From positions 1,550,001-1,614,000 of the forward strand of contig NZ_AP014648.1 in the NCBI RefSeq assembly GCF_000828475.1: a stretch of 64,000 nucleotides of DNA. The letters run 5' to 3'. The stretch is from Methyloceanibacter caenitepidi (GTDB lineage Bacteria > Pseudomonadota > Alphaproteobacteria > Rhizobiales > Methyloligellaceae). A program made the position numbers and the translations under genes. The notes beneath the pieces are model-generated. The model did not search any database and was not told where the DNA came from. It saw only the letters and a list, made by a program, of their open reading frames with translations. Shown here in pieces: positions 1 to 64,000 of the stretch; position 1 is the stretch's first letter, and every line of letters begins with the position of its first letter.

Positions 1-59
1 AGAGCGCACAAGGCTTCGATCTCGCGATGCGGATCTCGCCAGGCGTTGCGATGCGCCAT
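1..59 (-). CDS. Partial small phage ORF, C-terminus off the left edge
   Basis: An ATG at base 59 on the minus strand opens a frame that stays open to the window edge (about 19 residues, beginning MAHRNAWRDPH). It lies 2 nt beyond the stop of the preceding minus-strand gene, matching the tight packing of this operon. Too little is visible to assign a function. Confidence 0.4.
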   Translation of the reverse strand, partial: MAHRNAWRDPHREIEALCA

Positions 60-61
60 GC

Positions 62-523
62 TCACCCCATCGGGACGTTCAGGTCTTCCGGCGGTGCTGC
101 CGGCGGGCCGAGCTCGGTGCCTTCGTGGCCGCAGGCTTTGCACTCCACGCCATACGCTGCGCGCCGGGGATCCGGGTGCATCTTCCGGTGCACGAACACT
201 CGGGTAGAGCCGCAGGCGCGGCAATGCCGCGGCGGCCATTCCAGCCGCGGCATCTGGTCAGCGGCATGCACGCGCTCGATGCCGAGCCGCGCCAAGGCGA
301 TCAGCGTGTGCGCGTTCTCGAGCAGCAGCTTCAGCGCGTCCCGGAGATGCGGGTCGCTGCCGGTCTCGATCGTGGCCCCTTCGGCGCTTTCCGCCTGAAC
401 GAGGAGGTATTGGCCCGCGCTCTCGCGATACAGGGGGCGCCAGTCGTACGCGTAATGGTGGGCGTTCGTCTCCAGCCGCTCGAGGATCTCGAGCGCGGCG
501 CTGTCGCTCACCTGGCGGGTCAT
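62..523 (-). CDS. Zinc-ribbon (Lar-like) small phage protein
   Basis: A 153-aa product starting at MTRQVSDSAALEIL. The ORF extends further upstream, but that part crosses an intrinsic terminator, so the internal ATG is preferred. The C-terminal third has two Cys pairs, CRACGS and CKACGH, about 20 residues apart, forming a treble-clef or zinc-ribbon knuckle like those of Lar-type restriction-alleviation and other phage proteins. The N-terminal two thirds are helical and not recognised. Function is inferred only from the knuckle. Confidence 0.6.
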   Translation of the reverse strand: MTRQVSDSAALEILERLETNAHHYAYDWRPLYRESAGQYLLVQAESAEGATIETGSDPHLRDALKLLLENAHTLIALARLGIERVHAADQMPRLEWPPRHCRACGSTRVFVHRKMHPDPRRAAYGVECKACGHEGTELGPPAAPPEDLNVPMG

Positions 524-545
524 CGGGTCCCTCGCGGGCGTGGAC

Positions 546-580
546 AAAAAAAACCGCCCGAACCTCTTTGGTCCAAGCGG
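546..580 (-). terminator. Strong intrinsic terminator read leftward
   Basis: On the minus strand an 11-bp stem (CCGCTTGGACC with GGTTCGGGCGG, three G-U pairs) with loop AAAGA is followed by eight Ts. It sits only about 23 bp before the start codon of the minus-strand zinc-ribbon gene, so it either ends transcripts from the right or acts as an attenuator/antitermination point for that gene. Confidence 0.75.
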
Positions 581-606
581 CCTAAATTTCTGCAATTATC
601 GCTTGC

Positions 607-630
607 TAGTGGCCTAAATTTAGGCCACTA
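607..630. promoter_or_regulatory. Perfect 24-bp palindromic operator overlapping a -10 box
   Basis: The half-site TAGTGGCCTAAA is followed directly by its exact reverse complement. A partial copy (GGCCTAAATTT) lies at 579-589. A TATAAT box for the plus strand (629-634) overlaps the right end; no good -35 is visible. The layout suggests a dimeric repressor site controlling the 28-aa peptide gene. The repressor is not known. Confidence 0.6.
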
Positions 631-645
631 TAATTATGCGCTGAG

Positions 646-666
646 GGGGATGGATGGGCCATCCCC
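646..666 (+). other. 5'-UTR hairpin before the 28-aa peptide gene
   Basis: GGGGATGG pairs with CCATCCCC around loop ATGGG, beginning about 12 nt after the TATAAT box. A 5'-proximal stable hairpin is typical of translationally controlled toxin mRNAs; the function here is inferred. Confidence 0.45.
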
Positions 667-688
667 GGCGCAACGGAAGGAAAAGGCA

Positions 689-775
689 ATGTCTACTTTC
701 GAGACGATTAGCCTGATCCTTCAAGCTTCCCAAGTAGCGATTGGACTGGCCGGTCTGATCTACTTGGTGAAGTAA
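689..775 (+). CDS. 28-residue hydrophobic membrane peptide (type I toxin-like)
   Basis: The product starts MSTFETISLILQ and ends in a single hydrophobic helix (ASQVAIGLAGLIYLVK). A purine-rich ribosome site (GGAAGGAAAAGG) lies just upstream. The gene has its own -10 box, palindromic operator, 5' hairpin and 3' hairpin, and is oriented against the flanking leftward genes. Size, an acidic residue before the helix and a terminal Lys resemble holin-like or type I toxin peptides such as the Hol-Tox family, but this is resemblance of form, not proven homology. Confidence 0.6.
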   Translation: MSTFETISLILQASQVAIGLAGLIYLVK

Positions 776-776
776 G

Positions 777-818
777 AAGGGGGCCGGGGGGCCCGCAAGG
801 CTCCCCGGTACCCCTCTT
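777..818 (+). terminator. Long GC hairpin after the peptide gene
   Basis: An imperfect stem of about 16 bp (AAGGGGGCCGGGGGGC against GCTCCCCGG..CCCCTCTT, two small bulges) with loop CCGCAAG begins 2 nt after the stop codon. There is no U-run, so it may act as a 3' stabiliser rather than a classic terminator. Confidence 0.5.
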
Positions 819-836
819 ACTATAGCGGAGTCTCTC

Positions 837-1043
837 ATGAACCGTAAATATATCAGCGCCGAAGATTTCGCCGCCTGGGTCGAGAACGTCGCCGGAAGCG
901 ACCGCAAGGCCGCCGCGATGCTGTCATTGGCGCGGGACACGGTCGCCAAGTACCGCGACGAAGGCGCGCCGCTCTATATCGGCCTCGCCTGCGCCGCGCT
1001 CTATCACCGCCTCGATCCCTTTTCGGCTTCCGCCCTCAAATAG
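837..1043 (+). CDS. Small putative helix-turn-helix phage protein
   Basis: A 68-aa protein (MNRKYISAEDFAAWVENVAG...). The central part (RKAAAMLSLARDTVAKYRDEG) fits a helix-turn-helix with a recognition helix, and the end (GLACAALYHRLDPF) matches the usual tail of 60-70-residue alphaproteobacterial phage regulators. GGAG precedes the ATG. It is co-oriented with the 28-aa peptide gene and could be its regulator, but this is inference. Confidence 0.55.
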   Translation: MNRKYISAEDFAAWVENVAGSDRKAAAMLSLARDTVAKYRDEGAPLYIGLACAALYHRLDPFSASALK

Positions 1044-1346
1044 CGCGCTGGCGCGATAGGGCGTCCAAAACTCCAAAACCCCCGGAGACGGGGATCTCCG
1101 GGGGCCGTGGGGTGTCCAGTCGTGGGAAAGGATCGCAACCTCGAAAGGCCGGAACGTATCCGGTGGCTGAAATTCGTCCAGCTCACCATGACGAGGCGCA
1201 GATATACCCGAATAGCGTGAAAAATAGCCAGGACACAATCTAGCACAATTTGTGGCGGGGGGTTCTAATCCCCCACGCGCTCAAGCACCCGCTAGGCGGT
1301 AGGACAATCAAACCGTCCTCAAGCAGGCCGCTATGCCGGTAGGACG
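1044..1346. other. Intergenic stretch with hairpin and two palindromic elements
   Basis: No convincing gene. It holds a perfect 10-bp hairpin (1079-1088 with 1095-1104, CCCCCGGAGA stem), which may end convergent transcripts, and two copies of the dispersed palindromic element (1277-1305 and 1315-1345). Confidence 0.6.
1277..1345 (+). repeat. Two dispersed palindromic elements
   Basis: Copy 1315-1345 has outer stem GTCCT/AGGAC, internal CAAGCA and GGT, and inner stem GGC/GCC. Copy 1277-1305 has mismatched arms (GCGCT left, AGGAC right), as if it were a recombinant between two copies with different outer stems. Confidence 0.8.
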
Positions 1347-1859
1347 TCAAACAAACAGCCGGTCGATTTCTTTCCAATGGCGCGACAGGACCTGCGCGAC
1401 CGCGGATCTGTGCCAATTGCGCAAGGTCGCTTCGCTGCGGCCGTATTGATGCGTCAGGCGCCACCAGCTCACGCCATGAGCCCGGGCGATGATCAGCTTC
1501 ACGTCGCGCGGCCCGTTGGCGGACCTCCAGAGTTCGCTCAGCCAGGCCAGCACGTCGAGATACCGGCCGACGTCGCGCGGGGAGGGGCGGAAGCGCCGCA
1601 GCTTGCGCGTGGGCTCGCCTTTCGACGCCCGCAGCTGCGCCTCGAAGTCTGCCGCCGCGTCGAGCTCCTGCTTCGTGTAGACCGGCTCGGGAAGTCCGGA
1701 TCCCGGCGATCGCTGGAAGCGCCGCTCCTTGTCCGGCAGGGCGGCCAGCGTCAGCACCGACCGATCGATCAGGATCAGGCATTTCTTCTGGAGCTCGACC
1801 GTCTGGTCGAGGCCCAAGCCCGGCCGAGGTTTCAGCCCCGGAATCTCAGTAGCACCCAT
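1347..1859 (-). CDS. DUF6362-like phage protein with HTH
   Basis: 170 aa, starting MGATEIPGLKP; the open frame continues upstream through a palindromic repeat, which argues for the internal ATG. The C-terminal part (RYLDVLAWLSELW, then DVKLIIARAHGVSWWRLTHQ and YGRSEATLRNWH) has the pattern of DUF6362: a helical core followed by a sigma-like or transposase-like helix-turn-helix. Such proteins are common in alphaproteobacterial prophages; their exact role is unknown. Confidence 0.55.
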   Translation of the reverse strand: MGATEIPGLKPRPGLGLDQTVELQKKCLILIDRSVLTLAALPDKERRFQRSPGSGLPEPVYTKQELDAAADFEAQLRASKGEPTRKLRRFRPSPRDVGRYLDVLAWLSELWRSANGPRDVKLIIARAHGVSWWRLTHQYGRSEATLRNWHRSAVAQVLSRHWKEIDRLFV

Positions 1860-1917
1860 GCCGGCCCTTTCCCAAGTGGCCGGCCTTCCGATGTCGTCCC
1901 GTCCCCCACACCCGACC

Positions 1918-1948
1918 GCCCTCGAGCAGCCCGCTAGGGCGGTAGGGC
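1918..1948 (+). repeat. Dispersed palindromic element
   Basis: Outer stem GCCCT/AGGGC, internal CGAGCA (variant of CAAGCA), inner CCGC-TAGG-GCGG, then T. It lies upstream of the DUF6362-like gene. Confidence 0.8.
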
Positions 1949-2138
1949 AGACAATAAACGCAGAAAACATAAGGCGTTAGCGTGACAGAGTCGAGAAGGC
2001 GGCGTGTGGTGCCTTAACGGGCGCCGCCACGAATGAGCGCGCGGAAATGAACACGCGCCCGAAACCCGTGTTGCACGGTTGTGGCGCGCCGTGCTTTGCT
2101 ACCGCTGGGGAGGCGGCGAAATCCGAAGGGGGGATCCC

Positions 2139-2294
2139 ATGCGCGCACTCATATTGCCTGCTTTGGTCATGTGCTTCTTCAGCCACGAGGTCGCCTCGGG
2201 CATGAACAAGATCTGCTATTACGACTGCCTGGGATCGCCGGCTGCGATCACGATCTCCAGCGTCTCGCTCTGTCCGCTGAACATCAATCGCTAG
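2139..2294 (+). CDS. Small secreted Cys-containing protein
   Basis: 51 aa: a short signal peptide (MRALILPALVMCFFSHEVAS) then MNKICYYDCLGSPAAITISS and SVSLCPLNINR. The CYYDCxGSxxAITI...LCPL pattern recurs in small exported proteins of alphaproteobacterial prophages; three Cys suggest a disulfide. The ribosome site GAAGGGGGG precedes the start. Function unknown. It runs opposite to the neighbouring leftward genes. Confidence 0.6.
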   Translation: MRALILPALVMCFFSHEVASGMNKICYYDCLGSPAAITISSVSLCPLNINR

Positions 2295-2303
2295 GCACCT
2301 ACC

Positions 2304-2741
2304 CTAGAGGTTCACCCAACTCTTCCGGAGCACCTTGGGGTCTCCATAGGTGTCGCACCCGTCGACCATGATCCGTTCCGGCTCGTGTTCGCCACGGTAG
2401 GACTGTGACACCAGGCGCCGTTTCGGCACGGGCATCGGCTCCGTATCCCGGCCGCAGTACTTTGGGTTCGGCCCGAAGTCTACGGTCGGTGGCGGACCAA
2501 TCAACTCCTCCCGCACCGCGTCGTCTTCGTCCACACGCTCGCGATAGCCTTGCGCCTTGGCCAACTCGATCTGCATTTGGAGGAGCTTCTCCTTCAGCGC
2601 CACGATGCTGCCCCGTGCCTCCCGTAATTCTGCGGACACTCCGGCGACGGCATTCTCGGATGCCGCGAGATCTGCGGCGAGACGTCCGTTCTCCGCGATC
2701 AGCTCGTCCTTGGTCATGGGCTTCTTCTTGGTCTCGGTCAT
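2304..2741 (-). CDS. Coiled-coil phage protein, unknown function
   Basis: 145 aa starting MTETKKKPMTKDELIAENGR, preceded by GAGGAGAAG. Residues about 10-75 form a long heptad-rich coiled coil; the C-terminal half is proline-rich and charged with no recognised domain. Last gene of the leftward cluster before the convergent secreted-protein gene. Confidence 0.55.
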   Translation of the reverse strand: MTETKKKPMTKDELIAENGRLAADLAASENAVAGVSAELREARGSIVALKEKLLQMQIELAKAQGYRERVDEDDAVREELIGPPPTVDFGPNPKYCGRDTEPMPVPKRRLVSQSYRGEHEPERIMVDGCDTYGDPKVLRKSWVNL

Positions 2742-2754
2742 CGTCTTCTCCTCA

Positions 2755-2904
2755 TCAGGCCGGATAGGCCAAGCTCGCATACGTCACCATGGCCGTGGCA
2801 GAGACCACGGCCGTGATCTGCCAGTCCCGCCACAGCGCCAGGACCGTGAAGCCGATCAGCACGAACAGAACGCCCGCCTTCAGGGCCTCTGGATCGATCG
2901 TCAC
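2755..2904 (-). CDS. 49-residue membrane protein
   Basis: A GTG start at 2904 overlaps the previous stop (GTGA). The product VTIDPEALKAGVLFVLIGF... has two hydrophobic stretches (residues about 9-24 and 29-47) and ends SLAYPA. The overlap and the strong ribosome site of the next gene directly after its stop support it. Function unknown. Confidence 0.6.
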   Translation of the reverse strand: MTIDPEALKAGVLFVLIGFTVLALWRDWQITAVVSATAMVTYASLAYPA

Positions 2905-3152
2905 AGCAAGCCGCCCCGCGTGGCGCGCGCTTGGTTCAGCGCTGCCCGCCCATCAGCAGTGATCGATGCGACCAGCGTGCCGTCTGTCATCTCGTAACAG
3001 TTGCCAACGAGCGGCGGCCACATGAGCGCCATGGCCTTCACGTTCTCCTGGTCCTTGGCGTCCCGGATCACGGCGCCGTTCGGTCGCATTGCGAGACACT
3101 CGAGCAATCGCAGTCTGTCGTCGCTCAGCCCGGACATGCTTGGACCCGTCAT
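2901..3152 (-). CDS. Small phage protein, unknown
   Basis: 83 aa (MTGPSMSGLSDDRLRLLECL...), with a winged-helix-like middle (MTDGTLVASITADGRAALNQ), as seen in small phage DNA-binding proteins. ATGA overlap with the upstream gene and GTGA overlap with the downstream gene. No family recognised. Confidence 0.55.
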   Translation of the reverse strand: MTGPSMSGLSDDRLRLLECLAMRPNGAVIRDAKDQENVKAMALMWPPLVGNCYEMTDGTLVASITADGRAALNQARATRGGLL

Positions 3153-3373
3153 GGCGCGCGCCTCTTGGTGGCGCGCGGCCGTCGGATCCCGCCGATCTTG
3201 TCGATCCGCTCGAGGAAGTCCGAAGGGACCGCCATGTTGACGCCGCTCGGTCGCGCGGCCTTCAACGCCTCGAGAATTTCCTGCGCGGCGCTGCGGCGTC
3301 CATCCTCACGAGCCGACCAGATCACAAGGCCGATTGCTACGGAGATCGCCGCCCACATCATGATCAGCTGCAC
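3149..3373 (-). CDS. Small membrane-anchored phage protein
   Basis: 74 aa. A GTG start at 3373 is chosen because AAGGAG lies 7 nt upstream. VQLIMMWAAISVAIGLVIWS is an N-terminal membrane segment, followed by a basic cytoplasmic tail. Its stop overlaps the next start. Confidence 0.55.
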   Translation of the reverse strand: MQLIMMWAAISVAIGLVIWSAREDGRRSAAQEILEALKAARPSGVNMAVPSDFLERIDKIGGIRRPRATKRRAP

Positions 3374-3377
3374 GTGA

Positions 3378-3617
3378 CTACTCCTTCCGCGATTCTTTCG
3401 ATGCATCCTGGATCCTCGCCAGCGCCAGTTTGGTGGCCTCTTCGATCTGACCGATCGGGCACAGTCCCCCGTGCGCCGTGCCGCCGATATCGAATCCATG
3501 CGTCTCGCAGCGCGCGCCAACACGCGCCGGCGCATCTGTCGGGAACGCAAACGGGCGGCCGTACGAATCCAGCGCCGGGAGCGCGTAGCAGACGATCTGG
3601 CAGGTCGGCTTACTCAC
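3378..3617 (-). CDS. Small phage protein, unknown
   Basis: 79 aa (MSKPTCQIVCYALPALDSYG...), overlapping the upstream stop by ATGA. Four Cys and a His are spread over the chain (CQIVC, RCETHG, GLCPIG), which could bind a metal, but there is no clear motif. Confidence 0.5.
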   Translation of the reverse strand: MSKPTCQIVCYALPALDSYGRPFAFPTDAPARVGARCETHGFDIGGTAHGGLCPIGQIEEATKLALARIQDASKESRKE

Positions 3618-3808
3618 CGCTGGCCTCCGTCGTTCGCCTGCTCGCCGCGGGCGAGAGCGTCGTCGCAGATATCGCGCAGGACGTCCCGCAGGCCTGCGTA
3701 GAGCTCGCCGCCGCGATTGTGCGCGTGGACCTTGTTGCGGATGTCCCGCAGCGCCTTGCGGTAGATCTCTGCCTCACTCGGAGGGGTATGACCCAAGAGA
3801 CTGCTCAT
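3614..3808 (-). CDS. Small helical phage protein, unknown
   Basis: 64 aa, predicted all-helical (SEAEIYRKALRDIRNKVHAH...), with ATGA overlaps on both sides. Function not recognised. Confidence 0.5.
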   Translation of the reverse strand: MSSLLGHTPPSEAEIYRKALRDIRNKVHAHNRGGELYAGLRDVLRDICDDALARGEQANDGGQR

Positions 3809-4092
3809 GGGCTGTCACTGTTGTTGTCGCCATCGAGGAAGCGCCGCTTCGCGGCATCGATGAGAGCATTAAGCGCGGCCTTTCCCTCGTCGGTCGTCGG
3901 CGCCTTACCGCACAGCGTGACGACGATCTCCGGGTCCTCGTCCTCGGGCGTCGCGGAGTCTGACAAGATATCTGCTGCCGTCTCAAACACGCACTCCACC
4001 AGGTGTTCGCAGAACATCGTTCTGGACATCTGGCCGACAGGCTTCGCCTGATACCGCTTCTGCAGCAGCTCGAGCACTTCGTCCTTCGTCAC
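3805..4092 (-). CDS. Small acidic phage protein, unknown
   Basis: 95 aa from a GTG at 4092 that overlaps the preceding stop (GTGA). Begins VTKDEVLELLQKRYQ; acidic in the middle (ATPEDEDPEIV). The upstream part of the open frame is out of phase with the real neighbour and is ignored. Function unknown. Confidence 0.5.
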   Translation of the reverse strand: MTKDEVLELLQKRYQAKPVGQMSRTMFCEHLVECVFETAADILSDSATPEDEDPEIVVTLCGKAPTTDEGKAALNALIDAAKRRFLDGDNNSDSP

Positions 4093-4373
4093 GGCTGTTT
4101 GTCCTCCACCGGCTCGTAAGTCGCCTCGAAGACGTCCGGCTTGCAGGGGTAGATCTCGCCCTTGACGCCTCGGATGATCCAGTCGTCTGGTTCGGCGCTC
4201 ATCGTGCCCTCGAGCGTAGCGATCTGCAGTCCGACGTTCGGTGCGACCTTGACGATGCGGCGCCCGTTGATGGCCATCTGCATCCAAAACGGCAACGAAG
4301 GGTAAGGTTCGAACAGCACATCCCTGCACCGGACCGCCTCGATCTCCACCGGCTTCTTGCGAAACGTCGTCAC
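4089..4373 (-). CDS. Conserved phage protein of the 'RKKPV..DWIIRGVKGE' type
   Basis: 94 aa from a GTG at 4373 that overlaps the preceding stop. Starts VTTFRKKPVEIEAVRC and ends with DDWIIRGVKGEIYPCKPDVF-EATYEPV. This N- and C-terminal pattern recurs in very many tailed phages and prophages of diverse hosts. No activity is established that I can name. Confidence 0.7.
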   Translation of the reverse strand: MTTFRKKPVEIEAVRCRDVLFEPYPSLPFWMQMAINGRRIVKVAPNVGLQIATLEGTMSAEPDDWIIRGVKGEIYPCKPDVFEATYEPVEDKQP

Positions 4374-5488
4374 GATTCCACCTCCACGTCGTCCGCGTCC
4401 TGCGTTCTTGCCGCTGCATGGCGCAGCGCCTGCTCGTGGTGCCGCCGCACCCAATCGGCGTGGAATCGCGACGGCGCCCTCAGCTTCAGTGTTCCGTCGG
4501 CCGTGACGCAGACGAATTGCAGCGGCGCGATCCAGCTCGCAAAGGTGTCCTCGCCCATCGCGGTCTTGAGCGCGGCGCGCATGGCCAGCCATTGCGGCGG
4601 GCCATCCGGTTCTGGCGCCCGCTGGCCGATCGGGGCCCCAGCCGTCTCAAGTACGCCAGAGGCGGCTAGACGGCTGGGGGATCTAGAACCTGAAGCGCGG
4701 TAGCTGCGTGGGGGACGAGAAGCCTCTTCCTGAACGAGCTCGGTGAAATAGCCGACCCACAGCGGCGGCTCGAATTTGCGTCGGCCGGCCGCCCGTTCGA
4801 TCGCGGACCGCACTTGGGCCTCGGTCGCGCCGTCGTCGAGCCAGCCGCGGACGACGCCCAGCGCTCGGTCGTCGTGGTGGTAATCGACGCCGAGCCTTGT
4901 CGAGATCCAGCGGAGCAGCGACAGGGCGCCTTGCGTGTTCTTGCGCGCCCCGCCGCCGGGATCCTTTCCCGAATCCGGATCGGGAGCAGCTGCAGCAGCT
5001 ACGTTAGATAAGCCGTTTATATGCGATGCGACTCCTGGGAGTCGCATCTGATGCGACTCCTGAGAGTCGCTTCTGCTGCGACATTGGCGCACCTGATGCG
5101 TCACTTTTGGCGCACCTGATGCGTCATTCTTGGCGCACCAGCGGAGCTCGAGCGCACGGCCCGTGGACCGCTTCGCAAGGTGTCCGCGCTCGACAAGGCC
5201 GTTCAAGGCCCGCTGCACGGTCCGCCGCGACAGGCTCGCCTTGTCCGCGATCGTCGCTTCCTTCAGGAAGCACCGGCCGGTCGCGTTCGTGTGGAGGCCG
5301 ACAACGGCCGCGACCTGGCGCATGGCCTTGGTGAGGGAGAAGTCCAGCGCCACCGAACGGGGCATCCGGGATTCGCGCGGGCCCGAATCCTGGCGCGCGG
5401 TTTCCAAATACGCGGAATCGGCTTCCATATCCGCCGATCCGGTTTCGGGGCGCGGAATATGCGCCTGCTTATGCGCCCCTTGCTTCAC
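4370..5488 (-). CDS. Phage replication initiator with DnaA domain I-like C-terminus
   Basis: 372 aa from a GTG at 5488 overlapping the upstream stop. Residues about 45-115 form a winged helix (KASLSRRTVQRALNGLVERG), as in phage replication proteins. The C-terminal about 65 residues (MRAALKTAMGEDTFASWIAP..., KLRAPSRFHADWVRRHH) match the DnaA N-terminal (DnaB-loading) domain. The middle is encoded by an iteron cluster (5024-5138), the likely origin, as in lambda O. A dispersed palindromic element (4636-4679) is also translated here as ...RLAASGVLETAG. Probable role: bind the origin and recruit helicase. Confidence 0.75.
   Translation of the reverse strand: MKQGAHKQAHIPRPETGSADMEADSAYLETARQDSGPRESRMPRSVALDFSLTKAMRQVAAVVGLHTNATGRCFLKEATIADKASLSRRTVQRALNGLVERGHLAKRSTGRALELRWCAKNDASGAPKVTHQVRQCRSRSDSQESHQMRLPGVASHINGLSNVAAAAAPDPDSGKDPGGGARKNTQGALSLLRWISTRLGVDYHHDDRALGVVRGWLDDGATEAQVRSAIERAAGRRKFEPPLWVGYFTELVQEEASRPPRSYRASGSRSPSRLAASGVLETAGAPIGQRAPEPDGPPQWLAMRAALKTAMGEDTFASWIAPLQFVCVTADGTLKLRAPSRFHADWVRRHHEQALRHAAARTQDADDVEVES
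4636..4679 (+). repeat. Palindromic element inside the replication gene
   Basis: 12-bp outer stem (CCCCAGCCGTCT/AGACGGCTGGGG), CAAGTA, inner CGCC-AGA-GGCG, then GCT. It is read through in frame by the minus-strand initiator gene, between its central part and the DnaA-like domain. Confidence 0.85.
5003..5138. other. Putative phage replication origin (iterons plus AT-rich segment)
   Basis: Two copies of GATGCGACTCC-TG-(inverted) at 5024-5047 (perfect palindrome) and 5049-5072 (imperfect), then three direct repeats TTGGCGCACCTGATGCGTCA at 5083, 5106 and 5129 (last one partial; 23-bp period). An AT-rich stretch (5003-5023) flanks them. All lie inside the initiator gene, the layout of lambda ori within gene O. 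Confidence 0.65.
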
Positions 5489-5691
5489 CGTTGCGCCCCC
5501 AGCCCCATGTCGAAGACCTTGGCGACCTCGTGCGGGCCGAGAAACAGCCACGCGAGGCCGATCGCCGCCCCCACGAAGCCGCCGATCGCCAGCGCCAGGA
5601 ATCCCTCCCGTGGATCGTCGATGCCGTAGTAGCCCGCGAGGGCGAGCACTAGGCTGATCACGAGGGTCTCGAGCGCGGGCGGGAAGATCAT
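5485..5691 (-). CDS. Small two-helix membrane protein
   Basis: 68 aa (MIFPPALETLVISLVLALAG...), with two hydrophobic segments (residues about 8-22 and 32-50). Start at 5691 overlaps the previous stop; its stop overlaps the start of the replication gene. Function unknown. Confidence 0.55.
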   Translation of the reverse strand: MIFPPALETLVISLVLALAGYYGIDDPREGFLALAIGGFVGAAIGLAWLFLGPHEVAKVFDMGLGAQR

Positions 5692-5864
5692 GAAGTCCCC
5701 TCGTTCAGCCGCTTGCGGATGGCGTCCATCCGCTGCTCGTCCTCGGGCGCAACCCCGAACATCGCGACGTCGGCCTCGAGGACCTCGAGCCATCCGACCA
5801 GCTCGTCCCGCTCGAAAGACGAGAGCGGCTCGGCCTTCGTCAGAATGGATTGCAGGTAGCTCAT
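5688..5864 (-). CDS. Small phage protein, unknown
   Basis: 58 aa (MSYLQSILTKAEPLSSFERD...), helical and acidic, ATGA overlaps on both sides. The longer open frame upstream is not used because it covers the neighbouring gene. Confidence 0.5.
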   Translation of the reverse strand: MSYLQSILTKAEPLSSFERDELVGWLEVLEADVAMFGVAPEDEQRMDAIRKRLNEGTS

Positions 5865-6115
5865 GCCGCGCCCTCGCTCTCCTCGACCAGGCACTCTTCG
5901 AGCAGCCGCGCGGCCGCGTCGCTCGGGCTGATACCGTCGCGTTGGGCGATAACGACGAGCTCGCCATAGGCGAGGTCGGACAGGTCCGCGATCACGCGCG
6001 GCGGCAGCACCAGGATCTCCGCTGGCGACGTTACCGGCCGCTTGCCCTTGCGCCGCGTGGCGCGCTTCTGCCGGCGTCGCGTGCGGCGTTCCTCGAGTCG
6101 CGTGATCGTGGCCAT
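5861..6115 (-). CDS. Small basic phage protein, unknown
   Basis: 84 aa. The N-terminal 28 residues are very Arg/Lys-rich (MATITRLEERRTRRRQKRAT...), the rest acidic and helical with a ribbon-helix-helix-like stretch (SDAAARLLEECLVEE). Start overlaps the previous stop by one base (TGATG). Likely nucleic-acid contact; not assigned. Confidence 0.5.
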   Translation of the reverse strand: MATITRLEERRTRRRQKRATRRKGKRPVTSPAEILVLPPRVIADLSDLAYGELVVIAQRDGISPSDAAARLLEECLVEESEGAA

Positions 6116-6354
6116 CAAGTTTGCCCTCCGCTGTAGAATTCCGCTGCGAACGCGGCCGCGGCCTCAATCCTGTCACCAGCCCAAACAAGAGTTCGCGGAA
6201 AAGGCCTCGCCCCCTGATCGAAAACGAAGTCTGTTGCGCCGAACCGCGAAGCCGCGCATCGCGCTCGCGTGCCACGGACTTCGTAGATGGGCATACCGAT
6301 AAGATCAGGCTGACCGTCCAGGCTTTGCCGCACGTAGAAACCGTCGTGTTCCAC
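6115..6354 (-). CDS. Small phage protein, unknown
   Basis: 79 aa from GTG at 6354, overlapping the methyltransferase stop by one base (TAGTG). A beta-rich beginning (MEHDGFYVRQSLDGQPDLIG) is followed by an alanine-rich helix. No family recognised. Confidence 0.5.
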   Translation of the reverse strand: MEHDGFYVRQSLDGQPDLIGMPIYEVRGTRARCAASRFGATDFVFDQGARPFPRTLVWAGDRIEAAAAFAAEFYSGGQT

Positions 6355-7031
6355 TACGCGGCCCTCCTACCTGGCGTCCTTGGCGAACCGATCAGGCCGC
6401 GCTCGAGCATCGCGACCGCGTCTTCCTCGCTGCGGTAGACGTCGCACGGCAGGCCCTTGCCCGCCTGCAGCCAGTCCCATACGAGCCATTGGTGGGCGCT
6501 CGAGGGGCCCGCGGGCTTCTGCTCGACATTGGTCCAGCGCAGGCGAAACGTGAGCACCACGCGGGCGCAGAAGGCTTCGTTGTCGCGGAACAGATGGCGG
6601 CGGCTTTCGCGCGTGTCGAAGCCGATCGGGAACAGCGCGGCGACGGCGCCGGTCGGATAGCATTGCGCGATCAGGTGGGGGAGGATCTCGAGGGCCGTGC
6701 GGAACTGGAAGCCGTAAGGCAGGTTCGTCACGGTGACGACGCGCTTGCCCTCGAGCGGCAGAACGGGGAGGGCCGTCTTCAGCGCGCACGACTTGATGAT
6801 GTCGCCGGTCCAGACGCTCGCGTCCGGCAGGGGCGCGATGTCCGATGCGAAAACGGGACCGCAGCCCATCTTCTCGAGCGCCGCGCAAATATGCCCGGAT
6901 CCCGCGCAGGGCTCGTTCCAGGCGTCGACGTGGCCGAAGTCATAGGCGGACAGGAGCGCGGCCGGCGCCGCCTCCGGTGTGAAGTACCGGTCCCACTTCA
7001 TGGGCTTGTAGCCGGATTTTCTCTGCGCCAT
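6354..7031 (-). CDS. Phage DNA (adenine-N6-like) methyltransferase
   Basis: 225 aa. The SAM-binding motif I reads NEPCAGSGHIC and the catalytic motif IV reads TNLPYGFQF, a variant of the N6-adenine/N4-cytosine NPPY motif. FTPEAAPAALL at the N-terminus is typical of phage N6-adenine methylases. The order of motifs (I before IV, no large target domain) fits an orphan methylase, probably protecting phage DNA from restriction. Start at ATG 7031 with GGGGGG upstream. Confidence 0.65.
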   Translation of the reverse strand: MAQRKSGYKPMKWDRYFTPEAAPAALLSAYDFGHVDAWNEPCAGSGHICAALEKMGCGPVFASDIAPLPDASVWTGDIIKSCALKTALPVLPLEGKRVVTVTNLPYGFQFRTALEILPHLIAQCYPTGAVAALFPIGFDTRESRRHLFRDNEAFCARVVLTFRLRWTNVEQKPAGPSSAHQWLVWDWLQAGKGLPCDVYRSEEDAVAMLERGLIGSPRTPGRRAA

Positions 7032-7111
7032 CACAGCCCCCCTTGGGTCGGATGGTGCAGATCGCGCTCAAGTAGGCCGAAGGCCGGTAGCGCCACGGAG
7101 AAGGTCGCCAT
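7031..7111 (-). CDS. 26-residue ORF largely made by a palindromic element
   Basis: ATG at 7111 directly abuts the preceding stop (TAG|ATG), and the stop overlaps the methyltransferase start (TGATG). About half of the product (VALPAFGLLERD) is translated from the repeat at 7064-7093. The coupling is gene-like, but it may be the remains of a gene disrupted by the element. Confidence 0.35.
   Translation of the reverse strand: MATFSVALPAFGLLERDLHHPTQGGL
7064..7093 (+). repeat. Dispersed palindromic element
   Basis: Outer GCGCT/AGCGC, CAAGTA, inner GGCC-GAA-GGCC, GGT. Located inside the 26-residue ORF between two phage genes. Confidence 0.85.
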
Positions 7112-7327
7112 CTAAGCCCCCCCTTTGCGGGCGCGCCGTGTCTGGCGGGCGCGCTGCCGGGCTTCGATCAGCGCCTTGTAGCGGTCAGGCGGGAGTAGCC
7201 ACTGCGCCTTCCGATGGCACGTCAGGCTGCGGTCCGCGAACGCGGCGCCGATCTGCGCAAACCGGTCGCCGACTGCAATCAGCAGGGTCGCCAGGAATTC
7301 GGGCCAGCAGCTCGTAAACCGCGTCAA
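7112..7327 (-). CDS. Small basic phage protein, unknown
   Basis: 71 aa (MTRFTSCWPEFLATLL...), with a basic tail (RQRARQTRRARKGG). It overlaps the 3' part of the next upstream gene by about 140 bp in another frame. There is no better start inside, so either a true overlap exists or this gene is shorter than drawn. Confidence 0.35.
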   Translation of the reverse strand: MTRFTSCWPEFLATLLIAVGDRFAQIGAAFADRSLTCHRKAQWLLPPDRYKALIEARQRARQTRRARKGGA

Positions 7328-7655
7328 TCTTCCGCTCCAGCCTGTCGAGGCGCTCGGCGACCTCCACCGTTCGCGCCTCTTGTTTCTCGAGGCGCTCGAT
7401 CACCTTCTCGGGCCGCGCCTCGTCCTCTTGCCGCGCCAGGGCGTCCTGTTCCGCCTCGTACAAGGCGCGGAACAAGACGTTGCCGCAGCGTCTCTGATAG
7501 GCGCGCCAGCAGCTGTTGAACGGCATGTCTAACTCTATGGACGCATGGGCTATTCCGGCCTCGACCGTGTCGCCCTTCATCCACCGTTGAACCAGCTTCC
7601 GACCCTGGGTCACGAAAAATGACCGCGGGTCCGGACACGGCTTTTCACGCGCCAT
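7185..7655 (-). CDS. Phage protein with HTH-like start and coiled coil
   Basis: 156 aa (MAREKPCPDPRSFFVTQGRK...). Residues about 30-60 (EAGIAHASIELDMPFNSCWR) resemble a helix-turn-helix; residues about 75-115 form a coiled coil (EKVIERLEKQEARTVEVAER). It is the promoter-distal neighbour of the cro-like gene. Function unknown. Confidence 0.5.
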   Translation of the reverse strand: MAREKPCPDPRSFFVTQGRKLVQRWMKGDTVEAGIAHASIELDMPFNSCWRAYQRRCGNVLFRALYEAEQDALARQEDEARPEKVIERLEKQEARTVEVAERLDRLERKIDAVYELLARIPGDPADCSRRPVCADRRRVRGPQPDVPSEGAVATPA

Positions 7656-8124
7656 GACGCATACTCCACGCTACTGATCCGCCTCGGCCGGAAGCGGCTA
7701 CTGAACAGGTTCGGGGAGGATCAAAGGTTTCGCGTGATCTCCCCCGGGCCGAAACTGAACTAGCCGGGCCCGAACGCGACCCGGCGCTGTAATGGGATGG
7801 GTTTCGTGTTCCCGATTGAACTGCGCACACGCAGGCCAGAGGCCGGTCGCGCATTAGAACAAGCGCTCAAGCAGCCGCTCTTTTCAGTCCCCGGCCGTCT
7901 ACCCGCCTTCGGCGTACTTGAGACGGCCGGGGCCCCAAATGCCCCCTCGCCCTCAAGTAGCCCAGAGGGTGGTAGGGCCCTAGAGAGAGGCGTCCCGGCT
8001 CGTGGCCTCAGAGCCGGGACGCTGGGGCCAGGTCCGCGCACGCAAGAAAGGTCGCGCTCCCCTGGTCCGAATGGTGTGGAGGCGGCCGGCTCGATCGCGG
8101 CGCCCGGTTGTGGCGGGACGAACC
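7656..8124. other. Non-coding stretch with three palindromic elements
   Basis: Open frames here are low quality and run through repeats. Contents: a truncated element (7863-7879), a complete one in reverse orientation (7889-7932) and one in forward orientation (7949-7978). Nothing else recognised. Confidence 0.6.
7863..7978. repeat. Cluster of three palindromic elements, one truncated, one inverted
   Basis: 7889-7932: reverse orientation, 12-bp outer stem CCCCGGCCGTCT/AGACGGCCGGGG, inner CGCC-GAA-GGCG. 7949-7978: outer GCCCT/AGGGC, inner GCCC-AGA-GGGT. 7863-7879: only the left part, GCGCTCAAGCAGCCGCT. The close packing suggests nested insertion or recombination. Confidence 0.8.
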
Positions 8125-8382
8125 TCATGCGGCCGAGCTCCCTTGGTGGTCGTCGCTCGAGCGCTTGGCGTCGATCGCCGCAAGCATGTCCGTGGTCACT
8201 TCCTTGCCGAGCTCGGCAGCGGCTTCGATGAGGCCGCTCCAATAGCCGGATGGAATCTTGTCCCGGGTCTTCCACTGGCGGGCCTTGTAGATCCCGACGT
8301 CGTAACCGAGCCGCTGCATGTGCTCGGCTAGATCGTCGGGCGTCTTCCAGAAGCCGATGACGTCTCGAAAGGTTCGAATCAT
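8125..8382 (-). CDS. Cro-like phage regulator
   Basis: 85 aa (MIRTFRDVIGFWKTPDDLAE...). DDLAEHMQRLGYDVGIYKAR is a divergent helix-turn-helix, followed by QWKTRDKIPSGYWSGLIEAA, the usual second half of Cro/CII-type rhizobial phage regulators. It is divergent from the XRE repressor gene with operators between them and heads the leftward operon. Only 12 nt separate the operator at 8395-8411 from its start, and no ribosome site is seen, so the mRNA may be nearly leaderless. Confidence 0.65.
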   Translation of the reverse strand: MIRTFRDVIGFWKTPDDLAEHMQRLGYDVGIYKARQWKTRDKIPSGYWSGLIEAAAELGKEVTTDMLAAIDAKRSSDDHQGSSAA

Positions 8383-8394
8383 GGCAAAAACTGA

Positions 8395-8411
8395 TAAGAC
8401 AAATTGGATTA
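8395..8411. promoter_or_regulatory. Repressor operator O1
   Basis: TAAGACAAATTGGATTA, one good half-site (AAGACAA) and a degenerate second. It sits just upstream of the cro-like start. On the minus strand, TTGAAA and TATCAG spaced 17 bp flank it as a possible promoter. Confidence 0.55.
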
Positions 8412-8455
8412 TATTTCAATGTTGGAATGTCCAGTGACTTCGCCCGTGCCGGTCG

Positions 8456-8469
8456 GACAAATTGTCTTA
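8456..8469. promoter_or_regulatory. Repressor operator O2
   Basis: GACAAATTGTCTTA, the best copy of the palindrome TAAGACAA-W-TTGTCTTA. It lies before the chosen repressor start (8497), which is why the longer upstream reading of that gene is not used. Confidence 0.6.
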
Positions 8470-8496
8470 ACCAGCAGACATCGAGGGCGAAGCATC

Positions 8497-8781
8497 GTGA
8501 CGCCGACGGAATACCGATGGGCCTACGCCGAGCGCGTAAAACAGGCGCGCAAGGAGTCCGGCTACACGCAGGACCAGATGGCGCGCCTGCTCCGGCTGAC
8601 CCAGCCGACTTACAGCAAATACGAAAGCGGCCGCGGCGAGGATGCGCCCAGCCTGCTGCCGCAGCACCTGATCCAGGACTTCTGTCTCATTTGCCGCGTC
8701 AACATCGAGTGGCTCGTGACCGGGGAAGGGCCGATGAAGGCTAGTCGGCCCTCGAAGGAGAGGGGCAACGACGCCGCCTGA
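8497..8781 (+). CDS. XRE-family phage repressor (CI-like)
   Basis: 94 aa from a GTG at 8497 with GAGGGCGA upstream. Residues about 12-60 form a classic XRE helix-turn-helix (YTQDQMARLLRLTQPTYSKY-ESGRG), then FCLICRVNIEWLVTGEGPM, a tail typical of short repressors. No peptidase or self-cleavage domain, so induction would need an antirepressor or another route. Divergent from the cro-like gene. Confidence 0.75.
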   Translation: MTPTEYRWAYAERVKQARKESGYTQDQMARLLRLTQPTYSKYESGRGEDAPSLLPQHLIQDFCLICRVNIEWLVTGEGPMKASRPSKERGNDAA

Positions 8782-9249
8782 GAGCAGCGACCTGCTCTTC
8801 GACTTGCTCGTCGGGATCCTGAAGTCGGTCCTCCAGCGCAGACACTGAATAATTTAGACATCGGTCCAAGGCTCGCACGGGCTGGCGTCGCGCGGCCTTG
8901 GCAGGGGCGCCGGCACAGAGGGTGCTCGCATGAGGGCTGCTGAGTCGTGACACCCCCTGATCGTATGGATTGACTACGGCAAGTAGCAGCAGAATCCGCC
9001 CATCGATAAAATAATCCAAATTGTCTTGACGGCGTTATACGAATTGTCTTAGCGTTCGAGTCGCGATGCCGATTCTCCAGATCGGTTTCGTATCTGCGAT
9101 ATGGCTCTCCAGGCCGTATCGCTGCCCTCCATCGGGCTCGCACCCGGAGGACCTGGGCGTTTCCTCCCTAGACTTGGGCAGCCGCAGTTTTGCGTATCCG
9201 GCGGCCCACTTTTCGGGAGACGGGGATCCGAACCGGAAAGGGGCTGCTG
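8782..9249. other. Intergenic control region before the rightward operon
   Basis: No convincing gene; a TTG-started minus-strand frame and a 73-codon plus-strand frame are weak. The stretch holds the second operator pair (9013-9052). The sequence around O3 on the minus strand closely repeats that around O1 (AAGACAATTTGGATTAT against AAGACAAATTGGATTAT). Confidence 0.55.
9013..9052. promoter_or_regulatory. Repressor operators O3 and O4
   Basis: O3 (9013-9027) AATCCAAATTGTCTT and O4 (9038-9052) TACGAATTGTCTTAG carry the same TTGTCTT half-site as O1/O2. They probably control the start of the rightward operon, as OL pairs with OR in lambda. A TTGACG lies between them (9027-9032). Confidence 0.55.
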
Positions 9250-9600
9250 GTGGACAAGCTTGCAATTGTGACCCACGGGGAGCTTGAAGACTGCAAATCG
9301 GCCTTCGAAGCACAATTGGAGCACCTCCCGCCGGAAAAGGCGCGGATCGGTAGGATCGTCGCCGCAGGCTTGACTCCCTTGATCAGCGCAATTGCGGCCG
9401 AAGTCGAAAGTCCGGAGAGGCTGCCAATCGGGGCACTGCTAGACGCCCTTGCGTGCCTATTTGTCTCGATCACCAAGACGAGCACCCACAACTTCCTGCC
9501 GGCCGATTTCCACGATGAGTTCAAGGCGGACCTTGCGAGACGCTTCTCCGCGTCGATGAACGACTTGGACAATTTCGACACCGTCGGAGGCCGCCAATGA
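9250..9600 (+). CDS. First gene of rightward phage operon, unknown
   Basis: 116 aa from GTG (VDKLAIVTHGELEDCKSAFE...), with GGAAAGGGG upstream. Helical, slightly acidic; no family recognised. Its stop overlaps the next start (ATGA). Confidence 0.5.
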   Translation: MDKLAIVTHGELEDCKSAFEAQLEHLPPEKARIGRIVAAGLTPLISAIAAEVESPERLPIGALLDALACLFVSITKTSTHNFLPADFHDEFKADLARRFSASMNDLDNFDTVGGRQ

Positions 9601-9848
9601 GTGCCCAGGTCGACAACGACTTCCGGACCACACCCGAATTTCAGGAGATCCAGCTGATCGCCGCGAACATGTCCGACGAGCTCGGCCGCATGCTGGCGCT
9701 GCTCGACCGCTTGGATCCCGCGCCGGCAGCAAATCAGTCGCGCTCAAGCAGGCCAGAGGCCGGTAGCGCCAGTCCAGTGAGTACCCAGGCCGGGGAAGAC
9801 GGCCGCGCCGGTCAAGGGCCTTCCGCACTGCCAATGCCGGCCAGCTAG
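9597..9848 (+). CDS. Small phage protein with repeat-encoded tail
   Basis: 83 aa (MSAQVDNDFRTTPEFQEIQL...). The first 45 residues look like a normal helical domain. Residues about 48-58 (RSSRPEAGSAS) are translated from the palindromic element at 9740-9769, and the rest is low-complexity. The C-terminus may therefore be altered by the element. Confidence 0.45.
   Translation: MSAQVDNDFRTTPEFQEIQLIAANMSDELGRMLALLDRLDPAPAANQSRSSRPEAGSASPVSTQAGEDGRAGQGPSALPMPAS
9740..9769 (+). repeat. Palindromic element inside a phage gene
   Basis: Outer GCGCT/AGCGC, CAAGCA, inner GGCC-AGA-GGCC, GGT. It does not interrupt the reading frame of the host gene. Confidence 0.85.
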
Positions 9849-9898
9849 GGACGGGAGCGGGCGCCGGTCTCGGGTTCGGCGCTCGCATCCGATTGAAC

Positions 9899-10318
9899 AT
9901 GCCGGGGATCACGGATCCGAAACTGCCGGCCCTCGAGTTCGGGGCCAATCCACACAAATTGACGGCCGCGCTGACGCTCCTCTTGGGCGCTTACCGGGAA
10001 GAGCGGCTCGCCGTCTTCGAATGCGTCGCCGACGAGATCGGCGCCGTCCACGACGAGACCGACAAGCTGCGCCTCACGTTGATGGACAATCTGATCGCGT
10101 CCGGCGAGCAGGCGCTCGCGTCGGGCGATCCGGTCACTTGCAGCGGCGCCCTCGGGCAGCTGCTCGGCGCCTACCGCAGCGAGCGGGCCTTCGTCTTCAA
10201 ATGCGTTTCGGATGGCTGCGGCGCCGTGCGCGAACCGGAGGACCAACGCCTTCTCGCCACCATGGATGCGATGATCGCGTTCGCCACCTGCGCGTTGGAA
10301 CCGGCGGTGTCCGCATGA
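9899..10318 (+). CDS. Phage protein with an internal duplication
   Basis: 139 aa. Two halves repeat: LGAYREERLAVFECVADEIG...LMDNLIASGEQAL and LGAYRSERAFVFKCVSDGCG...TMDAMIAFATCAL. Each is helical with one conserved Cys. ATG at 9899 is preferred over a TTG two codons earlier, although neither has a good ribosome site. Function unknown. Confidence 0.5.
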   Translation: MPGITDPKLPALEFGANPHKLTAALTLLLGAYREERLAVFECVADEIGAVHDETDKLRLTLMDNLIASGEQALASGDPVTCSGALGQLLGAYRSERAFVFKCVSDGCGAVREPEDQRLLATMDAMIAFATCALEPAVSA

Positions 10319-10608
10319 CGAAGGGCCGCAGCACAGAGCTCTCGCACCGGGAGTCGGCGAAGATCCACGCGATCAATCGCCTTTGGCAGCGGGCGGGAAT
10401 CGTCCTCTCCAGCCCCGATTACGAGGGCCTCTGCGAACAGATCGGCGCGACTGTCGAAGACGATTGTCTCGTCGAAGTGCCGGTGCGGGACGAGACGGTG
10501 GTGGCGGTATGGTCGGCCGAGCTCGACTGTATCGTCACGTTCTTCCGGACGCCGACGCCGAACCAACGGTCCCGCGTCATCGGTCTCGAGGGAGGGCGCG
10601 CGGCATGA
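10315..10608 (+). CDS. Small phage protein, unknown
   Basis: 97 aa (MTKGRSTELSHRESAKIHAI...). The second half is beta-rich (VEVPVRDETVVAVWSAELDC). ATGA overlaps at both ends; phage ORFan type. Confidence 0.5.
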   Translation: MTKGRSTELSHRESAKIHAINRLWQRAGIVLSSPDYEGLCEQIGATVEDDCLVEVPVRDETVVAVWSAELDCIVTFFRTPTPNQRSRVIGLEGGRAA

Positions 10609-11021
10609 CGGAGACATGCCGGAGGACGCTCAATTCCGTCGGCGAGGTTGCCAAGCTGCACCATCAGCTCGCGCGGACGAATCCCAACGACCACATCGCC
10701 TTCGCCACGACGATCATCGCCCATGGCGGCGCCATCCTGGCGTCCGTGGTCGGGGAGAGGGGAGCGGCGTTGACGCTGTACGAGACGGCCGACCGGCTCG
10801 CCGTGAAAGGACAATCGTCCGCCGAAAGCCTCGCCGATCTGCTGGCCCGCTTCGAACCGCTGCCGGAACCGAAAACGCCAGCGGCCGCTGCTCCGCCCCG
10901 TTGGGCGCGCCTGCGCCGCCTGTCGAGGATCCTGCTGTTCGTCTGGATCCCGGGCGCCGCCGTGGGCCTGTTGCTCGCCAAGCTGCTCGTCTTCGCGCTC
11001 CAGTCCGTGGGGCTCATGTGA
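10605..11021 (+). CDS. Phage protein with C-terminal membrane helix
   Basis: 138 aa. N-terminal helical domain (MTETCRRTLNSVGEVAKLHH...), proline/alanine linker, then a membrane segment near the C-terminus (ILLFVWIPGAAVGLLLAKLL). Probably membrane-anchored; role unknown. Confidence 0.5.
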   Translation: MTETCRRTLNSVGEVAKLHHQLARTNPNDHIAFATTIIAHGGAILASVVGERGAALTLYETADRLAVKGQSSAESLADLLARFEPLPEPKTPAAAAPPRWARLRRLSRILLFVWIPGAAVGLLLAKLLVFALQSVGLM

Positions 11022-11185
11022 TGGGTACGCGGGTCATGGAAGGCGCGCCGGCGGACCTGGCGCAGCAGGTGCGGAGGATCAACTCCGAGATCATCCATCG
11101 GGAGACGCCCGAGGGGCGCTTGGAGAAGCGCGCCGAGCGGGCGCGGATCAGACGGCAATCGAAAAGCGAAGGGAGGAAGGCATGA
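11021..11185 (+). CDS. 54-residue basic phage protein
   Basis: The ATG at 11021 overlaps the previous stop by one base. Very basic C-terminus (EKRAERARIRRQSKSEGRKA). Coupled by ATGA to the DnaA-like gene. Function unknown. Confidence 0.45.
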   Translation: MGTRVMEGAPADLAQQVRRINSEIIHRETPEGRLEKRAERARIRRQSKSEGRKA

Positions 11186-11508
11186 CGTCACTAGATCGCT
11201 TGGTCAATCTCGTCGCCGAGCACTTTGACCTGGCGCCGGACGTTCTCACGGCGCCCGGCAAACAGGCGCGACGCATATCCTACGCGCGCCATGTCGGCGC
11301 CTACATCGCCATCGCGGTGCAGAAACAGACCTACGAGGACACCGCAGGCGCCTTCGGCTTGGGTGAACAAACGAGCGCCCGTTACGGCTACCGCCGGATA
11401 CGCGAATACCTCGAGCTCGGCCATCCGCGGATCTTTTGCGGACACTGCCCTGCAGAGGACGTGGCAACGCTGACCAAGCTCATCGAGGCCGACCGGAGGG
11501 CCGCATGA
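11182..11508 (+). CDS. DnaA domain IV-like DNA-binding protein
   Basis: 108 aa. Residues 5-75 follow the DnaA C-terminal domain: LVNLVAEHFDLAPDVLTAPG, then RRISYARHVGAYIAIAVQKQ (basic loop and helix), then TYEDTAGAFGLGEQTSARYG where DnaA has its helix-turn-helix and DHTT-like signature (here QTSA). There is no AAA+ domain. Together with the DnaA domain I-like end of the initiator at 4370-5488, the element encodes both termini of DnaA on separate proteins. Confidence 0.65.
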   Translation: MTSLDRLVNLVAEHFDLAPDVLTAPGKQARRISYARHVGAYIAIAVQKQTYEDTAGAFGLGEQTSARYGYRRIREYLELGHPRIFCGHCPAEDVATLTKLIEADRRAA

Positions 11509-11530
11509 TCAAACGGAAGAGAACATAATC

Positions 11531-11935
11531 ATGGCATGGACGGCACTGAGCGCGCCTCAAAAGGCGGCCGCGAGCAGAAAGGTAGGATTGTCGGCACGCG
11601 AGACGCCAAGCGGACGAGTGACTATGAGGCTCTCGATTAGTGGCGACACGCTGTCCTCCATCGGCAAGGTGACCGATGCGTACACGTTGATGTGTGGCGA
11701 GGGCGTCAACGCCGGCTGGCTTCGGCTCGCAAAGAGCGATGCAGGGCTATTCGTTCCTTCGGCGATGAGGGGCTCGGCTTGCTTCAATCTTGGCGAGACT
11801 GCGTTCGCGCCGGACGGCGCGCAGAAGCGGACGGAGTGTGAGTTCCGATCCGATCCAGACGATGAAAAGGCGCTCCTGATCCGGCTCCCGAGATGGTGTT
11901 TCGTTGAACGCGAAGAGGACAGCGAGGCCGCATGA
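11531..11935 (+). CDS. Conserved prophage protein, unknown
   Basis: 134 aa (MAWTALSAPQKAAASRKVGL...). Beta-rich, with the phrase KVGLSARETPSGRVTMRLSI seen in hypothetical proteins of rhizobial prophages. Coupled by ATGA to the ASCH gene. No activity known. Confidence 0.5.
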   Translation: MAWTALSAPQKAAASRKVGLSARETPSGRVTMRLSISGDTLSSIGKVTDAYTLMCGEGVNAGWLRLAKSDAGLFVPSAMRGSACFNLGETAFAPDGAQKRTECEFRSDPDDEKALLIRLPRWCFVEREEDSEAA

Positions 11936-12447
11936 AGGCGCTGACGATCTACCAGCCTTGGGCCTCACTCGTGCTGATCGGGGCGAAGCCCTACGAGTTC
12001 CGCAAGTGGAACTTCATCGATCGTCCCGGCGGCCGCGCGCTGCTGAACAAGCGCATCGTCATCCACGCGGCCTCGCGGCCGGTCCACGACGATGAGGTGG
12101 CCGACCTGCTCCGGAAACTCGCCGTGGCCGAACAGCGTGGCGCGTCCCAGGATCTCGACCATGGCACGGCGTTGAAGGTGGATCTGGCGCGGACACTGCT
12201 CACACGGGTCTACGCCGCGCATTCGCACGTGCCGATCCTGCCCTTGCGCTGCGGTCTCGGCACGGCCGTACTCGGCCGGCCACGCCGCCCGGAGGCTCTG
12301 TTCGGCGGGTCCGTCGCCGACTCCAAGCGGTTCGATCAGCACGTTTGGGCATGGCCGTTGTCGGACGTGCAGCCGTTCGACGCGCCGATACCGGCGCGCG
12401 GTCAGCAAGGATTTTGGGATTGGGAGCTCGGCCAACAGGCCGCTTAA
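11932..12447 (+). CDS. ASCH/PUA-like domain protein
   Basis: 171 aa. It opens with MKALTIYQPWASLVLIGAKP followed by YEFRKWNF, the signature of ASCH proteins (a PUA-like RNA-binding fold), and ends GQQGFWDWEL. The middle VIHAAS strand is also conserved. ASCH proteins are frequent in phages; nucleic-acid binding or processing is inferred. Confidence 0.75.
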   Translation: MKALTIYQPWASLVLIGAKPYEFRKWNFIDRPGGRALLNKRIVIHAASRPVHDDEVADLLRKLAVAEQRGASQDLDHGTALKVDLARTLLTRVYAAHSHVPILPLRCGLGTAVLGRPRRPEALFGGSVADSKRFDQHVWAWPLSDVQPFDAPIPARGQQGFWDWELGQQAA

Positions 12448-12464
12448 CGGAAGGGAGAAAGACC

Positions 12465-12899
12465 ATGGACGGAAGACGCGAACGCCCGAAGAAGACAGGC
12501 CCGGTCGACGGCCATGTGGGGCGGCGCATCCGGCTGCGGCGCATGCAGGTGGGTCTCAGCCAGACGGATCTCGGCGACGCGCTCGGGCTGACGTTTCAGC
12601 AGATCCAAAAATACGAGAACGGCGCGAACCGCATCGGCGCCGGCCGGCTCGTGGAGATCGCGGCCGTGCTCGGCATCGAGGTTGGCTGGTTCTTCGAAGA
12701 TGCGCCGGCGCCCGAACGAGGCGCCCCGATCGGCGCCGCGGCCGCGGAGGATCCGCTCGCCCTTCTGGCGACGAGGGACGGCCTGGCGCTCGCCGAGGCC
12801 TTCGGCGCGATCACGGATCCCCGTCAGCGCAGGGCCGTGCTGCAGCTCGTGCGGTCCATGGCCGGCCTCGAGCAAGAGCAGTTCGCGGAGGCGGCGTAG
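12465..12899 (+). CDS. XRE-family transcriptional regulator
   Basis: 144 aa, AAGGGAG upstream. Typical alphaproteobacterial XRE: VDGHVGRRIRLRRMQVGLSQ, TDLGDALGLTFQQIQKYENG, ANRIGAGRL. A long C-terminal helical region follows. A second regulator of the element, placed inside the rightward operon and so likely to act later than the switch genes. Confidence 0.8.
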   Translation: MDGRRERPKKTGPVDGHVGRRIRLRRMQVGLSQTDLGDALGLTFQQIQKYENGANRIGAGRLVEIAAVLGIEVGWFFEDAPAPERGAPIGAAAAEDPLALLATRDGLALAEAFGAITDPRQRRAVLQLVRSMAGLEQEQFAEAA

Positions 12900-13297
12900 T
12901 GGACTGCGTAAAGCCACCATACTTCGCCGAGACACCCGACGACGCGCAATGCCTGACGGGTTGGGAGGGTTTTGGGGCGTTCACGCAACTGCTGACGCAG
13001 AGCGGCGGAAAGAATGTCGAGGGCGGGCTGTGTTGGGACGAGAAGACGGGGTGGCGCGTCTACGCCCGCATCGGCGAGTCGCTTGTGACTTTCGGGCCCG
13101 AGTGGGCCGCCGATTTCAACAAGCGCGTGCTGAACGCGTTCGAGGCTCTGCCGGAAGAGCAGCGCAAGAAGATGTCTTTCATAGAAGAGTTCCACCGGTC
13201 ACAGCTGGAGGCGGCAGAGCAGGCGCAGGACAAGAACGCGCGCAACGAAGATCCCGCCGAGGAAGTGCTCCGGGTGGCCTCGAAAGGACTTAATTGA
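12899..13297 (+). CDS. Phage protein, unknown
   Basis: 132 aa from GTG (MDCVKPPYFAETPDDAQCLT...). Central beta strands (GWRVYARIGESLVTFGPEWA) and a charged helical tail. Coupled to both neighbours. Not recognised. Confidence 0.5.
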   Translation: MDCVKPPYFAETPDDAQCLTGWEGFGAFTQLLTQSGGKNVEGGLCWDEKTGWRVYARIGESLVTFGPEWAADFNKRVLNAFEALPEEQRKKMSFIEEFHRSQLEAAEQAQDKNARNEDPAEEVLRVASKGLN

Positions 13298-13689
13298 TGG
13301 AACGCAAGCCGATCCTCTGCCTCGACTTCGACGGCGTGATCCACAGCTACACCAGCGGCTGGCAGGACGCGGACGTCATTCCGGATCCGCCGGTGCCCGG
13401 CGCGATCGCCTTCCTGCGGGAGGCGGTCGACCACTTCCGCGTGGCGATCTTTTCGAGCCGGAGCCACCAGCCGGGCGGCATCGAGGCGATGAAGGACTGG
13501 CTAGGCCGCTGGGTTCTCGAGGAGGACCCGTTCGACGTCGCCTGGGTCAACGCGATCGAGTGGCCGACGGAGAAACCGCCGGCACTCGTGACGATCGACG
13601 ATCGCGCGCTGACCTTCGACGGCACATGGCCGTCCATGGACGTTCTGCGGGACTTCAAGCCTTGGAACAGGGGAGGGGAACGTGGCTGA
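13297..13689 (+). CDS. HAD-like phosphatase of phage type
   Basis: 130 aa. Motif I is LCLDFDGVIHSY (DxDG nucleophile), motif II is AIFSSRSHQPGG, and ALVTIDDRALTF carries the acidic motif IV. This arrangement matches small HAD hydrolases of phages, related to polynucleotide kinase 3'-phosphatase domains. The substrate is unknown; nucleotide or DNA-end dephosphorylation is possible. ATG 13297 overlaps the previous stop (TGATG). Confidence 0.7.
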   Translation: MERKPILCLDFDGVIHSYTSGWQDADVIPDPPVPGAIAFLREAVDHFRVAIFSSRSHQPGGIEAMKDWLGRWVLEEDPFDVAWVNAIEWPTEKPPALVTIDDRALTFDGTWPSMDVLRDFKPWNRGGERG

Positions 13690-14080
13690 TCAATTTCCTG
13701 ACTACACTCCGCGCGACCTTCCGGGGGGCGTCTATTGCTCGCCTGGATGCGGCCTGGGTTGTTCTCGGACGGCGTTCGATGAAGCCACCGCGGCCGCGAT
13801 GCAGCTGGCCCAGCGTATGGGCCAAGGCTGGGAGCCGGACGTTTGGGAAAATCTTGGTTGGCACTACGCGGTGGTCAATGGGCCATTCAAGATTACGTTC
13901 GACGAACGAAGCCAGCGCTATGAGGCGGAATACACATTGGAGGCGAACGATGGCTTCGTGTTTCAGGTCTTCACCGATGCGGACCTGCCTGAAGATGCCT
14001 TCGGCTTTGCCGTCCAAGAGATCCGCACGCGGTTAGTGCGTATCGAGCAGTCTCTGCGAGAGGTAGGCGGCGAGCAATGA
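13682..14080 (+). CDS. Phage protein, unknown
   Basis: 132 aa from GTG. The N-terminus contains YCSPGCGLGCSR, three Cys that may bind metal; then a beta-rich region (HYAVVNGPFKITFDERSQRY). Common neighbour type in rhizobial prophages, function unknown. Confidence 0.5.
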   Translation: MADQFPDYTPRDLPGGVYCSPGCGLGCSRTAFDEATAAAMQLAQRMGQGWEPDVWENLGWHYAVVNGPFKITFDERSQRYEAEYTLEANDGFVFQVFTDADLPEDAFGFAVQEIRTRLVRIEQSLREVGGEQ

Positions 14081-15846
14081 AGCAGCCCATCCCCGACGCA
14101 GGACTGGACGATCGGCTCGGCTATGTCGGCACGGCCGGCTCAGGCAAGACCTACAACGCCATGAGCCGCGTCGAGCGGCTGCTGAAGCGGCGCGCGCGCG
14201 TCGTCATCGTGGATCCGCTCGGTGTGTGGTGGGGCCTGCGGCTGCTCGATGACGGCAAGACGGCTTCGCCGTTCGACGTCGCGATCTTCGGGGGGCAGCG
14301 TGCGGACCTTCCCTTGACGGAGCACGCCGGCGCGCTGATCGGCGAGACCGTCGCCGGCATGAAGGAAAGCGCGATCCTCGATTTATCCGAGCTCGGCACC
14401 AAGGCATCGGAGCGGCGGTTCATGCTCGCCTTCCTTACGGCGCTCTACAAGAACGCCAATGGCGAGCCGGTGCACGTCATCTTCGACGAGGCGGATATGT
14501 GGGCGCCGCAGCGGCTGCTCGATAAGGAAGGGGAGGCGGCCAAGCTGCTCGGCATGATGGAGACCATCGTGCGCCGCGGCCGGATCAAGGGCTTCATCCC
14601 CTGGCTGATCACGCAGCGGCCCGCGGTGCTTTCGAAGGACGTCCTGAGCCAGGTCGACGGCCTCGTCGCCTTCAAGCTGACCTCGAGCCAGGACCGCGAC
14701 GCGATCGGCGATTGGGTGCAAGGCCAGGCCGACAAGGCGCGCTGGCGGGAGATCTGGAGCGACCTGCCGACGATGCCGGTCGGACACGGGCTCGTATGGA
14801 TTCCCGGCCGCGGCGTCCTCGAGTCCTCCCCGTTCCCGCCCAAGATCACGTTCGACTCCTCGCGCACGCCGAAGCGCGGCGAGCGCAAACTGAAGGCGAC
14901 GGCGCTTGAGCCGCTGGACGTGGCCGGCCTCAAGGACAAGCTCGCGGCCGTCGAGGCGCAGACCAAGGCCAACGACCCGAAGGCTCTCAAGGCGCAGGTC
15001 GCCGCCAAGGACAAGCGCATCGCCGAGCTCGAGAAGGATCTCGAGCGAGCCAAGACGCAACGCGGCGTGAGCGCGTCCGAGCGCCAAAAGATGCACCGCG
15101 AAAGCTACGACGACGGCCACGAGGCTGGAGTGACCATCACGTGCAACAAGGCGATAGAGATCCTCAATGGGGTCGTTGCGGGCATCGAGATCATGCGCGA
15201 CCGCCCGTCGAAACCGGATGGCTACACGGCCCCGCCGAGCAGCGAGTTCCGCGAACAGCACCGCGCCGCGCCGCCCGCGTTGACTTCTAAGTCAATTTCC
15301 CATGCACCCCAGCAGACCGCGAGACGGGAGGCGGCGCCGGCTCGCGACGGCGTCGCCTCCGCCGAAGGCATCACGCCGGCGAAGCAGAAGATCCTCGATG
15401 CGATCGCCTGGGTTCTGTCGTTGGGGCAGGGCGCAGCCGACAAGACGACCGTGGCCATCCTCGCCGGCGCGTCGGCGAGCTCGGGCGCCTACAAGAACAA
15501 TCTCGGGTCGCTGCGCTCGGCCGGCCTGATCGACTATCCGAAGCCGGGCATGCTCGCCTTGACGGACGCGGGTGCGGGCCTCGCCAATCATCCGGACGCC
15601 GCGCCGACCCACCAGGACGTCATGGCGAAGCTCGCCGAGCGGTTCCCGCCGGCGCAGATGCGGATCCTCGAGGCGCTGGCCGCGATCTACCCGAACGCGG
15701 CCGGCAAGGAGGAGCTAGCCGATTGGATCGGGGCCTCCTCGAGTTCCGGCGCCTACAAGAACAATCTCGGCCGCCTGCGCAGCTTCGGCGTGATCGACTA
15801 TCCGGCCCAGGGCCAGGTGGTCGCGACGGAAAGGCTGTTCCCATGA
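14077..15846 (+). CDS. HerA/FtsK-like P-loop ATPase with two winged-helix repeats
   Basis: 589 aa. Walker A is GTAGSGKTYNAM (residues about 19-30), Walker B is VHVIFDEADMWAP (about 130), and a sensor-like ITQRP follows. A coiled coil covers about 285-345. The C-terminus holds two tandem winged helices ending SSGAYKNNLGSLRSAGLIDY and SSGAYKNNLGRLRSFGVIDY. This fits DNA-pumping or Zot/HerA-like ATPases in alphaproteobacterial prophages; DNA binding through the repeats is inferred. Confidence 0.65.
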   Translation: MKQPIPDAGLDDRLGYVGTAGSGKTYNAMSRVERLLKRRARVVIVDPLGVWWGLRLLDDGKTASPFDVAIFGGQRADLPLTEHAGALIGETVAGMKESAILDLSELGTKASERRFMLAFLTALYKNANGEPVHVIFDEADMWAPQRLLDKEGEAAKLLGMMETIVRRGRIKGFIPWLITQRPAVLSKDVLSQVDGLVAFKLTSSQDRDAIGDWVQGQADKARWREIWSDLPTMPVGHGLVWIPGRGVLESSPFPPKITFDSSRTPKRGERKLKATALEPLDVAGLKDKLAAVEAQTKANDPKALKAQVAAKDKRIAELEKDLERAKTQRGVSASERQKMHRESYDDGHEAGVTITCNKAIEILNGVVAGIEIMRDRPSKPDGYTAPPSSEFREQHRAAPPALTSKSISHAPQQTARREAAPARDGVASAEGITPAKQKILDAIAWVLSLGQGAADKTTVAILAGASASSGAYKNNLGSLRSAGLIDYPKPGMLALTDAGAGLANHPDAAPTHQDVMAKLAERFPPAQMRILEALAAIYPNAAGKEELADWIGASSSSGAYKNNLGRLRSFGVIDYPAQGQVVATERLFP

Positions 15847-16100
15847 AGCGTCGCGAACGACAGATCCTGGCGGTGCTGACCTACTCGGCGACGCCGCTCT
15901 CCGGCGCGCAGATTTGGGCCGCCACAGGTCTGCGGAGCGCTTCGATCTACCCCACCCTGAACGAGCTCGAGAAAGCCGGCGACGTCGAGAGCTGGTGGGC
16001 GCCAGGGCCGTATCCAAGAACGCGGATATACCGGCCGACGATGAGCGGCCGTGAGCGCTTTCTCGATGCGTTTCCCGGCGCAGGAGGGCAGCCAGAATGA
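15843..16100 (+). CDS. Winged-helix (PadR/MarR-like) protein
   Basis: 85 aa. RERQILAVLTYSATPLSGAQ then SASIYPTLNELEKAGDVESW is a winged helix with the PadR-type YPTL..LE..G signature. ATGA coupling to the ATPase gene, whose C-terminus has related winged helices. Likely DNA-binding partner or regulator. Confidence 0.6.
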   Translation: MKRRERQILAVLTYSATPLSGAQIWAATGLRSASIYPTLNELEKAGDVESWWAPGPYPRTRIYRPTMSGRERFLDAFPGAGGQPE

Positions 16101-16297
16101 TCGCCTCCGTTCTCGTCGCCGCGCCGCTCCCGCCCGCCGGCGGTCCGTGTTCAAACGCCGGCCAGAAGGTCGAGACTTGGGAGCTCAGGGCAACCGACAA
16201 GGACGCGGCGATCGTGGAATGCCGGCAGCGCGGCGGGATCTTCGTCCGGGCCATCATTCCCGACGACGAGCTGAGCAACGGGGGCGGCAATGGGTAA
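16097..16297 (+). CDS. Small phage protein, unknown
   Basis: 66 aa (MIASVLVAAPLPPAGGPCSN...). Short hydrophobic start that could be a signal peptide, then a small alpha/beta domain with two Cys. ATGA overlap upstream, 8-nt overlap downstream. Confidence 0.45.
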   Translation: MIASVLVAAPLPPAGGPCSNAGQKVETWELRATDKDAAIVECRQRGGIFVRAIIPDDELSNGGGNG

Positions 16298-16370
16298 ACC
16301 TGTCCGCATCCAGCGCAAGCGCACAAAGGGCTGGAAGATGCCACCGAACAACGCCGGAGATCCGCAATGA
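16290..16370 (+). CDS. 26-residue peptide, probable remnant of a DUF4326-type protein
   Basis: Sequence begins MGKPVRIQRKRTKGWKMPPN. The RIQRKRTKGWxMPxN phrase is the start of DUF4326 phage proteins (usually over 80 aa), but here it stops after 26 codons. Either a decayed gene or a functional basic peptide; start and stop are both coupled to neighbours. Confidence 0.45.
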   Translation: MGKPVRIQRKRTKGWKMPPNNAGDPQ

Positions 16371-16603
16371 CGCCCGAGCTCGCCCGTCTCAATCGCGCAG
16401 CTGTGCTCTACGTCCGTTCGGACCCCGACAAGCGCCAGGCCGTCATTGGCGAGCTCGGCGCCGCGCGTAAGGCGGTGACGCCGAAATGCGAGGCTGGGCG
16501 GGCGCTCGTGTCGGCGGCCTTTACGGTCGCCGTGTATCCCCGGAGCGAGGCCGCGATCGACCTGCTCGAGGCGGCCTACCGGCTGGTGTGCGACCATGGC
16601 TAG
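16367..16603 (+). CDS. Small phage protein, unknown
   Basis: 78 aa (MTPELARLNRAAVLYVRSDP...), helical, ATGA overlap upstream and an 8-nt overlap downstream. Confidence 0.45.
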   Translation: MTPELARLNRAAVLYVRSDPDKRQAVIGELGAARKAVTPKCEAGRALVSAAFTVAVYPRSEAAIDLLEAAYRLVCDHG

Positions 16604-16832
16604 GGCCCGCGCCACTAGACCTGCGCCGGCGGGTCAGCCGACGCCCGAGGATCTCGATCGGGCCATCAGGCTGATCTCGGACGTGATCCGTCTGCACGGG
16701 CCGGCCTACACGCCGCTGCTGGCCCGGGCGCTTGCGGAGAAGGAGAAGGCGGACCGCCAAGAGGCCCTCGTGGCGAGGGCTCTGAGGATCTCGCAAGGGG
16801 GCGAAATCGGGGGTCTCGAGGGGCAGCGATAG
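16596..16832 (+). CDS. Last small gene of the rightward operon, unknown
   Basis: 78 aa (MARARATRPAPAGQPTPEDL...), helical. It ends about 100 bp before the putative attachment site, so it appears to be the last gene of the element. Confidence 0.45.
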   Translation: MARARATRPAPAGQPTPEDLDRAIRLISDVIRLHGPAYTPLLARALAEKEKADRQEALVARALRISQGGEIGGLEGQR

Positions 16833-16848
16833 GCGGCCGAATCGGGCT

Positions 16849-16872
16849 ACAAATCAGGCCACAAATCAGGCC
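16849..16872 (+). repeat. Two adjacent 12-bp direct repeats
   Basis: ACAAATCAGGCC occurs twice head to tail, about 60 bp left of the tRNA-like end. Direct repeats flanking a core are usual as arm-type integrase sites; that role is inferred. Confidence 0.5.
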
Positions 16873-16931
16873 ACAGCTGATCGGCCGAGCTCCGCTATTC
16901 CCCGCAATTCAGCAAAAAATCATCCGTTCAG

Positions 16932-16961
16932 GCGTAGGTTCGAATCCAGTCAGCGGTACCA
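16932..16961 (+). other. tRNA 3'-end-like sequence, putative attachment site
   Basis: GGTTCGAATCC (T-arm-like) followed by a 7-nt acceptor half, one discriminator base and CCA ends at 16961. There is no tRNA body to its left, so it looks like the 3' duplicate left by integration into a tRNA gene. The T-stem is imperfect, so a different origin (tmRNA end or chance) is possible. Confidence 0.4.
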
Positions 16962-17036
16962 ATAACTTAGCCCTATTTCAGCCTCTGCTTTTTTCTCCAT
17001 AGGTAACCTCACAGGTAACACTTATTGGAGGAACCC

Positions 17037-17093
17037 ATGCTGCAAACATCTGAAAAGCGAAACTCGGCCCCTCACCAACTTGGAGATGACTGA
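17037..17093 (+). CDS. 18-codon leader ORF
   Basis: Encodes MLQTSEKRNSAPHQLGDD after a very good ribosome site (TTGGAGGAACCC). It overlaps the ATG of the next gene by 8 nt, and that gene has no ribosome site of its own, so translational coupling is likely. Confidence 0.45.
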   Translation: MLQTSEKRNSAPHQLGDD

Positions 17094-17388
17094 CCGGCTC
17101 ACCAGACTGGCCGACCTGGCCAAGTTGATCCAACTTGCAATCGACGGGCTGGAAGACAAGTACGACACCCCAATGATCTCCAACGAGGCGCTACGCCTCT
17201 GCGCGTCCCTTCAGGTCCTCCGCGACGAGGTCCATCCGGTGAATATCGAAGATGAGATTGCCTTCGTGAAGCGAGACGCTGATCGCAAGATCGCTGAGTT
17301 GCGGGAACGAGAGGTAGCCGAGCTGTGCGAATCCCAGACCGACTACGGGCCGTCGCCCAGGATCTGTGCGAACTGGCCGACGAACTAG
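17086..17388 (+). CDS. Helical accessory protein, unknown
   Basis: 100 aa (MTDRLTRLADLAKLIQLAID...). Helical, with charged coiled-coil stretch (VKRDADRKIAELREREVAEL). The last 64 nt overlap the alpha-CTD-like gene in another frame. Function unknown. Confidence 0.5.
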   Translation: MTDRLTRLADLAKLIQLAIDGLEDKYDTPMISNEALRLCASLQVLRDEVHPVNIEDEIAFVKRDADRKIAELREREVAELCESQTDYGPSPRICANWPTN

Positions 17389-17618
17389 ACGTAGACAAGA
17401 AAGTGGGCGGGCGGCGGCTGGAAGACCTCGGCCGGTCTGCACGTTGCGCGAACGTCTTTGGGGCTGAGCGTATCGAGACAATCGGCCAGCTCGTCCAGCG
17501 GACGGAGATCGACTTCAGGCGAATCCCGAACATCGGCAATAAAAGCATCCGCGAGATAAAAGAAAAACTGGCTGAGTTAGGGCTTTCGTTGAGACAAGGC
17601 GAAATAAAGCTGACATAG
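17325..17618 (+). CDS. Stand-alone RNA polymerase alpha C-terminal domain-like protein
   Basis: 97 aa from GTG with GAGAGG upstream. After an N-terminal helix (residues 1-30), residues about 40-90 follow the alpha-CTD: SARCANVFGAERIETIGQLV, then RIPNIGNKSIREIKEKLAEL-GLSL. IPNIGNKSIREIKEKL matches the helix-hairpin-helix that contacts UP-element DNA. The N-terminal dimerisation domain of RpoA is absent. It could modulate transcription by competing with RpoA; inference only. Confidence 0.7.
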   Translation: MRIPDRLRAVAQDLCELADELDVDKKVGGRRLEDLGRSARCANVFGAERIETIGQLVQRTEIDFRRIPNIGNKSIREIKEKLAELGLSLRQGEIKLT

Positions 17619-17660
17619 TGCCCGAGGCTTTGGGAATTATCCCCCCAAGCTCACCTGCTG

Positions 17661-17700
17661 CCCCGGTCGTTGCTCCCTGCGCGATCGGGGTTTTTCTTTT
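17661..17700 (+). terminator. Intrinsic terminator after the alpha-CTD-like gene
   Basis: Nine-bp stem (CCCCGGTCG/CGATCGGGG, one G-U) with a 12-nt loop, followed by TTTTTCTTTT. Confidence 0.9.
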
Positions 17701-17815
17701 GGTGCGATCATTAGTTTGTTCGCCACCGCCAACTCGTCAATCTCCCATAGTCAGTGAACGGCCAGATGGCTACATTTCCTTGTGACATGGGGTGACAATT
17801 CAAAGGGGAACACCA

Positions 17816-18148
17816 ATGAAACACGTGGCATTGATTGCTGCCTTCCTGCTCGCTGGCTTCCTTGCGGCTTGCGATCAGGCCGAGGACACAGCCGATGAAT
17901 CCGCAGAAACGCCAACGGAACAATCTGCTGATCCGGCGACGACAACGGATGACGAACCAGCGGCAGAAGCGCCAATGGACGAACCGCCAATGGAAGAAGC
18001 GCCTGCGGACGATTCCATGATGGATGAGCCCCCGGCGGCTGAAGAACCCATGATGGAAGAAGAGACAATCGAAGAAGACACGACCATCGACGAGGACGGA
18101 ACCGTCGAGGAGGATGAGGTCATCGAAGAGGAAGTCCAGCCGCAATAG
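17816..18148 (+). CDS. Acidic lipoprotein
   Basis: 110 aa. Signal peptide MKHVALIAAFLLAGFLAAC with lipobox LAAC, then a disordered chain made almost only of Glu, Asp, Pro, Ala, Met and Thr. Very low pI, no fold recognised. The in-frame start 8 codons earlier lacks a signal sequence and is not used; AAAGGGGAA precedes the chosen ATG. Probably periplasmic or surface-exposed, possibly cation-binding. Confidence 0.7.
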   Translation: MKHVALIAAFLLAGFLAACDQAEDTADESAETPTEQSADPATTTDDEPAAEAPMDEPPMEEAPADDSMMDEPPAAEEPMMEEETIEEDTTIDEDGTVEEDEVIEEEVQPQ

Positions 18149-18169
18149 CGTCGGCCGGTACTAAGACAC

Positions 18170-18199
18170 GGGCGTCGGCTTCCGGTCGGCGCCCTTTTT
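18170..18199 (+). terminator. Intrinsic terminator
   Basis: Ten-bp stem GGGCGTCGGC/GTCGGCGCCC, loop TTCCG, then TTTTT. Ends the acidic lipoprotein gene. Confidence 0.85.
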
Positions 18200-18244
18200 C
18201 GTATAAGCTCAACCGACGCGGGGGGAAGCACAGAGGGGCTTCCC

Positions 18245-18412
18245 ATGACAGGCGACGAGGACGCTGAGGCGCGGGAGATCGCGCACGGGCTGATACAGGG
18301 TTACATTGGGCCGGATCACAAAGTCATCCAAATGAGGGCATTCTACGCGGCTCTGGTACAGGCCTTGAAGCAAGCGCGGGACAAGGGCCGCGAAGGACCG
18401 GAGTCACACTAG
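18245..18412 (+). CDS. 55-residue hypothetical protein
   Basis: MTGDEDAEAREIAHGLIQGY... ending REGPESH. Purine-rich stretch AGAGGGG upstream. Helical; no family recognised. Support is only length, codon use and ribosome site. Confidence 0.35.
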   Translation: MTGDEDAEAREIAHGLIQGYIGPDHKVIQMRAFYAALVQALKQARDKGREGPESH

Positions 18413-18477
18413 GTGCTCCTTGGCGACCGAGGTCTTCTACTGTCTGCTCTGGCGATCTCGGAAATGGGAGGAGCCCA

Positions 18478-18666
18478 ATGCTAAGAGCCACGCTAATTGG
18501 AGTTTCGCTGTTGGTCCTTTCTGGCTGCGACGACGAGAAGAAGAGCCACGAAGAAGCCATAGCGTATTGCACGGCCAAGGTGGCGAAGGACCATCCAAAG
18601 GCTCACTTCGACGATATTGTGCGGCATACCGACGAGTGTATGGCCGCTGAGGGTTGGGACTACTAG
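18478..18666 (+). CDS. Small lipoprotein
   Basis: 62 aa: MLRATLIGVSLLVLSGC gives a signal peptide with lipobox LSGC; the mature part is DDEKKSHEEAIAYCTAKVAK... with two further Cys. GGGAGGAG upstream. Function unknown. Confidence 0.65.
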   Translation: MLRATLIGVSLLVLSGCDDEKKSHEEAIAYCTAKVAKDHPKAHFDDIVRHTDECMAAEGWDY

Positions 18667-18803
18667 CAGACCCGGCCTTTCTCCAAGTCAGGGAGAATCG
18701 GGGTCGGTTTCCAACTAGGTCACCCCCTAAACCAATCCTGCTCACCCCGTCGATTCCTTCCCGCCCCGCGCGAGCGGTCCCTATTTTGGTTGCTGCTGGC
18801 AAT

Positions 18804-18971
18804 TCAGCCCTTGGATCGGGTCTCGAGATAGATTTCGAGGTTGTAGTGCCCGAAGACGTAGCTGGCTTCGCGCGCCAACTCGGCGGCGATGTCCTCCGGA
18901 TCACTCCCGCCATCGATGTATCGCTTGATGAGCGCGTTGAGTTCTTTTGCGAACTCCTTGGAGTCTGCCAT
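18804..18971 (-). CDS. 55-residue conserved-looking helical protein
   Basis: MADSKEFAKELNALIKRYID... with AGGAGGA 8 nt before the ATG, the best ribosome site of this region. Acidic amphipathic helices (DPEDIAAELAREASYVFGHY). Not recognised. Confidence 0.6.
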   Translation of the reverse strand: MADSKEFAKELNALIKRYIDGGSDPEDIAAELAREASYVFGHYNLEIYLETRSKG

Positions 18972-19540
18972 CCGACGATCCTCCTATTGGATTATCCCTC
19001 AAGGATGTTCCCTTGCCGAGGTCGACACAAGCGTTTAGGCGGACTGCTCGGTGTTCCGGAACGTTGGCCTCGGTTCTGGCGGTCGTGACTAGGGCACCTC
19101 GTCGCACCTTCGTGAAGCTCGAAAAAACCAGCTAGGTGCGCGGATTGCGCCCTTGACAGGGGCCGGGCCGCTCGCCAAGTCATCTTGGTACGTCAAATAT
19201 GAGACGCCTGAGTGCGCGCTTTTTTTCGCAGTGCCCGCGTCGGTAGAAAAATCCCGGAATTCCGGGCGAAAACCGGACAATTCTCCGGGCTCGAGGGTTT
19301 CCGGGCGGAAAACGCCGCCCGCATCAGGTGCATGCTTAATTGACGATTAAGGATGCGCCCGTTAATCGCTTCTGGTCCGTCTGGAGGGTTGGGCGGAACC
19401 AGAGACAACCGAAGAGGCTTTAGCCTTGAGACGCGCCTGACCACAGGCACGGCTAAAGCCGACGATCGGCGAAGCGCTTCCAAGTGCTTCCCGCCACGAT
19501 ACTGGCGCCGTTTTCGCCCGCGCGCCCCGGAGTGACATGC
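18972..19540. other. Intergenic region upstream of rpoD
   Basis: No convincing gene. A perfect palindrome CCCGGAATTCCGGG lies at 19253-19266 after a T7 run, and further CCGG-rich inverted pieces follow to 19310; these could be a terminator or leader structure. The rpoD promoter is not obvious. Confidence 0.5.
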
Positions 19541-21549
<2,009 letters not shown>

Positions 21550-21553
<4 letters not shown>

Positions 21554-22044
21554 TCCGGCTGACCGGCCGGTGACGAAGCGGCGCCTTCCTGGGGAGGGGC
21601 CGCTTTTTTGATGCGCACTTTCGCCACCCCGTCCTCGATCATGTCGAGCCGCTCGGCGGCCTCCTCTGACACATCGATGATCCGGTCCTTTGCATAAGGC
21701 CCGCGATCGTTGACGCGCACGGTGACGTCCTTGCCGTTTTCGAGATTTTTCACGCGCAGCTTGGTGCCGAAGGGCAGCGAGCGATGCGCCGCCGTCATGT
21801 CGTCCTCGTCCATGATCTCGCCGCTGGCCGTCTCTTCGCCCGAGAAATCGTACCAGGAGGCCTTGCCCGTCTTCCGCAGTGGCTTGCTCTGGCTGGGTAC
21901 ATCGCCTGGCGGCGATGCTTGCTCGGGCGCGGGTGGCTGGCCCGGTTCACTCGGCAACACGACGAGTGCGAGGACGACGGCCGCGACGGCGCCGGCCAAG
22001 ACTGCGGCCCAAAGCACGCGCCCTTTGCTTATGTTTCTAGCCAT
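21550..22044 (-). CDS. rlpA: RlpA-like septal ring protein (double-psi beta-barrel)
   Basis: 164 aa. N-terminal membrane segment ([20 protein letters not shown]), Pro-rich linker, then the RlpA barrel: [37 protein letters not shown] and [18 protein letters not shown] with the catalytic-type Asp. The family includes lytic transglycosylases acting on denuded glycan at the septum. No SPOR domain, so it is a short form. Its stop overlaps the rpoD stop by two bases. Confidence 0.85.
21576..21609 (+). terminator. rpoD terminator inside the convergent RlpA-like gene
   Basis: AAGCGGC pairs with GCCGCTT around a 16-nt loop and runs into six Ts. It lies in the last codons of the minus-strand neighbour. 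Confidence 0.65.
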
Positions 22045-22169
22045 ATCTTTGCACCCATGACTCAATACCTATGACCTTGGGAACGTCGCTTGTGCGCTAC
22101 CAACACCGAAAAGCCGGCGCGTGTTCCTTATCGCGGCGGCCGGCCCATCATTGACGGAGCATCGTTCGG

Positions 22170-23165
22170 TCAGCCGACCGCCTTGCGGATCAGAACGAAG
22201 ACGGCGACGGTCAAGGGACCGGCCAGCAGCACGCCGAACATGCCGAACAGGATGCCGAACGCCAAGACCGAGAACAGGAACAGGGCCGGGGGTATACGGA
22301 TCATCTCGCGCTGCACCTGCGGCAGCACGATGTTCGACTCCACCTGCTGGATGACGACGAACAGCAGGATCGTCCACAGCGCCATGTTCATGCCCTCGGT
22401 TGTCGCCAGCAGCACGGCGGGAATGGCGCCCACAATGGCCCCCAGCATGGGCACGAACGCGGCGATCCCTGCGATGATGCCCAAGGCGAGCGGCGCGGGC
22501 AGGCCGAGCGCCCAGGTGCCCAACGTCACGAGGCTGCCGATCAGCGCCATCGAGATGAGCTGCCCGAACAGCCACAGGCGCAGGCCGTTCGCACTGTCGC
22601 TCATGGCCTCGTCGACCCGATCCCGGTAGCGCTCAGGAACGAGCTTGAGCGTCCCACGGCGATAAACGTCCGGATTGAGCGCAAGGAACACCGCGCCCAT
22701 CAAGACGAGAAAGAACGTGGTCGCGACGCCGGCCGCGGTCCAGCCCCATGACGCGATCGTGCCGACAACGCCGGAGAGGAAGCCTGAGCCGCCGCGCGAG
22801 ACGATCTCCGATGCGCTCGGCAAGGACAGACCCGTGACTTGCTCGAGCGACTGAACCGCTTTCGGCAGCTGCGCATAAAGCTCGCCGAGCTGGGCGGAGA
22901 CTTGCGCGCCGACCAGCCAGCCCAGCAGGCCCAAGACAGCGACGATAACCGCAAGGGTGATCAACACGGCCCACGTGCGGGGCAGCTTCGTGGCGAGCAG
23001 CGGCCTTGCCGCCGCATCGAGCGCGATGGCGAGGACGACGGACGCGAAGGCGAGCAGAAACGCCTCGCGCAGCCACCAGATCGCGATGATGGCAATGATG
23101 CATCCGAGCGCGAAGAGGATGAGCGCGGCCGGGCTTTGAGGCTTGGTCGTTATCTTTTCAGCCAT
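22170..23165 (-). CDS. AI-2E family transporter (PerM/TqsA-like permease)
   Basis: 331 aa with about seven membrane segments (first at ALILFALGCIIAIIAIWW). The amphipathic middle (AQLGELYAQLPKAVQSLEQV) and the C-terminal ALLAFVPMLGAIVGAIPAV-like block (here GIAAFVPMLGAIVGAIPAVL), then VESNIVLPQVQ, are the AI-2E/PerM hallmarks. The substrate cannot be told; members export AI-2 or ions. Confidence 0.9.
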   Translation of the reverse strand: MAEKITTKPQSPAALILFALGCIIAIIAIWWLREAFLLAFASVVLAIALDAAARPLLATKLPRTWAVLITLAVIVAVLGLLGWLVGAQVSAQLGELYAQLPKAVQSLEQVTGLSLPSASEIVSRGGSGFLSGVVGTIASWGWTAAGVATTFFLVLMGAVFLALNPDVYRRGTLKLVPERYRDRVDEAMSDSANGLRLWLFGQLISMALIGSLVTLGTWALGLPAPLALGIIAGIAAFVPMLGAIVGAIPAVLLATTEGMNMALWTILLFVVIQQVESNIVLPQVQREMIRIPPALFLFSVLAFGILFGMFGVLLAGPLTVAVFVLIRKAVG

Positions 23166-23564
23166 CGTCGATGAGTTTCGCAGCCGGAGATAAAATGCCG
23201 ATGATGCGGACGCTGTCTATGCGATCGGACCGCAAGCGCGTGACGCCGCGTTGCTGGATCACGCCCCCATGTTAGCCGCTAACCCCGCCATGAGCCATGT
23301 GTTCCGCCCAGACAATCGGCGGCGCATCGAACACCGCCCTGAAGCAGCCGCAAAGCGGCAGGGCATTGAGCGTCGCCCGAGCCCCTAGATGGCGCGAATC
23401 GCCCGCGCAAAGTAAGCTCGACCTCAAGTAGCGCAGAGCGCGGTAGGGCAAAGGGTAATGCGCTCAAGTAGGCCGCTAGGCCGGTAGCACACGAAACAAG
23501 CGCTCAAGTAGGCCGCTAGGCCGGTAGCGCACCAAAAGAAGCGCTAGGCGGTAGGGAAAATAAT
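23166..23564. other. Intergenic region with palindromic elements
   Basis: No gene. Elements at 23420-23449, 23460-23490 and 23500-23530 plus a right-hand fragment at 23541-23556, the last ending just before the DUF4239 start codon. Confidence 0.65.
23420..23556 (+). repeat. Cluster of three and a half palindromic elements
   Basis: Copies 2 and 3 share the core GCTCAAGTAGGCCGCTAGG with CCGGTAGC; copy 1 has inner stem GCGC-AGA-GCGC. They are spaced about 40 bp apart with short AAACAA-like spacers. The fragment (GCGCTAGGCGGTAGGG) overlaps the leader of the next gene. Confidence 0.85.
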
Positions 23565-24371
23565 ATGAGCGGTCTGGAGATCATCAACGCGATGCCGGTC
23601 TGGCTGCTTGCCGCCCTTGTCATCGGCGTGAGCGTCGTCTTCTCCGTCGGGCTGCAGCTCCTGGTCCGCCGGCGCTTCGGCGTCAAGTTCCTCTCCTCGA
23701 ACCACGAAGTCGCCGGCTTCAAATATGCGGTGGTCGGCGTCGCCTATGCGGTGCTGCTGGCCTTCGTCGTGGTCGGCGTGTGGCAGGAGTTCGAGGACAC
23801 CAAGCACGCCGTCGATGCGGAGGCCGAGCGCTTCTACAATCTCTACCGCAACAGCTACAACTATCCGGACGCGGACGGCGCGAAGATCCGCGCGGCGCTC
23901 ATGGCCTATGCGGTCGCCGTGCGCGACGACGACTGGCCGCAGATGGAGCTCGGCCGCCACGGCAGCGACAAGGCGTCCAAGGCCTATGCGAAGCTGAGCT
24001 ACACGCTGGGGCAGATCCAGTCCAACGACCTCGCCCTGATGCCGACCATCCTGCACGGCATCGATCTGTTGCAGCAGACGGCGGATTTGCGGCTGGAGCG
24101 GCTCTCGGACGTGGGCGGCCACATGACCCCGGTCATCTGGGGCGTGCTCGTCCTCGGCGGCGTCATCACGCTCGCCTATCCCGCCTTCTTCGCCACGCAG
24201 AAGGTGGGCCCGCAAGTGCTGATGACGGCGGGCCTCGCCATGATCGTCGGCGCGACCTTCTTCCTCGCCATCCACCTGAACTTCCCGTTCTCAGGCCCGG
24301 ACCACATCACCCCGGAACCGATCGACGCGGTCATCAAACGCATGAAGACCGAAGGCCCGGTGGGGGCGTAG
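23565..24371 (+). CDS. DUF4239 (bestrophin-like) membrane protein
   Basis: 268 aa. Membrane segments near 12-30, 50-66, 185-205 and 215-240; the signature NHEVAGFKYAVVGVAYAVLL and ETF/YNLYRNSYNYPD-like region mark DUF4239, annotated as bestrophin-like. Possibly an ion channel; function untested. Preceded closely by palindromic repeats. Confidence 0.8.
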   Translation: MSGLEIINAMPVWLLAALVIGVSVVFSVGLQLLVRRRFGVKFLSSNHEVAGFKYAVVGVAYAVLLAFVVVGVWQEFEDTKHAVDAEAERFYNLYRNSYNYPDADGAKIRAALMAYAVAVRDDDWPQMELGRHGSDKASKAYAKLSYTLGQIQSNDLALMPTILHGIDLLQQTADLRLERLSDVGGHMTPVIWGVLVLGGVITLAYPAFFATQKVGPQVLMTAGLAMIVGATFFLAIHLNFPFSGPDHITPEPIDAVIKRMKTEGPVGA

Positions 24372-24560
24372 GGGGCACCTATTGGTGCATGGTTGGGCAG
24401 TTGAGCGATCCCGCTCAACCGGTCACGGCGCGCAAGCGCTAGAATGCTACTAAGCCAAAATACTTCTCTCTGGTGTGATCTGGCTACACGTCAACGGCCT
24501 ATGACAAAAAACAACCCACCACTAGAATTTATGGTTAACGTTCTAATATAAACTGCTCCC

Positions 24561-25148
24561 ATGCGCGATTCGGACGTACGTGCGGCAGTCCGCAGGAAAC
24601 TCAATCAAAAGCACTGCAGCGATCCGAGTACTCGGATCGTGGAGGAGATGGGCATTTGGTCTGGTGCCGCTCGCATAGATATCGCAGTTATTAATGGTGA
24701 ATTGAGTGGGTTCGAACTCAAGAGCGCGAGCGACACGCTGCATCGGCTCCCTGACCAAGCAAGGCTCTACAGTCAGGTCTTCGATCGAGTCACTCTCGTG
24801 GTGGCCGACTGTCACCTTGATAGGTCATTGAGCACTATCCCCGAGTGGTGGGGTGTTTGCTCGGCTGCACCGATGAAAACCAGTAGTCGGCTGGCGCTCC
24901 GATTGAGACGACGTGCCCGCAGGAACCCCAATGTTGACCCTCTTCAGGTCGCGCGTCTGCTTTGGCGTTCAGAGACTCTGACGCTCTTGGAGCGTTACGG
25001 TCTCGACAAGGGGATTCGCAACAAGACCGTCGAGGTCCTCGCCTCAAAGGCGGCCGACAGCTTGCCGAAACGGCTGCTATGCTTGGAAGTCCGAAAAGCT
25101 CTGAAGACCCGCCAAGACTGGTTAGGGCAGCCGATCTGTAACGAGTGA
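24561..25148 (+). CDS. sce7726-family putative nuclease
   Basis: 195 aa. The core RIDIAVINGELSGFELKSAS carries D...ExK, followed by DQARLYSQVFDRVTLVV with the QxxxY of PD-(D/E)XK enzymes; the total fits sce7726 proteins. The gene lies in an AT-richer segment, with no ribosome site near the ATG. It converges with and overlaps by 27 bp the beta-family gene. sce7726 genes are usually paired with a second specific partner, so the pair is a plausible defence module. Confidence 0.75.
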   Translation: MRDSDVRAAVRRKLNQKHCSDPSTRIVEEMGIWSGAARIDIAVINGELSGFELKSASDTLHRLPDQARLYSQVFDRVTLVVADCHLDRSLSTIPEWWGVCSAAPMKTSSRLALRLRRRARRNPNVDPLQVARLLWRSETLTLLERYGLDKGIRNKTVEVLASKAADSLPKRLLCLEVRKALKTRQDWLGQPICNE

Positions 25149-26117
25149 AATGTGACGGTTCATTCCGATTGAGACCCAAGTCGTTCGGTTTCCAGAGCGT
25201 GTTTTGCCGGAGGCAATTTCCTTGATCCGGTCGTCAGCCCAACAATTAGGAAGCGCATCAAACTGAGGGTCACGCGACAGAGTTTGCGCATGCTGGCGGT
25301 ACTGATCAGCCATCGGTTTCCCGTTGCGACCGCTGGTGGGGCGTCCCTTCAGAATTATCCAACACTCATCGACCGTATAGCGGACGCTGACCGTAGCCTT
25401 GGCCATCGCGAATCCTGGTGGTTCCTCCATGCTTGGATGAACTTGGCCCGTGTCACCAAAGTTCAGCTCGAAAGGAAGGGCAGGTGCAACTGCCTGCCAA
25501 AGTGTCCACTCTCGTCTTGGTACGTTGGTTCGGCCACTTGGTAGGCCGCTATAGTTTTTAGGGGCCGAGGAGGCCACAAGCGTTACAGTGCGCCATTCTG
25601 GCGTCTTGCCCAAATTGGTCTGAATGGCGTTTGCGACGAAAGGGTGGAACATTTCGGACTCGTAACCCGCGATATCGCCCAGAGTGATAACGAGATCAAT
25701 GTCCTTCGTATTCCAACCCTGGTTTGAGCACCAAGCGGCTATGACCCCTAGATCATTGAGCTTCGCCTTCAGCGTGAGGCTGTCAGAGTATTTTCCCAAG
25801 GCAGTGTTTACCGCCTTCAGATACGTGGTGTCGGCTCTTACAGACACAGATGGCGAAACTTCTACGCCAGCTTTGCCAAGCGCCTTAAACATGTCTGAGA
25901 AGTTGGTGGCACTTCCGGTCAGAGTGGTTGTTAGACGACCATCGAGAGCCAATGGCAGTCCCGCCCACGCCGGACCTACCGTCGACGCAAATGATGCTGG
26001 TGGGGACTCCATCACGACGCAGATTGGAAATGTACGGGCCTTTGAGGAGCTTGCCAGGTGCTTCAGTGCGGCAGCCTCTCCAGCCTTGCTTCGCATCACT
26101 GGACGATAAACATACAT
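25122..26117 (-). CDS. Beta-family (T4 beta-protein-like) protein
   Basis: 331 aa starting MYVYRPVMRSKAGEAAAL, the usual N-terminus of the beta-protein family (PF14350), which has a TIM-barrel-like pattern: strand-helix repeats with FPICVVMESP, DIDLVITLGDI and WRTVTLVASSAPKNYSGLPS. The C-terminal DQYRQHAQTLSRDPQFDALP-NCWADDRI is also typical. Named after a T4 immunity-related protein; it is known next to sce7726 genes. A TTG three codons earlier is a possible start. Confidence 0.7.
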   Translation of the reverse strand: MYVYRPVMRSKAGEAAALKHLASSSKARTFPICVVMESPPASFASTVGPAWAGLPLALDGRLTTTLTGSATNFSDMFKALGKAGVEVSPSVSVRADTTYLKAVNTALGKYSDSLTLKAKLNDLGVIAAWCSNQGWNTKDIDLVITLGDIAGYESEMFHPFVANAIQTNLGKTPEWRTVTLVASSAPKNYSGLPSGRTNVPRREWTLWQAVAPALPFELNFGDTGQVHPSMEEPPGFAMAKATVSVRYTVDECWIILKGRPTSGRNGKPMADQYRQHAQTLSRDPQFDALPNCWADDRIKEIASGKTRSGNRTTWVSIGMNRHISLVTDRLP

Positions 26118-26809
26118 CTGAAACAATCTCAGGTTGTTATAAAGGTGCCATCAATAGTTTAATCCTGTGTAACTTTCAACCGTTATAGTGTTTCTGTTTC
26201 GACCTTCGGAGAAACCTTATCCCCCTCCCCAAAACCTGCCGTAGACTGCCTCCCATCCCTCGTTCGTGAGGACGCGAGCTGCAGACCGTCTGCTCTCGGG
26301 GCGGGGGATGCGGCGCCCGAGGTGGCGCGGTACGGATGGGCCCGATGAGAATGAGCAAGCCTGGACAACCGCGTCGCGGCTAACGGACCAGCCCCGGGGG
26401 TCTCTAATCCGCCCGCCTGCGCTGTAACGCGTGGGCCGTCGGGTGAGGCGTGTGCTTCTTCGCATGCGCCTGTGCCACTGGAGATAAGCGCGCGGTATGA
26501 GGCTCTAAAACATCGCCGCGGCGTCGAGGGTCGCTTCGCGATAAGCGATGCGCATTCGATACGCCATGCGGGGCGCCGGAAGGCTGCCCACACTAAAAAA
26601 CGGACGGCGGCCGACCAGCGCCCCGCAAGTCCTCACTGCGTGAGGGCTGTTGTTTTGAGACGTAGGGAGGTTATGGCCAGCTCGGCGTGTTTCCACGCGC
26701 CGGGATGCTTTCGCGCGCCTGCGCTTCTCTTATTTGCGCTACCGGCCTAGCGGCCTACTTAAGCGGGTTTTTCACTGCGCTACCGCGCTTCGCGCTACTT
26801 GAGCGCGAT
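26118..26809. other. Intergenic region without a convincing gene
   Basis: Short frames on both strands have poor codon use and no ribosome sites. A hairpin GTTTC...GAAAC lies near 26196-26215 and several GC-rich inverted repeats follow. The right end carries two palindromic elements. A structured RNA cannot be excluded, but none of the known ones (RNase P, tmRNA, SRP, 6S) could be recognised. Confidence 0.45.
26736..26806 (-). repeat. Two palindromic elements in reverse orientation
   Basis: 26777-26806: outer GCGCT/AGCGC, CAAGTA, inner GCGC-GAA-GCGC, GGT. 26736-26765: left arm imperfect (CCGCT), TAAGTA variant, inner GGCCGCTAGGCC. They lie directly downstream of the minus-strand GNAT gene. 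Confidence 0.8.
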
Positions 26810-27550
26810 TTACAAATCCCCTTCGGATACCATCAGCGCGGCGTCGTTGGGGTCGCGGTGCACATGCAGGTTGAGGCTGTGGGCGAGCTGGAGCATGGGG
26901 CCGTTCTCAGAATGGATCGTGCCCCAGATATGGGTGTAGCCCATCTCGCGCGCGGCTTCGAACACGAGCTCCAGCGCCTTGTGGGCGAGGCCGAGCCCTT
27001 CGGCTTCCGGGCGGAGCGTCACGGAGTACTCCGCCGTCTTGCCGTCCTTGTCGCCGGTGATGCGCGCGCCCCCTAAGATCTCGCCTTCGAGCGGCCCGTC
27101 GCCTTCCAGGACGATGCAGAGGTCGCGCTCGGGGTCGGGCGTGCAGAATTCGCGCGCCATGTCCTCGCTGAGGTGGGGCAGGTGATGGAGCACGCGGAAC
27201 CAGCGGCCCCGGTCCGTCATGGCGTCGTAGCAGCGGATGAGCGCGCCGGCGTCCGTCTCGTCGATGGGGCGGGCCAGATGAGCGTGGCCGTCCTTGCCGG
27301 CGATGGTCACCTTGCGGCGGAGGAGCTTCTCGCGCAGGGGCGAGAAGGGCCGCGCCGAGGTCAGCGTCGAGACCTTGTTGATGGGCGCCGAGGCGGCAGG
27401 GGCCGCATTGACGGCGGCCGTCTTGTTCGCCGCCGCCGCGATGGCTGCCGCGGGGCCCGTGCCGAGCTCGTGGCTCATCCGGATAGGCTGGCCGGTCTGC
27501 CCGGCTTGGCCGTTTCGGTGGGCTTGGATGTTAGGGTGGGCTTGGCCCAT
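26810..27550 (-). CDS. GNAT-family N-acetyltransferase
   Basis: 246 aa starting MGQAHPNIQAHRNGQ; the open frame extends 69 codons further, but that part lacks similarity and lies in repeat-rich sequence. Residues about 1-85 are Ala/Gly-rich and disordered. The acetyltransferase core follows: LARPIDETDAGALIRCYDAM, then EYSVTLRPEAEGLGLAHKAL (the Q/RxxGxG/A acetyl-CoA loop is degenerate as PEAEGLGLA) and HSENGPMLQLAHSLNLHV. It resembles the GNAT part of Pat-type protein acetyltransferases. Substrate unknown. Confidence 0.75.
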   Translation of the reverse strand: MGQAHPNIQAHRNGQAGQTGQPIRMSHELGTGPAAAIAAAANKTAAVNAAPAASAPINKVSTLTSARPFSPLREKLLRRKVTIAGKDGHAHLARPIDETDAGALIRCYDAMTDRGRWFRVLHHLPHLSEDMAREFCTPDPERDLCIVLEGDGPLEGEILGGARITGDKDGKTAEYSVTLRPEAEGLGLAHKALELVFEAAREMGYTHIWGTIHSENGPMLQLAHSLNLHVHRDPNDAALMVSEGDL

Positions 27551-28072
27551 AGAATTCACGTCCGGTCTAGTTGCTCTCAAAAAGCCTCTCGCGAGGCTCG
27601 GCCTCCTGCGAGGCCCTCTGGCCGACCTTGACGTTGCTCCCTTTCGGTTTGCCGCCGATTCGCTCGGCTGTTGCTCTTGGAGATAGGCGTAGCTTGGGCA
27701 AAAGCCATGGCCGGATGGTGAAGTTTTTGCGGCGCAACAAGCGGCTTTTCGTCTCACGCCCTAGGTGCCCGACGCCTGGTTCGGCGCTGAATCCGCGCTC
27801 AAGTAAGCCGCTAGGCCTCAAGTAGCGAAGCGGTAGGCCAACAAAGAAGGCGGTAGGGCAACGACCACGCCCTCAAGCAGCCGCTAGGCGGTAGGGCAAC
27901 GAACCCGCCCTCAAGCAGCCGCTAGGCGGTAGGGCAACGAACCCGCCCTCAAGCAGCCGCTAGGCGGTAGGGCAACGAACCCGCCCTCAAGCAGCCGCTA
28001 GGCGGTAGGGCAACGAAAATGTGAGGCATCGGCCCGGATGCGGACACGGAGTTGCGTGATAAGGTCCGCGTC
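27551..28072. other. Intergenic region dominated by palindromic elements
   Basis: No gene beyond weak frames to 27790. From 27794 to 28011 the sequence is partial and complete copies of the palindromic element, ending 60 bp before the cyclase start codon. Confidence 0.65.
27794..28011 (+). repeat. Tandem array of the palindromic element (38-bp period)
   Basis: Four identical hairpins at 27869-27897, 27907-27935, 27945-27973 and 27983-28011, each GCCCTCAAGCAGCCGC then TAGGCGGTAGGGC, joined by a 9-nt linker AACGAACCC. Diverged or partial copies precede them at 27794, 27816-27837 and 27848. Confidence 0.9.
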
Positions 28073-29368
28073 ATGACGGATACATTGATTCATCATCTCA
28101 AGGATGCGCCGCCGCCCCCGCTGGGGCCGTCAGACACGGAGGCGTGCGTCTCCGGGCAGATCGCCGATGCGATCATCGCCTCGGGGCTCACCGATCGCCC
28201 GATCGGCGACCTGATCCAGACGGTCATGGACCGGCTGACCCAGGCCGGCGTGCCTTTGGCGCGGATGATGGTCGGCTTTCGTATCCTGCATCCGCTTTTC
28301 GACGGCATGACGATCGCCTGGACGGCTGAGAAGGGCGTGGAGGTGGAGTACTTCCAGGCCCTCACGGAGGACAATCCGGATTTCACGCTGAGCCCGTTCT
28401 ACTGGATGATCAAGGGTCAGGTGGCGGAGCTGCCGCTGCGGCTCGACCGGGATGCGATGGTCGACAAGTTCCCCCTGCTGCAGCGCCTGCGCGATCAGGG
28501 TTTCACGGGCTATTACGCGCGCGTGGTCTCCTTCGGGGACGGGCCCATGCAGGTCGGCACCACGGACGGGCTGGCGCTGTCCTGGTCGACGAAATCGCCT
28601 GCGGGGTTCTCGGAGCGGGATATCTGCATCATGCAGCAGATCCTGGCGCCCCTCTCTTTGGCTTTGCGGGTGATGATCAAGGATCAGATCGCGAAGAACA
28701 CGCTCAACGCGTTCCATGGGCCGCTTGTGGGCGAGCGTATCCTGTCCGGTACGGTCAAGCGCGGCGACGGCGAGCGGCTCGCGGCGGCGCTGTGGTACAG
28801 CGACTTGCGCAACTCGACGGGGCTTGCGGACCAGCTCTCCGTGGAAGGCTTTCTCGAATTGCTGAACGTCTATTTCGACTGCGCGGCCGGCGCCGTGATC
28901 GAGGAGGGCGGTCAGGTGCTCGATATCGTGGGCGACGCGATCCTCGCGTTCTTCCCGGCCGACGGTGCCGGCGAAGAGGCGGCGGCCACGTCCGCCTTGC
29001 GGGCGGCGCTCAAGGCGCAGGAGCGGCTGGCCGATGCCAAGGCGCAAGATTGCAAATGCGCCGTCGAGATCAATTTCGGCGTGGGCGTTCATTTCGGCGA
29101 GGTGGTGTTCGGCAATGCGGGCACGCGCGAGCGCCTGAAATTCGGCGTGATCGGCCGCGCCGTGAACGAGGTCGCCCGGACCCAGGACATGTCGAAGCTG
29201 CTGGGCCAGCCCATCGTGGCGACGGACCAGGTGGTCAGCCGCGCGCGGCCCGAAGCGGGCCTTCGGCTGAACGATATGGGCCTGCACGATTTGCGGGGAA
29301 TTCCGGTGGCGAAACGTCTCTGGGCCCTGCGGCACAATGCCGATATTGCGCCCGCTAACGGCCAGTAA
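28073..29368 (+). CDS. Class III adenylate/guanylate cyclase
   Basis: 431 aa starting MTDTLIHHLKD. N-terminal regulatory region (about 1-215), then the cyclase homology domain: ALWYSDLRNSTGLADQLS with the first metal Asp, LDIVGDAILAFFP with the second, and GVGVHFGEVVFGNAGTRERL, FGVIGRAVNEVARTQ for substrate and catalysis. It makes a cyclic nucleotide, most likely cAMP, but specificity residues cannot be fixed by eye. Soluble; no membrane segment. Confidence 0.9.
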   Translation: MTDTLIHHLKDAPPPPLGPSDTEACVSGQIADAIIASGLTDRPIGDLIQTVMDRLTQAGVPLARMMVGFRILHPLFDGMTIAWTAEKGVEVEYFQALTEDNPDFTLSPFYWMIKGQVAELPLRLDRDAMVDKFPLLQRLRDQGFTGYYARVVSFGDGPMQVGTTDGLALSWSTKSPAGFSERDICIMQQILAPLSLALRVMIKDQIAKNTLNAFHGPLVGERILSGTVKRGDGERLAAALWYSDLRNSTGLADQLSVEGFLELLNVYFDCAAGAVIEEGGQVLDIVGDAILAFFPADGAGEEAAATSALRAALKAQERLADAKAQDCKCAVEINFGVGVHFGEVVFGNAGTRERLKFGVIGRAVNEVARTQDMSKLLGQPIVATDQVVSRARPEAGLRLNDMGLHDLRGIPVAKRLWALRHNADIAPANGQ

Positions 29369-29546
29369 ATGTGGATTTTTTGGTTGAACTGTCATAATTG
29401 ACGGGTAGAAAATCGCAGTTTCGCGCGGATGTTGCGTTGCAACACCCCGGCTCTTGCTCTATATGCACAGGCAAGAGCAATGGGCCCCGATGAGGGCCCG
29501 CTTGGGATTCGTACTGGAATCTTGGGGCGGACAATTGTTCCTGACC

Positions 29547-29891
29547 ATGCTGAAGACAAAGCTGCACCGGGCCACGGTGACCGGCGCTGACATGCATTAT
29601 GAGGGCTCGATCGGGATCGATCGGGACCTTCTCGATGCGTCCGGAATATTGCCCCATGAGCAGGTCGATGTGCTGAACATCAACACCGGCGCGCGCTTTA
29701 CGACCTATGCGATCGAGGCGCCGCGCGGGTCGGCAGAGATCGCCGTGAACGGCGCCGCGGCACGTCTCGTCCAGAAGGGCGACAAGGTCATCATCGTTGC
29801 GTATTGCCAGCTCCCGGCAGAGCAAGCCCGCAACTACCACCCCAGCGTGGTCCTGCTCGGCGAAGACAACGAGATCGTCTCGAAGTCTTAG
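29547..29891 (+). CDS. panD: Aspartate 1-decarboxylase (PanD)
   Basis: 114 aa. The autocleavage site is in [10 protein letters not shown] (Gly-Ser; Ser becomes the pyruvoyl group), TTYAI carries the catalytic Tyr, and [12 protein letters not shown] and [13 protein letters not shown] complete the family pattern. Makes beta-alanine for pantothenate and CoA. An in-frame start 31 codons upstream exists, but conserved sequence begins at [11 protein letters not shown]. Confidence 0.95.
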
Positions 29892-29913
29892 AGAGCGTTG
29901 CGCGCGAGCACAC

Positions 29914-31998
29914 CTACAACCCGAACGGAAACGTCTCATCAGGCCCATGAGGATGGGCTTGCGGCCTTGCGTCGACCGCCTGCGTCTCGGTGAACCAGAT
30001 CCACGCGTCGAACTGCTTCGATAGTTCCGCCTGGAAGTAGTGAGACAGCAGTTCCGTTTCCGGCCGGTAGATGACGCCGATGGCCCGTTCCAGCATGGGC
30101 TCGGCAAGCGCTTCGCGGATGCTGTCCTTCTGTCCCCCTCCCGTCTCCAGGAAGAAGGCCTCGATGCCGGCATCGCGCGAGCGTCCCTCGTAGGAGTCGT
30201 TGCGGGCCGGGCGAACGCGTTTGATCTCCATGGGCTCGTCCCAATTGGAGGCGGCGGCGACCGTTCCGCGATCCGTGCCGAAACCGATGAGTGCGCAATC
30301 CTCGCCGAAACGTGCGCGCGTCAATTGCCCGATGTTCAGTTCGCCGCGCACCTGGCCCATCTCGGTGAAGACCGCATCGCCGATATGCGAGTTGTGCGCC
30401 CAGACAACGGCCTTCGCGTCGGGCCCGCGGTGCTTCAGAAGGCGCTCCAGCGTGTCGAACATGTGCTGGTCCCGCAAGTTCCAGGACTGAGCGGCGCCGT
30501 AATACATGATGCGGTAATACTGCTCGGCCGCTACGACGATGCGGGCATTCTGCTCCGCGTTGAAAAAAGCGCTGCCGTCGCGGGCCAGATACCCCAAACG
30601 CTTCCGCAACAGATCGACCAGGGCCTGGGTGACGGGTCTCTCGCAAAGCGCATAGCCCTGCGACAAAGCCATGCGGCCATAGCGGGCCGGGTCCGATCGG
30701 AACGGGGCCAGGCAGCCATAGCGCTCGCGGGCGATGCGGGCGGTCTGAGGATCGACGTTGTCCAGGTAGTTGAGCACCACGCCGATCGAGGTCGCCAGGC
30801 TGTAGACGTCGAGCCCGTAAAACCCTGCGCGCCTGTCGGGATCGGCGACGCTTTCGTTGATGGCTTTTAGCCGCTGGAGGAAGGCGTTGACCTGACCGTT
30901 ACGCCACATCCAGTCGGGGAAGCGAGTGAAAGCACTGGCGGGAACTTCCGGCCGGGGACGGCCCCGCACGAAGGCGTCGTAGACCGCAGCGTCCGGCCAG
31001 TCGGCCTCTACTGCGACGATAGTGAACCCGTGTTTTGCGACAAGCATCTCGGTGATGCGTGCGCGCGCATCGTAAAACTCGGCGGTGCCGTGCGTTGCCT
31101 CGCCGAGAAGGACCACGCGCCGGTCCGCGAAGCGCTCCGCCAGTGCAGTCAGTTCTGTGAGGTCGCCGAACGGCTCCGCAGCGCCGGCGATCAAGTGACT
31201 GAGGTCGGCGCGCGGGCCCCGTGCCTGTGGCGCGGGCGTCAGCAGCCCATTGGCGAAGCCCGAGGTTTCGGAATCGATTTGGGTTTCCGTCTTGGCTTGG
31301 CGCGGTGCCTCCCAGCCTTCTTCGCCGATAAGGGGAACGAAGGTTACGCCGCCATGGTCTTCCTGTTCGAAGGTATCCTGTCCCGTACGGCGAACGCGCA
31401 CGAGAGTCTGGTAGAGATCCCGGCCCACGGGGATGACGAGACGTCCGCCAATCGCGAGTTGCCGCTTCAACGCGTCCGGAACTTTCGGACCGCCTGCCGA
31501 CACGATGATGGCGTCGAAAGGCGCCTGTTGCGGCCAGCCCTTCGTGCCGTCGCCGCAGATGATCTCGACATTGTCGTAGCCGAGCCGGGCCTCCCTCTCG
31601 CGCGCCAGGTCGGCAAGCTCCTCGTGTCGCTCGACGGCGTAAACGGACGACGCTATGCGGCTCATCACGGCGGCGGCGTAGCCGGACCCGGCACCGACCT
31701 CGAGCACGGTGTCGCCCGGCCTGATCTCGGCCAACTCGATCATGCGGGCGACGATAAAGGGCTGCGAAATGGTCTGTCCCGCCGCGATCGGCAGGGCAGA
31801 GTCCTCATAGGCGAACTCGGAGAGGGGCTGCGACACGAAGGCTTCGCGCGGCACCTGCGCCATTGCCGCGAGCACATGGGCATCGCTAATCCCGCGTGCC
31901 TCGAGATGGCGCGTGACCATTATCGCCCGGTCGTGGGCGTGCGGGTCTTGGGCATGACTGTCTTCCACGCCCGGGGAGTCTCCGAGTGGCGACATCAT
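29914..31998 (-). CDS. Fusion of L-isoaspartyl O-methyltransferase and erythromycin esterase-like domain
   Basis: 694 aa. Residues about 20-225 are a PCMT: AGQTISQPFIVARMIEL, DTVLEVGAGSGYAAAVMSRI (SAM site) and FDAIIVSAGGPKVPDAL. After a linker, residues about 265-680 match the erythromycin esterase/EreA-like family: VVLLGEATHGTAEFYDARAR, FTIVAVEADWPDA, AVVWAHNSHIGDA with the family Glu and His residues. PCMT repairs isoaspartyl damage; the esterase-like part is a hydrolase of unknown substrate. Both families are usually separate proteins. Confidence 0.9.
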   Translation of the reverse strand: MMSPLGDSPGVEDSHAQDPHAHDRAIMVTRHLEARGISDAHVLAAMAQVPREAFVSQPLSEFAYEDSALPIAAGQTISQPFIVARMIELAEIRPGDTVLEVGAGSGYAAAVMSRIASSVYAVERHEELADLAREREARLGYDNVEIICGDGTKGWPQQAPFDAIIVSAGGPKVPDALKRQLAIGGRLVIPVGRDLYQTLVRVRRTGQDTFEQEDHGGVTFVPLIGEEGWEAPRQAKTETQIDSETSGFANGLLTPAPQARGPRADLSHLIAGAAEPFGDLTELTALAERFADRRVVLLGEATHGTAEFYDARARITEMLVAKHGFTIVAVEADWPDAAVYDAFVRGRPRPEVPASAFTRFPDWMWRNGQVNAFLQRLKAINESVADPDRRAGFYGLDVYSLATSIGVVLNYLDNVDPQTARIARERYGCLAPFRSDPARYGRMALSQGYALCERPVTQALVDLLRKRLGYLARDGSAFFNAEQNARIVVAAEQYYRIMYYGAAQSWNLRDQHMFDTLERLLKHRGPDAKAVVWAHNSHIGDAVFTEMGQVRGELNIGQLTRARFGEDCALIGFGTDRGTVAAASNWDEPMEIKRVRPARNDSYEGRSRDAGIEAFFLETGGGQKDSIREALAEPMLERAIGVIYRPETELLSHYFQAELSKQFDAWIWFTETQAVDARPQAHPHGPDETFPFGL

Positions 31999-32116
31999 GA
32001 TCGAAGATTACACGATGTCGCGACCGCCGACCTTGATTCTGATCAGGGGACGGCGCGTTTTGGAGGGGGTCCGAAACCGACCGAGACGCGCCGTTGCCCG
32101 GTATGTCAAATGAGCC

Positions 32117-32836
32117 TTACCTAAGCTCCCAAGTGACCTGGACTTTCGCTTCGACCGACATCGTGCCGCCCTCGACGGGGACCTGCTTCGCTTCGGCCAT
32201 CATTGGGGCCGCATCCGCCATGGCGCGATAGGGGCGGGGCGTATAATCGCCGTTCTCGGCGATCTTGACGACCGGGCCGAGTTCGACGCCGGCCGCTTCC
32301 GCATAGAGCTTGGCGTTGTCGGTCGCATTTTGCATGGCCAGTTTCCGGGCTTCGTCCTTCATCTTCTCCGGTTCAGCAATTCCAAAGCTGATTGAGTTGA
32401 TCTCATTCGCGCCCGCTTGGACCACCTTGTCGAGGACATCGCCGAGCTTGTCGGTGTCGCGCACGGTGATGTTCACGTTGTTGCTGACCCGGTACCCGGT
32501 GATGAACGCGGCCTGCTCGTCTTTTTTCCGTTCGTAGATCGGGGACACGGAGAAGTCCGTCGTTTGGATGTCCTTCGCCTCGATGCCGGCCTCCTTGAGC
32601 GTGTCGACCACCTTGGTCATCGCGTCGGTGTTCTTGGACAGCGCGTCCTGCGCGGTCTGCCCCTCGGAGGTCACGCCGGTCGAGATGCTCGCCATGTCCG
32701 GCGCGGCCTTCACGGTGCCGGAAGCGGACAGCGAGATGACCCGCTTGCCGCTTGCCGCGGACGCGGAAAACGGGAGCGCTGCGGCAAGCACGGCGAGGGC
32801 GGGGACAAGCAGCCGAAGTGGACGGGTGTAGGTCAT
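32117..32836 (-). CDS. SIMPL-domain (DUF541) periplasmic protein
   Basis: 239 aa. Signal peptide MTYTRPLRLLVPALAVLAAA ending at ASA. The SIMPL pattern is clear: ISLSASGTVKAAPDMASIST at the start, VSNNVNITVRDTDKLGDVLD in the middle and ARKLAMQNATDNAKLYAEAA near the end. Family members (YggE-like) are linked to oxidative or envelope stress; exact role unknown. Confidence 0.9.
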   Translation of the reverse strand: MTYTRPLRLLVPALAVLAAALPFSASAASGKRVISLSASGTVKAAPDMASISTGVTSEGQTAQDALSKNTDAMTKVVDTLKEAGIEAKDIQTTDFSVSPIYERKKDEQAAFITGYRVSNNVNITVRDTDKLGDVLDKVVQAGANEINSISFGIAEPEKMKDEARKLAMQNATDNAKLYAEAAGVELGPVVKIAENGDYTPRPYRAMADAAPMMAEAKQVPVEGGTMSVEAKVQVTWELR

Positions 32837-33010
32837 CGATAGGCTCCAGAGATTGCGGGTTGGTCCTTGAGTTTGGGCGCCATAAGGAATCTGCTATGAG
32901 GCGGAATTGTGAGGTTGGGCAGAACGCTCTACAAGGCCAGCCTCTGTCGCGCACGAATCGTTACGCGCGGCGTGTGACGTTCGGATTATCATCCGTCTCT
33001 CGCATATAGG

Positions 33011-33087
33011 GGGCCCGTAGCTCAATTGGTTAGAGCCGGCGGCTCATAACCGTCTGGTTGCTGGTTCGAGTCCAGCCGGGCCCACCA
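33011..33087 (+). tRNA. tRNA with CAU anticodon, probably tRNA-Ile2
   Basis: 77 nt including encoded CCA. Acceptor GGGCCCG/CGGGCCC, D-arm AGCTCAATTGGTTAGAGC, anticodon loop CTCATAA and T-arm GCTGGTTCGAGTCCAGC all fold. CAU could be elongator Met or Ile2 (lysidine-modified). The variable and T-arm sequence is closer to known Ile2 than to Met tRNAs, but this is not certain. Confidence 0.93.
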
Positions 33088-33332
33088 AATCATTCGTAAC
33101 CAGTTGTTTTAATGTTGCAAACGCCGACTGTCTGGAGTCCTGCACTTGGGCCGCTGCAAGGTGCAGGCTCGGCGTTCCGGCCAACACGGCCCGCGCTTCC
33201 GAACGCAACTCTCCTTGGCAGTATGGCAGTCGCAAGCGAAGACCTGTCCCCCGACATTCGCGGTTGACACCGATGCGATAGAGATGCGGCACTCGAACCG
33301 CTTCCTTTCGGCCCGCTTGAGGAGAAATCTCG

Positions 33333-34628
33333 GTGCGCAAGCTTGCCCTCCACTGGCAGATACTCATCGCCATCGTCCTTGCGGCCATCGTCGGGTCGAT
33401 CGTCAAGCATTTCACCACTGAGACTTTCGCGCCGGGGTGGTTGGGTGTCAGCTTTGTTTCGGTGTTCGAGTTTATCGGCGCGATCTTTCTCAACGCCCTG
33501 AAAATGATCATCGTGCCGCTGATCACGTCGTCGATTGTCGTCGGCGTGGCCGGGATCGGATCCGGCGGCAATATCGGCGCGCTCGGCATCCGCACGCTGC
33601 TTTTCTACGCCGTGACGACGCTCGCCGCGATCCTGATCGGTCTCATTGCCATCAACGTCATGACGCCCGGCTATGTCGATGGGCGGCCCGCCGGCGACAT
33701 TCTATCGCTCGAGGCGCCGGCCAACGATATCAGCGAGAGGATCGAGGGAAGGGGCGCCGGCGACGTCGTGGAGCTTTTCAAGCGCCTGGTGCCGCCGAAC
33801 ATCGTCATGGCCGCCGCTGAAGGACAGATGCTTGGGCTGATCTTCTTTTCCATTCTGTTCGGCTACTTCATGACCACGCTTTCGCATGACTACGCGGATC
33901 CCTTGTTCAAGTTCTGGAACGGCGTGTTCAACGTCATGATGCACATGACCGAGTTCATCATGAAGTTCGCGCCCATCGGCGTGTTTGCCCTCATTGCGGC
34001 CGTGATCGCCGAAACGGGGTTCGCGGCGGCAAGGCCTTTGGCCAATTTCGCGCTCGCGGTTCTCGCAGCGCTCCTGCTGCATTCGCTGATTACGCTGCCA
34101 CTGCTCTTGCGGTTCATCGGCAGGGTCAAACCCTTTGCGACGATGCGGGCCATGTCGCCGGCCCTGCTTACCGCGTTTTCCACGTCTTCGTCCTCGGCGA
34201 CCTTGCCGGTCACGATGGATACGGTCGAAGAGAAGGTCGGTGTGTCGAACCAGGTGTCGAGCTTTGTGTTGCCGCTCGGCGCAACGGTGAACATGAACGG
34301 GACGGCGCTCTACGAATGCGCGGCGGCCATGTTCCTGGCTCAGGCCTACGGGCTGGAGCTCAGCTTCGGCGTGCAATTCACGATTGTCACGATTGCGCTC
34401 GTGACATCGATTGGCGTCGCCGGGGTGCCGTCCGCCTCGCTGGTGGCGATTGCGATCATTCTTGCTGCCGTCGGGTTGCCGGTGGAAGCCATCGGGGTGC
34501 TCCTCGTGTTCGACCGGGTGCTGGATATGTGCCGCACCAGCGTGAATGTCTGGGGCGATGCGTGTTGCGCCACCATCATCGCGCGGCTGCGGGGAGAAAA
34601 AACCAACGTCGCCATCGACGCGCGCTAA
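33333..34628 (+). CDS. Dicarboxylate/amino acid:cation symporter (DAACS, GltP/DctA type)
   Basis: 431 aa from GTG with GGAG upstream. About eight membrane segments, the serine-rich hairpin TAFSTSSSSATLPVTMD and the LGATVNMNGTALYECA (NMDGT-like, here NMNGT) motif that binds substrate and cation. Imports C4-dicarboxylates or acidic amino acids with protons or sodium. Confidence 0.93.
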   Translation: MRKLALHWQILIAIVLAAIVGSIVKHFTTETFAPGWLGVSFVSVFEFIGAIFLNALKMIIVPLITSSIVVGVAGIGSGGNIGALGIRTLLFYAVTTLAAILIGLIAINVMTPGYVDGRPAGDILSLEAPANDISERIEGRGAGDVVELFKRLVPPNIVMAAAEGQMLGLIFFSILFGYFMTTLSHDYADPLFKFWNGVFNVMMHMTEFIMKFAPIGVFALIAAVIAETGFAAARPLANFALAVLAALLLHSLITLPLLLRFIGRVKPFATMRAMSPALLTAFSTSSSSATLPVTMDTVEEKVGVSNQVSSFVLPLGATVNMNGTALYECAAAMFLAQAYGLELSFGVQFTIVTIALVTSIGVAGVPSASLVAIAIILAAVGLPVEAIGVLLVFDRVLDMCRTSVNVWGDACCATIIARLRGEKTNVAIDAR

Positions 34629-34778
34629 GCTCCAACGCCTCCGGGCGTCCGAGCCACAATTCGGGTCATTTCAGGGCACACTGCCTTAGTTTGTGTCCGT
34701 GCGGAACCAACCCCAAAGAGCCGCGTTCTTCCGTCCGCCTGCAGCGATTGCGGGCGCGTTCAAACGGAGGAATAGACC

Positions 34779-34919
34779 ATGAAGTATTTCGTCACCATGC
34801 TCGCTCTCGCCACCACACTTGCCGCCGCTGCACCGGCTTTCGCCGGCCCGGACAACCAGGCCGACTGCGAGGCCGCTGGCGGCACGTGGAACGCCGACAG
34901 CAACTCCTGCACGGAGTAG
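34779..34919 (+). CDS. 46-residue secreted Cys-pair peptide
   Basis: Signal peptide MKYFVTMLALATTLAAAAPA-FA, then a 23-residue mature part GPDNQADCEAAGGTWNADSN-SCTE. C-x-AAGGTWN...SC is a common small secreted motif with one probable disulfide. GGAGG lies 9 nt upstream. Confidence 0.7.
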   Translation: MKYFVTMLALATTLAAAAPAFAGPDNQADCEAAGGTWNADSNSCTE

Positions 34920-34987
34920 GTCGTCGCGCGGAGCGGCGGGCCGGACGCGGCCTGCCGCACGCGCTCACGAGACCATCAGACAACTGA

Positions 34988-35683
34988 TTAGAAATCGTAA
35001 CCCAGCAGCTTGATTTCGGGCTGATACCAATTCGCCACCTGCTCTTGGAGCGCCGGCGTGTAATAGCTGCGGTAGCTGCGTTCCGAATCCTTGTTCGGCG
35101 TCACATTGACTTTCGGCACGCTGACCGGGGTTTCGACGCCGGCTTGCCGGAGTGCCGTGTTCAGATCCTCTTCCAAATTCTCGTAGCGGCCGAGGAAATC
35201 GACGGCCAGCGCTCCGTCCAGCATGTAGAGCTCGTGATTGTCCACATAGGCGGTGGGCCGCTGCATGTAGCGCTCGAAGCTGGGGCGCGTCTTCTTCGAC
35301 TTGGTCTTGTAGTGGTACCAGGACACCTGCCGGTCCCACGGATTCCGGTCGAACGCGAACTTGAAGTAGCTGTTCCAAACATCCTCGCCCACATAGTTGC
35401 GGACGCGCCAGGCGGGCATGTGCTCGTAATAGCCGATGGTTGGATGCCAATAGCGTTCGGGCCGGCCGAGAAGCTTTCGCCAAAGCGGCCGTTGCGGCTT
35501 CAGCGGATGATCGATCCGGTAGTTCTGCGGACCGAGGCCTTTGCGGTCTTTCTCGCTCGCCGCGCGATAAGGCGTAATGACATCGTCCGGCCCGCAGAGC
35601 TGCGAAATCGCGGCTTCGATCGCCGTGCCGGCCGTCTTCTTCGTCTTGATGAAGATGAATTTGTGCTTGTGTGAGAGGATCAT
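34988..35683 (-). CDS. Sulfotransferase family 2 protein
   Basis: 231 aa. FIFIKTKKTAGTAIEAA is the 5'-phosphosulfate-binding loop of PAPS and FKFAFDRNPWDRQVSWYHY the 3'-phosphate site (Arg, Ser). It would transfer sulfate to a carbohydrate or other surface molecule; acceptor unknown. Confidence 0.85.
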   Translation of the reverse strand: MILSHKHKFIFIKTKKTAGTAIEAAISQLCGPDDVITPYRAASEKDRKGLGPQNYRIDHPLKPQRPLWRKLLGRPERYWHPTIGYYEHMPAWRVRNYVGEDVWNSYFKFAFDRNPWDRQVSWYHYKTKSKKTRPSFERYMQRPTAYVDNHELYMLDGALAVDFLGRYENLEEDLNTALRQAGVETPVSVPKVNVTPNKDSERSYRSYYTPALQEQVANWYQPEIKLLGYDF

Positions 35684-35757
35684 GGGTCCGTGTGCCGCGA
35701 GCCGTGCGGGCCGGACCCTAGTCGGTTCGGGGGCGCTTTCGCAAGCCGGATTGCGGC

Positions 35758-36150
35758 CTACTCGTGAAGAGAGGCCGCGAGTTCCTCGAGAAGTGCGCTG
35801 AGATGGATCTCCGAGATATGGAGTGCCCTGGCCATCTCGTGCAGTTCCTTGCGTTCTTCACCGGCCACGCGGTTGTCCGCGAGGAGCACGCGATAGGCGG
35901 CGCACAGGATCTCGTCTTTCGTGGTGAGGTCCAGAGAGGGAGCCAGATCCGCGAGAACGTCGCGGATATCCTCGGCTTCGTTCTGGTGCGCCGCGCGCGC
36001 GACCGCATCCGCCCCCAGCGCGTTCCCGGTGCAATCCTTGAAAATCTCCTGAATGAGACCAACCTCGCGCGAATCCAGGTGCCCGTCGGCGCTCGCCATG
36101 GCGACCATGGCTTTCAAGATCACATCGCAACTGCTCGTGTCGTCGCTCAC
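35758..36150 (-). CDS. TerB-like protein
   Basis: 130 aa from GTG with AAGGAG. The TerB fold pattern is present: MVAMASADGHLDSREVGLIQ (acidic D-G-x-x-D/E metal-like loop) and LLADNRVAGEERKELHEMAR. These domains occur in tellurite-resistance and stress proteins; no ter cluster is nearby. Confidence 0.75.
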   Translation of the reverse strand: MSDDTSSCDVILKAMVAMASADGHLDSREVGLIQEIFKDCTGNALGADAVARAAHQNEAEDIRDVLADLAPSLDLTTKDEILCAAYRVLLADNRVAGEERKELHEMARALHISEIHLSALLEELAASLHE

Positions 36151-36321
36151 GGAGGGCTCCTTCTCTGGCGTGACGGCTCGGCCGCATCGCGGCTGGGCGG
36201 ATTGTGCGGAAACAGGCCCGGTTTGCCAAGCGCGCTTGAAGGTCTTCGACTTGAAGGCCTTTGAAGAGGCCGCCAGGGTGCGGTATCAACCTGCCGCCGG
36301 ACCAGAAGGGTTGCCGCATCG

Positions 36322-37365
36322 ATGTCAGACACAAAGCCCCTTCGGGTCATCTTCCTCGCCGACACAAGGCCTGGGCATTACCACATCGCCCAGGGCGTGA
36401 TCGCGGCCCTGGCGCGGTTGCGGCCCGTCGAGGTGACCCGGATCGAGGTGAAGCGCAAATGGATCGTCCCGACCCGGTGGCTGCGGGCGCGCATCAACGC
36501 CGACACCTTCTATCCGCCGCGTATGTTGCGCATGGCCTATCGCATCGACGCGGACACGCTCCCCGAAGCCGACCTCGTGGTCTCCGCCGGCGGCGAGACG
36601 CATATGCCGAATATTTGCGTTACACGGCTTCTGGACGTGCCCAACATCTTCTGCGGCTCGCTCTTGCGGGGGCTGGAGCCGGACAATTTCAGTCTGATCA
36701 TCTCATCCTACGAGCGCGACGAGGGCAGCGACCGGCACCTGGTCGTGCTGAAACCGTCCTCCATCGACCCCGACGAACTCGGGCGGCCCAAGACCGTGCC
36801 GCGCTACGGGCCGGAAAACCTGCCGAAGACCCTGGGCCTCCTCATCGGCGGTCAGGCCGGAGGATTTCGCTATCGCGACAGCGAGTGGGCGGCGCTGCTC
36901 GCCTTCGTCGCGGCAGTGTCGAAGGCTTGGGGAACGCGCTGGCTGATCTCGACCTCCCGGCGCACGCCCGACAGCGTGGCCGACCGGATCGACGAAATGG
37001 CGCGCGATGAGAGCGTGGTTCAGAAATTCATCGACTTCCGCACCGCCGGACCCGGCACGCTGCCGCAAATCTTCGCCAAATCGGACGCGATCGTTTGCAC
37101 CGAAGATTCCAGCTCAATGATCTCCGAGGCGGTGTCGGCGCGGCTGCCCGTCATTGGCGTGTCGCCCCGTGCCGCACGCTTCACCGAGGACGAGCAGCTG
37201 TACAGGGACTTCATGATGGGCAAGGGCTGGTCGCGCACCATCCCCATTGCCGACCTGACGCCGGAGCGCTTCGCCGAGGTTCTGTCCACAATCGAACCCT
37301 TGCAGGAAAACCCGCTCGACGCCCTGGCGCAGAAGCTGAAGGCCCGCCTACCGCAGCTCTTCTAA
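36322..37365 (+). CDS. ELM1/GtrOC1 family protein (DUF1022), glycosyltransferase-like
   Basis: 347 aa. Start RVIFLADTRPGHYHIAQGVI matches the ELM1 N-terminus; GLLIGGQAGGFRYRDSEW and DAIVCTEDSSSMISEAVSAR, SVIGVSP-like follow as in GT-B folds. The family is named from the plant mitochondrial fission protein ELM1; bacterial members are thought to act in envelope glycoconjugate synthesis. Confidence 0.88.
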   Translation: MSDTKPLRVIFLADTRPGHYHIAQGVIAALARLRPVEVTRIEVKRKWIVPTRWLRARINADTFYPPRMLRMAYRIDADTLPEADLVVSAGGETHMPNICVTRLLDVPNIFCGSLLRGLEPDNFSLIISSYERDEGSDRHLVVLKPSSIDPDELGRPKTVPRYGPENLPKTLGLLIGGQAGGFRYRDSEWAALLAFVAAVSKAWGTRWLISTSRRTPDSVADRIDEMARDESVVQKFIDFRTAGPGTLPQIFAKSDAIVCTEDSSSMISEAVSARLPVIGVSPRAARFTEDEQLYRDFMMGKGWSRTIPIADLTPERFAEVLSTIEPLQENPLDALAQKLKARLPQLF

Positions 37366-37472
37366 AGGGCATGTCACCACGTGAGGTTTATCCCGCATTG
37401 AGTTGGTCCGCCCAATTGGCTACAAGCGCGGGCAAATTTCCTGAATTCGACTAACACGCCAAGGGACCCTGA

Positions 37473-39131
37473 ATGGCCAACCCGCAATACGTCTACGTCA
37501 TGACCAAACTCAACAAGACCTATCCCGGCGGGAAGCAGGTCTTGAAGGATGTGACCCTCGCTTTTCTCCCGGGCGCCAAGATCGGCGTCGTCGGCGTGAA
37601 CGGCGCCGGTAAATCCACACTGCTGCGGATCATGGCGGGCGACGAGAAGGAGTTCACTGGAGAGGCCTGGGCCGCCGAAGGCGTGCGCGTCGGTTATCTG
37701 CCCCAGGAGCCCCAGCTCGATCCGGCAAAAGACGTGATGGGCAACGTCATGGAGGGCGTGGCCGAGAAGAAGGCTAAGCTCGACCGCTATAATGAGCTGG
37801 CCGTGAACTATTCAAACGAGACCGCAGACGAGATGGCACAGCTCCAGGACGAGATCGATGCCCAGGACCTGTGGGACCTCGACAGCCAAGTCGAGCAGGC
37901 CATGGATGCGCTGCGCTGCCCGCCTGGCGATGCGGACGTGAGCAAACTGTCGGGTGGCGAGCGGCGCCGCGTGGCGCTCTGCCGGCTGCTGCTGGCGAAG
38001 CCGGACATCCTGCTGCTCGACGAGCCGACCAACCATCTCGATGCGGAGAGCGTCGCTTGGCTCGAACATCACTTACGCGACTATCCTGGCACCATCGTGA
38101 TGGTGACCCACGACCGCTACTTCCTCGACAACATCACCGAATGGACGCTGGAGCTCGATCGCGGGCAGGGCGTCCCCTACAAGGGCAACTACTCGTCCTG
38201 GCTCGAGCAAAAGCAGAAGCGGCTCGAGGTCGAGGGCAAGCAGGAAGAGGCCAAGCAGCGCACGCTCGCCCGCGAGCTCGACTGGATCCGCGCGAGCCCC
38301 AAGGCACGGCAAGCCAAGTCCAAGGCCCGTATCAAGGCCTATGACGAGTTGCTTGCGGAGGCAGGCACGGACAAGACCGCCAAGGCACAGATCACCATTC
38401 CGCCGGGCCCGCGGCTCGGCGACGTGGTGATCGAGGCGGACGGGCTGGAAAAGGCCTTTGGCGACAAGCTGCTCGTGGACGGCCTGTCGTTCAAGCTGCC
38501 GCCCGGCGGCATCGTGGGCGTCATCGGGCCGAATGGCGCGGGCAAGACCACGCTGTTCCGCATGATCGTGGGGCAGGAGACGCCGGACAACGGCGATATC
38601 CGCGTGGGCGATACCGTCAAGCTCGGCTACGTGGATCAGTCCCGCGACGCGCTCGACGAGAAGAAGACGGTGTACGAAGAGATTTCCGAAGGCGCCGAAG
38701 TGGTGACGCTGGGCAAGCGCGAAGTGCCGTCGCGCGCCTATGTGGGTTGGTTCAACTTCAAGGGCGGCGATCAGCAGAAGAAGGTCGGCCAGCTCTCGGG
38801 CGGCGAGCGCAACCGCGTCCACCTCGCCAAGATGCTGAAGTCAGGCGCGAACCTCATCCTGCTCGACGAACCGACCAACGATCTCGACGTGGAGACGCTA
38901 TCTTCCCTCGAAGCGGCATTGGAAGACTTCGCGGGCTGTGCGGTCATCATCAGCCATGATCGCTTCTTCCTCGATCGCATCGCCACCCACATCCTCGCCT
39001 TCGAGGGCGACAGCCACGTGGAGTGGTTCGAAGGAAACTTCGAGGATTACGAGGAAGACAAGAAGCGCCGCCTCGGCGAGGACGCGGTTCTGCCCAAGCG
39101 CATCAAGTACAAGAAATTCGCGCGAGGGTAG
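37473..39131 (+). CDS. ettA: Energy-dependent translational throttle protein EttA (ABC-F)
   Basis: 552 aa, near the usual 555. Two ABC domains: Walker [12 protein letters not shown], signature [16 protein letters not shown], Walker [21 protein letters not shown]; second [40 protein letters not shown]-type. The arm and P-site tRNA interaction (linker) regions are present. Binds the ribosomal E site and gates elongation with ATP/ADP ratio. Confidence 0.95.
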
Positions 39132-39137
39132 CCGGTC

Positions 39138-39974
39138 CTAGTTCTCAGGCTTCACGAATTTCAACGTCATCCGGTCGCTCTCGCCGATGGCCGCATATTT
39201 TTCGCGGTCCTCGTCACCGAGGCGAAACGAGGGAGGCAGCGTCCAGACGCCCTTCGGATAGTCTTTCGTATCCTTCGGGTTGGCGTTGATCTCGGACTTG
39301 TCCGCCAGCTCGAAGCCGGCGTTCTCGGCCAGGGCGATCACGTAGTCCTCGTTGACGTACCCCGATGCGGCCTTGGGATCCTGCTTCACCTTGGGATCGC
39401 CGCGATGCTGCACGACGCCGAGCACACCGCCCGGCTTGAGCGCCCTGTACATAGCGGCGAACGACGCCTCTTCGGTGCCCGCCCGCATGAAGCTGTGCGT
39501 ATTGCGGAATGTGACGATGAGGTCGGACGACTCCGGCGGCGCGATGTCGCCGTCCTTGGTCACCGTCGTCCGTTTCACCTGGCCGTAAAGCTCAGGCGCG
39601 TCCTTCAGCTTCTGGTCGAATGCTTCGAGAGATCGCTGCAGGGCTTCATAGGACGGGTCGCTGGGAGCCTCGGCGGCGTAGAGCGTTCCAGTATCCTTGA
39701 GATAAGGCGCGAGAATTTCCGTGTACCAGCCTCGGCCGGGATAGATCTCAACGACCGTCATGTCCGGCCGGATGCCAAAGAACGTCAGTGTCTCGTACGG
39801 ATGGCGGTAGGTATCGCGTGCCGCATTCTCGGCCGATCGGTGATCGCCCGCGATGACCTCTTTCAGGCGCTCGTCTTGGGGCGGCGACTGCTCGGCGTGC
39901 GCGCTGGCCGAGGTGAGCGCGAGGCATGCGGCGATGATCGCCAGAAAGGCGGAACGGGTACGTACTGAGCTCAT
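39138..39974 (-). CDS. Exported class I methyltransferase (COG4798 type)
   Basis: 278 aa from ATG at 39974 with GGGGAG upstream; signal peptide RSAFLAIIAACLALTSASAH-A. Then VVEIYPGRGWYTEILAPYLK (SAM-loop variant), SSDLIVTFRNTHSFMRAGTE and ALKPGGVLGVVQHRGD. COG4798 members are predicted methyltransferases with signal peptides; SAM in the periplasm is puzzling and the substrate is unknown. Confidence 0.8.
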   Translation of the reverse strand: MSSVRTRSAFLAIIAACLALTSASAHAEQSPPQDERLKEVIAGDHRSAENAARDTYRHPYETLTFFGIRPDMTVVEIYPGRGWYTEILAPYLKDTGTLYAAEAPSDPSYEALQRSLEAFDQKLKDAPELYGQVKRTTVTKDGDIAPPESSDLIVTFRNTHSFMRAGTEEASFAAMYRALKPGGVLGVVQHRGDPKVKQDPKAASGYVNEDYVIALAENAGFELADKSEINANPKDTKDYPKGVWTLPPSFRLGDEDREKYAAIGESDRMTLKFVKPEN

Positions 39975-40089
39975 GGTCTCCCCTTGTGTGCTGGAACCCG
40001 CAGGATTGCGGGTAGAGGGTAGCGGCGGTTGGTCGTGCAGGGACACTCGCACCGATTCTAGACCAGGACATGGCAGCGTTAGGGCTCGA

Positions 40090-40896
40090 TCAGGCCGCCT
40101 TCTTGGCGGATCTCTCTAGGGCGGTCCACGTCTTCTTGCCGACGATACCGTCGGCCTTGAGCCGGTGCGCGGATTGAAATTCCATCACCGCGAGTTCGGT
40201 CGCAGGGCCGAAATCGCCGTCGATGGCGAGAGGATAGCCGAGCTCGTGCAGCTGTTCCTGGAGATCGCCCACGGCCTCTCCAACTGAGCCGCGATGGAGG
40301 ACCGGCCGCGTGTCCGGTGTCATGCCGGAGAGGATGAATCCTTCAATTCGTGCCAATGCGGCTTTGGCCTTGGCCGTGTAGCGGCGCCGGTCCTCGAGAC
40401 CGTTCAGGCCGCCGTTGATCTTTTTGGTGACCGCGATGATGTCGTCGCGGTCGCAGTCCGGATTGATCTTGCGGCGCTTCCAGTACTCGCATGCGATCTT
40501 GAGCGAGAGTTGCGGCTCCTCCGCAAGGAGCGGGTTGTCCTCTAGATCGACACCCAACGCCTTGCCGACATCGCGGTAGTTTGCGCGGCCCGTGAGCTGG
40601 ATCAGGCCGCGCCCCTTGTATCGCGGCCCATCGCCTTTTTTGATGTTCCCGAGGTCGCGCCTTCCTTCCAGGTACCGTCCGCTTCCGAACTCTTCCGTCG
40701 TCCGGAAGCCGGCGGCCTCATGGCAGCACTGGCCGAGAAAATGCGCGATCCTGAGCCGTGTATTGATCCCGTATTCGTCGAGCGTCGAAGCCAGGATAGG
40801 ACTGATACCTTCGATAATCTCCGCCTGCCGCCGAGCCTTTGCGCCGCTGAATCGGGGCGCCACCTCAAACATTATCCGTCCGTCGATGGGAATCAT
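40090..40896 (-). CDS. GH19 chitinase/endolysin-like enzyme with peptidoglycan-binding domain
   Basis: 268 aa. The catalytic part reads HFLGQCCHEAAGFRTTEEFG with the acid Glu, and YKGRGLIQLTGRANYRDVGK, typical of GH19 endolysins. The C-terminus (LHRGSVGEAVGDLQEQLHEL, GDFGPATELAVMEFQSAH) is a PG_binding_1 domain. No signal peptide, as in phage endolysins; no other phage genes lie next to it, so it is either a single-gene remnant or a domesticated lysin. Confidence 0.88.
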   Translation of the reverse strand: MIPIDGRIMFEVAPRFSGAKARRQAEIIEGISPILASTLDEYGINTRLRIAHFLGQCCHEAAGFRTTEEFGSGRYLEGRRDLGNIKKGDGPRYKGRGLIQLTGRANYRDVGKALGVDLEDNPLLAEEPQLSLKIACEYWKRRKINPDCDRDDIIAVTKKINGGLNGLEDRRRYTAKAKAALARIEGFILSGMTPDTRPVLHRGSVGEAVGDLQEQLHELGYPLAIDGDFGPATELAVMEFQSAHRLKADGIVGKKTWTALERSAKKAA

Positions 40897-41029
40897 GATT
40901 GCCGTCCTTTTGAGCCTACCCGGTGATTTCAGTCATATGCACGCAGATACAATAATTAAATAAAAAAGCACGTAAAAGTAGTATAGCGCCGCGCAGCCGG
41001 CAAATCGCTATTGCGCATTGGCCAGTGCT

Positions 41030-41051
41030 GACATAAACATATCTTTATGTC
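41030..41051. promoter_or_regulatory. Palindromic operator at the met operon
   Basis: GACATAAA, six bases CATATC, then TTTATGTC: a perfect 8-bp inverted repeat. It spans the ATG (41047) of the ArsR-methyltransferase gene. The TATC..ATG core resembles SahR-type sites of ArsR regulators that control methionine genes. Likely autoregulatory operator. Confidence 0.65.
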
Positions 41052-42165
41052 GGATGGTTTCCAGCATACCGCGCAACCGCCTCAGGCGGCTTCGGCCGCA
41101 GCCGGCAAACGCACCGGCGCGCAAGGCCCGGAGTTGGGGCAGGGCTTGTCCAGCGCGCAAGTGCTTGCCGCTCTGCGCGGTGCGGGCGAGGCCACGCGCT
41201 TGCGTATTTTAGCGCTGCTGGCGGCGACCGAGCATAACGTGAAGGACCTCACGCAGATTCTGGTGCAGAGCCAGCCCCGCATCAGCCGGCATTTGAAGCT
41301 GATGGCCGAGGCCGGAATCATTACGCGCTTTCGGGAGGGATCGTGGGTTTTCTTCCGCATCGCCGACACGGGTCCCGAAGGCGCGCTCGCACGAGCCATT
41401 GTCGATAGTCTCGATCCGTCCGACCTGACGCTGGCGCGCGACCGGGCGCGGGCCGAGGCGGTCCAGAAGGCGCGGGCCGAGGCCGCGCAGCAATACTTCA
41501 AGGCCCATGCCGCGGAATGGGACTCGATCCGGGCGCTGCACGTAGCAGAAAGCCAAGTCGAAGAGGCAATGGAGCAGGCGCTGGGGCCCGGGCCCTTTGA
41601 GCTCCTGGTCGATCTCGGCACGGGCACGGGACGCATCCTAGAGCTGTTCGGCCCCCGCGCCGACAAAGCGCTCGGGTTCGACCTCAACCACGACATGTTG
41701 GCCTATGCGCGGGCGAAGCTGGAGCGAGAGGGGCTTACCCAGGCCCAGGTGCGCCATGGCGACCTCTACAACATTCCGCTGCCCGACGGCGCGGCCGACG
41801 CGGTCGTCGTGCACCAGGTGCTGCACTTTCTCGATGATCCGGCGGCTGCGGTCGCGGAAGCCGCGCGCCTGCTCGCGCCTGGCGGCCGGCTCCTCGTTGT
41901 CGATTTCGCGCCGCACGAGCTCGAGTTCTTGCGTGAGCAATCGGCGCATCGCCGGTTGGGATTCGGCCACGCCCAGCTCGGCCGCATGATGGAGGCCACG
42001 GGGCTTAAGCTCGTGGGCTTCCAAGAGTTGAACCCGCTTGGCTCCGCATCGCCCGACGAGGCGTCTCCGGAAGGCAAGTTGACGGTCTCACTGTGGCTCG
42101 GCCAAAAGCCGGCCGCGACGGGCAAAACAAGAAAACGGAATGGCAAGGTGGAGGTCGCCGCATAA
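41047..42165 (+). CDS. ArsR-family regulator fused to SAM-methyltransferase domain (SahR-like)
   Basis: 372 aa. Residues about 35-115 are an ArsR winged helix (TRLRILALLAATEHNVKDLT, QPRISRHLKLMAEAGIITRF). Residues about 165-350 are a class I methyltransferase (LLVDLGTGTGRILELF; LHFLDDPAAAVAEAARLLAP). This architecture occurs in alphaproteobacterial regulators of methionine/SAM metabolism that sense S-adenosylhomocysteine. It overlaps metF by one base. No ribosome site precedes the ATG, and the operator covers it, so the mRNA may be leaderless or the start may lie downstream. Confidence 0.88.
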   Translation: MSDGFQHTAQPPQAASAAAGKRTGAQGPELGQGLSSAQVLAALRGAGEATRLRILALLAATEHNVKDLTQILVQSQPRISRHLKLMAEAGIITRFREGSWVFFRIADTGPEGALARAIVDSLDPSDLTLARDRARAEAVQKARAEAAQQYFKAHAAEWDSIRALHVAESQVEEAMEQALGPGPFELLVDLGTGTGRILELFGPRADKALGFDLNHDMLAYARAKLEREGLTQAQVRHGDLYNIPLPDGAADAVVVHQVLHFLDDPAAAVAEAARLLAPGGRLLVVDFAPHELEFLREQSAHRRLGFGHAQLGRMMEATGLKLVGFQELNPLGSASPDEASPEGKLTVSLWLGQKPAATGKTRKRNGKVEVAA

Positions 42166-43136
42166 TGTCCGCAACGCAAGACACGCAAGGCCAGCAACCA
42201 CCGAAGCGGCGGTTTCTCGGTCGCGGTGACATTGAGGTTTCGTTCGAGTTCTTCCCGCCGAAGAACCAGGCGATGGAGGAGACGCTCTGGCGTGCGATCA
42301 GGCGGCTGGAGCCGCTGCGCCCCAAATACGTCTCTGTGACCTACGGGGCCGGGGGGTCGACGCGCGAACGCACGCACGCCACCGTGGCGCGGATCTTAAG
42401 CGAAACGACGCTCATACCGGCGGCGCATCTCACCTGCGTCAACGCGACCAAGGAAGAGGTCGATGAGATCATCCGCGACTATTGGGACCTCGGAGTTCGC
42501 AACCTCGTTGCCTTACGCGGCGACCCGCCGGAGGGCGTCGGCGAACGCTATGTTCCAACCCCGGGCGGCTACGAAAACGCTGCGGCACTGGTCGCGGGCA
42601 TCAAGAGCATCGCGCCCTTCGTGACGTCGGTGGCCTGTTACCCCGAGAAGCATCCGGAGTCACCGTCGGTCGAAGCGGACATCGACATGCTGAAAGCCAA
42701 AGTCGATGCGGGTGCCGATGGCGCCATTACGCAGTTCTTCTTCGATAACGAGGTCTATTTCCGGTATCTGGACAGGGTGCGGGCCGCGGGCATCGACATT
42801 CCCATCATCCCGGGCCTCATCCCCATCAACAATTTCAAGCAAGCTGCCAGTTTCGCGAAAAGATCGGGTGCGAGCGTACCCGACTGGGTGGAACGGCGCT
42901 TCGAAGGGCTGGAAGAGGATTCGGAAACGCGCCATCTCGTGGCTGCGGCGGTTGCGGCCGAGCAGGTGCTTGGTCTCGTCGACCAGGGCATCACATCGTT
43001 CCACTTCTATACGTTGAACCGGGCCGATCTTGTCTATGCGACCTGCCATCTTCTGGGACTGCGGCCCGCCAAGGCGTTTTCGCAGAAGGCGGACGAAGCA
43101 TCCGAGCCCGCAAAGATTGCAAAGGTGGCGTCATGA
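42165..43136 (+). CDS. metF: Methylenetetrahydrofolate reductase MetF
   Basis: 323 aa. [20 protein letters not shown] opens the TIM barrel; [20 protein letters not shown] and [11 protein letters not shown] (FAD/folate site) are diagnostic. Makes 5-methyl-THF for the synthase encoded next. The ATG overlaps the regulator stop (TAATG). Confidence 0.95.
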
Positions 43137-44194
43137 CTCGCGAAGAACGCATCCGGCATCTCTACGATGCCGTAAAGGAGCGCATCCTCATCCTGGACGG
43201 CGCCATGGGCACCATGATCCAGCGGCACAAGCTGGATGAGGCGGGCTATCGCGGGGAGCGCTTCAAGGATTTCGACCGCGACCTGAAAGGCAATAACGAC
43301 CTCCTTGTCCTCTCGCAGCCGGACATCATCCGCGACATCCACAAAGCCTATCTGGAAGCAGGCGCGGATATCATCGGGACGAACACGTTCAATGCGCAGG
43401 CCATCAGCCAGGCCGACTATGGCCTGGAGGATTTGAGCTACGAGATGAACGTCGCGGCGGCAAAGCTTGCGCGGGAAGCGGCAGACGAGTTTGAGGCAAA
43501 GACACCGGACCGGCCACGCTACGTCGCCGGCGCCATCGGTCCGACCAACCGCACGGCGTCCATCTCACCCGACGTCAACAATCCCGGCTTCCGCAATGTG
43601 AGCTTCGATGAACTGGTCGAAGCCTACTCGACGCAGGTGCGCGGTCTCATCGACGGCGGCGTGGACCTGATCCTGATCGAGACCGTCTTCGATACGTTGA
43701 ATGCGAAGGCGGCGGGCTTCGCGGTAGAAGAGGTCTTCGACGAACTCGGCGTGAAACTGCCGATCATGATTTCGGGCACGATCACGGACCTGTCCGGTCG
43801 CAACCTGTCGGGCCAGACGCCGGAAGCGTTTTGGTACTCCATGCGCCATTTGCGGCCGTTCTCAATCGGCTTCAATTGCTCGTTCGGCGCCGAACAGCTG
43901 CGGCCGTCCGTGGACGAGATCGCGCACGTGACCGATACCTATGTCAGCATCTATCCCAATGCGGGGCTGCCCAACGAGATGGGCGCCTATGACGAGACGC
44001 CCGGACATATGGCGGGGCTGCTGGAGGATTGGGCCAAGAACGGGCTGATCAATATCGTCGGCGGCTGTTGCGGTACGACGCCCGAGCACATCAAGGCTAT
44101 CGCGGAAGCGGTGGCGCCGTATGAGCCGCGCGTCATTCCCAAAGTAGAGCATGCGCTCCGGCTCTCCGGCCTTGAGCCCTTCGTGCACGGCTAA
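43133..44194 (+). CDS. metH1: Methionine synthase, homocysteine-binding subunit (MetH N-terminal part)
   Basis: 353 aa. Residues about 15-330 form the Hcy domain: [33 protein letters not shown] (first Zn Cys) and [14 protein letters not shown] (two Zn Cys). In most bacteria this is the start of a 1,200-aa MetH; here it ends with its own stop. ATGA overlap with metF. Confidence 0.93.
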
Positions 44195-44209
44195 TTTCGA
44201 ATAGGTGAA

Positions 44210-46894
<2,685 letters not shown>

Positions 46895-46995
46895 GAGCCA
46901 ACACAGCAGAGATGGCGCCGAGACGGGGTCGTCCGTCTACGGCTACTTTTCCCTGCTGGCTTGATGTTGGCGGGCCTTCGGCCCAAGTACTCGCT

Positions 46996-47079
46996 CTAGA
47001 TCATTCCTAAAATGACGAGTGCGAGAAAGCTGAACGATATTACGACCGAAGCCACGGTCAGTTTGGCGGTGAATTCCAT
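46996..47079 (-). CDS. 27-residue single-helix membrane protein
   Basis: MEFTAKLTVASVVISFSFLA followed by LVILGMI. Ribosome site AAAGGAGAG lies 8 nt upstream. A single membrane helix with an N-terminal Glu/Lys; many bacteria encode such 25-30-residue proteins that bind larger membrane complexes. The open frame upstream is unlikely to be translated. Confidence 0.55.
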   Translation of the reverse strand: MEFTAKLTVASVVISFSFLALVILGMI

Positions 47080-47396
47080 CGGAAGCTCTCCTTTCCGATT
47101 GGAGGGGTGCCCGTTCTGCAAGGTCGTCATTTTACAAACTCCCCGAATTACGTGCCAAGCTGTTTCCTTGTTGCGCCGCACAAAAATGTGAACGCCGCAA
47201 GCGTTGCCATTCAACGCGTCAAGTGGAATTCGGTTCGCGCGTGGAGCATTTTTTTTGATTCTGGGCCCTGGTTTGATGGCGCCGCAGCGGATCCCCAAGT
47301 GCGACATCGTTGCGTGCGGGCCGGTGCATAGTGTGTGGAAAATTGTGCCGCTGGGAGCGCTCGCGGGCCTTGCGCGTGCTCAAGAAATGGGCTGCT
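47080..47396. other. Intergenic region, nothing recognised
   Basis: No gene or known element seen between the small membrane protein and the GNAT gene. Short frames on the plus strand lack ribosome sites. Confidence 0.5.
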
Positions 47397-47891
47397 TCAA
47401 GTCAGCACCTTCCTGAGGAGCATCTCGGCAAAGCCTTCCGCGACGAGACCCGGCAGAGTTCCGACTTCGACGAAGCCACGCCGCTCATAGAAGCGACGGG
47501 CGGGGTTGTTGAACTCGGAGGCGCAGACCCAGACATTGCGCGCCCCGGCCCGCTTGGCTTCGGCTTCGACGAACGCTAGAGCCTTGGTTCCAAGCCCGTG
47601 TCCTTGATGATCGGGAAGGACGGCAAGGAGCTCGACATAGGGGCCCTTGAGCCATGGAAAGCGCGTGCAGGCAACACCCGCCGTCGCGCCGCCGACAGTG
47701 ATGGCGTAGTGCCGCGTGCCTTCGTCCCCGCCGGCAAGAAAGCGGTTAAGGGCCTCTTCCGGAATTGCCAGGGTCGACCACGGCGACATGGCCGCGAGTG
47801 CCGACGCCAACGTCCGTCGCGCATCGTCCGTGATTGAGCACAACTGTGCGCCTCCAAGGTCGGCCGTCGGCGGGAAGGGCGAGGACGTCAC
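47397..47891 (-). CDS. GNAT-family N-acetyltransferase
   Basis: 164 aa from GTG at 47891 that overlaps the deacetylase stop (GTGA), so the two are translationally coupled. The core has VELLAVLPDHQGHGLGTKAL (QGHGLG acetyl-CoA loop) and NPARRFYERRGFVEVGTLPG. Substrate unknown. Confidence 0.85.
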   Translation of the reverse strand: MTSSPFPPTADLGGAQLCSITDDARRTLASALAAMSPWSTLAIPEEALNRFLAGGDEGTRHYAITVGGATAGVACTRFPWLKGPYVELLAVLPDHQGHGLGTKALAFVEAEAKRAGARNVWVCASEFNNPARRFYERRGFVEVGTLPGLVAEGFAEMLLRKVLT

Positions 47892-48910
47892 TTGCTTTGC
47901 GCCCGGCGGCGCTTCTTGACCTGCGCATAGCGGTACTGGTCGCCCGGGCGTTCGGTGTAGCAGCTCTGCGCGATCACCGGTTCGCCGACGGCGAGCAGTT
48001 CGCTCACGGTCACGAAACGATAGCCGTCCTCTTTCAGTTTGGGGATGGCGATCTTGAGGGCCTCCGCCGTATTGCGGCCATGGCCGTTCGCGTGACCGAT
48101 GACGATGGCGCCGGGGTGGGCCTGGTCGACGATGGCCTTGGCGATACGCTTGGCGGAGAGGCCGGGATCCGGATCGCCGGTCACGATGTCCCACTGAATG
48201 GCGAGTTGTCCCGCATCCGCGACGGCGGACAGAGCCCTGGCGTTACACCATCCATAGGGGAACCGCATGAGGGTCAGTTCGGCCTGGGGACCGCCGTCCT
48301 CCGCGATGTCCGCGGCGCAGTTCTTCGCCAGGAGCTGATCGCGGGCGCGCAGGAACGCCGCCTCCGTCAGATGAATTTCGTCGTCCAGGGTGGCCGCGCT
48401 CGCTTTCGTGAAATCGCGGTGGGCGAGGCCATGGCCGCCGATTTCGAAGCGTTTGTCGGCGATGAGCTGGGTGCCCCGTTCGGGGTGGCTTTCAAACCAC
48501 TTGCCGCTTACGAACAGCGTGGCTTTGACATTCTCAGCGCGCAGATAGTCGATGACATGCCCGTCATAGCCGGTCCGATGCCCATTGCTTTCACAAAGGT
48601 CGAAGGTGAGGGCGATGACCTTGTCGTCGCCTGGAATCTTCACGCTGCGGATCGAACCACGCAACGGCTTGGCAACGGGCGCGCGCTCGGGCCGCGCCAC
48701 CTTGCGGAGGGTCTCGAGATCCAAGCGCGTGCGATCGAACTTGGAAGCGCGTTCCTTGTCGGTGCCTGCAAGCGCGGTGCTGCTCCAGCACTGGGACAGG
48801 AGCGTGTTTTCCAAATGCGCCGCTGCTGGGCCACGATCGTCCGCCGCGGCAAGGGACGCTCCGGCCATCAGGATGCCAAGAGCGACGAATGCCCGCCTGC
48901 ACAGAACCAT
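47888..48910 (-). CDS. Exported polysaccharide deacetylase (NodB homology)
   Basis: 340 aa from ATG at 48910; signal peptide RRAFVALGILMAGASLAAA. NodB motifs: IALTFDLCESNGHRTGYDGH (TFDLCE variant of TFDD), FEIGGHGLAHRDF (the HxxxH metal site), TLMRFPYGWCN and AIVIGHANGHG. The TFDLCE variant is common in rhizobial exported members. It would remove acyl groups from a cell-envelope glycan. An in-frame start 21 codons earlier is possible. Confidence 0.85.
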   Translation of the reverse strand: MVLCRRAFVALGILMAGASLAAADDRGPAAAHLENTLLSQCWSSTALAGTDKERASKFDRTRLDLETLRKVARPERAPVAKPLRGSIRSVKIPGDDKVIALTFDLCESNGHRTGYDGHVIDYLRAENVKATLFVSGKWFESHPERGTQLIADKRFEIGGHGLAHRDFTKASAATLDDEIHLTEAAFLRARDQLLAKNCAADIAEDGGPQAELTLMRFPYGWCNARALSAVADAGQLAIQWDIVTGDPDPGLSAKRIAKAIVDQAHPGAIVIGHANGHGRNTAEALKIAIPKLKEDGYRFVTVSELLAVGEPVIAQSCYTERPGDQYRYAQVKKRRRAQSK

Positions 48911-49012
48911 TGCCGCCCATCCCCAAAGAATCCGATCGACGGCTTCTTGTGCCGGTTTCGCGGCAGGCGTCAACGAAAAGATCGGCGACGAAAGGCGAGG
49001 GGCGTTAGGGCC

Positions 49013-49780
49013 CTAGCGAACGGGGTCGAACGACAGCGGCGCTTGAGAAATCATCGGGCAGTCCAGCGTCTTCTCGAGGGCGTCGGCGAGCTCTTCCTCG
49101 TTATTGGCCTTGATGTAGAGCCCGTTGTTCTGATCCGCGAGACACATCAGATCCATGACGCTGTTCTGGCCCGTCCACGAATAACCCGAGTAGCGAAAGC
49201 CGATCACATGGATGGTCAGCCGTGCCGCGTTGTCGTGAAGCCGCTTCGCGAGCTCGCACGGCGCTCGGCCGCAGGTCTCCTCGCCATCGGTCACGACGAC
49301 GATCACGCCCGGATTGTTGCGATAGTCAAGCGCCTCGGCCGCCTGCTCGACGCCGGACGTGAGCGGAGTCTTGCCCGCCGGGATGATTCGGTTGACCGCG
49401 CGCATGATCTTCTTGGCCGCATTGGCGGTCGGCTTCAAGGCGAGCGACACGTTGCACTGATTGTAGGGTCCGGGACCGTACGTCACGAGACCGACGCGGC
49501 GGTATCGCGTCGCGCTCGGAAGGACCTGCGCGAGCGCCCAGCGCACTTCGTCGATGCGGGGCTTGGAATTGGGAATCCCGAGTTCCTGGTTTCCCGACAT
49601 GGAGCCCGAAGCATCGAAAACGATCATGGCATCGTCGGTGCAGGGCGCCTTCGATGGATCGGCCGTCTCGGCGTCTTGCGCCTGCGCGATGACGGACGAG
49701 CCGACCAAGGCGGTGGCTGCAATGCCAGCGACCAACCATTTGCGCCAAAGCATTGCAATTCCGCTGCCACGATCTTGCAT
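49013..49780 (-). CDS. Exported von Willebrand factor A domain protein
   Basis: 255 aa; signal peptide around WRKWLVAGIAATALVGSSVI-AQA. MIVFDASGSMSGNQE is the MIDAS (DxSxS, here DASGS), with the Thr in TPLTSGVEQAAEAL and the Asp in IVVVTDGEETCGRAPCELAK. Close to periplasmic VWA proteins of alphaproteobacteria. Start 49780 or 49753 cannot be decided. Confidence 0.85.
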   Translation of the reverse strand: MQDRGSGIAMLWRKWLVAGIAATALVGSSVIAQAQDAETADPSKAPCTDDAMIVFDASGSMSGNQELGIPNSKPRIDEVRWALAQVLPSATRYRRVGLVTYGPGPYNQCNVSLALKPTANAAKKIMRAVNRIIPAGKTPLTSGVEQAAEALDYRNNPGVIVVVTDGEETCGRAPCELAKRLHDNAARLTIHVIGFRYSGYSWTGQNSVMDLMCLADQNNGLYIKANNEEELADALEKTLDCPMISQAPLSFDPVR

Positions 49781-49886
49781 TTTGTCTGGGCTCCCTAGGC
49801 AATTTTGGCGCAGCATAACCCAAGTCGATTTTATGCGGAATGGCAGAATATGAGGGAATTTGAGGGAGCAACTGCCGTGCTCAACG

Positions 49887-51020
49887 CTATGGGCTGAAGA
49901 TCAGGACCACATAGACAAGGAAGAGCAGCAGGTGCACGACGCCGTTGATCACGTTGGTCCGGCCGCCCCCAAAGGTCATGCCGCTTACGAACAAAGTGAG
50001 GACAAGCAGGACCATTTCCAGCTGCGTCAGTCCGAGTTCCGCGTCACGCCCGGTGATCATGCCGATGGCCAGGACCGCCGGCACGGTCAGCCCGATCGTC
50101 GAGAGCGCCGATCCGAGACAGATATTGATCGATCGCTGCAGCCGGTTCGCCAGCGCGGCGGATAACGCGCTCAGGCCTTCCGGCGTCAAGACCAGCACCG
50201 CGATCAAGACGCCACCGAGTTCGTCCGGTAGGCCCAGGTCCTCGATGCCGTAGTTGACGATTTCACCGAGATATTCGGCCAGGATCACCACTGGCAGCAG
50301 GCACAAAATCAGCATGATCGTATGGAAGGCCAGCGAGTGGGATTTCTTACTCTCTTCGCCGGTATCCGAACCGCCTGCGCGCGCCGAGGCTGCTGCCCCG
50401 TTCTGCTCCGGCTCATCGAAGAACGAGCGGTGGCGCATGGTCTGAATGATCACGAACGCTGCGTAGAACAAAAGGGTGATCGCACCGAACAGGATCGCCT
50501 TTCCGGGGGCATTTACCGGATCGGGGGCGGTCTGCGTATAGTTTGGGACGACCAGGGCGAAGACGGCCAGGGCCGTGAGCACGACGAGGAAGGCGCGCGC
50601 GCCCGCGAGATTGTAGTCCTGCTCCCAGTAGCGGAGCGCCCCCATGACAAGAGCAAGCCCCACCATGCCGTTGAGTACGATCATCAGCGTGGCGAACATG
50701 GCATCGCGGGCCAGCGTCGGATTGTTGTCGCCTTGCAGCATGATCGAGGCGAGCATCGCCACCTCGATAATAATCACCGAGAAGGTCAGGATCAGCGTGC
50801 CGTAAGGTTCGCCGAGTTCCTCCGCCACGGCCTCGCCCTGCTGCATAACGGCATAGGCGCACCACATCATGACCGGAAACAGCCAAGCGAAGAGCAGGAC
50901 GGACTTCAGGTGATTCTCGAGGTTCGACATCAGGTCGGCGCCGAAGAGGACAAAGACTGCGGCCGTGAGGCCGCCGACCACTGCCGGCGCGATGGCGTGC
51001 AACAGGATGTGCTTGTTCAT
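49887..51020 (-). CDS. chaA: Calcium/cation:proton antiporter, ChaA type
   Basis: 377 aa with about 11 membrane helices. The two alpha repeats of the CaCA family are clear: GEPYGTLILTFSVIIIEVAM and LTPEGLSALSAALANRLQRS-INICLGSALSTIGLTVP. Likely exports Ca2+ or Na+/K+ at high pH. Divergent from a TetR gene with an operator between. Confidence 0.9.
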   Translation of the reverse strand: MNKHILLHAIAPAVVGGLTAAVFVLFGADLMSNLENHLKSVLLFAWLFPVMMWCAYAVMQQGEAVAEELGEPYGTLILTFSVIIIEVAMLASIMLQGDNNPTLARDAMFATLMIVLNGMVGLALVMGALRYWEQDYNLAGARAFLVVLTALAVFALVVPNYTQTAPDPVNAPGKAILFGAITLLFYAAFVIIQTMRHRSFFDEPEQNGAAASARAGGSDTGEESKKSHSLAFHTIMLILCLLPVVILAEYLGEIVNYGIEDLGLPDELGGVLIAVLVLTPEGLSALSAALANRLQRSINICLGSALSTIGLTVPAVLAIGMITGRDAELGLTQLEMVLLVLTLFVSGMTFGGGRTNVINGVVHLLLFLVYVVLIFSP

Positions 51021-51150
51021 AACGGTTCTATGAGACGGGACTCAGAAGGGGCGCCCCTCGGAAAGGCTTGCGGGTTCGACTTTGGACTGATTCTGGTATC
51101 GGTATCACAGGGCGGACGTGACGGTGAACCTAGCCGAGGGGCCGGCTTTT

Positions 51151-51169
51151 ATGTAATAGCCGTTTACAT
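51151..51169. promoter_or_regulatory. Palindromic operator between chaA and tetR-type gene
   Basis: ATGTAA, seven bases, TTACAT. It lies in the divergent promoter region and its right half shares the ATG (51168) of the TetR gene, so the regulator probably represses itself and perhaps the antiporter. Confidence 0.6.
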
Positions 51170-51848
51170 GAACGGTCCCGGCCGCCGCTGGCAGCGGCGC
51201 TCCTATCACCATGGCAACCTCAAAGAGGTGCTGCTGGAAGCCGCGCGCAAGCTCATCGAAGAGCATGGCGCCTTTGGCTTCAGTCTTACGGAAGCGGCCC
51301 GGCTCGCCGGCGTGAGCCCGGCGGCGCCCTATCGGCACTTCCGTGACAGGGACGCCTTGCTGGCTGAAGTCGCCCGCAGCGGGTTCGAACGATTTGCCGC
51401 GCGCCTGGACGCGGCCTGGAACAACGGCGTCCCGACGCCGTTGTCGGCGTTCGAGGCATTGGGCCGCGCCTATCTTACCTTCGCCCGCGACGAGCCGGCC
51501 AGCTATGCGGTCATGTTCGAGACAGGCGCTTCGACGGAGGAAGGCGGTGAGGCGATCCAGGCCGCCACGTCTTCGCCGGCTGCCGAAAAGGCCTTCAACG
51601 TGCTGCTTGAGGCCGCTGCCGCGTTATGCCGGAAATTGCCGGAGAGTGAACGCCCGCCGCTCAAACTCGTGGCCATGCACATCTGGACAATGTCTCACGG
51701 CGTCGCATCGCTCTTCATTCAGGAGGGCAATGCGGCCAAGAAGGTGCCGCTCTCGCCCGAAGAGGTGTTGGAGAGCGGCCTGCTCATCTATTTGAAGGGG
51801 CTCGGTGTGCTGCCCGAAGCCGCCGACGAGGGGCCGGCCGCGAAATAG
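51168..51848 (+). CDS. TetR/AcrR-family regulator (WHG-type C-terminus)
   Basis: 226 aa. The N-terminal helix-turn-helix (SYHHGNLKEVLLEAARKLIE, FSLTEAARLAGVSPAAPYRH-F) is typical; the C-terminus (MHIWTMSHGVASLFI) carries the W..HG motif of PF13305. No ribosome site before the ATG. Confidence 0.9.
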   Translation: MNGPGRRWQRRSYHHGNLKEVLLEAARKLIEEHGAFGFSLTEAARLAGVSPAAPYRHFRDRDALLAEVARSGFERFAARLDAAWNNGVPTPLSAFEALGRAYLTFARDEPASYAVMFETGASTEEGGEAIQAATSSPAAEKAFNVLLEAAAALCRKLPESERPPLKLVAMHIWTMSHGVASLFIQEGNAAKKVPLSPEEVLESGLLIYLKGLGVLPEAADEGPAAK

Positions 51849-51850
51849 GG

Positions 51851-52660
51851 CTAGCGGCTGGCCGTTCTGGAGACCTGGCCTGCTTGTTGGCTGCTCGCCT
51901 CGAGCCATCTCAGGACAAGATTCCAGTCCGCCCGTGACCCGTTGTAGATGTTGCGGTCGCACTTGCCTGGCACGCCCGGCACGTGTCCCGTGGCGGTGAA
52001 CTGCCAGAAGGCCCATTTGCGGCCCGGATATCGCTTGTGCGGTTCAGCCGCCACCGACCGGAGCCAGAAATGATAGTCCTCGAATTGACCCTCGAGGATG
52101 TCCTTATGAAATCTCGGGTCCGTGTAGATGATCGGCCGCTTGCCGGTGTGGCGCTCCATGGCGTCAAGAATGATCTTGATCTTCTTGAGCGCCAGCTCCC
52201 GCGAGACCTTCTTGGGGCAGGTCTTCGAATCGGGGTGCCACTCGAGATCCAGAACCGGCGGCAGCGCATCGGGATCGGCAGGCACGTTCCGGACGAACCA
52301 GTCGGCCTGCTCTGACGCATAGCGGCACCAATAAATGAAGTGATAGGCGCCGCGCGCCACGCCCGCGCGCTTCGCGGCATACCAATTCTGACGGAACTTG
52401 GGATCGAGGTGGTCGCCGCCTTCGGTCGCTTTGATAAATGCGAACTCGATGCCTGCCTGGCGGACCCGGTTCCAATCGATGTCGCCCTGCCAGTAGGAGA
52501 CGTCGATCCCCTGGACCGGCATGGTATGGGCCCGCTTCACGCCCGCATGCGGCTTGTGATCCTTCAGCGACCTGGCCACGGCCGTGCCGCTCCCGAATGC
52601 GCCGGCAGCAACAGCCACCGCGACGGCAAAACTAATGACTTGGCGATACGCAGAACTCAT
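51851..52660 (-). CDS. GH25 lysozyme (muramidase), exported
   Basis: 269 aa from ATG 52660; signal peptide VISFAVAVAVAAGAFGSGTA. VQGIDVSYWQGDIDWNRVR opens the barrel with the first Asp, then FAFIKATEGG, LPPVLDLEWHPD (DxE catalytic pair) and KWAFWQFTATG. It cleaves peptidoglycan glycan strands. The longer open frame upstream has no signal peptide. Confidence 0.93.
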   Translation of the reverse strand: MSSAYRQVISFAVAVAVAAGAFGSGTAVARSLKDHKPHAGVKRAHTMPVQGIDVSYWQGDIDWNRVRQAGIEFAFIKATEGGDHLDPKFRQNWYAAKRAGVARGAYHFIYWCRYASEQADWFVRNVPADPDALPPVLDLEWHPDSKTCPKKVSRELALKKIKIILDAMERHTGKRPIIYTDPRFHKDILEGQFEDYHFWLRSVAAEPHKRYPGRKWAFWQFTATGHVPGVPGKCDRNIYNGSRADWNLVLRWLEASSQQAGQVSRTASR

Positions 52661-52823
52661 ATGAACGCCCCCAGAAACGCCCGATAACCGTACATTTTTC
52701 GGCGAATTGATGGGGAACTCTCGGGACTTGCGGTTAATTTTTTCTTGGCCGGTGGCGCACCTTGAGTCGCCCCGGCGATCTCCCAAAACCGCAAAAGCTA
52801 GACGAGAATCAGGCAGGGAGACG

Positions 52824-52874
52824 TTGAACGCCTTGCCAGCAGAGCCCATATATGTGAATGTGAATAACATTCAC
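52824..52874 (+). promoter_or_regulatory. Possible promoter with 21-bp inverted repeat
   Basis: TTGAAC (52824-52829) and CATATA (52847-52852) are spaced 17 bp. GTGAATGT-GAATA-ACATTCAC (52854-52874) follows at the expected transcription start, 21 bp before the DUF2852 gene. A repressor site or a 5' hairpin. Confidence 0.5.
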
Positions 52875-52895
52875 TTACCCCGTGAAAGGACCCCG

Positions 52896-53270
52896 ATGCA
52901 ACTAGTTGCGACCCTCGACGAGTACGGAAAGCCCGCTTGGTTCGCCGCGACGATCCTCGGCTTTATCGTCTGGTGGCCAATCGGCCTTGGTGTTTTGGCA
53001 TATCTAATCTGGAGTGGACGAATGGGATGCGGAAATAGGAATGCTTGGCGCTCGTACTTCAAGGAAGAGGCGCAGCGGTTTCAGAGTGGTTTCGGCTCGA
53101 CCGGCAATCGCGCCTTCGACGCCTACCGTGAGGAAACCCTGAAGCGGCTCGAGGAAGAGGCCGACGAGTTTCAGGCCTTTCTGAAGCGGCTTCGCGACGC
53201 CAAGGACAAGGCGGAGTTCGACCAGTTCATGGCCGAGCGGAAGCAGGTTCAGCCGGTCCAGACAAGCTAG
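52896..53270 (+). CDS. DUF2852 membrane protein
   Basis: 124 aa with GAAAGGA upstream. A membrane stretch (WFAATILGFIVWWPIGLGVL) and the conserved AFDAYREETLKRLEEEADEF-..FLKRLRDAKDKAEFDQFM region identify DUF2852, frequent in Hyphomicrobiales. Function unknown. Confidence 0.88.
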   Translation: MQLVATLDEYGKPAWFAATILGFIVWWPIGLGVLAYLIWSGRMGCGNRNAWRSYFKEEAQRFQSGFGSTGNRAFDAYREETLKRLEEEADEFQAFLKRLRDAKDKAEFDQFMAERKQVQPVQTS

Positions 53271-53301
53271 GCGCGTTCGTCCCCTGCGAACGGACGCTGG
53301 A

Positions 53302-53334
53302 AGGCGCGGGGTTAGCCCCCGCGCCTTTAATTTT
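53302..53334 (+). terminator. Intrinsic terminator after DUF2852 gene
   Basis: AGGCGCGGGG pairs with CCCCGCGCCT around a 5-nt loop, followed by TTAATTTT. Confidence 0.8.
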
Positions 53335-53441
53335 GTCTGCAATCCGGTCTTTTCATCGCCAAGGTGATTTGTAGGATGCGCGCCAACGCGCCAATGCCAA
53401 GGGCGCGGCACTGAAACTCGTAGCGTTCGAGGTAGGAAGCG

Positions 53442-53837
53442 ATGACTTGTTCCAAGAGCCGCCATGCGGCTTTTCTTGTTGCCGGCGTGGGATTGTTCGC
53501 ATGTGTCACGCAAGTCCAGGCCAGCGATATCGAGGATCTCATCAAGAGCCCTCAGAAATATCTCGGGCAGCAGGTCGAGATGAAGGCGTACTGCACCAAG
53601 GGCGGCCGGTCCGGCGACGTGCTGGGCTATGAGTGCACGACGGACGATGGCGTCTATCTCGACACGGACGACATTACGCCGGACGACGCCAAGGACAAGT
53701 TCGCCAATGACTGCGCGGGCGGCAAATGCGAAGCGACGGTCACCTTTGAGCCGCACTCCTACTCGGTGTCCGGCGTGATCGAGCCGGACAGGGATGTCGT
53801 CATTTTCAACGCGAAGACCGCGAAGGTCAGCTTCTAG
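53442..53837 (+). CDS. Exported small protein with four Cys, OB-fold-like
   Basis: 131 aa. Signal peptide (HAAFLVAGVGLFACVTQVQA), then DIEDLIKSPQKYLGQQVEMK-AYC, a beta-barrel pattern as in small periplasmic OB-fold proteins, with Cys pairs (AYCTKGG, YECTT, NDCAGGKC). No specific family named. Confidence 0.65.
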   Translation: MTCSKSRHAAFLVAGVGLFACVTQVQASDIEDLIKSPQKYLGQQVEMKAYCTKGGRSGDVLGYECTTDDGVYLDTDDITPDDAKDKFANDCAGGKCEATVTFEPHSYSVSGVIEPDRDVVIFNAKTAKVSF

Positions 53838-53858
53838 GCGAACGCACTATCGGCGAAC

Positions 53859-55058
53859 CTAGGCCTCTTCGCCATCTTCGTTCTCGTTCTCGAGGATGCT
53901 CCTCGATCCGAAGTAGCGAAGGGCGAACGGCAGAACCAGCGGGTTGAAGGCGGCGTGGATGACGAGGCGCCGCAGCCACGGCTTCGACTGCGCCGTGGGC
54001 ATGAAAATCTTGGCGAAGGCTGCGGCGTCTTCCTGCCGTGCGGCAATTTCGGGCTTCATCATCGCCTCGTAGGAAGTGAAGGCGGCAGCATGGTTGCCGT
54101 CATAGCGCTGCAGCTCCTGCGCAAGCAGATACGCGCCTGCCATCGCCATATGCGAGCCCTGTCCCGCGAGGAGCGTTAGACACCCGCAGGCATCTCCCAG
54201 CAGCGTGACCCGGCCGCGCGACCAGCGCGGGATTGCGATCTGCGTCAGCGTGTCGAAATAGAGCGGCGCGGTTCCCTTGTAGGCATCGAACAGCATCTCG
54301 GCGATCCAACCCGAGCCCTTGAAGGCGCGCCGAACGAATGAAAGCTGCTGGTCGGGCGGGACGTCCACCTCGTCGAGCCGGAACACGAAGGTCGCGTCGA
54401 GCGAGCGTTCACCGAGCGGATAATAGAAAGCCACGCGGTTGGGCTCTTCATGGATCTGCGCGGTCCGGCGGACAGGCAGATCGTGGTCCTCGATGTGGAA
54501 CGCGGCGACATAGGCCCCGAGGAAGCGCGCGAATTGGTTCTCCTCGCCGAACATCAGACGGCGAACGCCCGAGTGCACGCCGTCGGCCCCGAACACAAGC
54601 GCGAACTCGTCGGAGCTGCCGTCGTCGAAAGTCACGTCGACATGACCATCCCGCTCTCTCAGGTCTGCAATCTCTTTGCCGAAACGGACTTGGACGCCAA
54701 GAGACTTGGCGTGGTCGAAAAGGATGCGTACGAGATCGGGGCGGCGCACATAGACGTACTTCCCGTCCAGCGCACGCTTGATGCGCTTGATTGGTACGGA
54801 CGTGTAGGGCTTGCCGTCGGCGTTCACGAACTGAAGCTTGTCGATGGGATAGCGCAGTGCACGCAGCTTGTCAGTGAGACCCAGTCGTTCGGCCACGTCC
54901 CAGCCGGAGCCGAAGAAGTCCATCATGTAGCCTTGGTCGGGCAGCTCGGGGCTCTGCTCCACCACGACAGGATCCTCGCCGTACTCCTTGAGGCAAATGG
55001 CGAGCGTGAGCCCAGCGATCCCTGCACCGGAGATTAAGACCCTGCCTTTGATCGCCAT
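53859..55058 (-). CDS. FAD-dependent monooxygenase (PHBH-like)
   Basis: 399 aa. GAGIAGLTLAICLKEYG is the FAD Rossmann motif, VFGADGVHSGVRRLMFGE the DG motif and VTLLGDACGCLTLLAGQGSH the GD motif. Such enzymes hydroxylate aromatic or polyketide substrates with NAD(P)H; substrate unknown. Confidence 0.9.
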   Translation of the reverse strand: MAIKGRVLISGAGIAGLTLAICLKEYGEDPVVVEQSPELPDQGYMMDFFGSGWDVAERLGLTDKLRALRYPIDKLQFVNADGKPYTSVPIKRIKRALDGKYVYVRRPDLVRILFDHAKSLGVQVRFGKEIADLRERDGHVDVTFDDGSSDEFALVFGADGVHSGVRRLMFGEENQFARFLGAYVAAFHIEDHDLPVRRTAQIHEEPNRVAFYYPLGERSLDATFVFRLDEVDVPPDQQLSFVRRAFKGSGWIAEMLFDAYKGTAPLYFDTLTQIAIPRWSRGRVTLLGDACGCLTLLAGQGSHMAMAGAYLLAQELQRYDGNHAAAFTSYEAMMKPEIAARQEDAAAFAKIFMPTAQSKPWLRRLVIHAAFNPLVLPFALRYFGSRSILENENEDGEEA

Positions 55059-55141
55059 TCAGCTTTGCCCTTCACGCGCAAACGTTCTTACCAATTGCCT
55101 CGGGCACCGGCGCGCCTACACCGCGCGCCGACTCCAATTGT

Positions 55142-58100
55142 CTACGCGGACCCGTCCTCGGATGGCTTACCATAACCGCCCCCGGTCGGTGTTCTGATTA
55201 TCACGGCTTCACACGGAGCGATCGTGGTTTGATCGGAAGCTTCCAGCCGTTCCTGAGCGCCCGTGTTTCGGCGCACCCAGTTCTCCCCGGTCCGGCCCGG
55301 CGCGCCACCCTTTGTGCCAAAGGGCTGCTGCTTGCGAAAGCCCGACAGGATCGCGCAGTCCATCTCCTCCAAAAATCTCAGCATACGGACCGTGCCGTCT
55401 CCCGCGCGCCAACGTCCCGCGCCGCCCGAGCCGCGCTCGATCTCGAAGCGCTCCAGCAGCACGGGGTAGCGCAGTTCCAGGACTTCCGGATCGGTCAGGC
55501 GGGAGTTGGTCATATGCGTCTGGACAGCCGCCGCGCCATCGAAGCCCGGTCCCGCCGGCGCGCCCGAGCAGATCGTCTCGTAATACTGCACCCGCGCGTT
55601 TCCGAAGGTCAGATTGTTCATCGTACCTTGCGCCGACCCGAGGACGCCCAGCGCACCGTATAGGCAGTTCACGACCGTTTGGCTCGTTTCCACGTTCCCG
55701 CCCGCGACCGGTGCCGGATAGCGCGGTTTCAGGAGGGTCCCTTCTGGGACGACGATGTCGATATGCCGGAGGCAGCCCGCGTTCAGCGGAATGTCCTCGT
55801 CCACCAGCGTGCGAAACACGTAGAGCACGCAGGCCCGCGTGATGGGCTCGGGCGCGTTGAAGGTTGTCTCTGTCTGGCTGCTCGTGCCGGTGAAATCGAC
55901 CAGGGCCTTGTTCGTCTCTTTGTCGACCGTGATGGTCACCTCGATCCGGCTGCCCTGATCCGTTTCGAGCGAGAAGTGAGAATCCTCCAGCGTACCGATG
56001 ACTTTGCGGACGGCCTCGGCGGCATTGTCCTGCACATGCCCCATATAGGCCGCGACCGTGGCGAGCCCGTATTGGCGCACCATCTTGCGCAGCTCGATGA
56101 CGCCTTTCTCGTTCGCGGCGATTTGCGCCGTCAGGTCCGCGATGTTCTGCTCGACATTTCGCGCCGGGTATGGAGCGTCGGTGAAGAGGCGGCGCACAGC
56201 CTCTTCCTGAAAGCGCCCACCGCTTACGAGCCGGAAGGGATCGATATAGATGCCTTCTTCTTCGATTGTCGCGGCGCGCGGGCTCATGGAGCCCGGCGCG
56301 ATGCCGCCCACATCGGCGTGGTGGCCGCGCGCGGCGACGAAGAAGAGGATCTCCGCGCCCGCCTCGTCGAACACCGGTGTCACGACGGTGATGTCGGGTA
56401 GGTGTGTGCCGCCATTGTAAGGCGCGTTCAGCATCCAGACATCGCCCGGGCGAAGCTCGCGGCCCACCTCGCGCACGATCGTCTCGACGCTCCTGTCCAT
56501 GGAGCCGAGATGGACGGGGATGTGCGGCGCGTTTGCGATCAGGGCGCCGCTCGCATCGAAAATGGCACAGGAGAAATCGAGGCGTTCTTTGATGTTGACC
56601 GAGCGCGCCGTGTTCTGCAGCGCATAGCCCATCTGTTCGGCGATGGAGACGAAAAGGCTGTTGAAGACTTCCAGCATCACGGGATCGGCTTCGGCCCCGA
56701 CCACCTCTTTGGTCTGCTTCTCCCGCGTGCGCGTCAAAAGGAGGTGGCCCTTCGCCGTCACGGCCGCGCGCCATGCGGGTTCGATCACGACGGTCTGGTG
56801 GTCTTCGATCAAAAGCGCAGGCCCCTCGATGGCGGCGCCCGGCGTCAGGCCGGCGCGCGCATAGACGGGAACGTCGTGCCAGCTCCCGTGAGTGAACATA
56901 TCGGCCCGCGTGTTTGGGTGAGGCTCGGAGCGCTCGTCGGGAAAGCAGATGTCGGCCTCGGTGATCGGCACACTCCCGCCAATAGCCTCCACTTCGACGG
57001 CTTCGATCTCGATTTCCTTCTCGGGACTGATGAAGCCGTAGCGCTTTTGGTGCGCCTCCTCGAACGCCGCGCGCATCGCCGCGAGCGACGCGATGGGAAT
57101 GGGCAGCGAGCTGTCCGTGCCCGCGTAGCGCAGATGCGCCTGCGCCTCGATCGTGGTCTTGTCGGCACCGATGCCTTGAAGGGAAAGTTCGTGCCGGGCG
57201 TCGCACTCCAACGGGGCTCGAGTCTCGGCGAGTTCTGCCAAGCCTTCGTCGTCGAGCGGCGCAAGCACCGCCTGGGTGCGTGTCGCGCGGACGCTCGCGA
57301 GCCCCATGCCATAGGCGGAAAGCACGCCCGAGAACGGATGCAGCAGCACGTTTTCGATGCCGAGCGCATCGGCCACGAGGCAGGCATGCTGGCCTCCGGC
57401 GCCGCCAAAACAATTGAGCACGTAGCCGCCGACGTCGTAGCCGCGCTGCACTGAAATCGTCTTGATGGCGTTGGCCATGTTGGTGACGGCGATCTTGATG
57501 AAGCCTTCGGCGATCTCTTCCGGCAGCCGCCCGTCGTCGAGCTCTCGGGCCATTCCATGAAACGCCTTCACCACCGCGCGGCGGTCGAGTGGCTGGTCCT
57601 GATCGGGACCGAAGATGCGAGGGAACAGGTCCGGCTGGAGCTTGCCCGTCATCACATTGGCGTCTGTGACAGTAAGGGGTCCGCCACGGCGGTAGGCGCA
57701 TGGTCCAGGATCCGCGCCCGCCGAGTCCGGCCCCACCCGGAACCGGGACTCATCGCAATGCAAGATCGATCCCCCGCCCGCGGCCACCGTATGGATGAGC
57801 ATCATCGGCGCGCGGACTCTGGCCCCCGCGACGACACTTTCGAAGGTGCGCTCCAACTGGCCGTCGTAGTGGCAGACATCCGTGGAGGTGCCGCCCATAT
57901 CGAAGCCGATGACTTTGCCGAAGCCGGCCGCCTCGGCCGTCTCCACGGCGCCGACCACGCCACCTGCAGGGCCGGACAGGATCGCATCCTTGCCGCGGAA
58001 CAAATGGGCGGAGGTGAGCCCGCCCGACGACTGCATGAAGAGCAGGCGGGGCACGTGTTCGCCGGCACCCTGGGCGCCGCCATCGGCCGACAGTGCGCTC

Positions 58101-58780
58101 GCCACGCGGTCCACGTAGCGGCTAAGCAGCGGCGACAGATACGCATCCACCACGGTCGTGTCGCCCCGGCCGACGAACTTCACCAAGGGGCTGACTTCGT
58201 GGCTCACGGAGACCTGCGCGAAGCCCATCTCGCGGGCGAGCGTTGCCGCTGTGTGCTCGTGACCGGGATGGGCGTAGGCATGCATGAAGACGATCGCGAC
58301 GGACTCGATGCCATCCTCGCGGGCGTCTTCGAGAACGGCACGCATGGCATCCAGGTCGAGGGGAACCTCGACCGTCCCGTCGGCGCGGACGCGCTCCGGG
58401 ACCTCCGCGACGCGCTCATAGAGCATCGATGGTTTCTCGACATGCCGCGCGAAAATTTTCGGCCGCGCCTGATATCCGATCTCCAAGGCGTCGCGAAAGC
58501 CCTCGCTCACGACCAGGAGAACGCGGTCGCCTTTCCGTTCGAGCAGCGCATTGGTGGCGACGGTCGTGCCCATACGCACGGTTTCGATGAGGTGAGGGGG
58601 TAGGGCTGCGTCGCGCGGCACGCCGATCAGATCGGCAATCCCGGCGATGGCGGCGTCCTCATACGACTCCGGATTCTCAGAGAGCAGTTTCGCGGTGAGC
58701 AGCGAGCCGTCGGGCGAGCGCCCGACAATATCTGTGAACGTGCCGCCCCGATCGATAAAGAACTGCCACTTGCCGGTCAT
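55142..58780 (-). CDS. 5-oxoprolinase / hydantoinase A-B fusion
   Basis: 1212 aa. N-terminal HyuA-like half: [19 protein letters not shown] and [20 protein letters not shown] (ATP site), IDGNALLERK-like [15 protein letters not shown]-terminal HyuB-like half from about residue 690: [56 protein letters not shown]. The fused length matches eukaryote-type OPLAH and its bacterial homologues, ATP-dependent opening of 5-oxoproline in glutathione turnover; hydantoin use cannot be excluded. Confidence 0.9.
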
Positions 58781-58799
58781 GCCGCGGTGTATCCGCCTG

Positions 58800-59330
58800 T
58801 CACGCGATCCGCTTCAAGCCTGCCGCGTATTGCTTCCAGCGCCGGACATAGACGTCGGCGCCCCTGGCGATCATGGCGCGCATTTTGTCGTCCACCTCGC
58901 GCACGGCCTTGGCGGGCGATCCGATGATCATGGAGTTGTCGGGGAACTCCTTGCCCTCGGTGACCAGGGCCCCGGCTCCCACAAGACAGTTGGAGCCGAT
59001 CTTGGCGCCGTTGAGAACGATCGCGCCCATGCCGATCAGCGTGTTGTCGCCGATCGTGCAGCCGTGAAGGATGACGTTGTGCCCAATGACGCAGTCCTGG
59101 CCGATGGTGAGCGGGAGGCCCGGATCCGTGTGGAGGGTGGAGTTGTCTTGGACCTGCGAGCGCGTGCCGACTTCGATCCACTCGTTGTCGCCGCGTAGCA
59201 CCGAGCCGTACCAGACGCTGGCGTCGGATTTCAACCGGACCTTGCCCGTCAGGACGGCTGTTTCGGCGACCCAATAGAGCCCGTCCTCCGGAAATTCGGG
59301 TGCCTGCCCGTCAAGCTCGTAGACCGCCAT
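58800..59330 (-). CDS. Gamma-carbonic anhydrase family protein (left-handed beta-helix)
   Basis: 176 aa from ATG 59330 with AGGAGC. Hexapeptide repeats ([40 protein letters not shown]) build a left-handed beta-helix; the three His ligands are in STLHTD and IGHNVILHG. Family members bind Zn; carbonic anhydrase activity is not always present. Confidence 0.9.
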
Positions 59331-59500
59331 CGTTGCTCCTTTCGCCGCTTCGCTGCCGTGGATACAATTCTGAGGCATCCTTGTCATGCAAGATCGGGAC
59401 GGACATCCGGCGCCCGGCGTGCTCGAACCTCTTGTAACGAGGGGATCGCCCCGGTAAGGAGAAGCGCCCCTAGAAGATTCTCAAGGGTTTGAGCGAGCTG

Positions 59501-59803
59501 ATGAGCACCGAAGACACCAAAAAGGGCGGAAATCCGCTGACGATCTTTGTCGTTTCGCTTTGCGCCGCCATCGTGATGGCCGGCGGCTTCGCGATCGTGA
59601 TCGAGGCCTTTATCCTTGCCGCAGCCAATCTCTTCGAGCTGGGATCGGCGTTCGTGTGGGTCGCGAGCGGCGCCAATGCCCTTCTGGCGTTGTGGTTCGC
59701 CGTCTGGACCTTCGTCCGGTCATGGCACGTGGAGCGGCGCCTCGGGGCCGGCCTCGAGGTCGATGAACCGAAAATGTCGATACTTGCCAATCTACGAGGA
59801 TAG
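59501..59803 (+). CDS. Small membrane protein, two helices
   Basis: 100 aa (MSTEDTKKGGNPLTIFVVSL...). Membrane stretches at about 15-45 and 55-70, then a basic cytoplasmic end. A start four codons earlier is possible. Unknown function. Confidence 0.6.
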   Translation: MSTEDTKKGGNPLTIFVVSLCAAIVMAGGFAIVIEAFILAAANLFELGSAFVWVASGANALLALWFAVWTFVRSWHVERRLGAGLEVDEPKMSILANLRG

Positions 59804-59913
59804 CAGCAGACAGCGCGCCCGGTAGCGAGGCGCAACGGGCACGAATATCCCATGCGGTGCAGCTGAAAAGCCCGTATGGTTTAACAGGATCAAGAGTTTC
59901 AAGGGGGTCCACT

Positions 59914-60639
59914 ATGTCGGTTTGGGGAAAGCTCGCAGGTGCAGCCGCAGGTCTCGCGGTCGGAGGGCCGATCGGCGCGCTGGTCGGCGGTGTCGCCGGA
60001 CACTATGTGATCGACCGGGACGGTGATCAGCCGGGTGGCGGCGACGGCGAGGACCAGGTGGCCTTCACGGTCGGTGTCATTGCGCTCGGCGCCAAAATGG
60101 CCAAGGCGGACGGCGTCGTCACCATGGACGAAGTCAACGCCTTCAAAGAGGTCTTCAAGGTCCCCGACGGCGAAATGAAGAACGTTGCACGGGTGTTCAA
60201 CCTCGCCAAGCAAGAGGTCGCCGGCTACGAGGCCTATGCCGACCAGCTTGCCAGCATGTTCAAGGGCAACCGCAAACTTCTGGAAGACGTCCTGGACGGT
60301 CTGTTTCACATCGCGAAGGCCGACGACGAGTTCGATCCCAGCGAAGAGAAGTTTCTGCAGCAGGTCGCGAAGCGTTTCGGCTTCACGGACACCGAATTCA
60401 GCTACATCAAGGCACGGCACGTGGTGGCGTCGAAGCGCAATCCGTACGAGGTGCTCGAGGTCCAGCCGACCGTCTCCAACGACGAGCTCAAGGCCCAGTA
60501 CCGCAAGCTGATCGCGGACAACCACCCAGACAAGCTGATTGCCCGCGGCGTGCCGGAAGAGTTCATCGCCATCGCCACGGACAAGGTCGCCGCGATCAAC
60601 GAGGCCTATCAGCAGATCGCGAAAGAGCGCGGCCTCTAG
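59914..60639 (+). CDS. DjlA-like TerB-DnaJ co-chaperone
   Basis: 241 aa with AAGGGGG. A glycine-rich membrane-associating start (AGAAAGLAVGGPIGALVGGV), a TerB domain (about 50-160: MAKADGVVTMDEVNAFKEVF), and a C-terminal J domain with the HPD tripeptide (YRKLIADNHPDKLIARGVPE). It should stimulate DnaK ATPase near the membrane. Confidence 0.9.
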   Translation: MSVWGKLAGAAAGLAVGGPIGALVGGVAGHYVIDRDGDQPGGGDGEDQVAFTVGVIALGAKMAKADGVVTMDEVNAFKEVFKVPDGEMKNVARVFNLAKQEVAGYEAYADQLASMFKGNRKLLEDVLDGLFHIAKADDEFDPSEEKFLQQVAKRFGFTDTEFSYIKARHVVASKRNPYEVLEVQPTVSNDELKAQYRKLIADNHPDKLIARGVPEEFIAIATDKVAAINEAYQQIAKERGL

Positions 60640-60749
60640 ACCCGCGCTTTTCGCCGTTTCCACGCGTGCGGCAATCCGGGGTTCGGCTCAGCGCGCCGGC
60701 CGAAGGAGTGCCTTGCATCGTGAACTACCTTCCATGAGGACAGGGCCGT

Positions 60750-61514
60750 ATGCCGTCTTCGCCCGACAGTAAGCTCGCCGCGCACTGGCTTCCGTCGCCC
60801 AATTTCGAGCCGCGTCTCGAGGGACGGCAGCCCGATATGCTGATCCTCCACTATACGGGTATGGAGACCCACGATGCCGCGCGCGATTGGCTCGCATCGG
60901 AGGAGTCCAAGGTATCCGCGCACTACATCATCGACGACGATGGGACGATCACCCAGATGGTGCCGGAGTCGGAGCGCGCTTGGCACGCGGGTCAAAGCTA
61001 CTGGGCCGGCGAGACGGATTTGAACTCCGCATCGATCGGCATCGAGATTCACAATCCCGGTCACGATTTCAACTATCCGCCTTTTCCGGATGTGCAGATG
61101 CAAGCGGTCGAGGCGCTGTGCCAGGACATTTTGAGCCGCCACGCTATCCCGGCGGCGCGCATTCTGGCTCATTCCGACATTGCACCCGGACGCAAGCGCG
61201 ATCCAGGCGAGCGTTTTGATTGGGCGCGGCTCGCCCGCGCCGGCATCGGCCTGTGGACCGAGCCTGTCCCGGCCGGCGAGGATTCCGGCCTTGGTCTAGG
61301 GGATGAGAGCGCGGCCGTCGCCGAACTGCAGCAGGATCTGTTGGACTTCGGCTATGGGGTGGAGGCGACCTCGACCTACGGCCGTGGTACCGAGAGCGTC
61401 GTGGAGGCGTTTCAGCGGCATTTCCGGCCGGAGCGCGTCGATGGCCGCGCGGACCGCTCCACCTGCGAGACGCTGAAGAAGTTGCTCTTGATCCGCGCGG
61501 GCGCGGCTGTTTAG
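60750..61514 (+). CDS. N-acetylmuramoyl-L-alanine amidase (AmiD type)
   Basis: 254 aa. Amidase_2 domain with zinc ligands in MLILHYTGMETHDAARDWL and ARILAHSDIAPGRKRDPGE, plus ERAWHAGQSYWAG and ASIGIEIHNPGHD. A C-terminal peptidoglycan-binding domain follows. No signal peptide is seen, so it may act on muropeptides in the cytoplasm (AmpD-like). Confidence 0.92.
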   Translation: MPSSPDSKLAAHWLPSPNFEPRLEGRQPDMLILHYTGMETHDAARDWLASEESKVSAHYIIDDDGTITQMVPESERAWHAGQSYWAGETDLNSASIGIEIHNPGHDFNYPPFPDVQMQAVEALCQDILSRHAIPAARILAHSDIAPGRKRDPGERFDWARLARAGIGLWTEPVPAGEDSGLGLGDESAAVAELQQDLLDFGYGVEATSTYGRGTESVVEAFQRHFRPERVDGRADRSTCETLKKLLLIRAGAAV

Positions 61515-61544
61515 GCCTCTCCGCGCCGCCTCGCTCGTGACTCC

Positions 61545-61580
61545 CAAGAAAAAGGCCCGCCCAAGAGCCGGGCGAGCCTT
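61545..61580 (-). terminator. Terminator for the minus-strand secreted-protein gene
   Basis: On the minus strand AAGGCTCGCCC...GGGCGGGCCTT is followed by TTTTCTT. Also lies 30 bp after the plus-strand amidase gene, so it probably ends both. Confidence 0.75.
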
Positions 61581-61621
61581 CGATGCCTTACCGTCCAACG
61601 CTCGAAGCGCCGTCGGCTTGA

Positions 61622-61891
61622 CTAGTTGTCGTTGTAGAAGCTTTCGGCCTTGGCCACGTTGCCTTCCGGGTCCTTCATGAACTCCTCTTTGGCTTCCTGC
61701 TTGCTGAAGCAGTAGAGCTTGTCGCCGACCTTCTCGTGGACCGAGCAGTCCGTGTATTTCTTCGTGCCCTGGGTTAGGCCCCAGGCGCAGTTGTTGCCGA
61801 ACTCACCGAGAGCGCCGGCGGCCAAAGCGGCGGAACCGGAGAGAGCAATCACGGTGCCGGCGACCGCGGCGGCAAGAACAACCTTCTTCAT
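61622..61891 (-). CDS. Secreted YHS-like Cys-domain protein (paralogue 1)
   Basis: 89 aa. Signal peptide KKVVLAAAVAGTVIALSGSA-ALA, then NCAWGLTQGTKKYTDCSVHE and KLYCFSKQEAKEEFMKDPEG, N..KAESFYND. The pattern C..GL-x(n)-DCSV-x(n)-YCF-x(5-6)-F-x-KDP is a YHS-like metal-binding core. Two more copies follow downstream in the window. Confidence 0.75.
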   Translation of the reverse strand: MKKVVLAAAVAGTVIALSGSAALAAGALGEFGNNCAWGLTQGTKKYTDCSVHEKVGDKLYCFSKQEAKEEFMKDPEGNVAKAESFYNDN

Positions 61892-62119
61892 AAATTCTTC
61901 CTCCAAGACTTTCGTGCGTGACTTTCGTGTATCTGGCGTATTCGGCCGATGAGACGGCATTGAATCGTCAGAAATGCCTGCGCCGTCAATGGACAATTGC
62001 TCTGCCAAACCAAGGAACAGCAACCGGCGCGCGGGAAGGTCCGGCACCGTGCACCGGATCTTCCCGCCAGACGTCATCGAGTGACGCTATCGCCTTGCGC
62101 TTTGGCAGTAGGGCTCTTT

Positions 62120-62380
62120 TTACTGATTGTCGTCGTAGAAGCTCTGCGCCTTTTTGAGGTTCTCCTCGGGGTCCTTCATGAAGAGCGTCTTGGCCGTCTC
62201 GTTGCCGAAGCAATAGGTTTTGCCGTCGATCTCCGCATTGACCGAGCAATCGGTCTCGACCTTCTTATCGAGGGCAAGGCCCATGGCGCACATGTTGTCG
62301 TATTCACCCGTTGCGGCGATCGCCGAGCCGGCGAATAAAAGCGCGCCTGCAAAAATGGCGGGGGTCAGAAATTTCGTCAT
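62120..62380 (-). CDS. Secreted YHS-like Cys-domain protein (paralogue 2)
   Basis: 86 aa with GGAGGAAACC before the ATG. Signal peptide TKFLTPAIFAGALLFAGSAI-A, then MCAMGLALDKKVETDCSVNA, KTYCFGNETAKTLFMKDPEE and KAQSFYDDNQ. Same core as its neighbours. Confidence 0.75.
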   Translation of the reverse strand: MTKFLTPAIFAGALLFAGSAIAATGEYDNMCAMGLALDKKVETDCSVNAEIDGKTYCFGNETAKTLFMKDPEENLKKAQSFYDDNQ

Positions 62381-62573
62381 GGTTTCCTCCATTACTTTAT
62401 CTGGTTCATGTCACCGCATTCGAGCAGGCCGTGTTGGCCAAGTCGTTGTCGGCCAAATCCTGCCTTAAGCGTTTGACGATGTTACAGAGGGGTAACGCGC
62501 TGGGAATGTGACTGGGATCACGCAGAGGCCATCACAAATTCGCGATTTCCAGATGGAACATTGGCAAAAGAAA

Positions 62574-62599
62574 GCCGCCCCTTTGGCATAAGGGGCGGC
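62574..62599 (-). terminator. Terminator for the third YHS-like gene
   Basis: GCCGCCCCTT/AAGGGGCGGC, 10-bp perfect stem with a 6-nt loop; on the minus strand it is followed by TTTCTTTT. Confidence 0.85.
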
Positions 62600-62640
62600 A
62601 AACCGTTGCTCGCGGCCCGTCAGGAGACGGCGCGGGGTTG

Positions 62641-63714
62641 CTACAGAGTTTCCTCGAAGTCCATGCCTTCGAACGTGTAGCGGTCGACCTGGGTCCAGAT
62701 GCCGTCCTCTTGGACCGGCACCTTATGGATTTTGACGTTGCCGACTTTGAGCTCGCCGCTCTTTTCGTCGACCCAAAAATCGAGATCGTAATACTCGTCC
62801 TTGCTGCCGGGTTTGCGGAAGTCGGTGCAGGCGAAGTACTTGCCTTCACCCTTGAGATGACGCACCGGGCGGTGCATCTCGACGAACTGCAGCGTCACAT
62901 CCTCACCGGTCTTGTCGTCCTTGACGGTGATGTTGCCGTCCTCGTCCTTGTTCTCGAGGATGTAGTCATGGATCGCGGCCATTACCTGCCAGGCCCGTGC
63001 GCCTTCGATGCTGCCCGGATGTTCCTGCACCGGGAGCCACCACCAAGCGACCGGCAGGCGCGTGATCATGAAGTAACCGTCGCCGTCGCGTTTGGGACCC
63101 TTCTGCACGCGGATGTCCTGCAGCGTGAGTTGCTGTCCTTCCGGCTTGAACCAGAAATCAATGGCGTATTGCTTCTTCGGCTCTTCGACGTCGCTGAAGA
63201 TGACGTTCGCGAACCAGCCATATCCTTCCATGCCGCGCACGATCTTGATCTCTTCGAACTTCAGCTTGAGGTCGGTATCGAGCTTGGGGTCGTGGAACAC
63301 GAACGCATCACCATCGGAGCGCTCCTTGATGACTTCCGCAACTCGGGCGTTGACGTCCTTGTCAGTGAAGACCTTCTGGCCGGAGGCCGCCTTGGCCTGC
63401 TGCTCTTCGAGAAACATCTTGGCCTTGGCGATGTTGCCTTTCGGGTCTTTCAGGAAGGCTGACTTCGAACTCTCGGACGAGAAGCAATAGACCTTGCCGT
63501 CGTCATCGGTCCAAGTGACCGAGCAATCCGTCTGCACCATCTGCCCGTCGGCCAGGCCCATGGCGCAGCTCTCATCGAATTCTGCGTCGGAGTCTCCATG
63601 ACCATCCATGGCGACCGCGACCGCCGGGAGGCCCGTTGCAAGCATGCCCGCCAGGAGCGCTCGCAATGTCAGCCGGGTGATAAACCGTGTTGGTGTCGTG
63701 TCTGTCATTGTCAT
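62641..63714 (-). CDS. Secreted YHS-like domain protein with large unknown C-terminus (paralogue 3)
   Basis: 357 aa. Signal peptide LALLAGMLATGLPAVAVA-type. The YHS-like core (SCAMGLADGQMVQTDCSVTW; KVYCFSSESSKSAFLKDPKG) is at about 45-110. The rest, about 240 residues, contains two similar beta-rich halves: YAIDFWFKPEGQQLTLQDIR and YYDLDFWVDEKSGELKVGNV. No family recognised. Possibly the output partner of the two small paralogues. Confidence 0.7.
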   Translation of the reverse strand: MTMTDTTPTRFITRLTLRALLAGMLATGLPAVAVAMDGHGDSDAEFDESCAMGLADGQMVQTDCSVTWTDDDGKVYCFSSESSKSAFLKDPKGNIAKAKMFLEEQQAKAASGQKVFTDKDVNARVAEVIKERSDGDAFVFHDPKLDTDLKLKFEEIKIVRGMEGYGWFANVIFSDVEEPKKQYAIDFWFKPEGQQLTLQDIRVQKGPKRDGDGYFMITRLPVAWWWLPVQEHPGSIEGARAWQVMAAIHDYILENKDEDGNITVKDDKTGEDVTLQFVEMHRPVRHLKGEGKYFACTDFRKPGSKDEYYDLDFWVDEKSGELKVGNVKIHKVPVQEDGIWTQVDRYTFEGMDFEETL

Positions 63715-63841
63715 GAGTCCTTGGGCGTTTCGTTTCGTTGTCACGCGTTGGTGCTTGTTCCTTATCGAGGAGCTTTGGTCCCCTCTTCCCTAGGTCCAGG
63801 TCACGGCCCTCGTCTGTGACCTGAGTTACGTTGCGCGCGCG

Positions 63842-64000
63842 TCACGCTTGCGAGCCTGATCGCAGTGTTGGGCTGTGAAGGGCATTGTCGCCCGCGCCGT
63901 AGGAGGCGAGGGCGCTCCGGTTCAGGACCTCGATCGATCCGCGCGAGGAGCGAACCCAACCCACGCGCTCCCATTCGGAGATGTACCGGCTGATGACTTC
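63842..64000 (-). CDS. C-terminus of a Crp/Fnr-family regulator (partial)
   Basis: 52 codons remain in the window: EVISRYISEWERVGWVRSSR is the recognition helix and wing of a Crp/Fnr winged helix, ending SIEVLNRSALASYG. The N-terminal sensor part lies beyond the right edge. Confidence 0.75.
   Translation of the reverse strand, partial: EVISRYISEWERVGWVRSSRGSIEVLNRSALASYGAGDNALHSPTLRSGSQA

Follow-up and report, generated by a model that had tools for sequence, protein, structure and literature searches.

The locus and its two genes

The window analysed here is a stretch of 64,000 nucleotides of the Methyloceanibacter caenitepidi genome (contig NZ_AP014648.1, positions 1,550,001 to 1,614,000), numbered from its first base. 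It contains a gene of the sce7726 family at 24,561-25,148 on the forward strand, encoding a predicted PD-(D/E)XK nuclease of 195 aa that is a homologue of P4 cII, and a Beta_protein gene at 25,122-26,117 on the reverse strand, the product of which (331 aa) is a predicted TIM barrel and a homologue of P4 beta and of component C of PD-lambda-2. Both ORFs are present as given in the original prediction, and so is their tail-to-tail coding overlap of 27 bp (25,122-25,148, from the ORF coordinates). Read from a TTG codon, the beta frame covers 25,122-26,126 on the reverse strand (334 aa); the ATG at 26,117 yields the 331-aa protein, in agreement with the homologues.

The sce7726 protein matched NCBIfam sce7726_fam (NF033832) with an E-value of 7.5e-47 and 159.6 bits, the curated score cut-off being 70 bits, and the beta protein matched Pfam Beta_protein (PF14350) with 1.5e-43 and 150 bits (cut-off 27); no NCBIfam family, sce7725 included, was matched by beta. 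PADLOC named the sce7726 protein 'cll' (4.7e-25) and the beta protein PD-Lambda-2_C (PDLC03983, 4.5e-29) and also beta (1.1e-6), and the PHROGs families matched by both proteins are solely of unknown function. The label of T4 homologue formerly attached to beta needs correction, as the beta gene belongs to satellite P4 (record NC_001609). The label may derive from the Pfam text for Beta_protein, which says T4.

PD-(D/E)XK nucleases are characterized by a motif of E, D, ExK and QxxxY residues. In the sce7726 protein of the window the catalytic-type residues E29, D40, E52-x-K54, Q66 and Y70 are encoded at 24,645-24,770 (+); D40, E52-L-K54 and Q66xxxY70 are as claimed previously and the invariant E29 is additional. 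Across an alignment of 71 sce7726 sequences E29, D40, E52, K54 and Q66 are invariant and Y70 is conserved in at least 90%. Template-free AF2 models of the two proteins, built on alignments of the window and related-locus proteins, reached a mean pLDDT of 94.7 for sce7726 and 94.4 for beta. The best VIA rows for sce7726 include restriction enzymes, XisH and Can2, and involve mainly residues 1-123: the top row was 3dnx, of unknown function (Z 10.9, 3.6 Å, 133 aligned), followed by PaqCI (8em1; Z 9.2, 4.2 Å, 125 aligned), XisH proteins (Z 8.5), Can2 (8bao; Z 8.1, 2.9 Å, 107 aligned) and Card1 (6.6), Z values rated as modest by the tool itself. Foldseek gave no match for this model at an E-value of 0.001 or better, with SfsA at the top (0.0026). 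Based on model and motif, sce7726 is a predicted PD-(D/E)XK nuclease fold with an intact motif.

For beta, the best Foldseek rows were mostly TIM-barrel proteins (best E-value 6.5e-5, a designed protein) and VIA aligned the model with 7xlf (Z 11.8, 3.9 Å, 221 aligned). We take the matched entries to be TIM barrels, mostly enzymes, and by these structure matches beta looks like a TIM barrel. Residues P31, P89, D222, Y247, W314 and H322 are invariant in 69 beta sequences. With both models the VIA matches are spread over a large number of families, and no function was taken from them; the structure matches of neither model name a nuclease-effector/partner defence function.

The pair is the only recognised gene content of a low-GC insert located at 24,377-26,215 (1839 bp), delimited by GC and by homology edges placed within a base. 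In keeping with the AT-richness noticed earlier, its GC content of 0.538 is lower than that of all 622 sliding windows of insert length taken in 100-base steps (mean 0.630, sd 0.024). Homology with two congeneric genomes, G004 and G014, ends at 24,376, just past the stop codon of a Bestrophin-like gene (PF14023; 23,565-24,371, +; 92% identical in both), and resumes at 26,215 in G014 and at 26,216 in G004. The sharp edges on both sides against G014, where kilobases of match extend over both flanks, identify the segment as an insert. In G004 there is a match on the left flank, but on the right it covers just some 470 bases belonging to a dispersed element; placement at the same site is therefore firm in the case of G014 and likely in that of G004.

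Both congeners carry other low-GC genes at the insert site; in G014 this cargo (L033:9130-12365) consists of a dCTP-deaminase-like gene (PF22769), a uracil-DNA-glycosylase gene (PF03167) and two ORFs without a Pfam family. None of five proteins of the alternative cargo matched PADLOC, and therefore a defence island is not established at this site. A tmRNA was ruled out as the integration site because the full alpha-tmRNA is located elsewhere.

On the right, the insert is followed by the dispersed non-coding element (26,215-26,690), which is present in three copies in the window's genome, with up to five matches in a congener, and is separated from the beta ATG by 97 bases. The single ORF upstream of beta (26,183-26,593, −) lies inside this element and has no Pfam family; the element itself had no match in Rfam or in plasmids. 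Its copies split into two subfamilies, and in a consensus fold 19 of 114 pairs changed on both sides, many of these being common to one three-sequence subfamily. In seven of eight copies the left 1.5 kb has a GC content of 0.51-0.57 vs 0.60-0.66 on the right (Wilcoxon p 0.016; copies L291-L293, partial or at contig ends, left out), which suggests that the element sits at the border of acquired cargo. An intergenic repeat with inverted copies (74 nt, 81%) at 23,418-23,536 and 26,735-26,808 flanks the Bestrophin-like gene together with the insert, and some five units of a 38-bp sequence are repeated in tandem (27,848-28,037).

Convergent order and overlap of beta and sce7726

The orientation of the two genes was surveyed by several routes. 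Among the best 80 of 192 relatives found on genome contigs with a 5-sequence sce7726 alignment, beta adjoins sce7726 in 77 loci (HMMs built here) and all 77 pairs are convergent. Beta was undetectable in the other three: in L093 and L132 the contig ends close after sce7726, and in L108 (Xenorhabdus, L108:6001-7810) sce7726 is followed by protein-kinase and PP2C-phosphatase genes on the same strand. A scan of viral contigs gave 80 convergent pairs among the best 80 of 141 relatives, comprising just 42 distinct sce7726 ORFs; relatives of both genes occur on phage records, plasmid records and viral contigs.

Since these scans lean towards sce7726 proteins close to that of the window, samples that start from beta (Pfam profile) were added. 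In the window's own phylum beta was detected in 13 of 398 genomes, with sce7726 facing it in 11 of 15 loci and absent from four; in the class of G488 (Cedecea, a gammaproteobacterium) it was detected in 8 of 331 genomes, with two of five further loci facing sce7726 and three lacking it; and in the phylum of G489 (Bacillus) it was found in 10 of 348 genomes, all nine loci outside the centre genome facing sce7726. Altogether sce7726 is faced in 22 of 29 loci (window included) and missing from seven, with no co-directional and no divergent case, a count that leaves out the centre genomes G488 and G489, two loci sharing G189 and G122 coordinates and a fragment with an internal stop (L052), and in which some records also appear in the genome scan (L222, L274 and L278 seem to be repeats of it).

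Convergent order had been considered unusual in the original prediction; these data point the other way, as it is the sole order seen for adjacent beta/sce7726 pairs. It holds across many phyla and at beta identities down to 12%. Such uniformity is a rare kind of hint that orientation itself counts in an immune module, and the conserved layout suggests that it may matter here.

The expectation that the two families co-occur beyond chance was supported as well. In the 398-genome phylum sample beta was found in 13 genomes, sce7726 above cut-off in 14 and both in 11, always adjacent, vs 0.5 joint genomes expected (13 x 14 / 398; both profiles were apparently searched in one and the same set of genomes). 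Beta is present in one of 101 genomes of a further search, that of the window itself. Counted from the other gene, 11 of 15 sce7726 matches above cut-off in the phylum face beta; of the remaining matches, three belong to co-directional sce7726-sce7725 pairs and one is a second copy in the window's genome, and the two sub-threshold loci examined of five (L284, L285) are without beta. The second copy (G000:C1:2956356-2956832, 70.4 bits) has no beta or sce7725 seen nearby and lies about 18 kb from a partial tmRNA match (G000:C1:2938150-2938481, 118.9 bits); together they might be the remnant of an island in tmRNA.

The coding frames overlap in 76 of the 77 genome pairs, 39 bases separating the genes in L107, and in 78 of the 80 viral pairs, where L141 has 14 bases between the genes and the beta frame of L145 is split in two. 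In the genome pairs the overlaps measure 4 to 135 bp (median 50.5) apart from L055, where the frame reads on (336), and small gaps between the convergent genes also occur (+5, 0, +14, +27, +39). The overlap phase modulo 3 is 2 in 63 genome pairs, 0 in 12 and 1 in a single one (76 in total). By way of a small control, none of nine convergent CDS pairs overlaps in a 49-kb stretch of E. coli K-12.

Within the window, the codon of a conserved sce7726 tryptophan, Trp187 (25,119-25,121, +, from the alignment), has the beta stop directly after it (25,124-25,122, −), an arrangement found in 13 loci, namely the window and close relatives. A tryptophan occupies this column in 84 of 93 loci (94 aligned, one gapped), and in 67 of the 84 the beta frame extends over its TGG codon, always in phase 2. 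Opposite this column (71 loci, four of them without the Trp) beta reads mostly Ala or Ser and then Asn or Ser (AN 27, AS 14, SN 8, SS 6). As the tryptophan is kept with or without beta over it, the alignment indicates that the residue probably belongs to sce7726 and that the beta end is probably shaped by it.

No hairpin signal was detected at the junction in 78 loci (mean z −0.30 and −0.01 vs −0.24 and −0.10 for the controls), and a bidirectional terminator was dropped as a candidate on this account. The window shows six terminator-like sites against 1.9 expected, all of them inside the two genes and outside the overlap.

Upstream modules and published relatives

Two published systems contain relatives of the window's genes. 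In P4 (NC_001609) gop and beta are on the forward strand and face cII on the reverse strand; the available text of PMC9122126 reports that gop-beta-cII protects against lambda and P1 and that gop is toxic without beta. As in the window, beta and cII/sce7726 are arranged tail to tail on opposite strands, but in P4 gop lies upstream of beta and the stop codons are 27 bases apart, whereas the window lacks gop and its two genes overlap by 27 bp. The second system, PD-lambda-2, shares the beta family with the window through its component C, which is described as 'related to a P4 phage antitoxin' and as needed for defence vs lambda-vir, although not required to neutralise the toxin (PMC9519451, available text). 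The published system has a HigB-like component A and an XRE-peptidase as component B, neither of which is present in the window; conversely, no sce7726 gene is named in the accessible part of PMC9519451, a paper that also does not turn up among those containing the word sce7726, while the window has one. The toxicity reported in these accounts of P4 and PD-lambda-2 comes from gop and PD-lambda-2B, not from cII.

What lies upstream of beta thus varies between gop, HigB/XRE-peptidase (PD-lambda-2) and no such module, the last being the case of the window and of most loci. In the 2.5 kb upstream of the window's beta there was no HigB, XRE-M78 or M78 match, and a phmmer comparison of the upstream ORFs with P4 gop gave none either. 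An M78/XRE-M78- or gop-like ORF occurs within 700 nt upstream of beta in 20 of the 77 genome-scan pairs, and 57 have no M78- or gop-like module in that distance (three of them with under 700 nt of DNA). In at least five of the 57 (L070, L099, L117, L118, L126) another ORF of 161-273 aa is coupled to beta, which means that truly bare pairs are fewer than 57. PADLOC PD-Lambda-2_B was matched in 24 of 111 beta-side neighbour ORFs (111 of 143 candidates scanned), and in many loci beta with its facing sce7726 is joined by an XRE-peptidase, often together with HigB. Where beta occurs without sce7726 and DNA is available on either side (six loci), an ORF invariably stops no more than 17 bases from the start of beta; examples are L270 (HigB and M78-peptidase gene) and L218 (small gene and M78 peptidase).

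In a quick tree of 103 betas the upstream-module label changes at least 10 times and sce7726 presence at least three times. Distances among beta and among sce7726 proteins correlate over 89 loci (Mantel r 0.716, reached by none of 999 permutations). Modules are exchanged while the pair stays, and the distances correlate, evidencing that the facing pair is a stable core.

A putative two-gene defence module

Based on the available evidence, it is proposed, with a probability of roughly 0.58, that the pair of the window is a stand-alone, horizontally acquired defence module formed by a nuclease effector and a TIM-barrel guard. In such a module sce7726 would act on phage or cell nucleic acid upon infection and its partner beta would regulate or trigger this effector. 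With less assurance it can be hypothesized that, owing to the overlap, transcription of one gene would oppose the 3' end of its neighbour, that the nuclease-to-partner ratio could thereby be set in cis and that the genes would not be easily separated. The assignment to a defence-type module made beforehand is in line with the PADLOC names of both proteins and with the protection reported for the P4 relative. Sequence relationships suggest a beta/sce7726 defence family that takes in P4 gop-beta-cII and overlaps with PD-lambda-2. As modules vary upstream of a stable pair, the two published systems look like decorated forms of one beta/sce7726 core. The toxicity reported in the family comes from gop and PD-lambda-2B and component C was reported to be dispensable for neutralisation, observations that weaken both the notion of sce7726 as a toxic nuclease and that of beta as an antitoxin.

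The same locus can be read as a relic, with sce7726 being a recombination/repair nuclease or a regulator that helps its host element, beta a leftover of a lost gop- or HigB-type toxin locus and the pair a decayed defence locus. That the P4 toxin is reported to be gop and not cII (PMC9122126, available text), that no module was matched upstream of the window's beta and that such modules come and go on the beta tree would agree with this history. Decay would not, however, preserve active-site residues that are invariant in 71 of 71 sequences when 57 of 77 genome-scan pairs show no M78- or gop-like module within 700 nt, and beta and sce7726 distances track each other; a decayed locus is considered unlikely. 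Even more improbable seems an addiction module of plasmid or phage style lacking antiviral function: relatives do reside on plasmids and phages, and in P4 beta reportedly counteracts the toxicity of gop (PMC9122126, available text), but trios containing beta protect against phage (PMC9122126, PMC9519451, available text) and the distribution is patchy, with beta in one of 101 genomes.

Compatible with the two-gene defence module, and close to an even bet, is the view that the convergent overlap has no function, its layout having been fixed once in an ancestor of a cassette that moves whole and in which inversion of a single gene is rare. The dominance of phases 2 and 0 is as expected under descent and the junction shows no hairpin signal; against this, tail-to-tail order is kept at beta identities down to 12% while lengths vary and small gaps occur, and the small E. 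coli control contains no overlapping pair. A working role of the overlap is given somewhat less than an even chance. Antisense coupling through it is possible, judging by analogy with E. coli mscL-arfA, tail-to-tail genes with complementary 3' ends for which antisense control is reported; the accessible part of that account adds that the two are co-located only in one order and that base pairing in E. coli joins the 3' UTR of one to the 3' CDS of its partner (PMC10070815). The genes themselves are unrelated to beta and sce7726, and the likeness is confined to a possible working model for tail-to-tail genes.

For the defence module, a bolder version is conceivable, though less likely than not: the bare pair would be the core of a widespread immune system in which a TIM-barrel sensor or guard (beta) arms the sce7726 nuclease, gop-, HigB/XRE-peptidase- and M78-type add-ons are swappable, and the overlap, anchored at the conserved tryptophan codon, is a cis-antisense device that sets the guard/nuclease ratio and reports the state of host transcription during infection. 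If true, two defence systems published apart have one common core, and the form without a recognised add-on toxin module is the most frequent in this sample. Both families and the validated P4 relative are already known; what is new is the pair free of modules, its uniformly convergent order and the reading of both published systems as sharing one core.

The original prediction also held the joint mechanism to be undescribed. This stands in that none was met in the open-access PMC papers retrieved, and has to be qualified in that the defence activity of the P4 trio has been tested. In those papers no test of defence by the bare pair and no description of the pair alone, free of a module, was found. 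In one report an sce7726 and a beta family protein figure in a list of strain-specific genes to which no function is assigned (PMC13414232, available text), and the accessible parts of the open-access PMC papers naming sce7726 give no function for it.

A further arrangement of the family is the sce7726-sce7725-RES triplet (NF033832, NF033831, PF08808), in which, as in the window, an sce7726-family gene stands beside a protein that resembles beta. The resemblance lies in the first 36 residues of sce7725 (hhalign E 0.0017, probability 15.6%), and sce7725 is not upheld as a proven beta homologue, the profile comparison spanning 36 columns only. Unlike the convergent window pair, which is without sce7725, the triplet is co-directional and includes a RES-domain gene. 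Neighbourhoods of sce7726/sce7725 or RES genes are listed on mobile elements, without function, in the accessible parts of PMC9394441 and PMC8248536. The three co-directional sce7726-sce7725 pairs detected in the own-phylum sample (L281:5549-8426, L282:5199-8059, L283:3247-6203) are each accompanied by a third gene, with a RES domain in L281, the one scanned; such loci are possibly a toxin system of their own.
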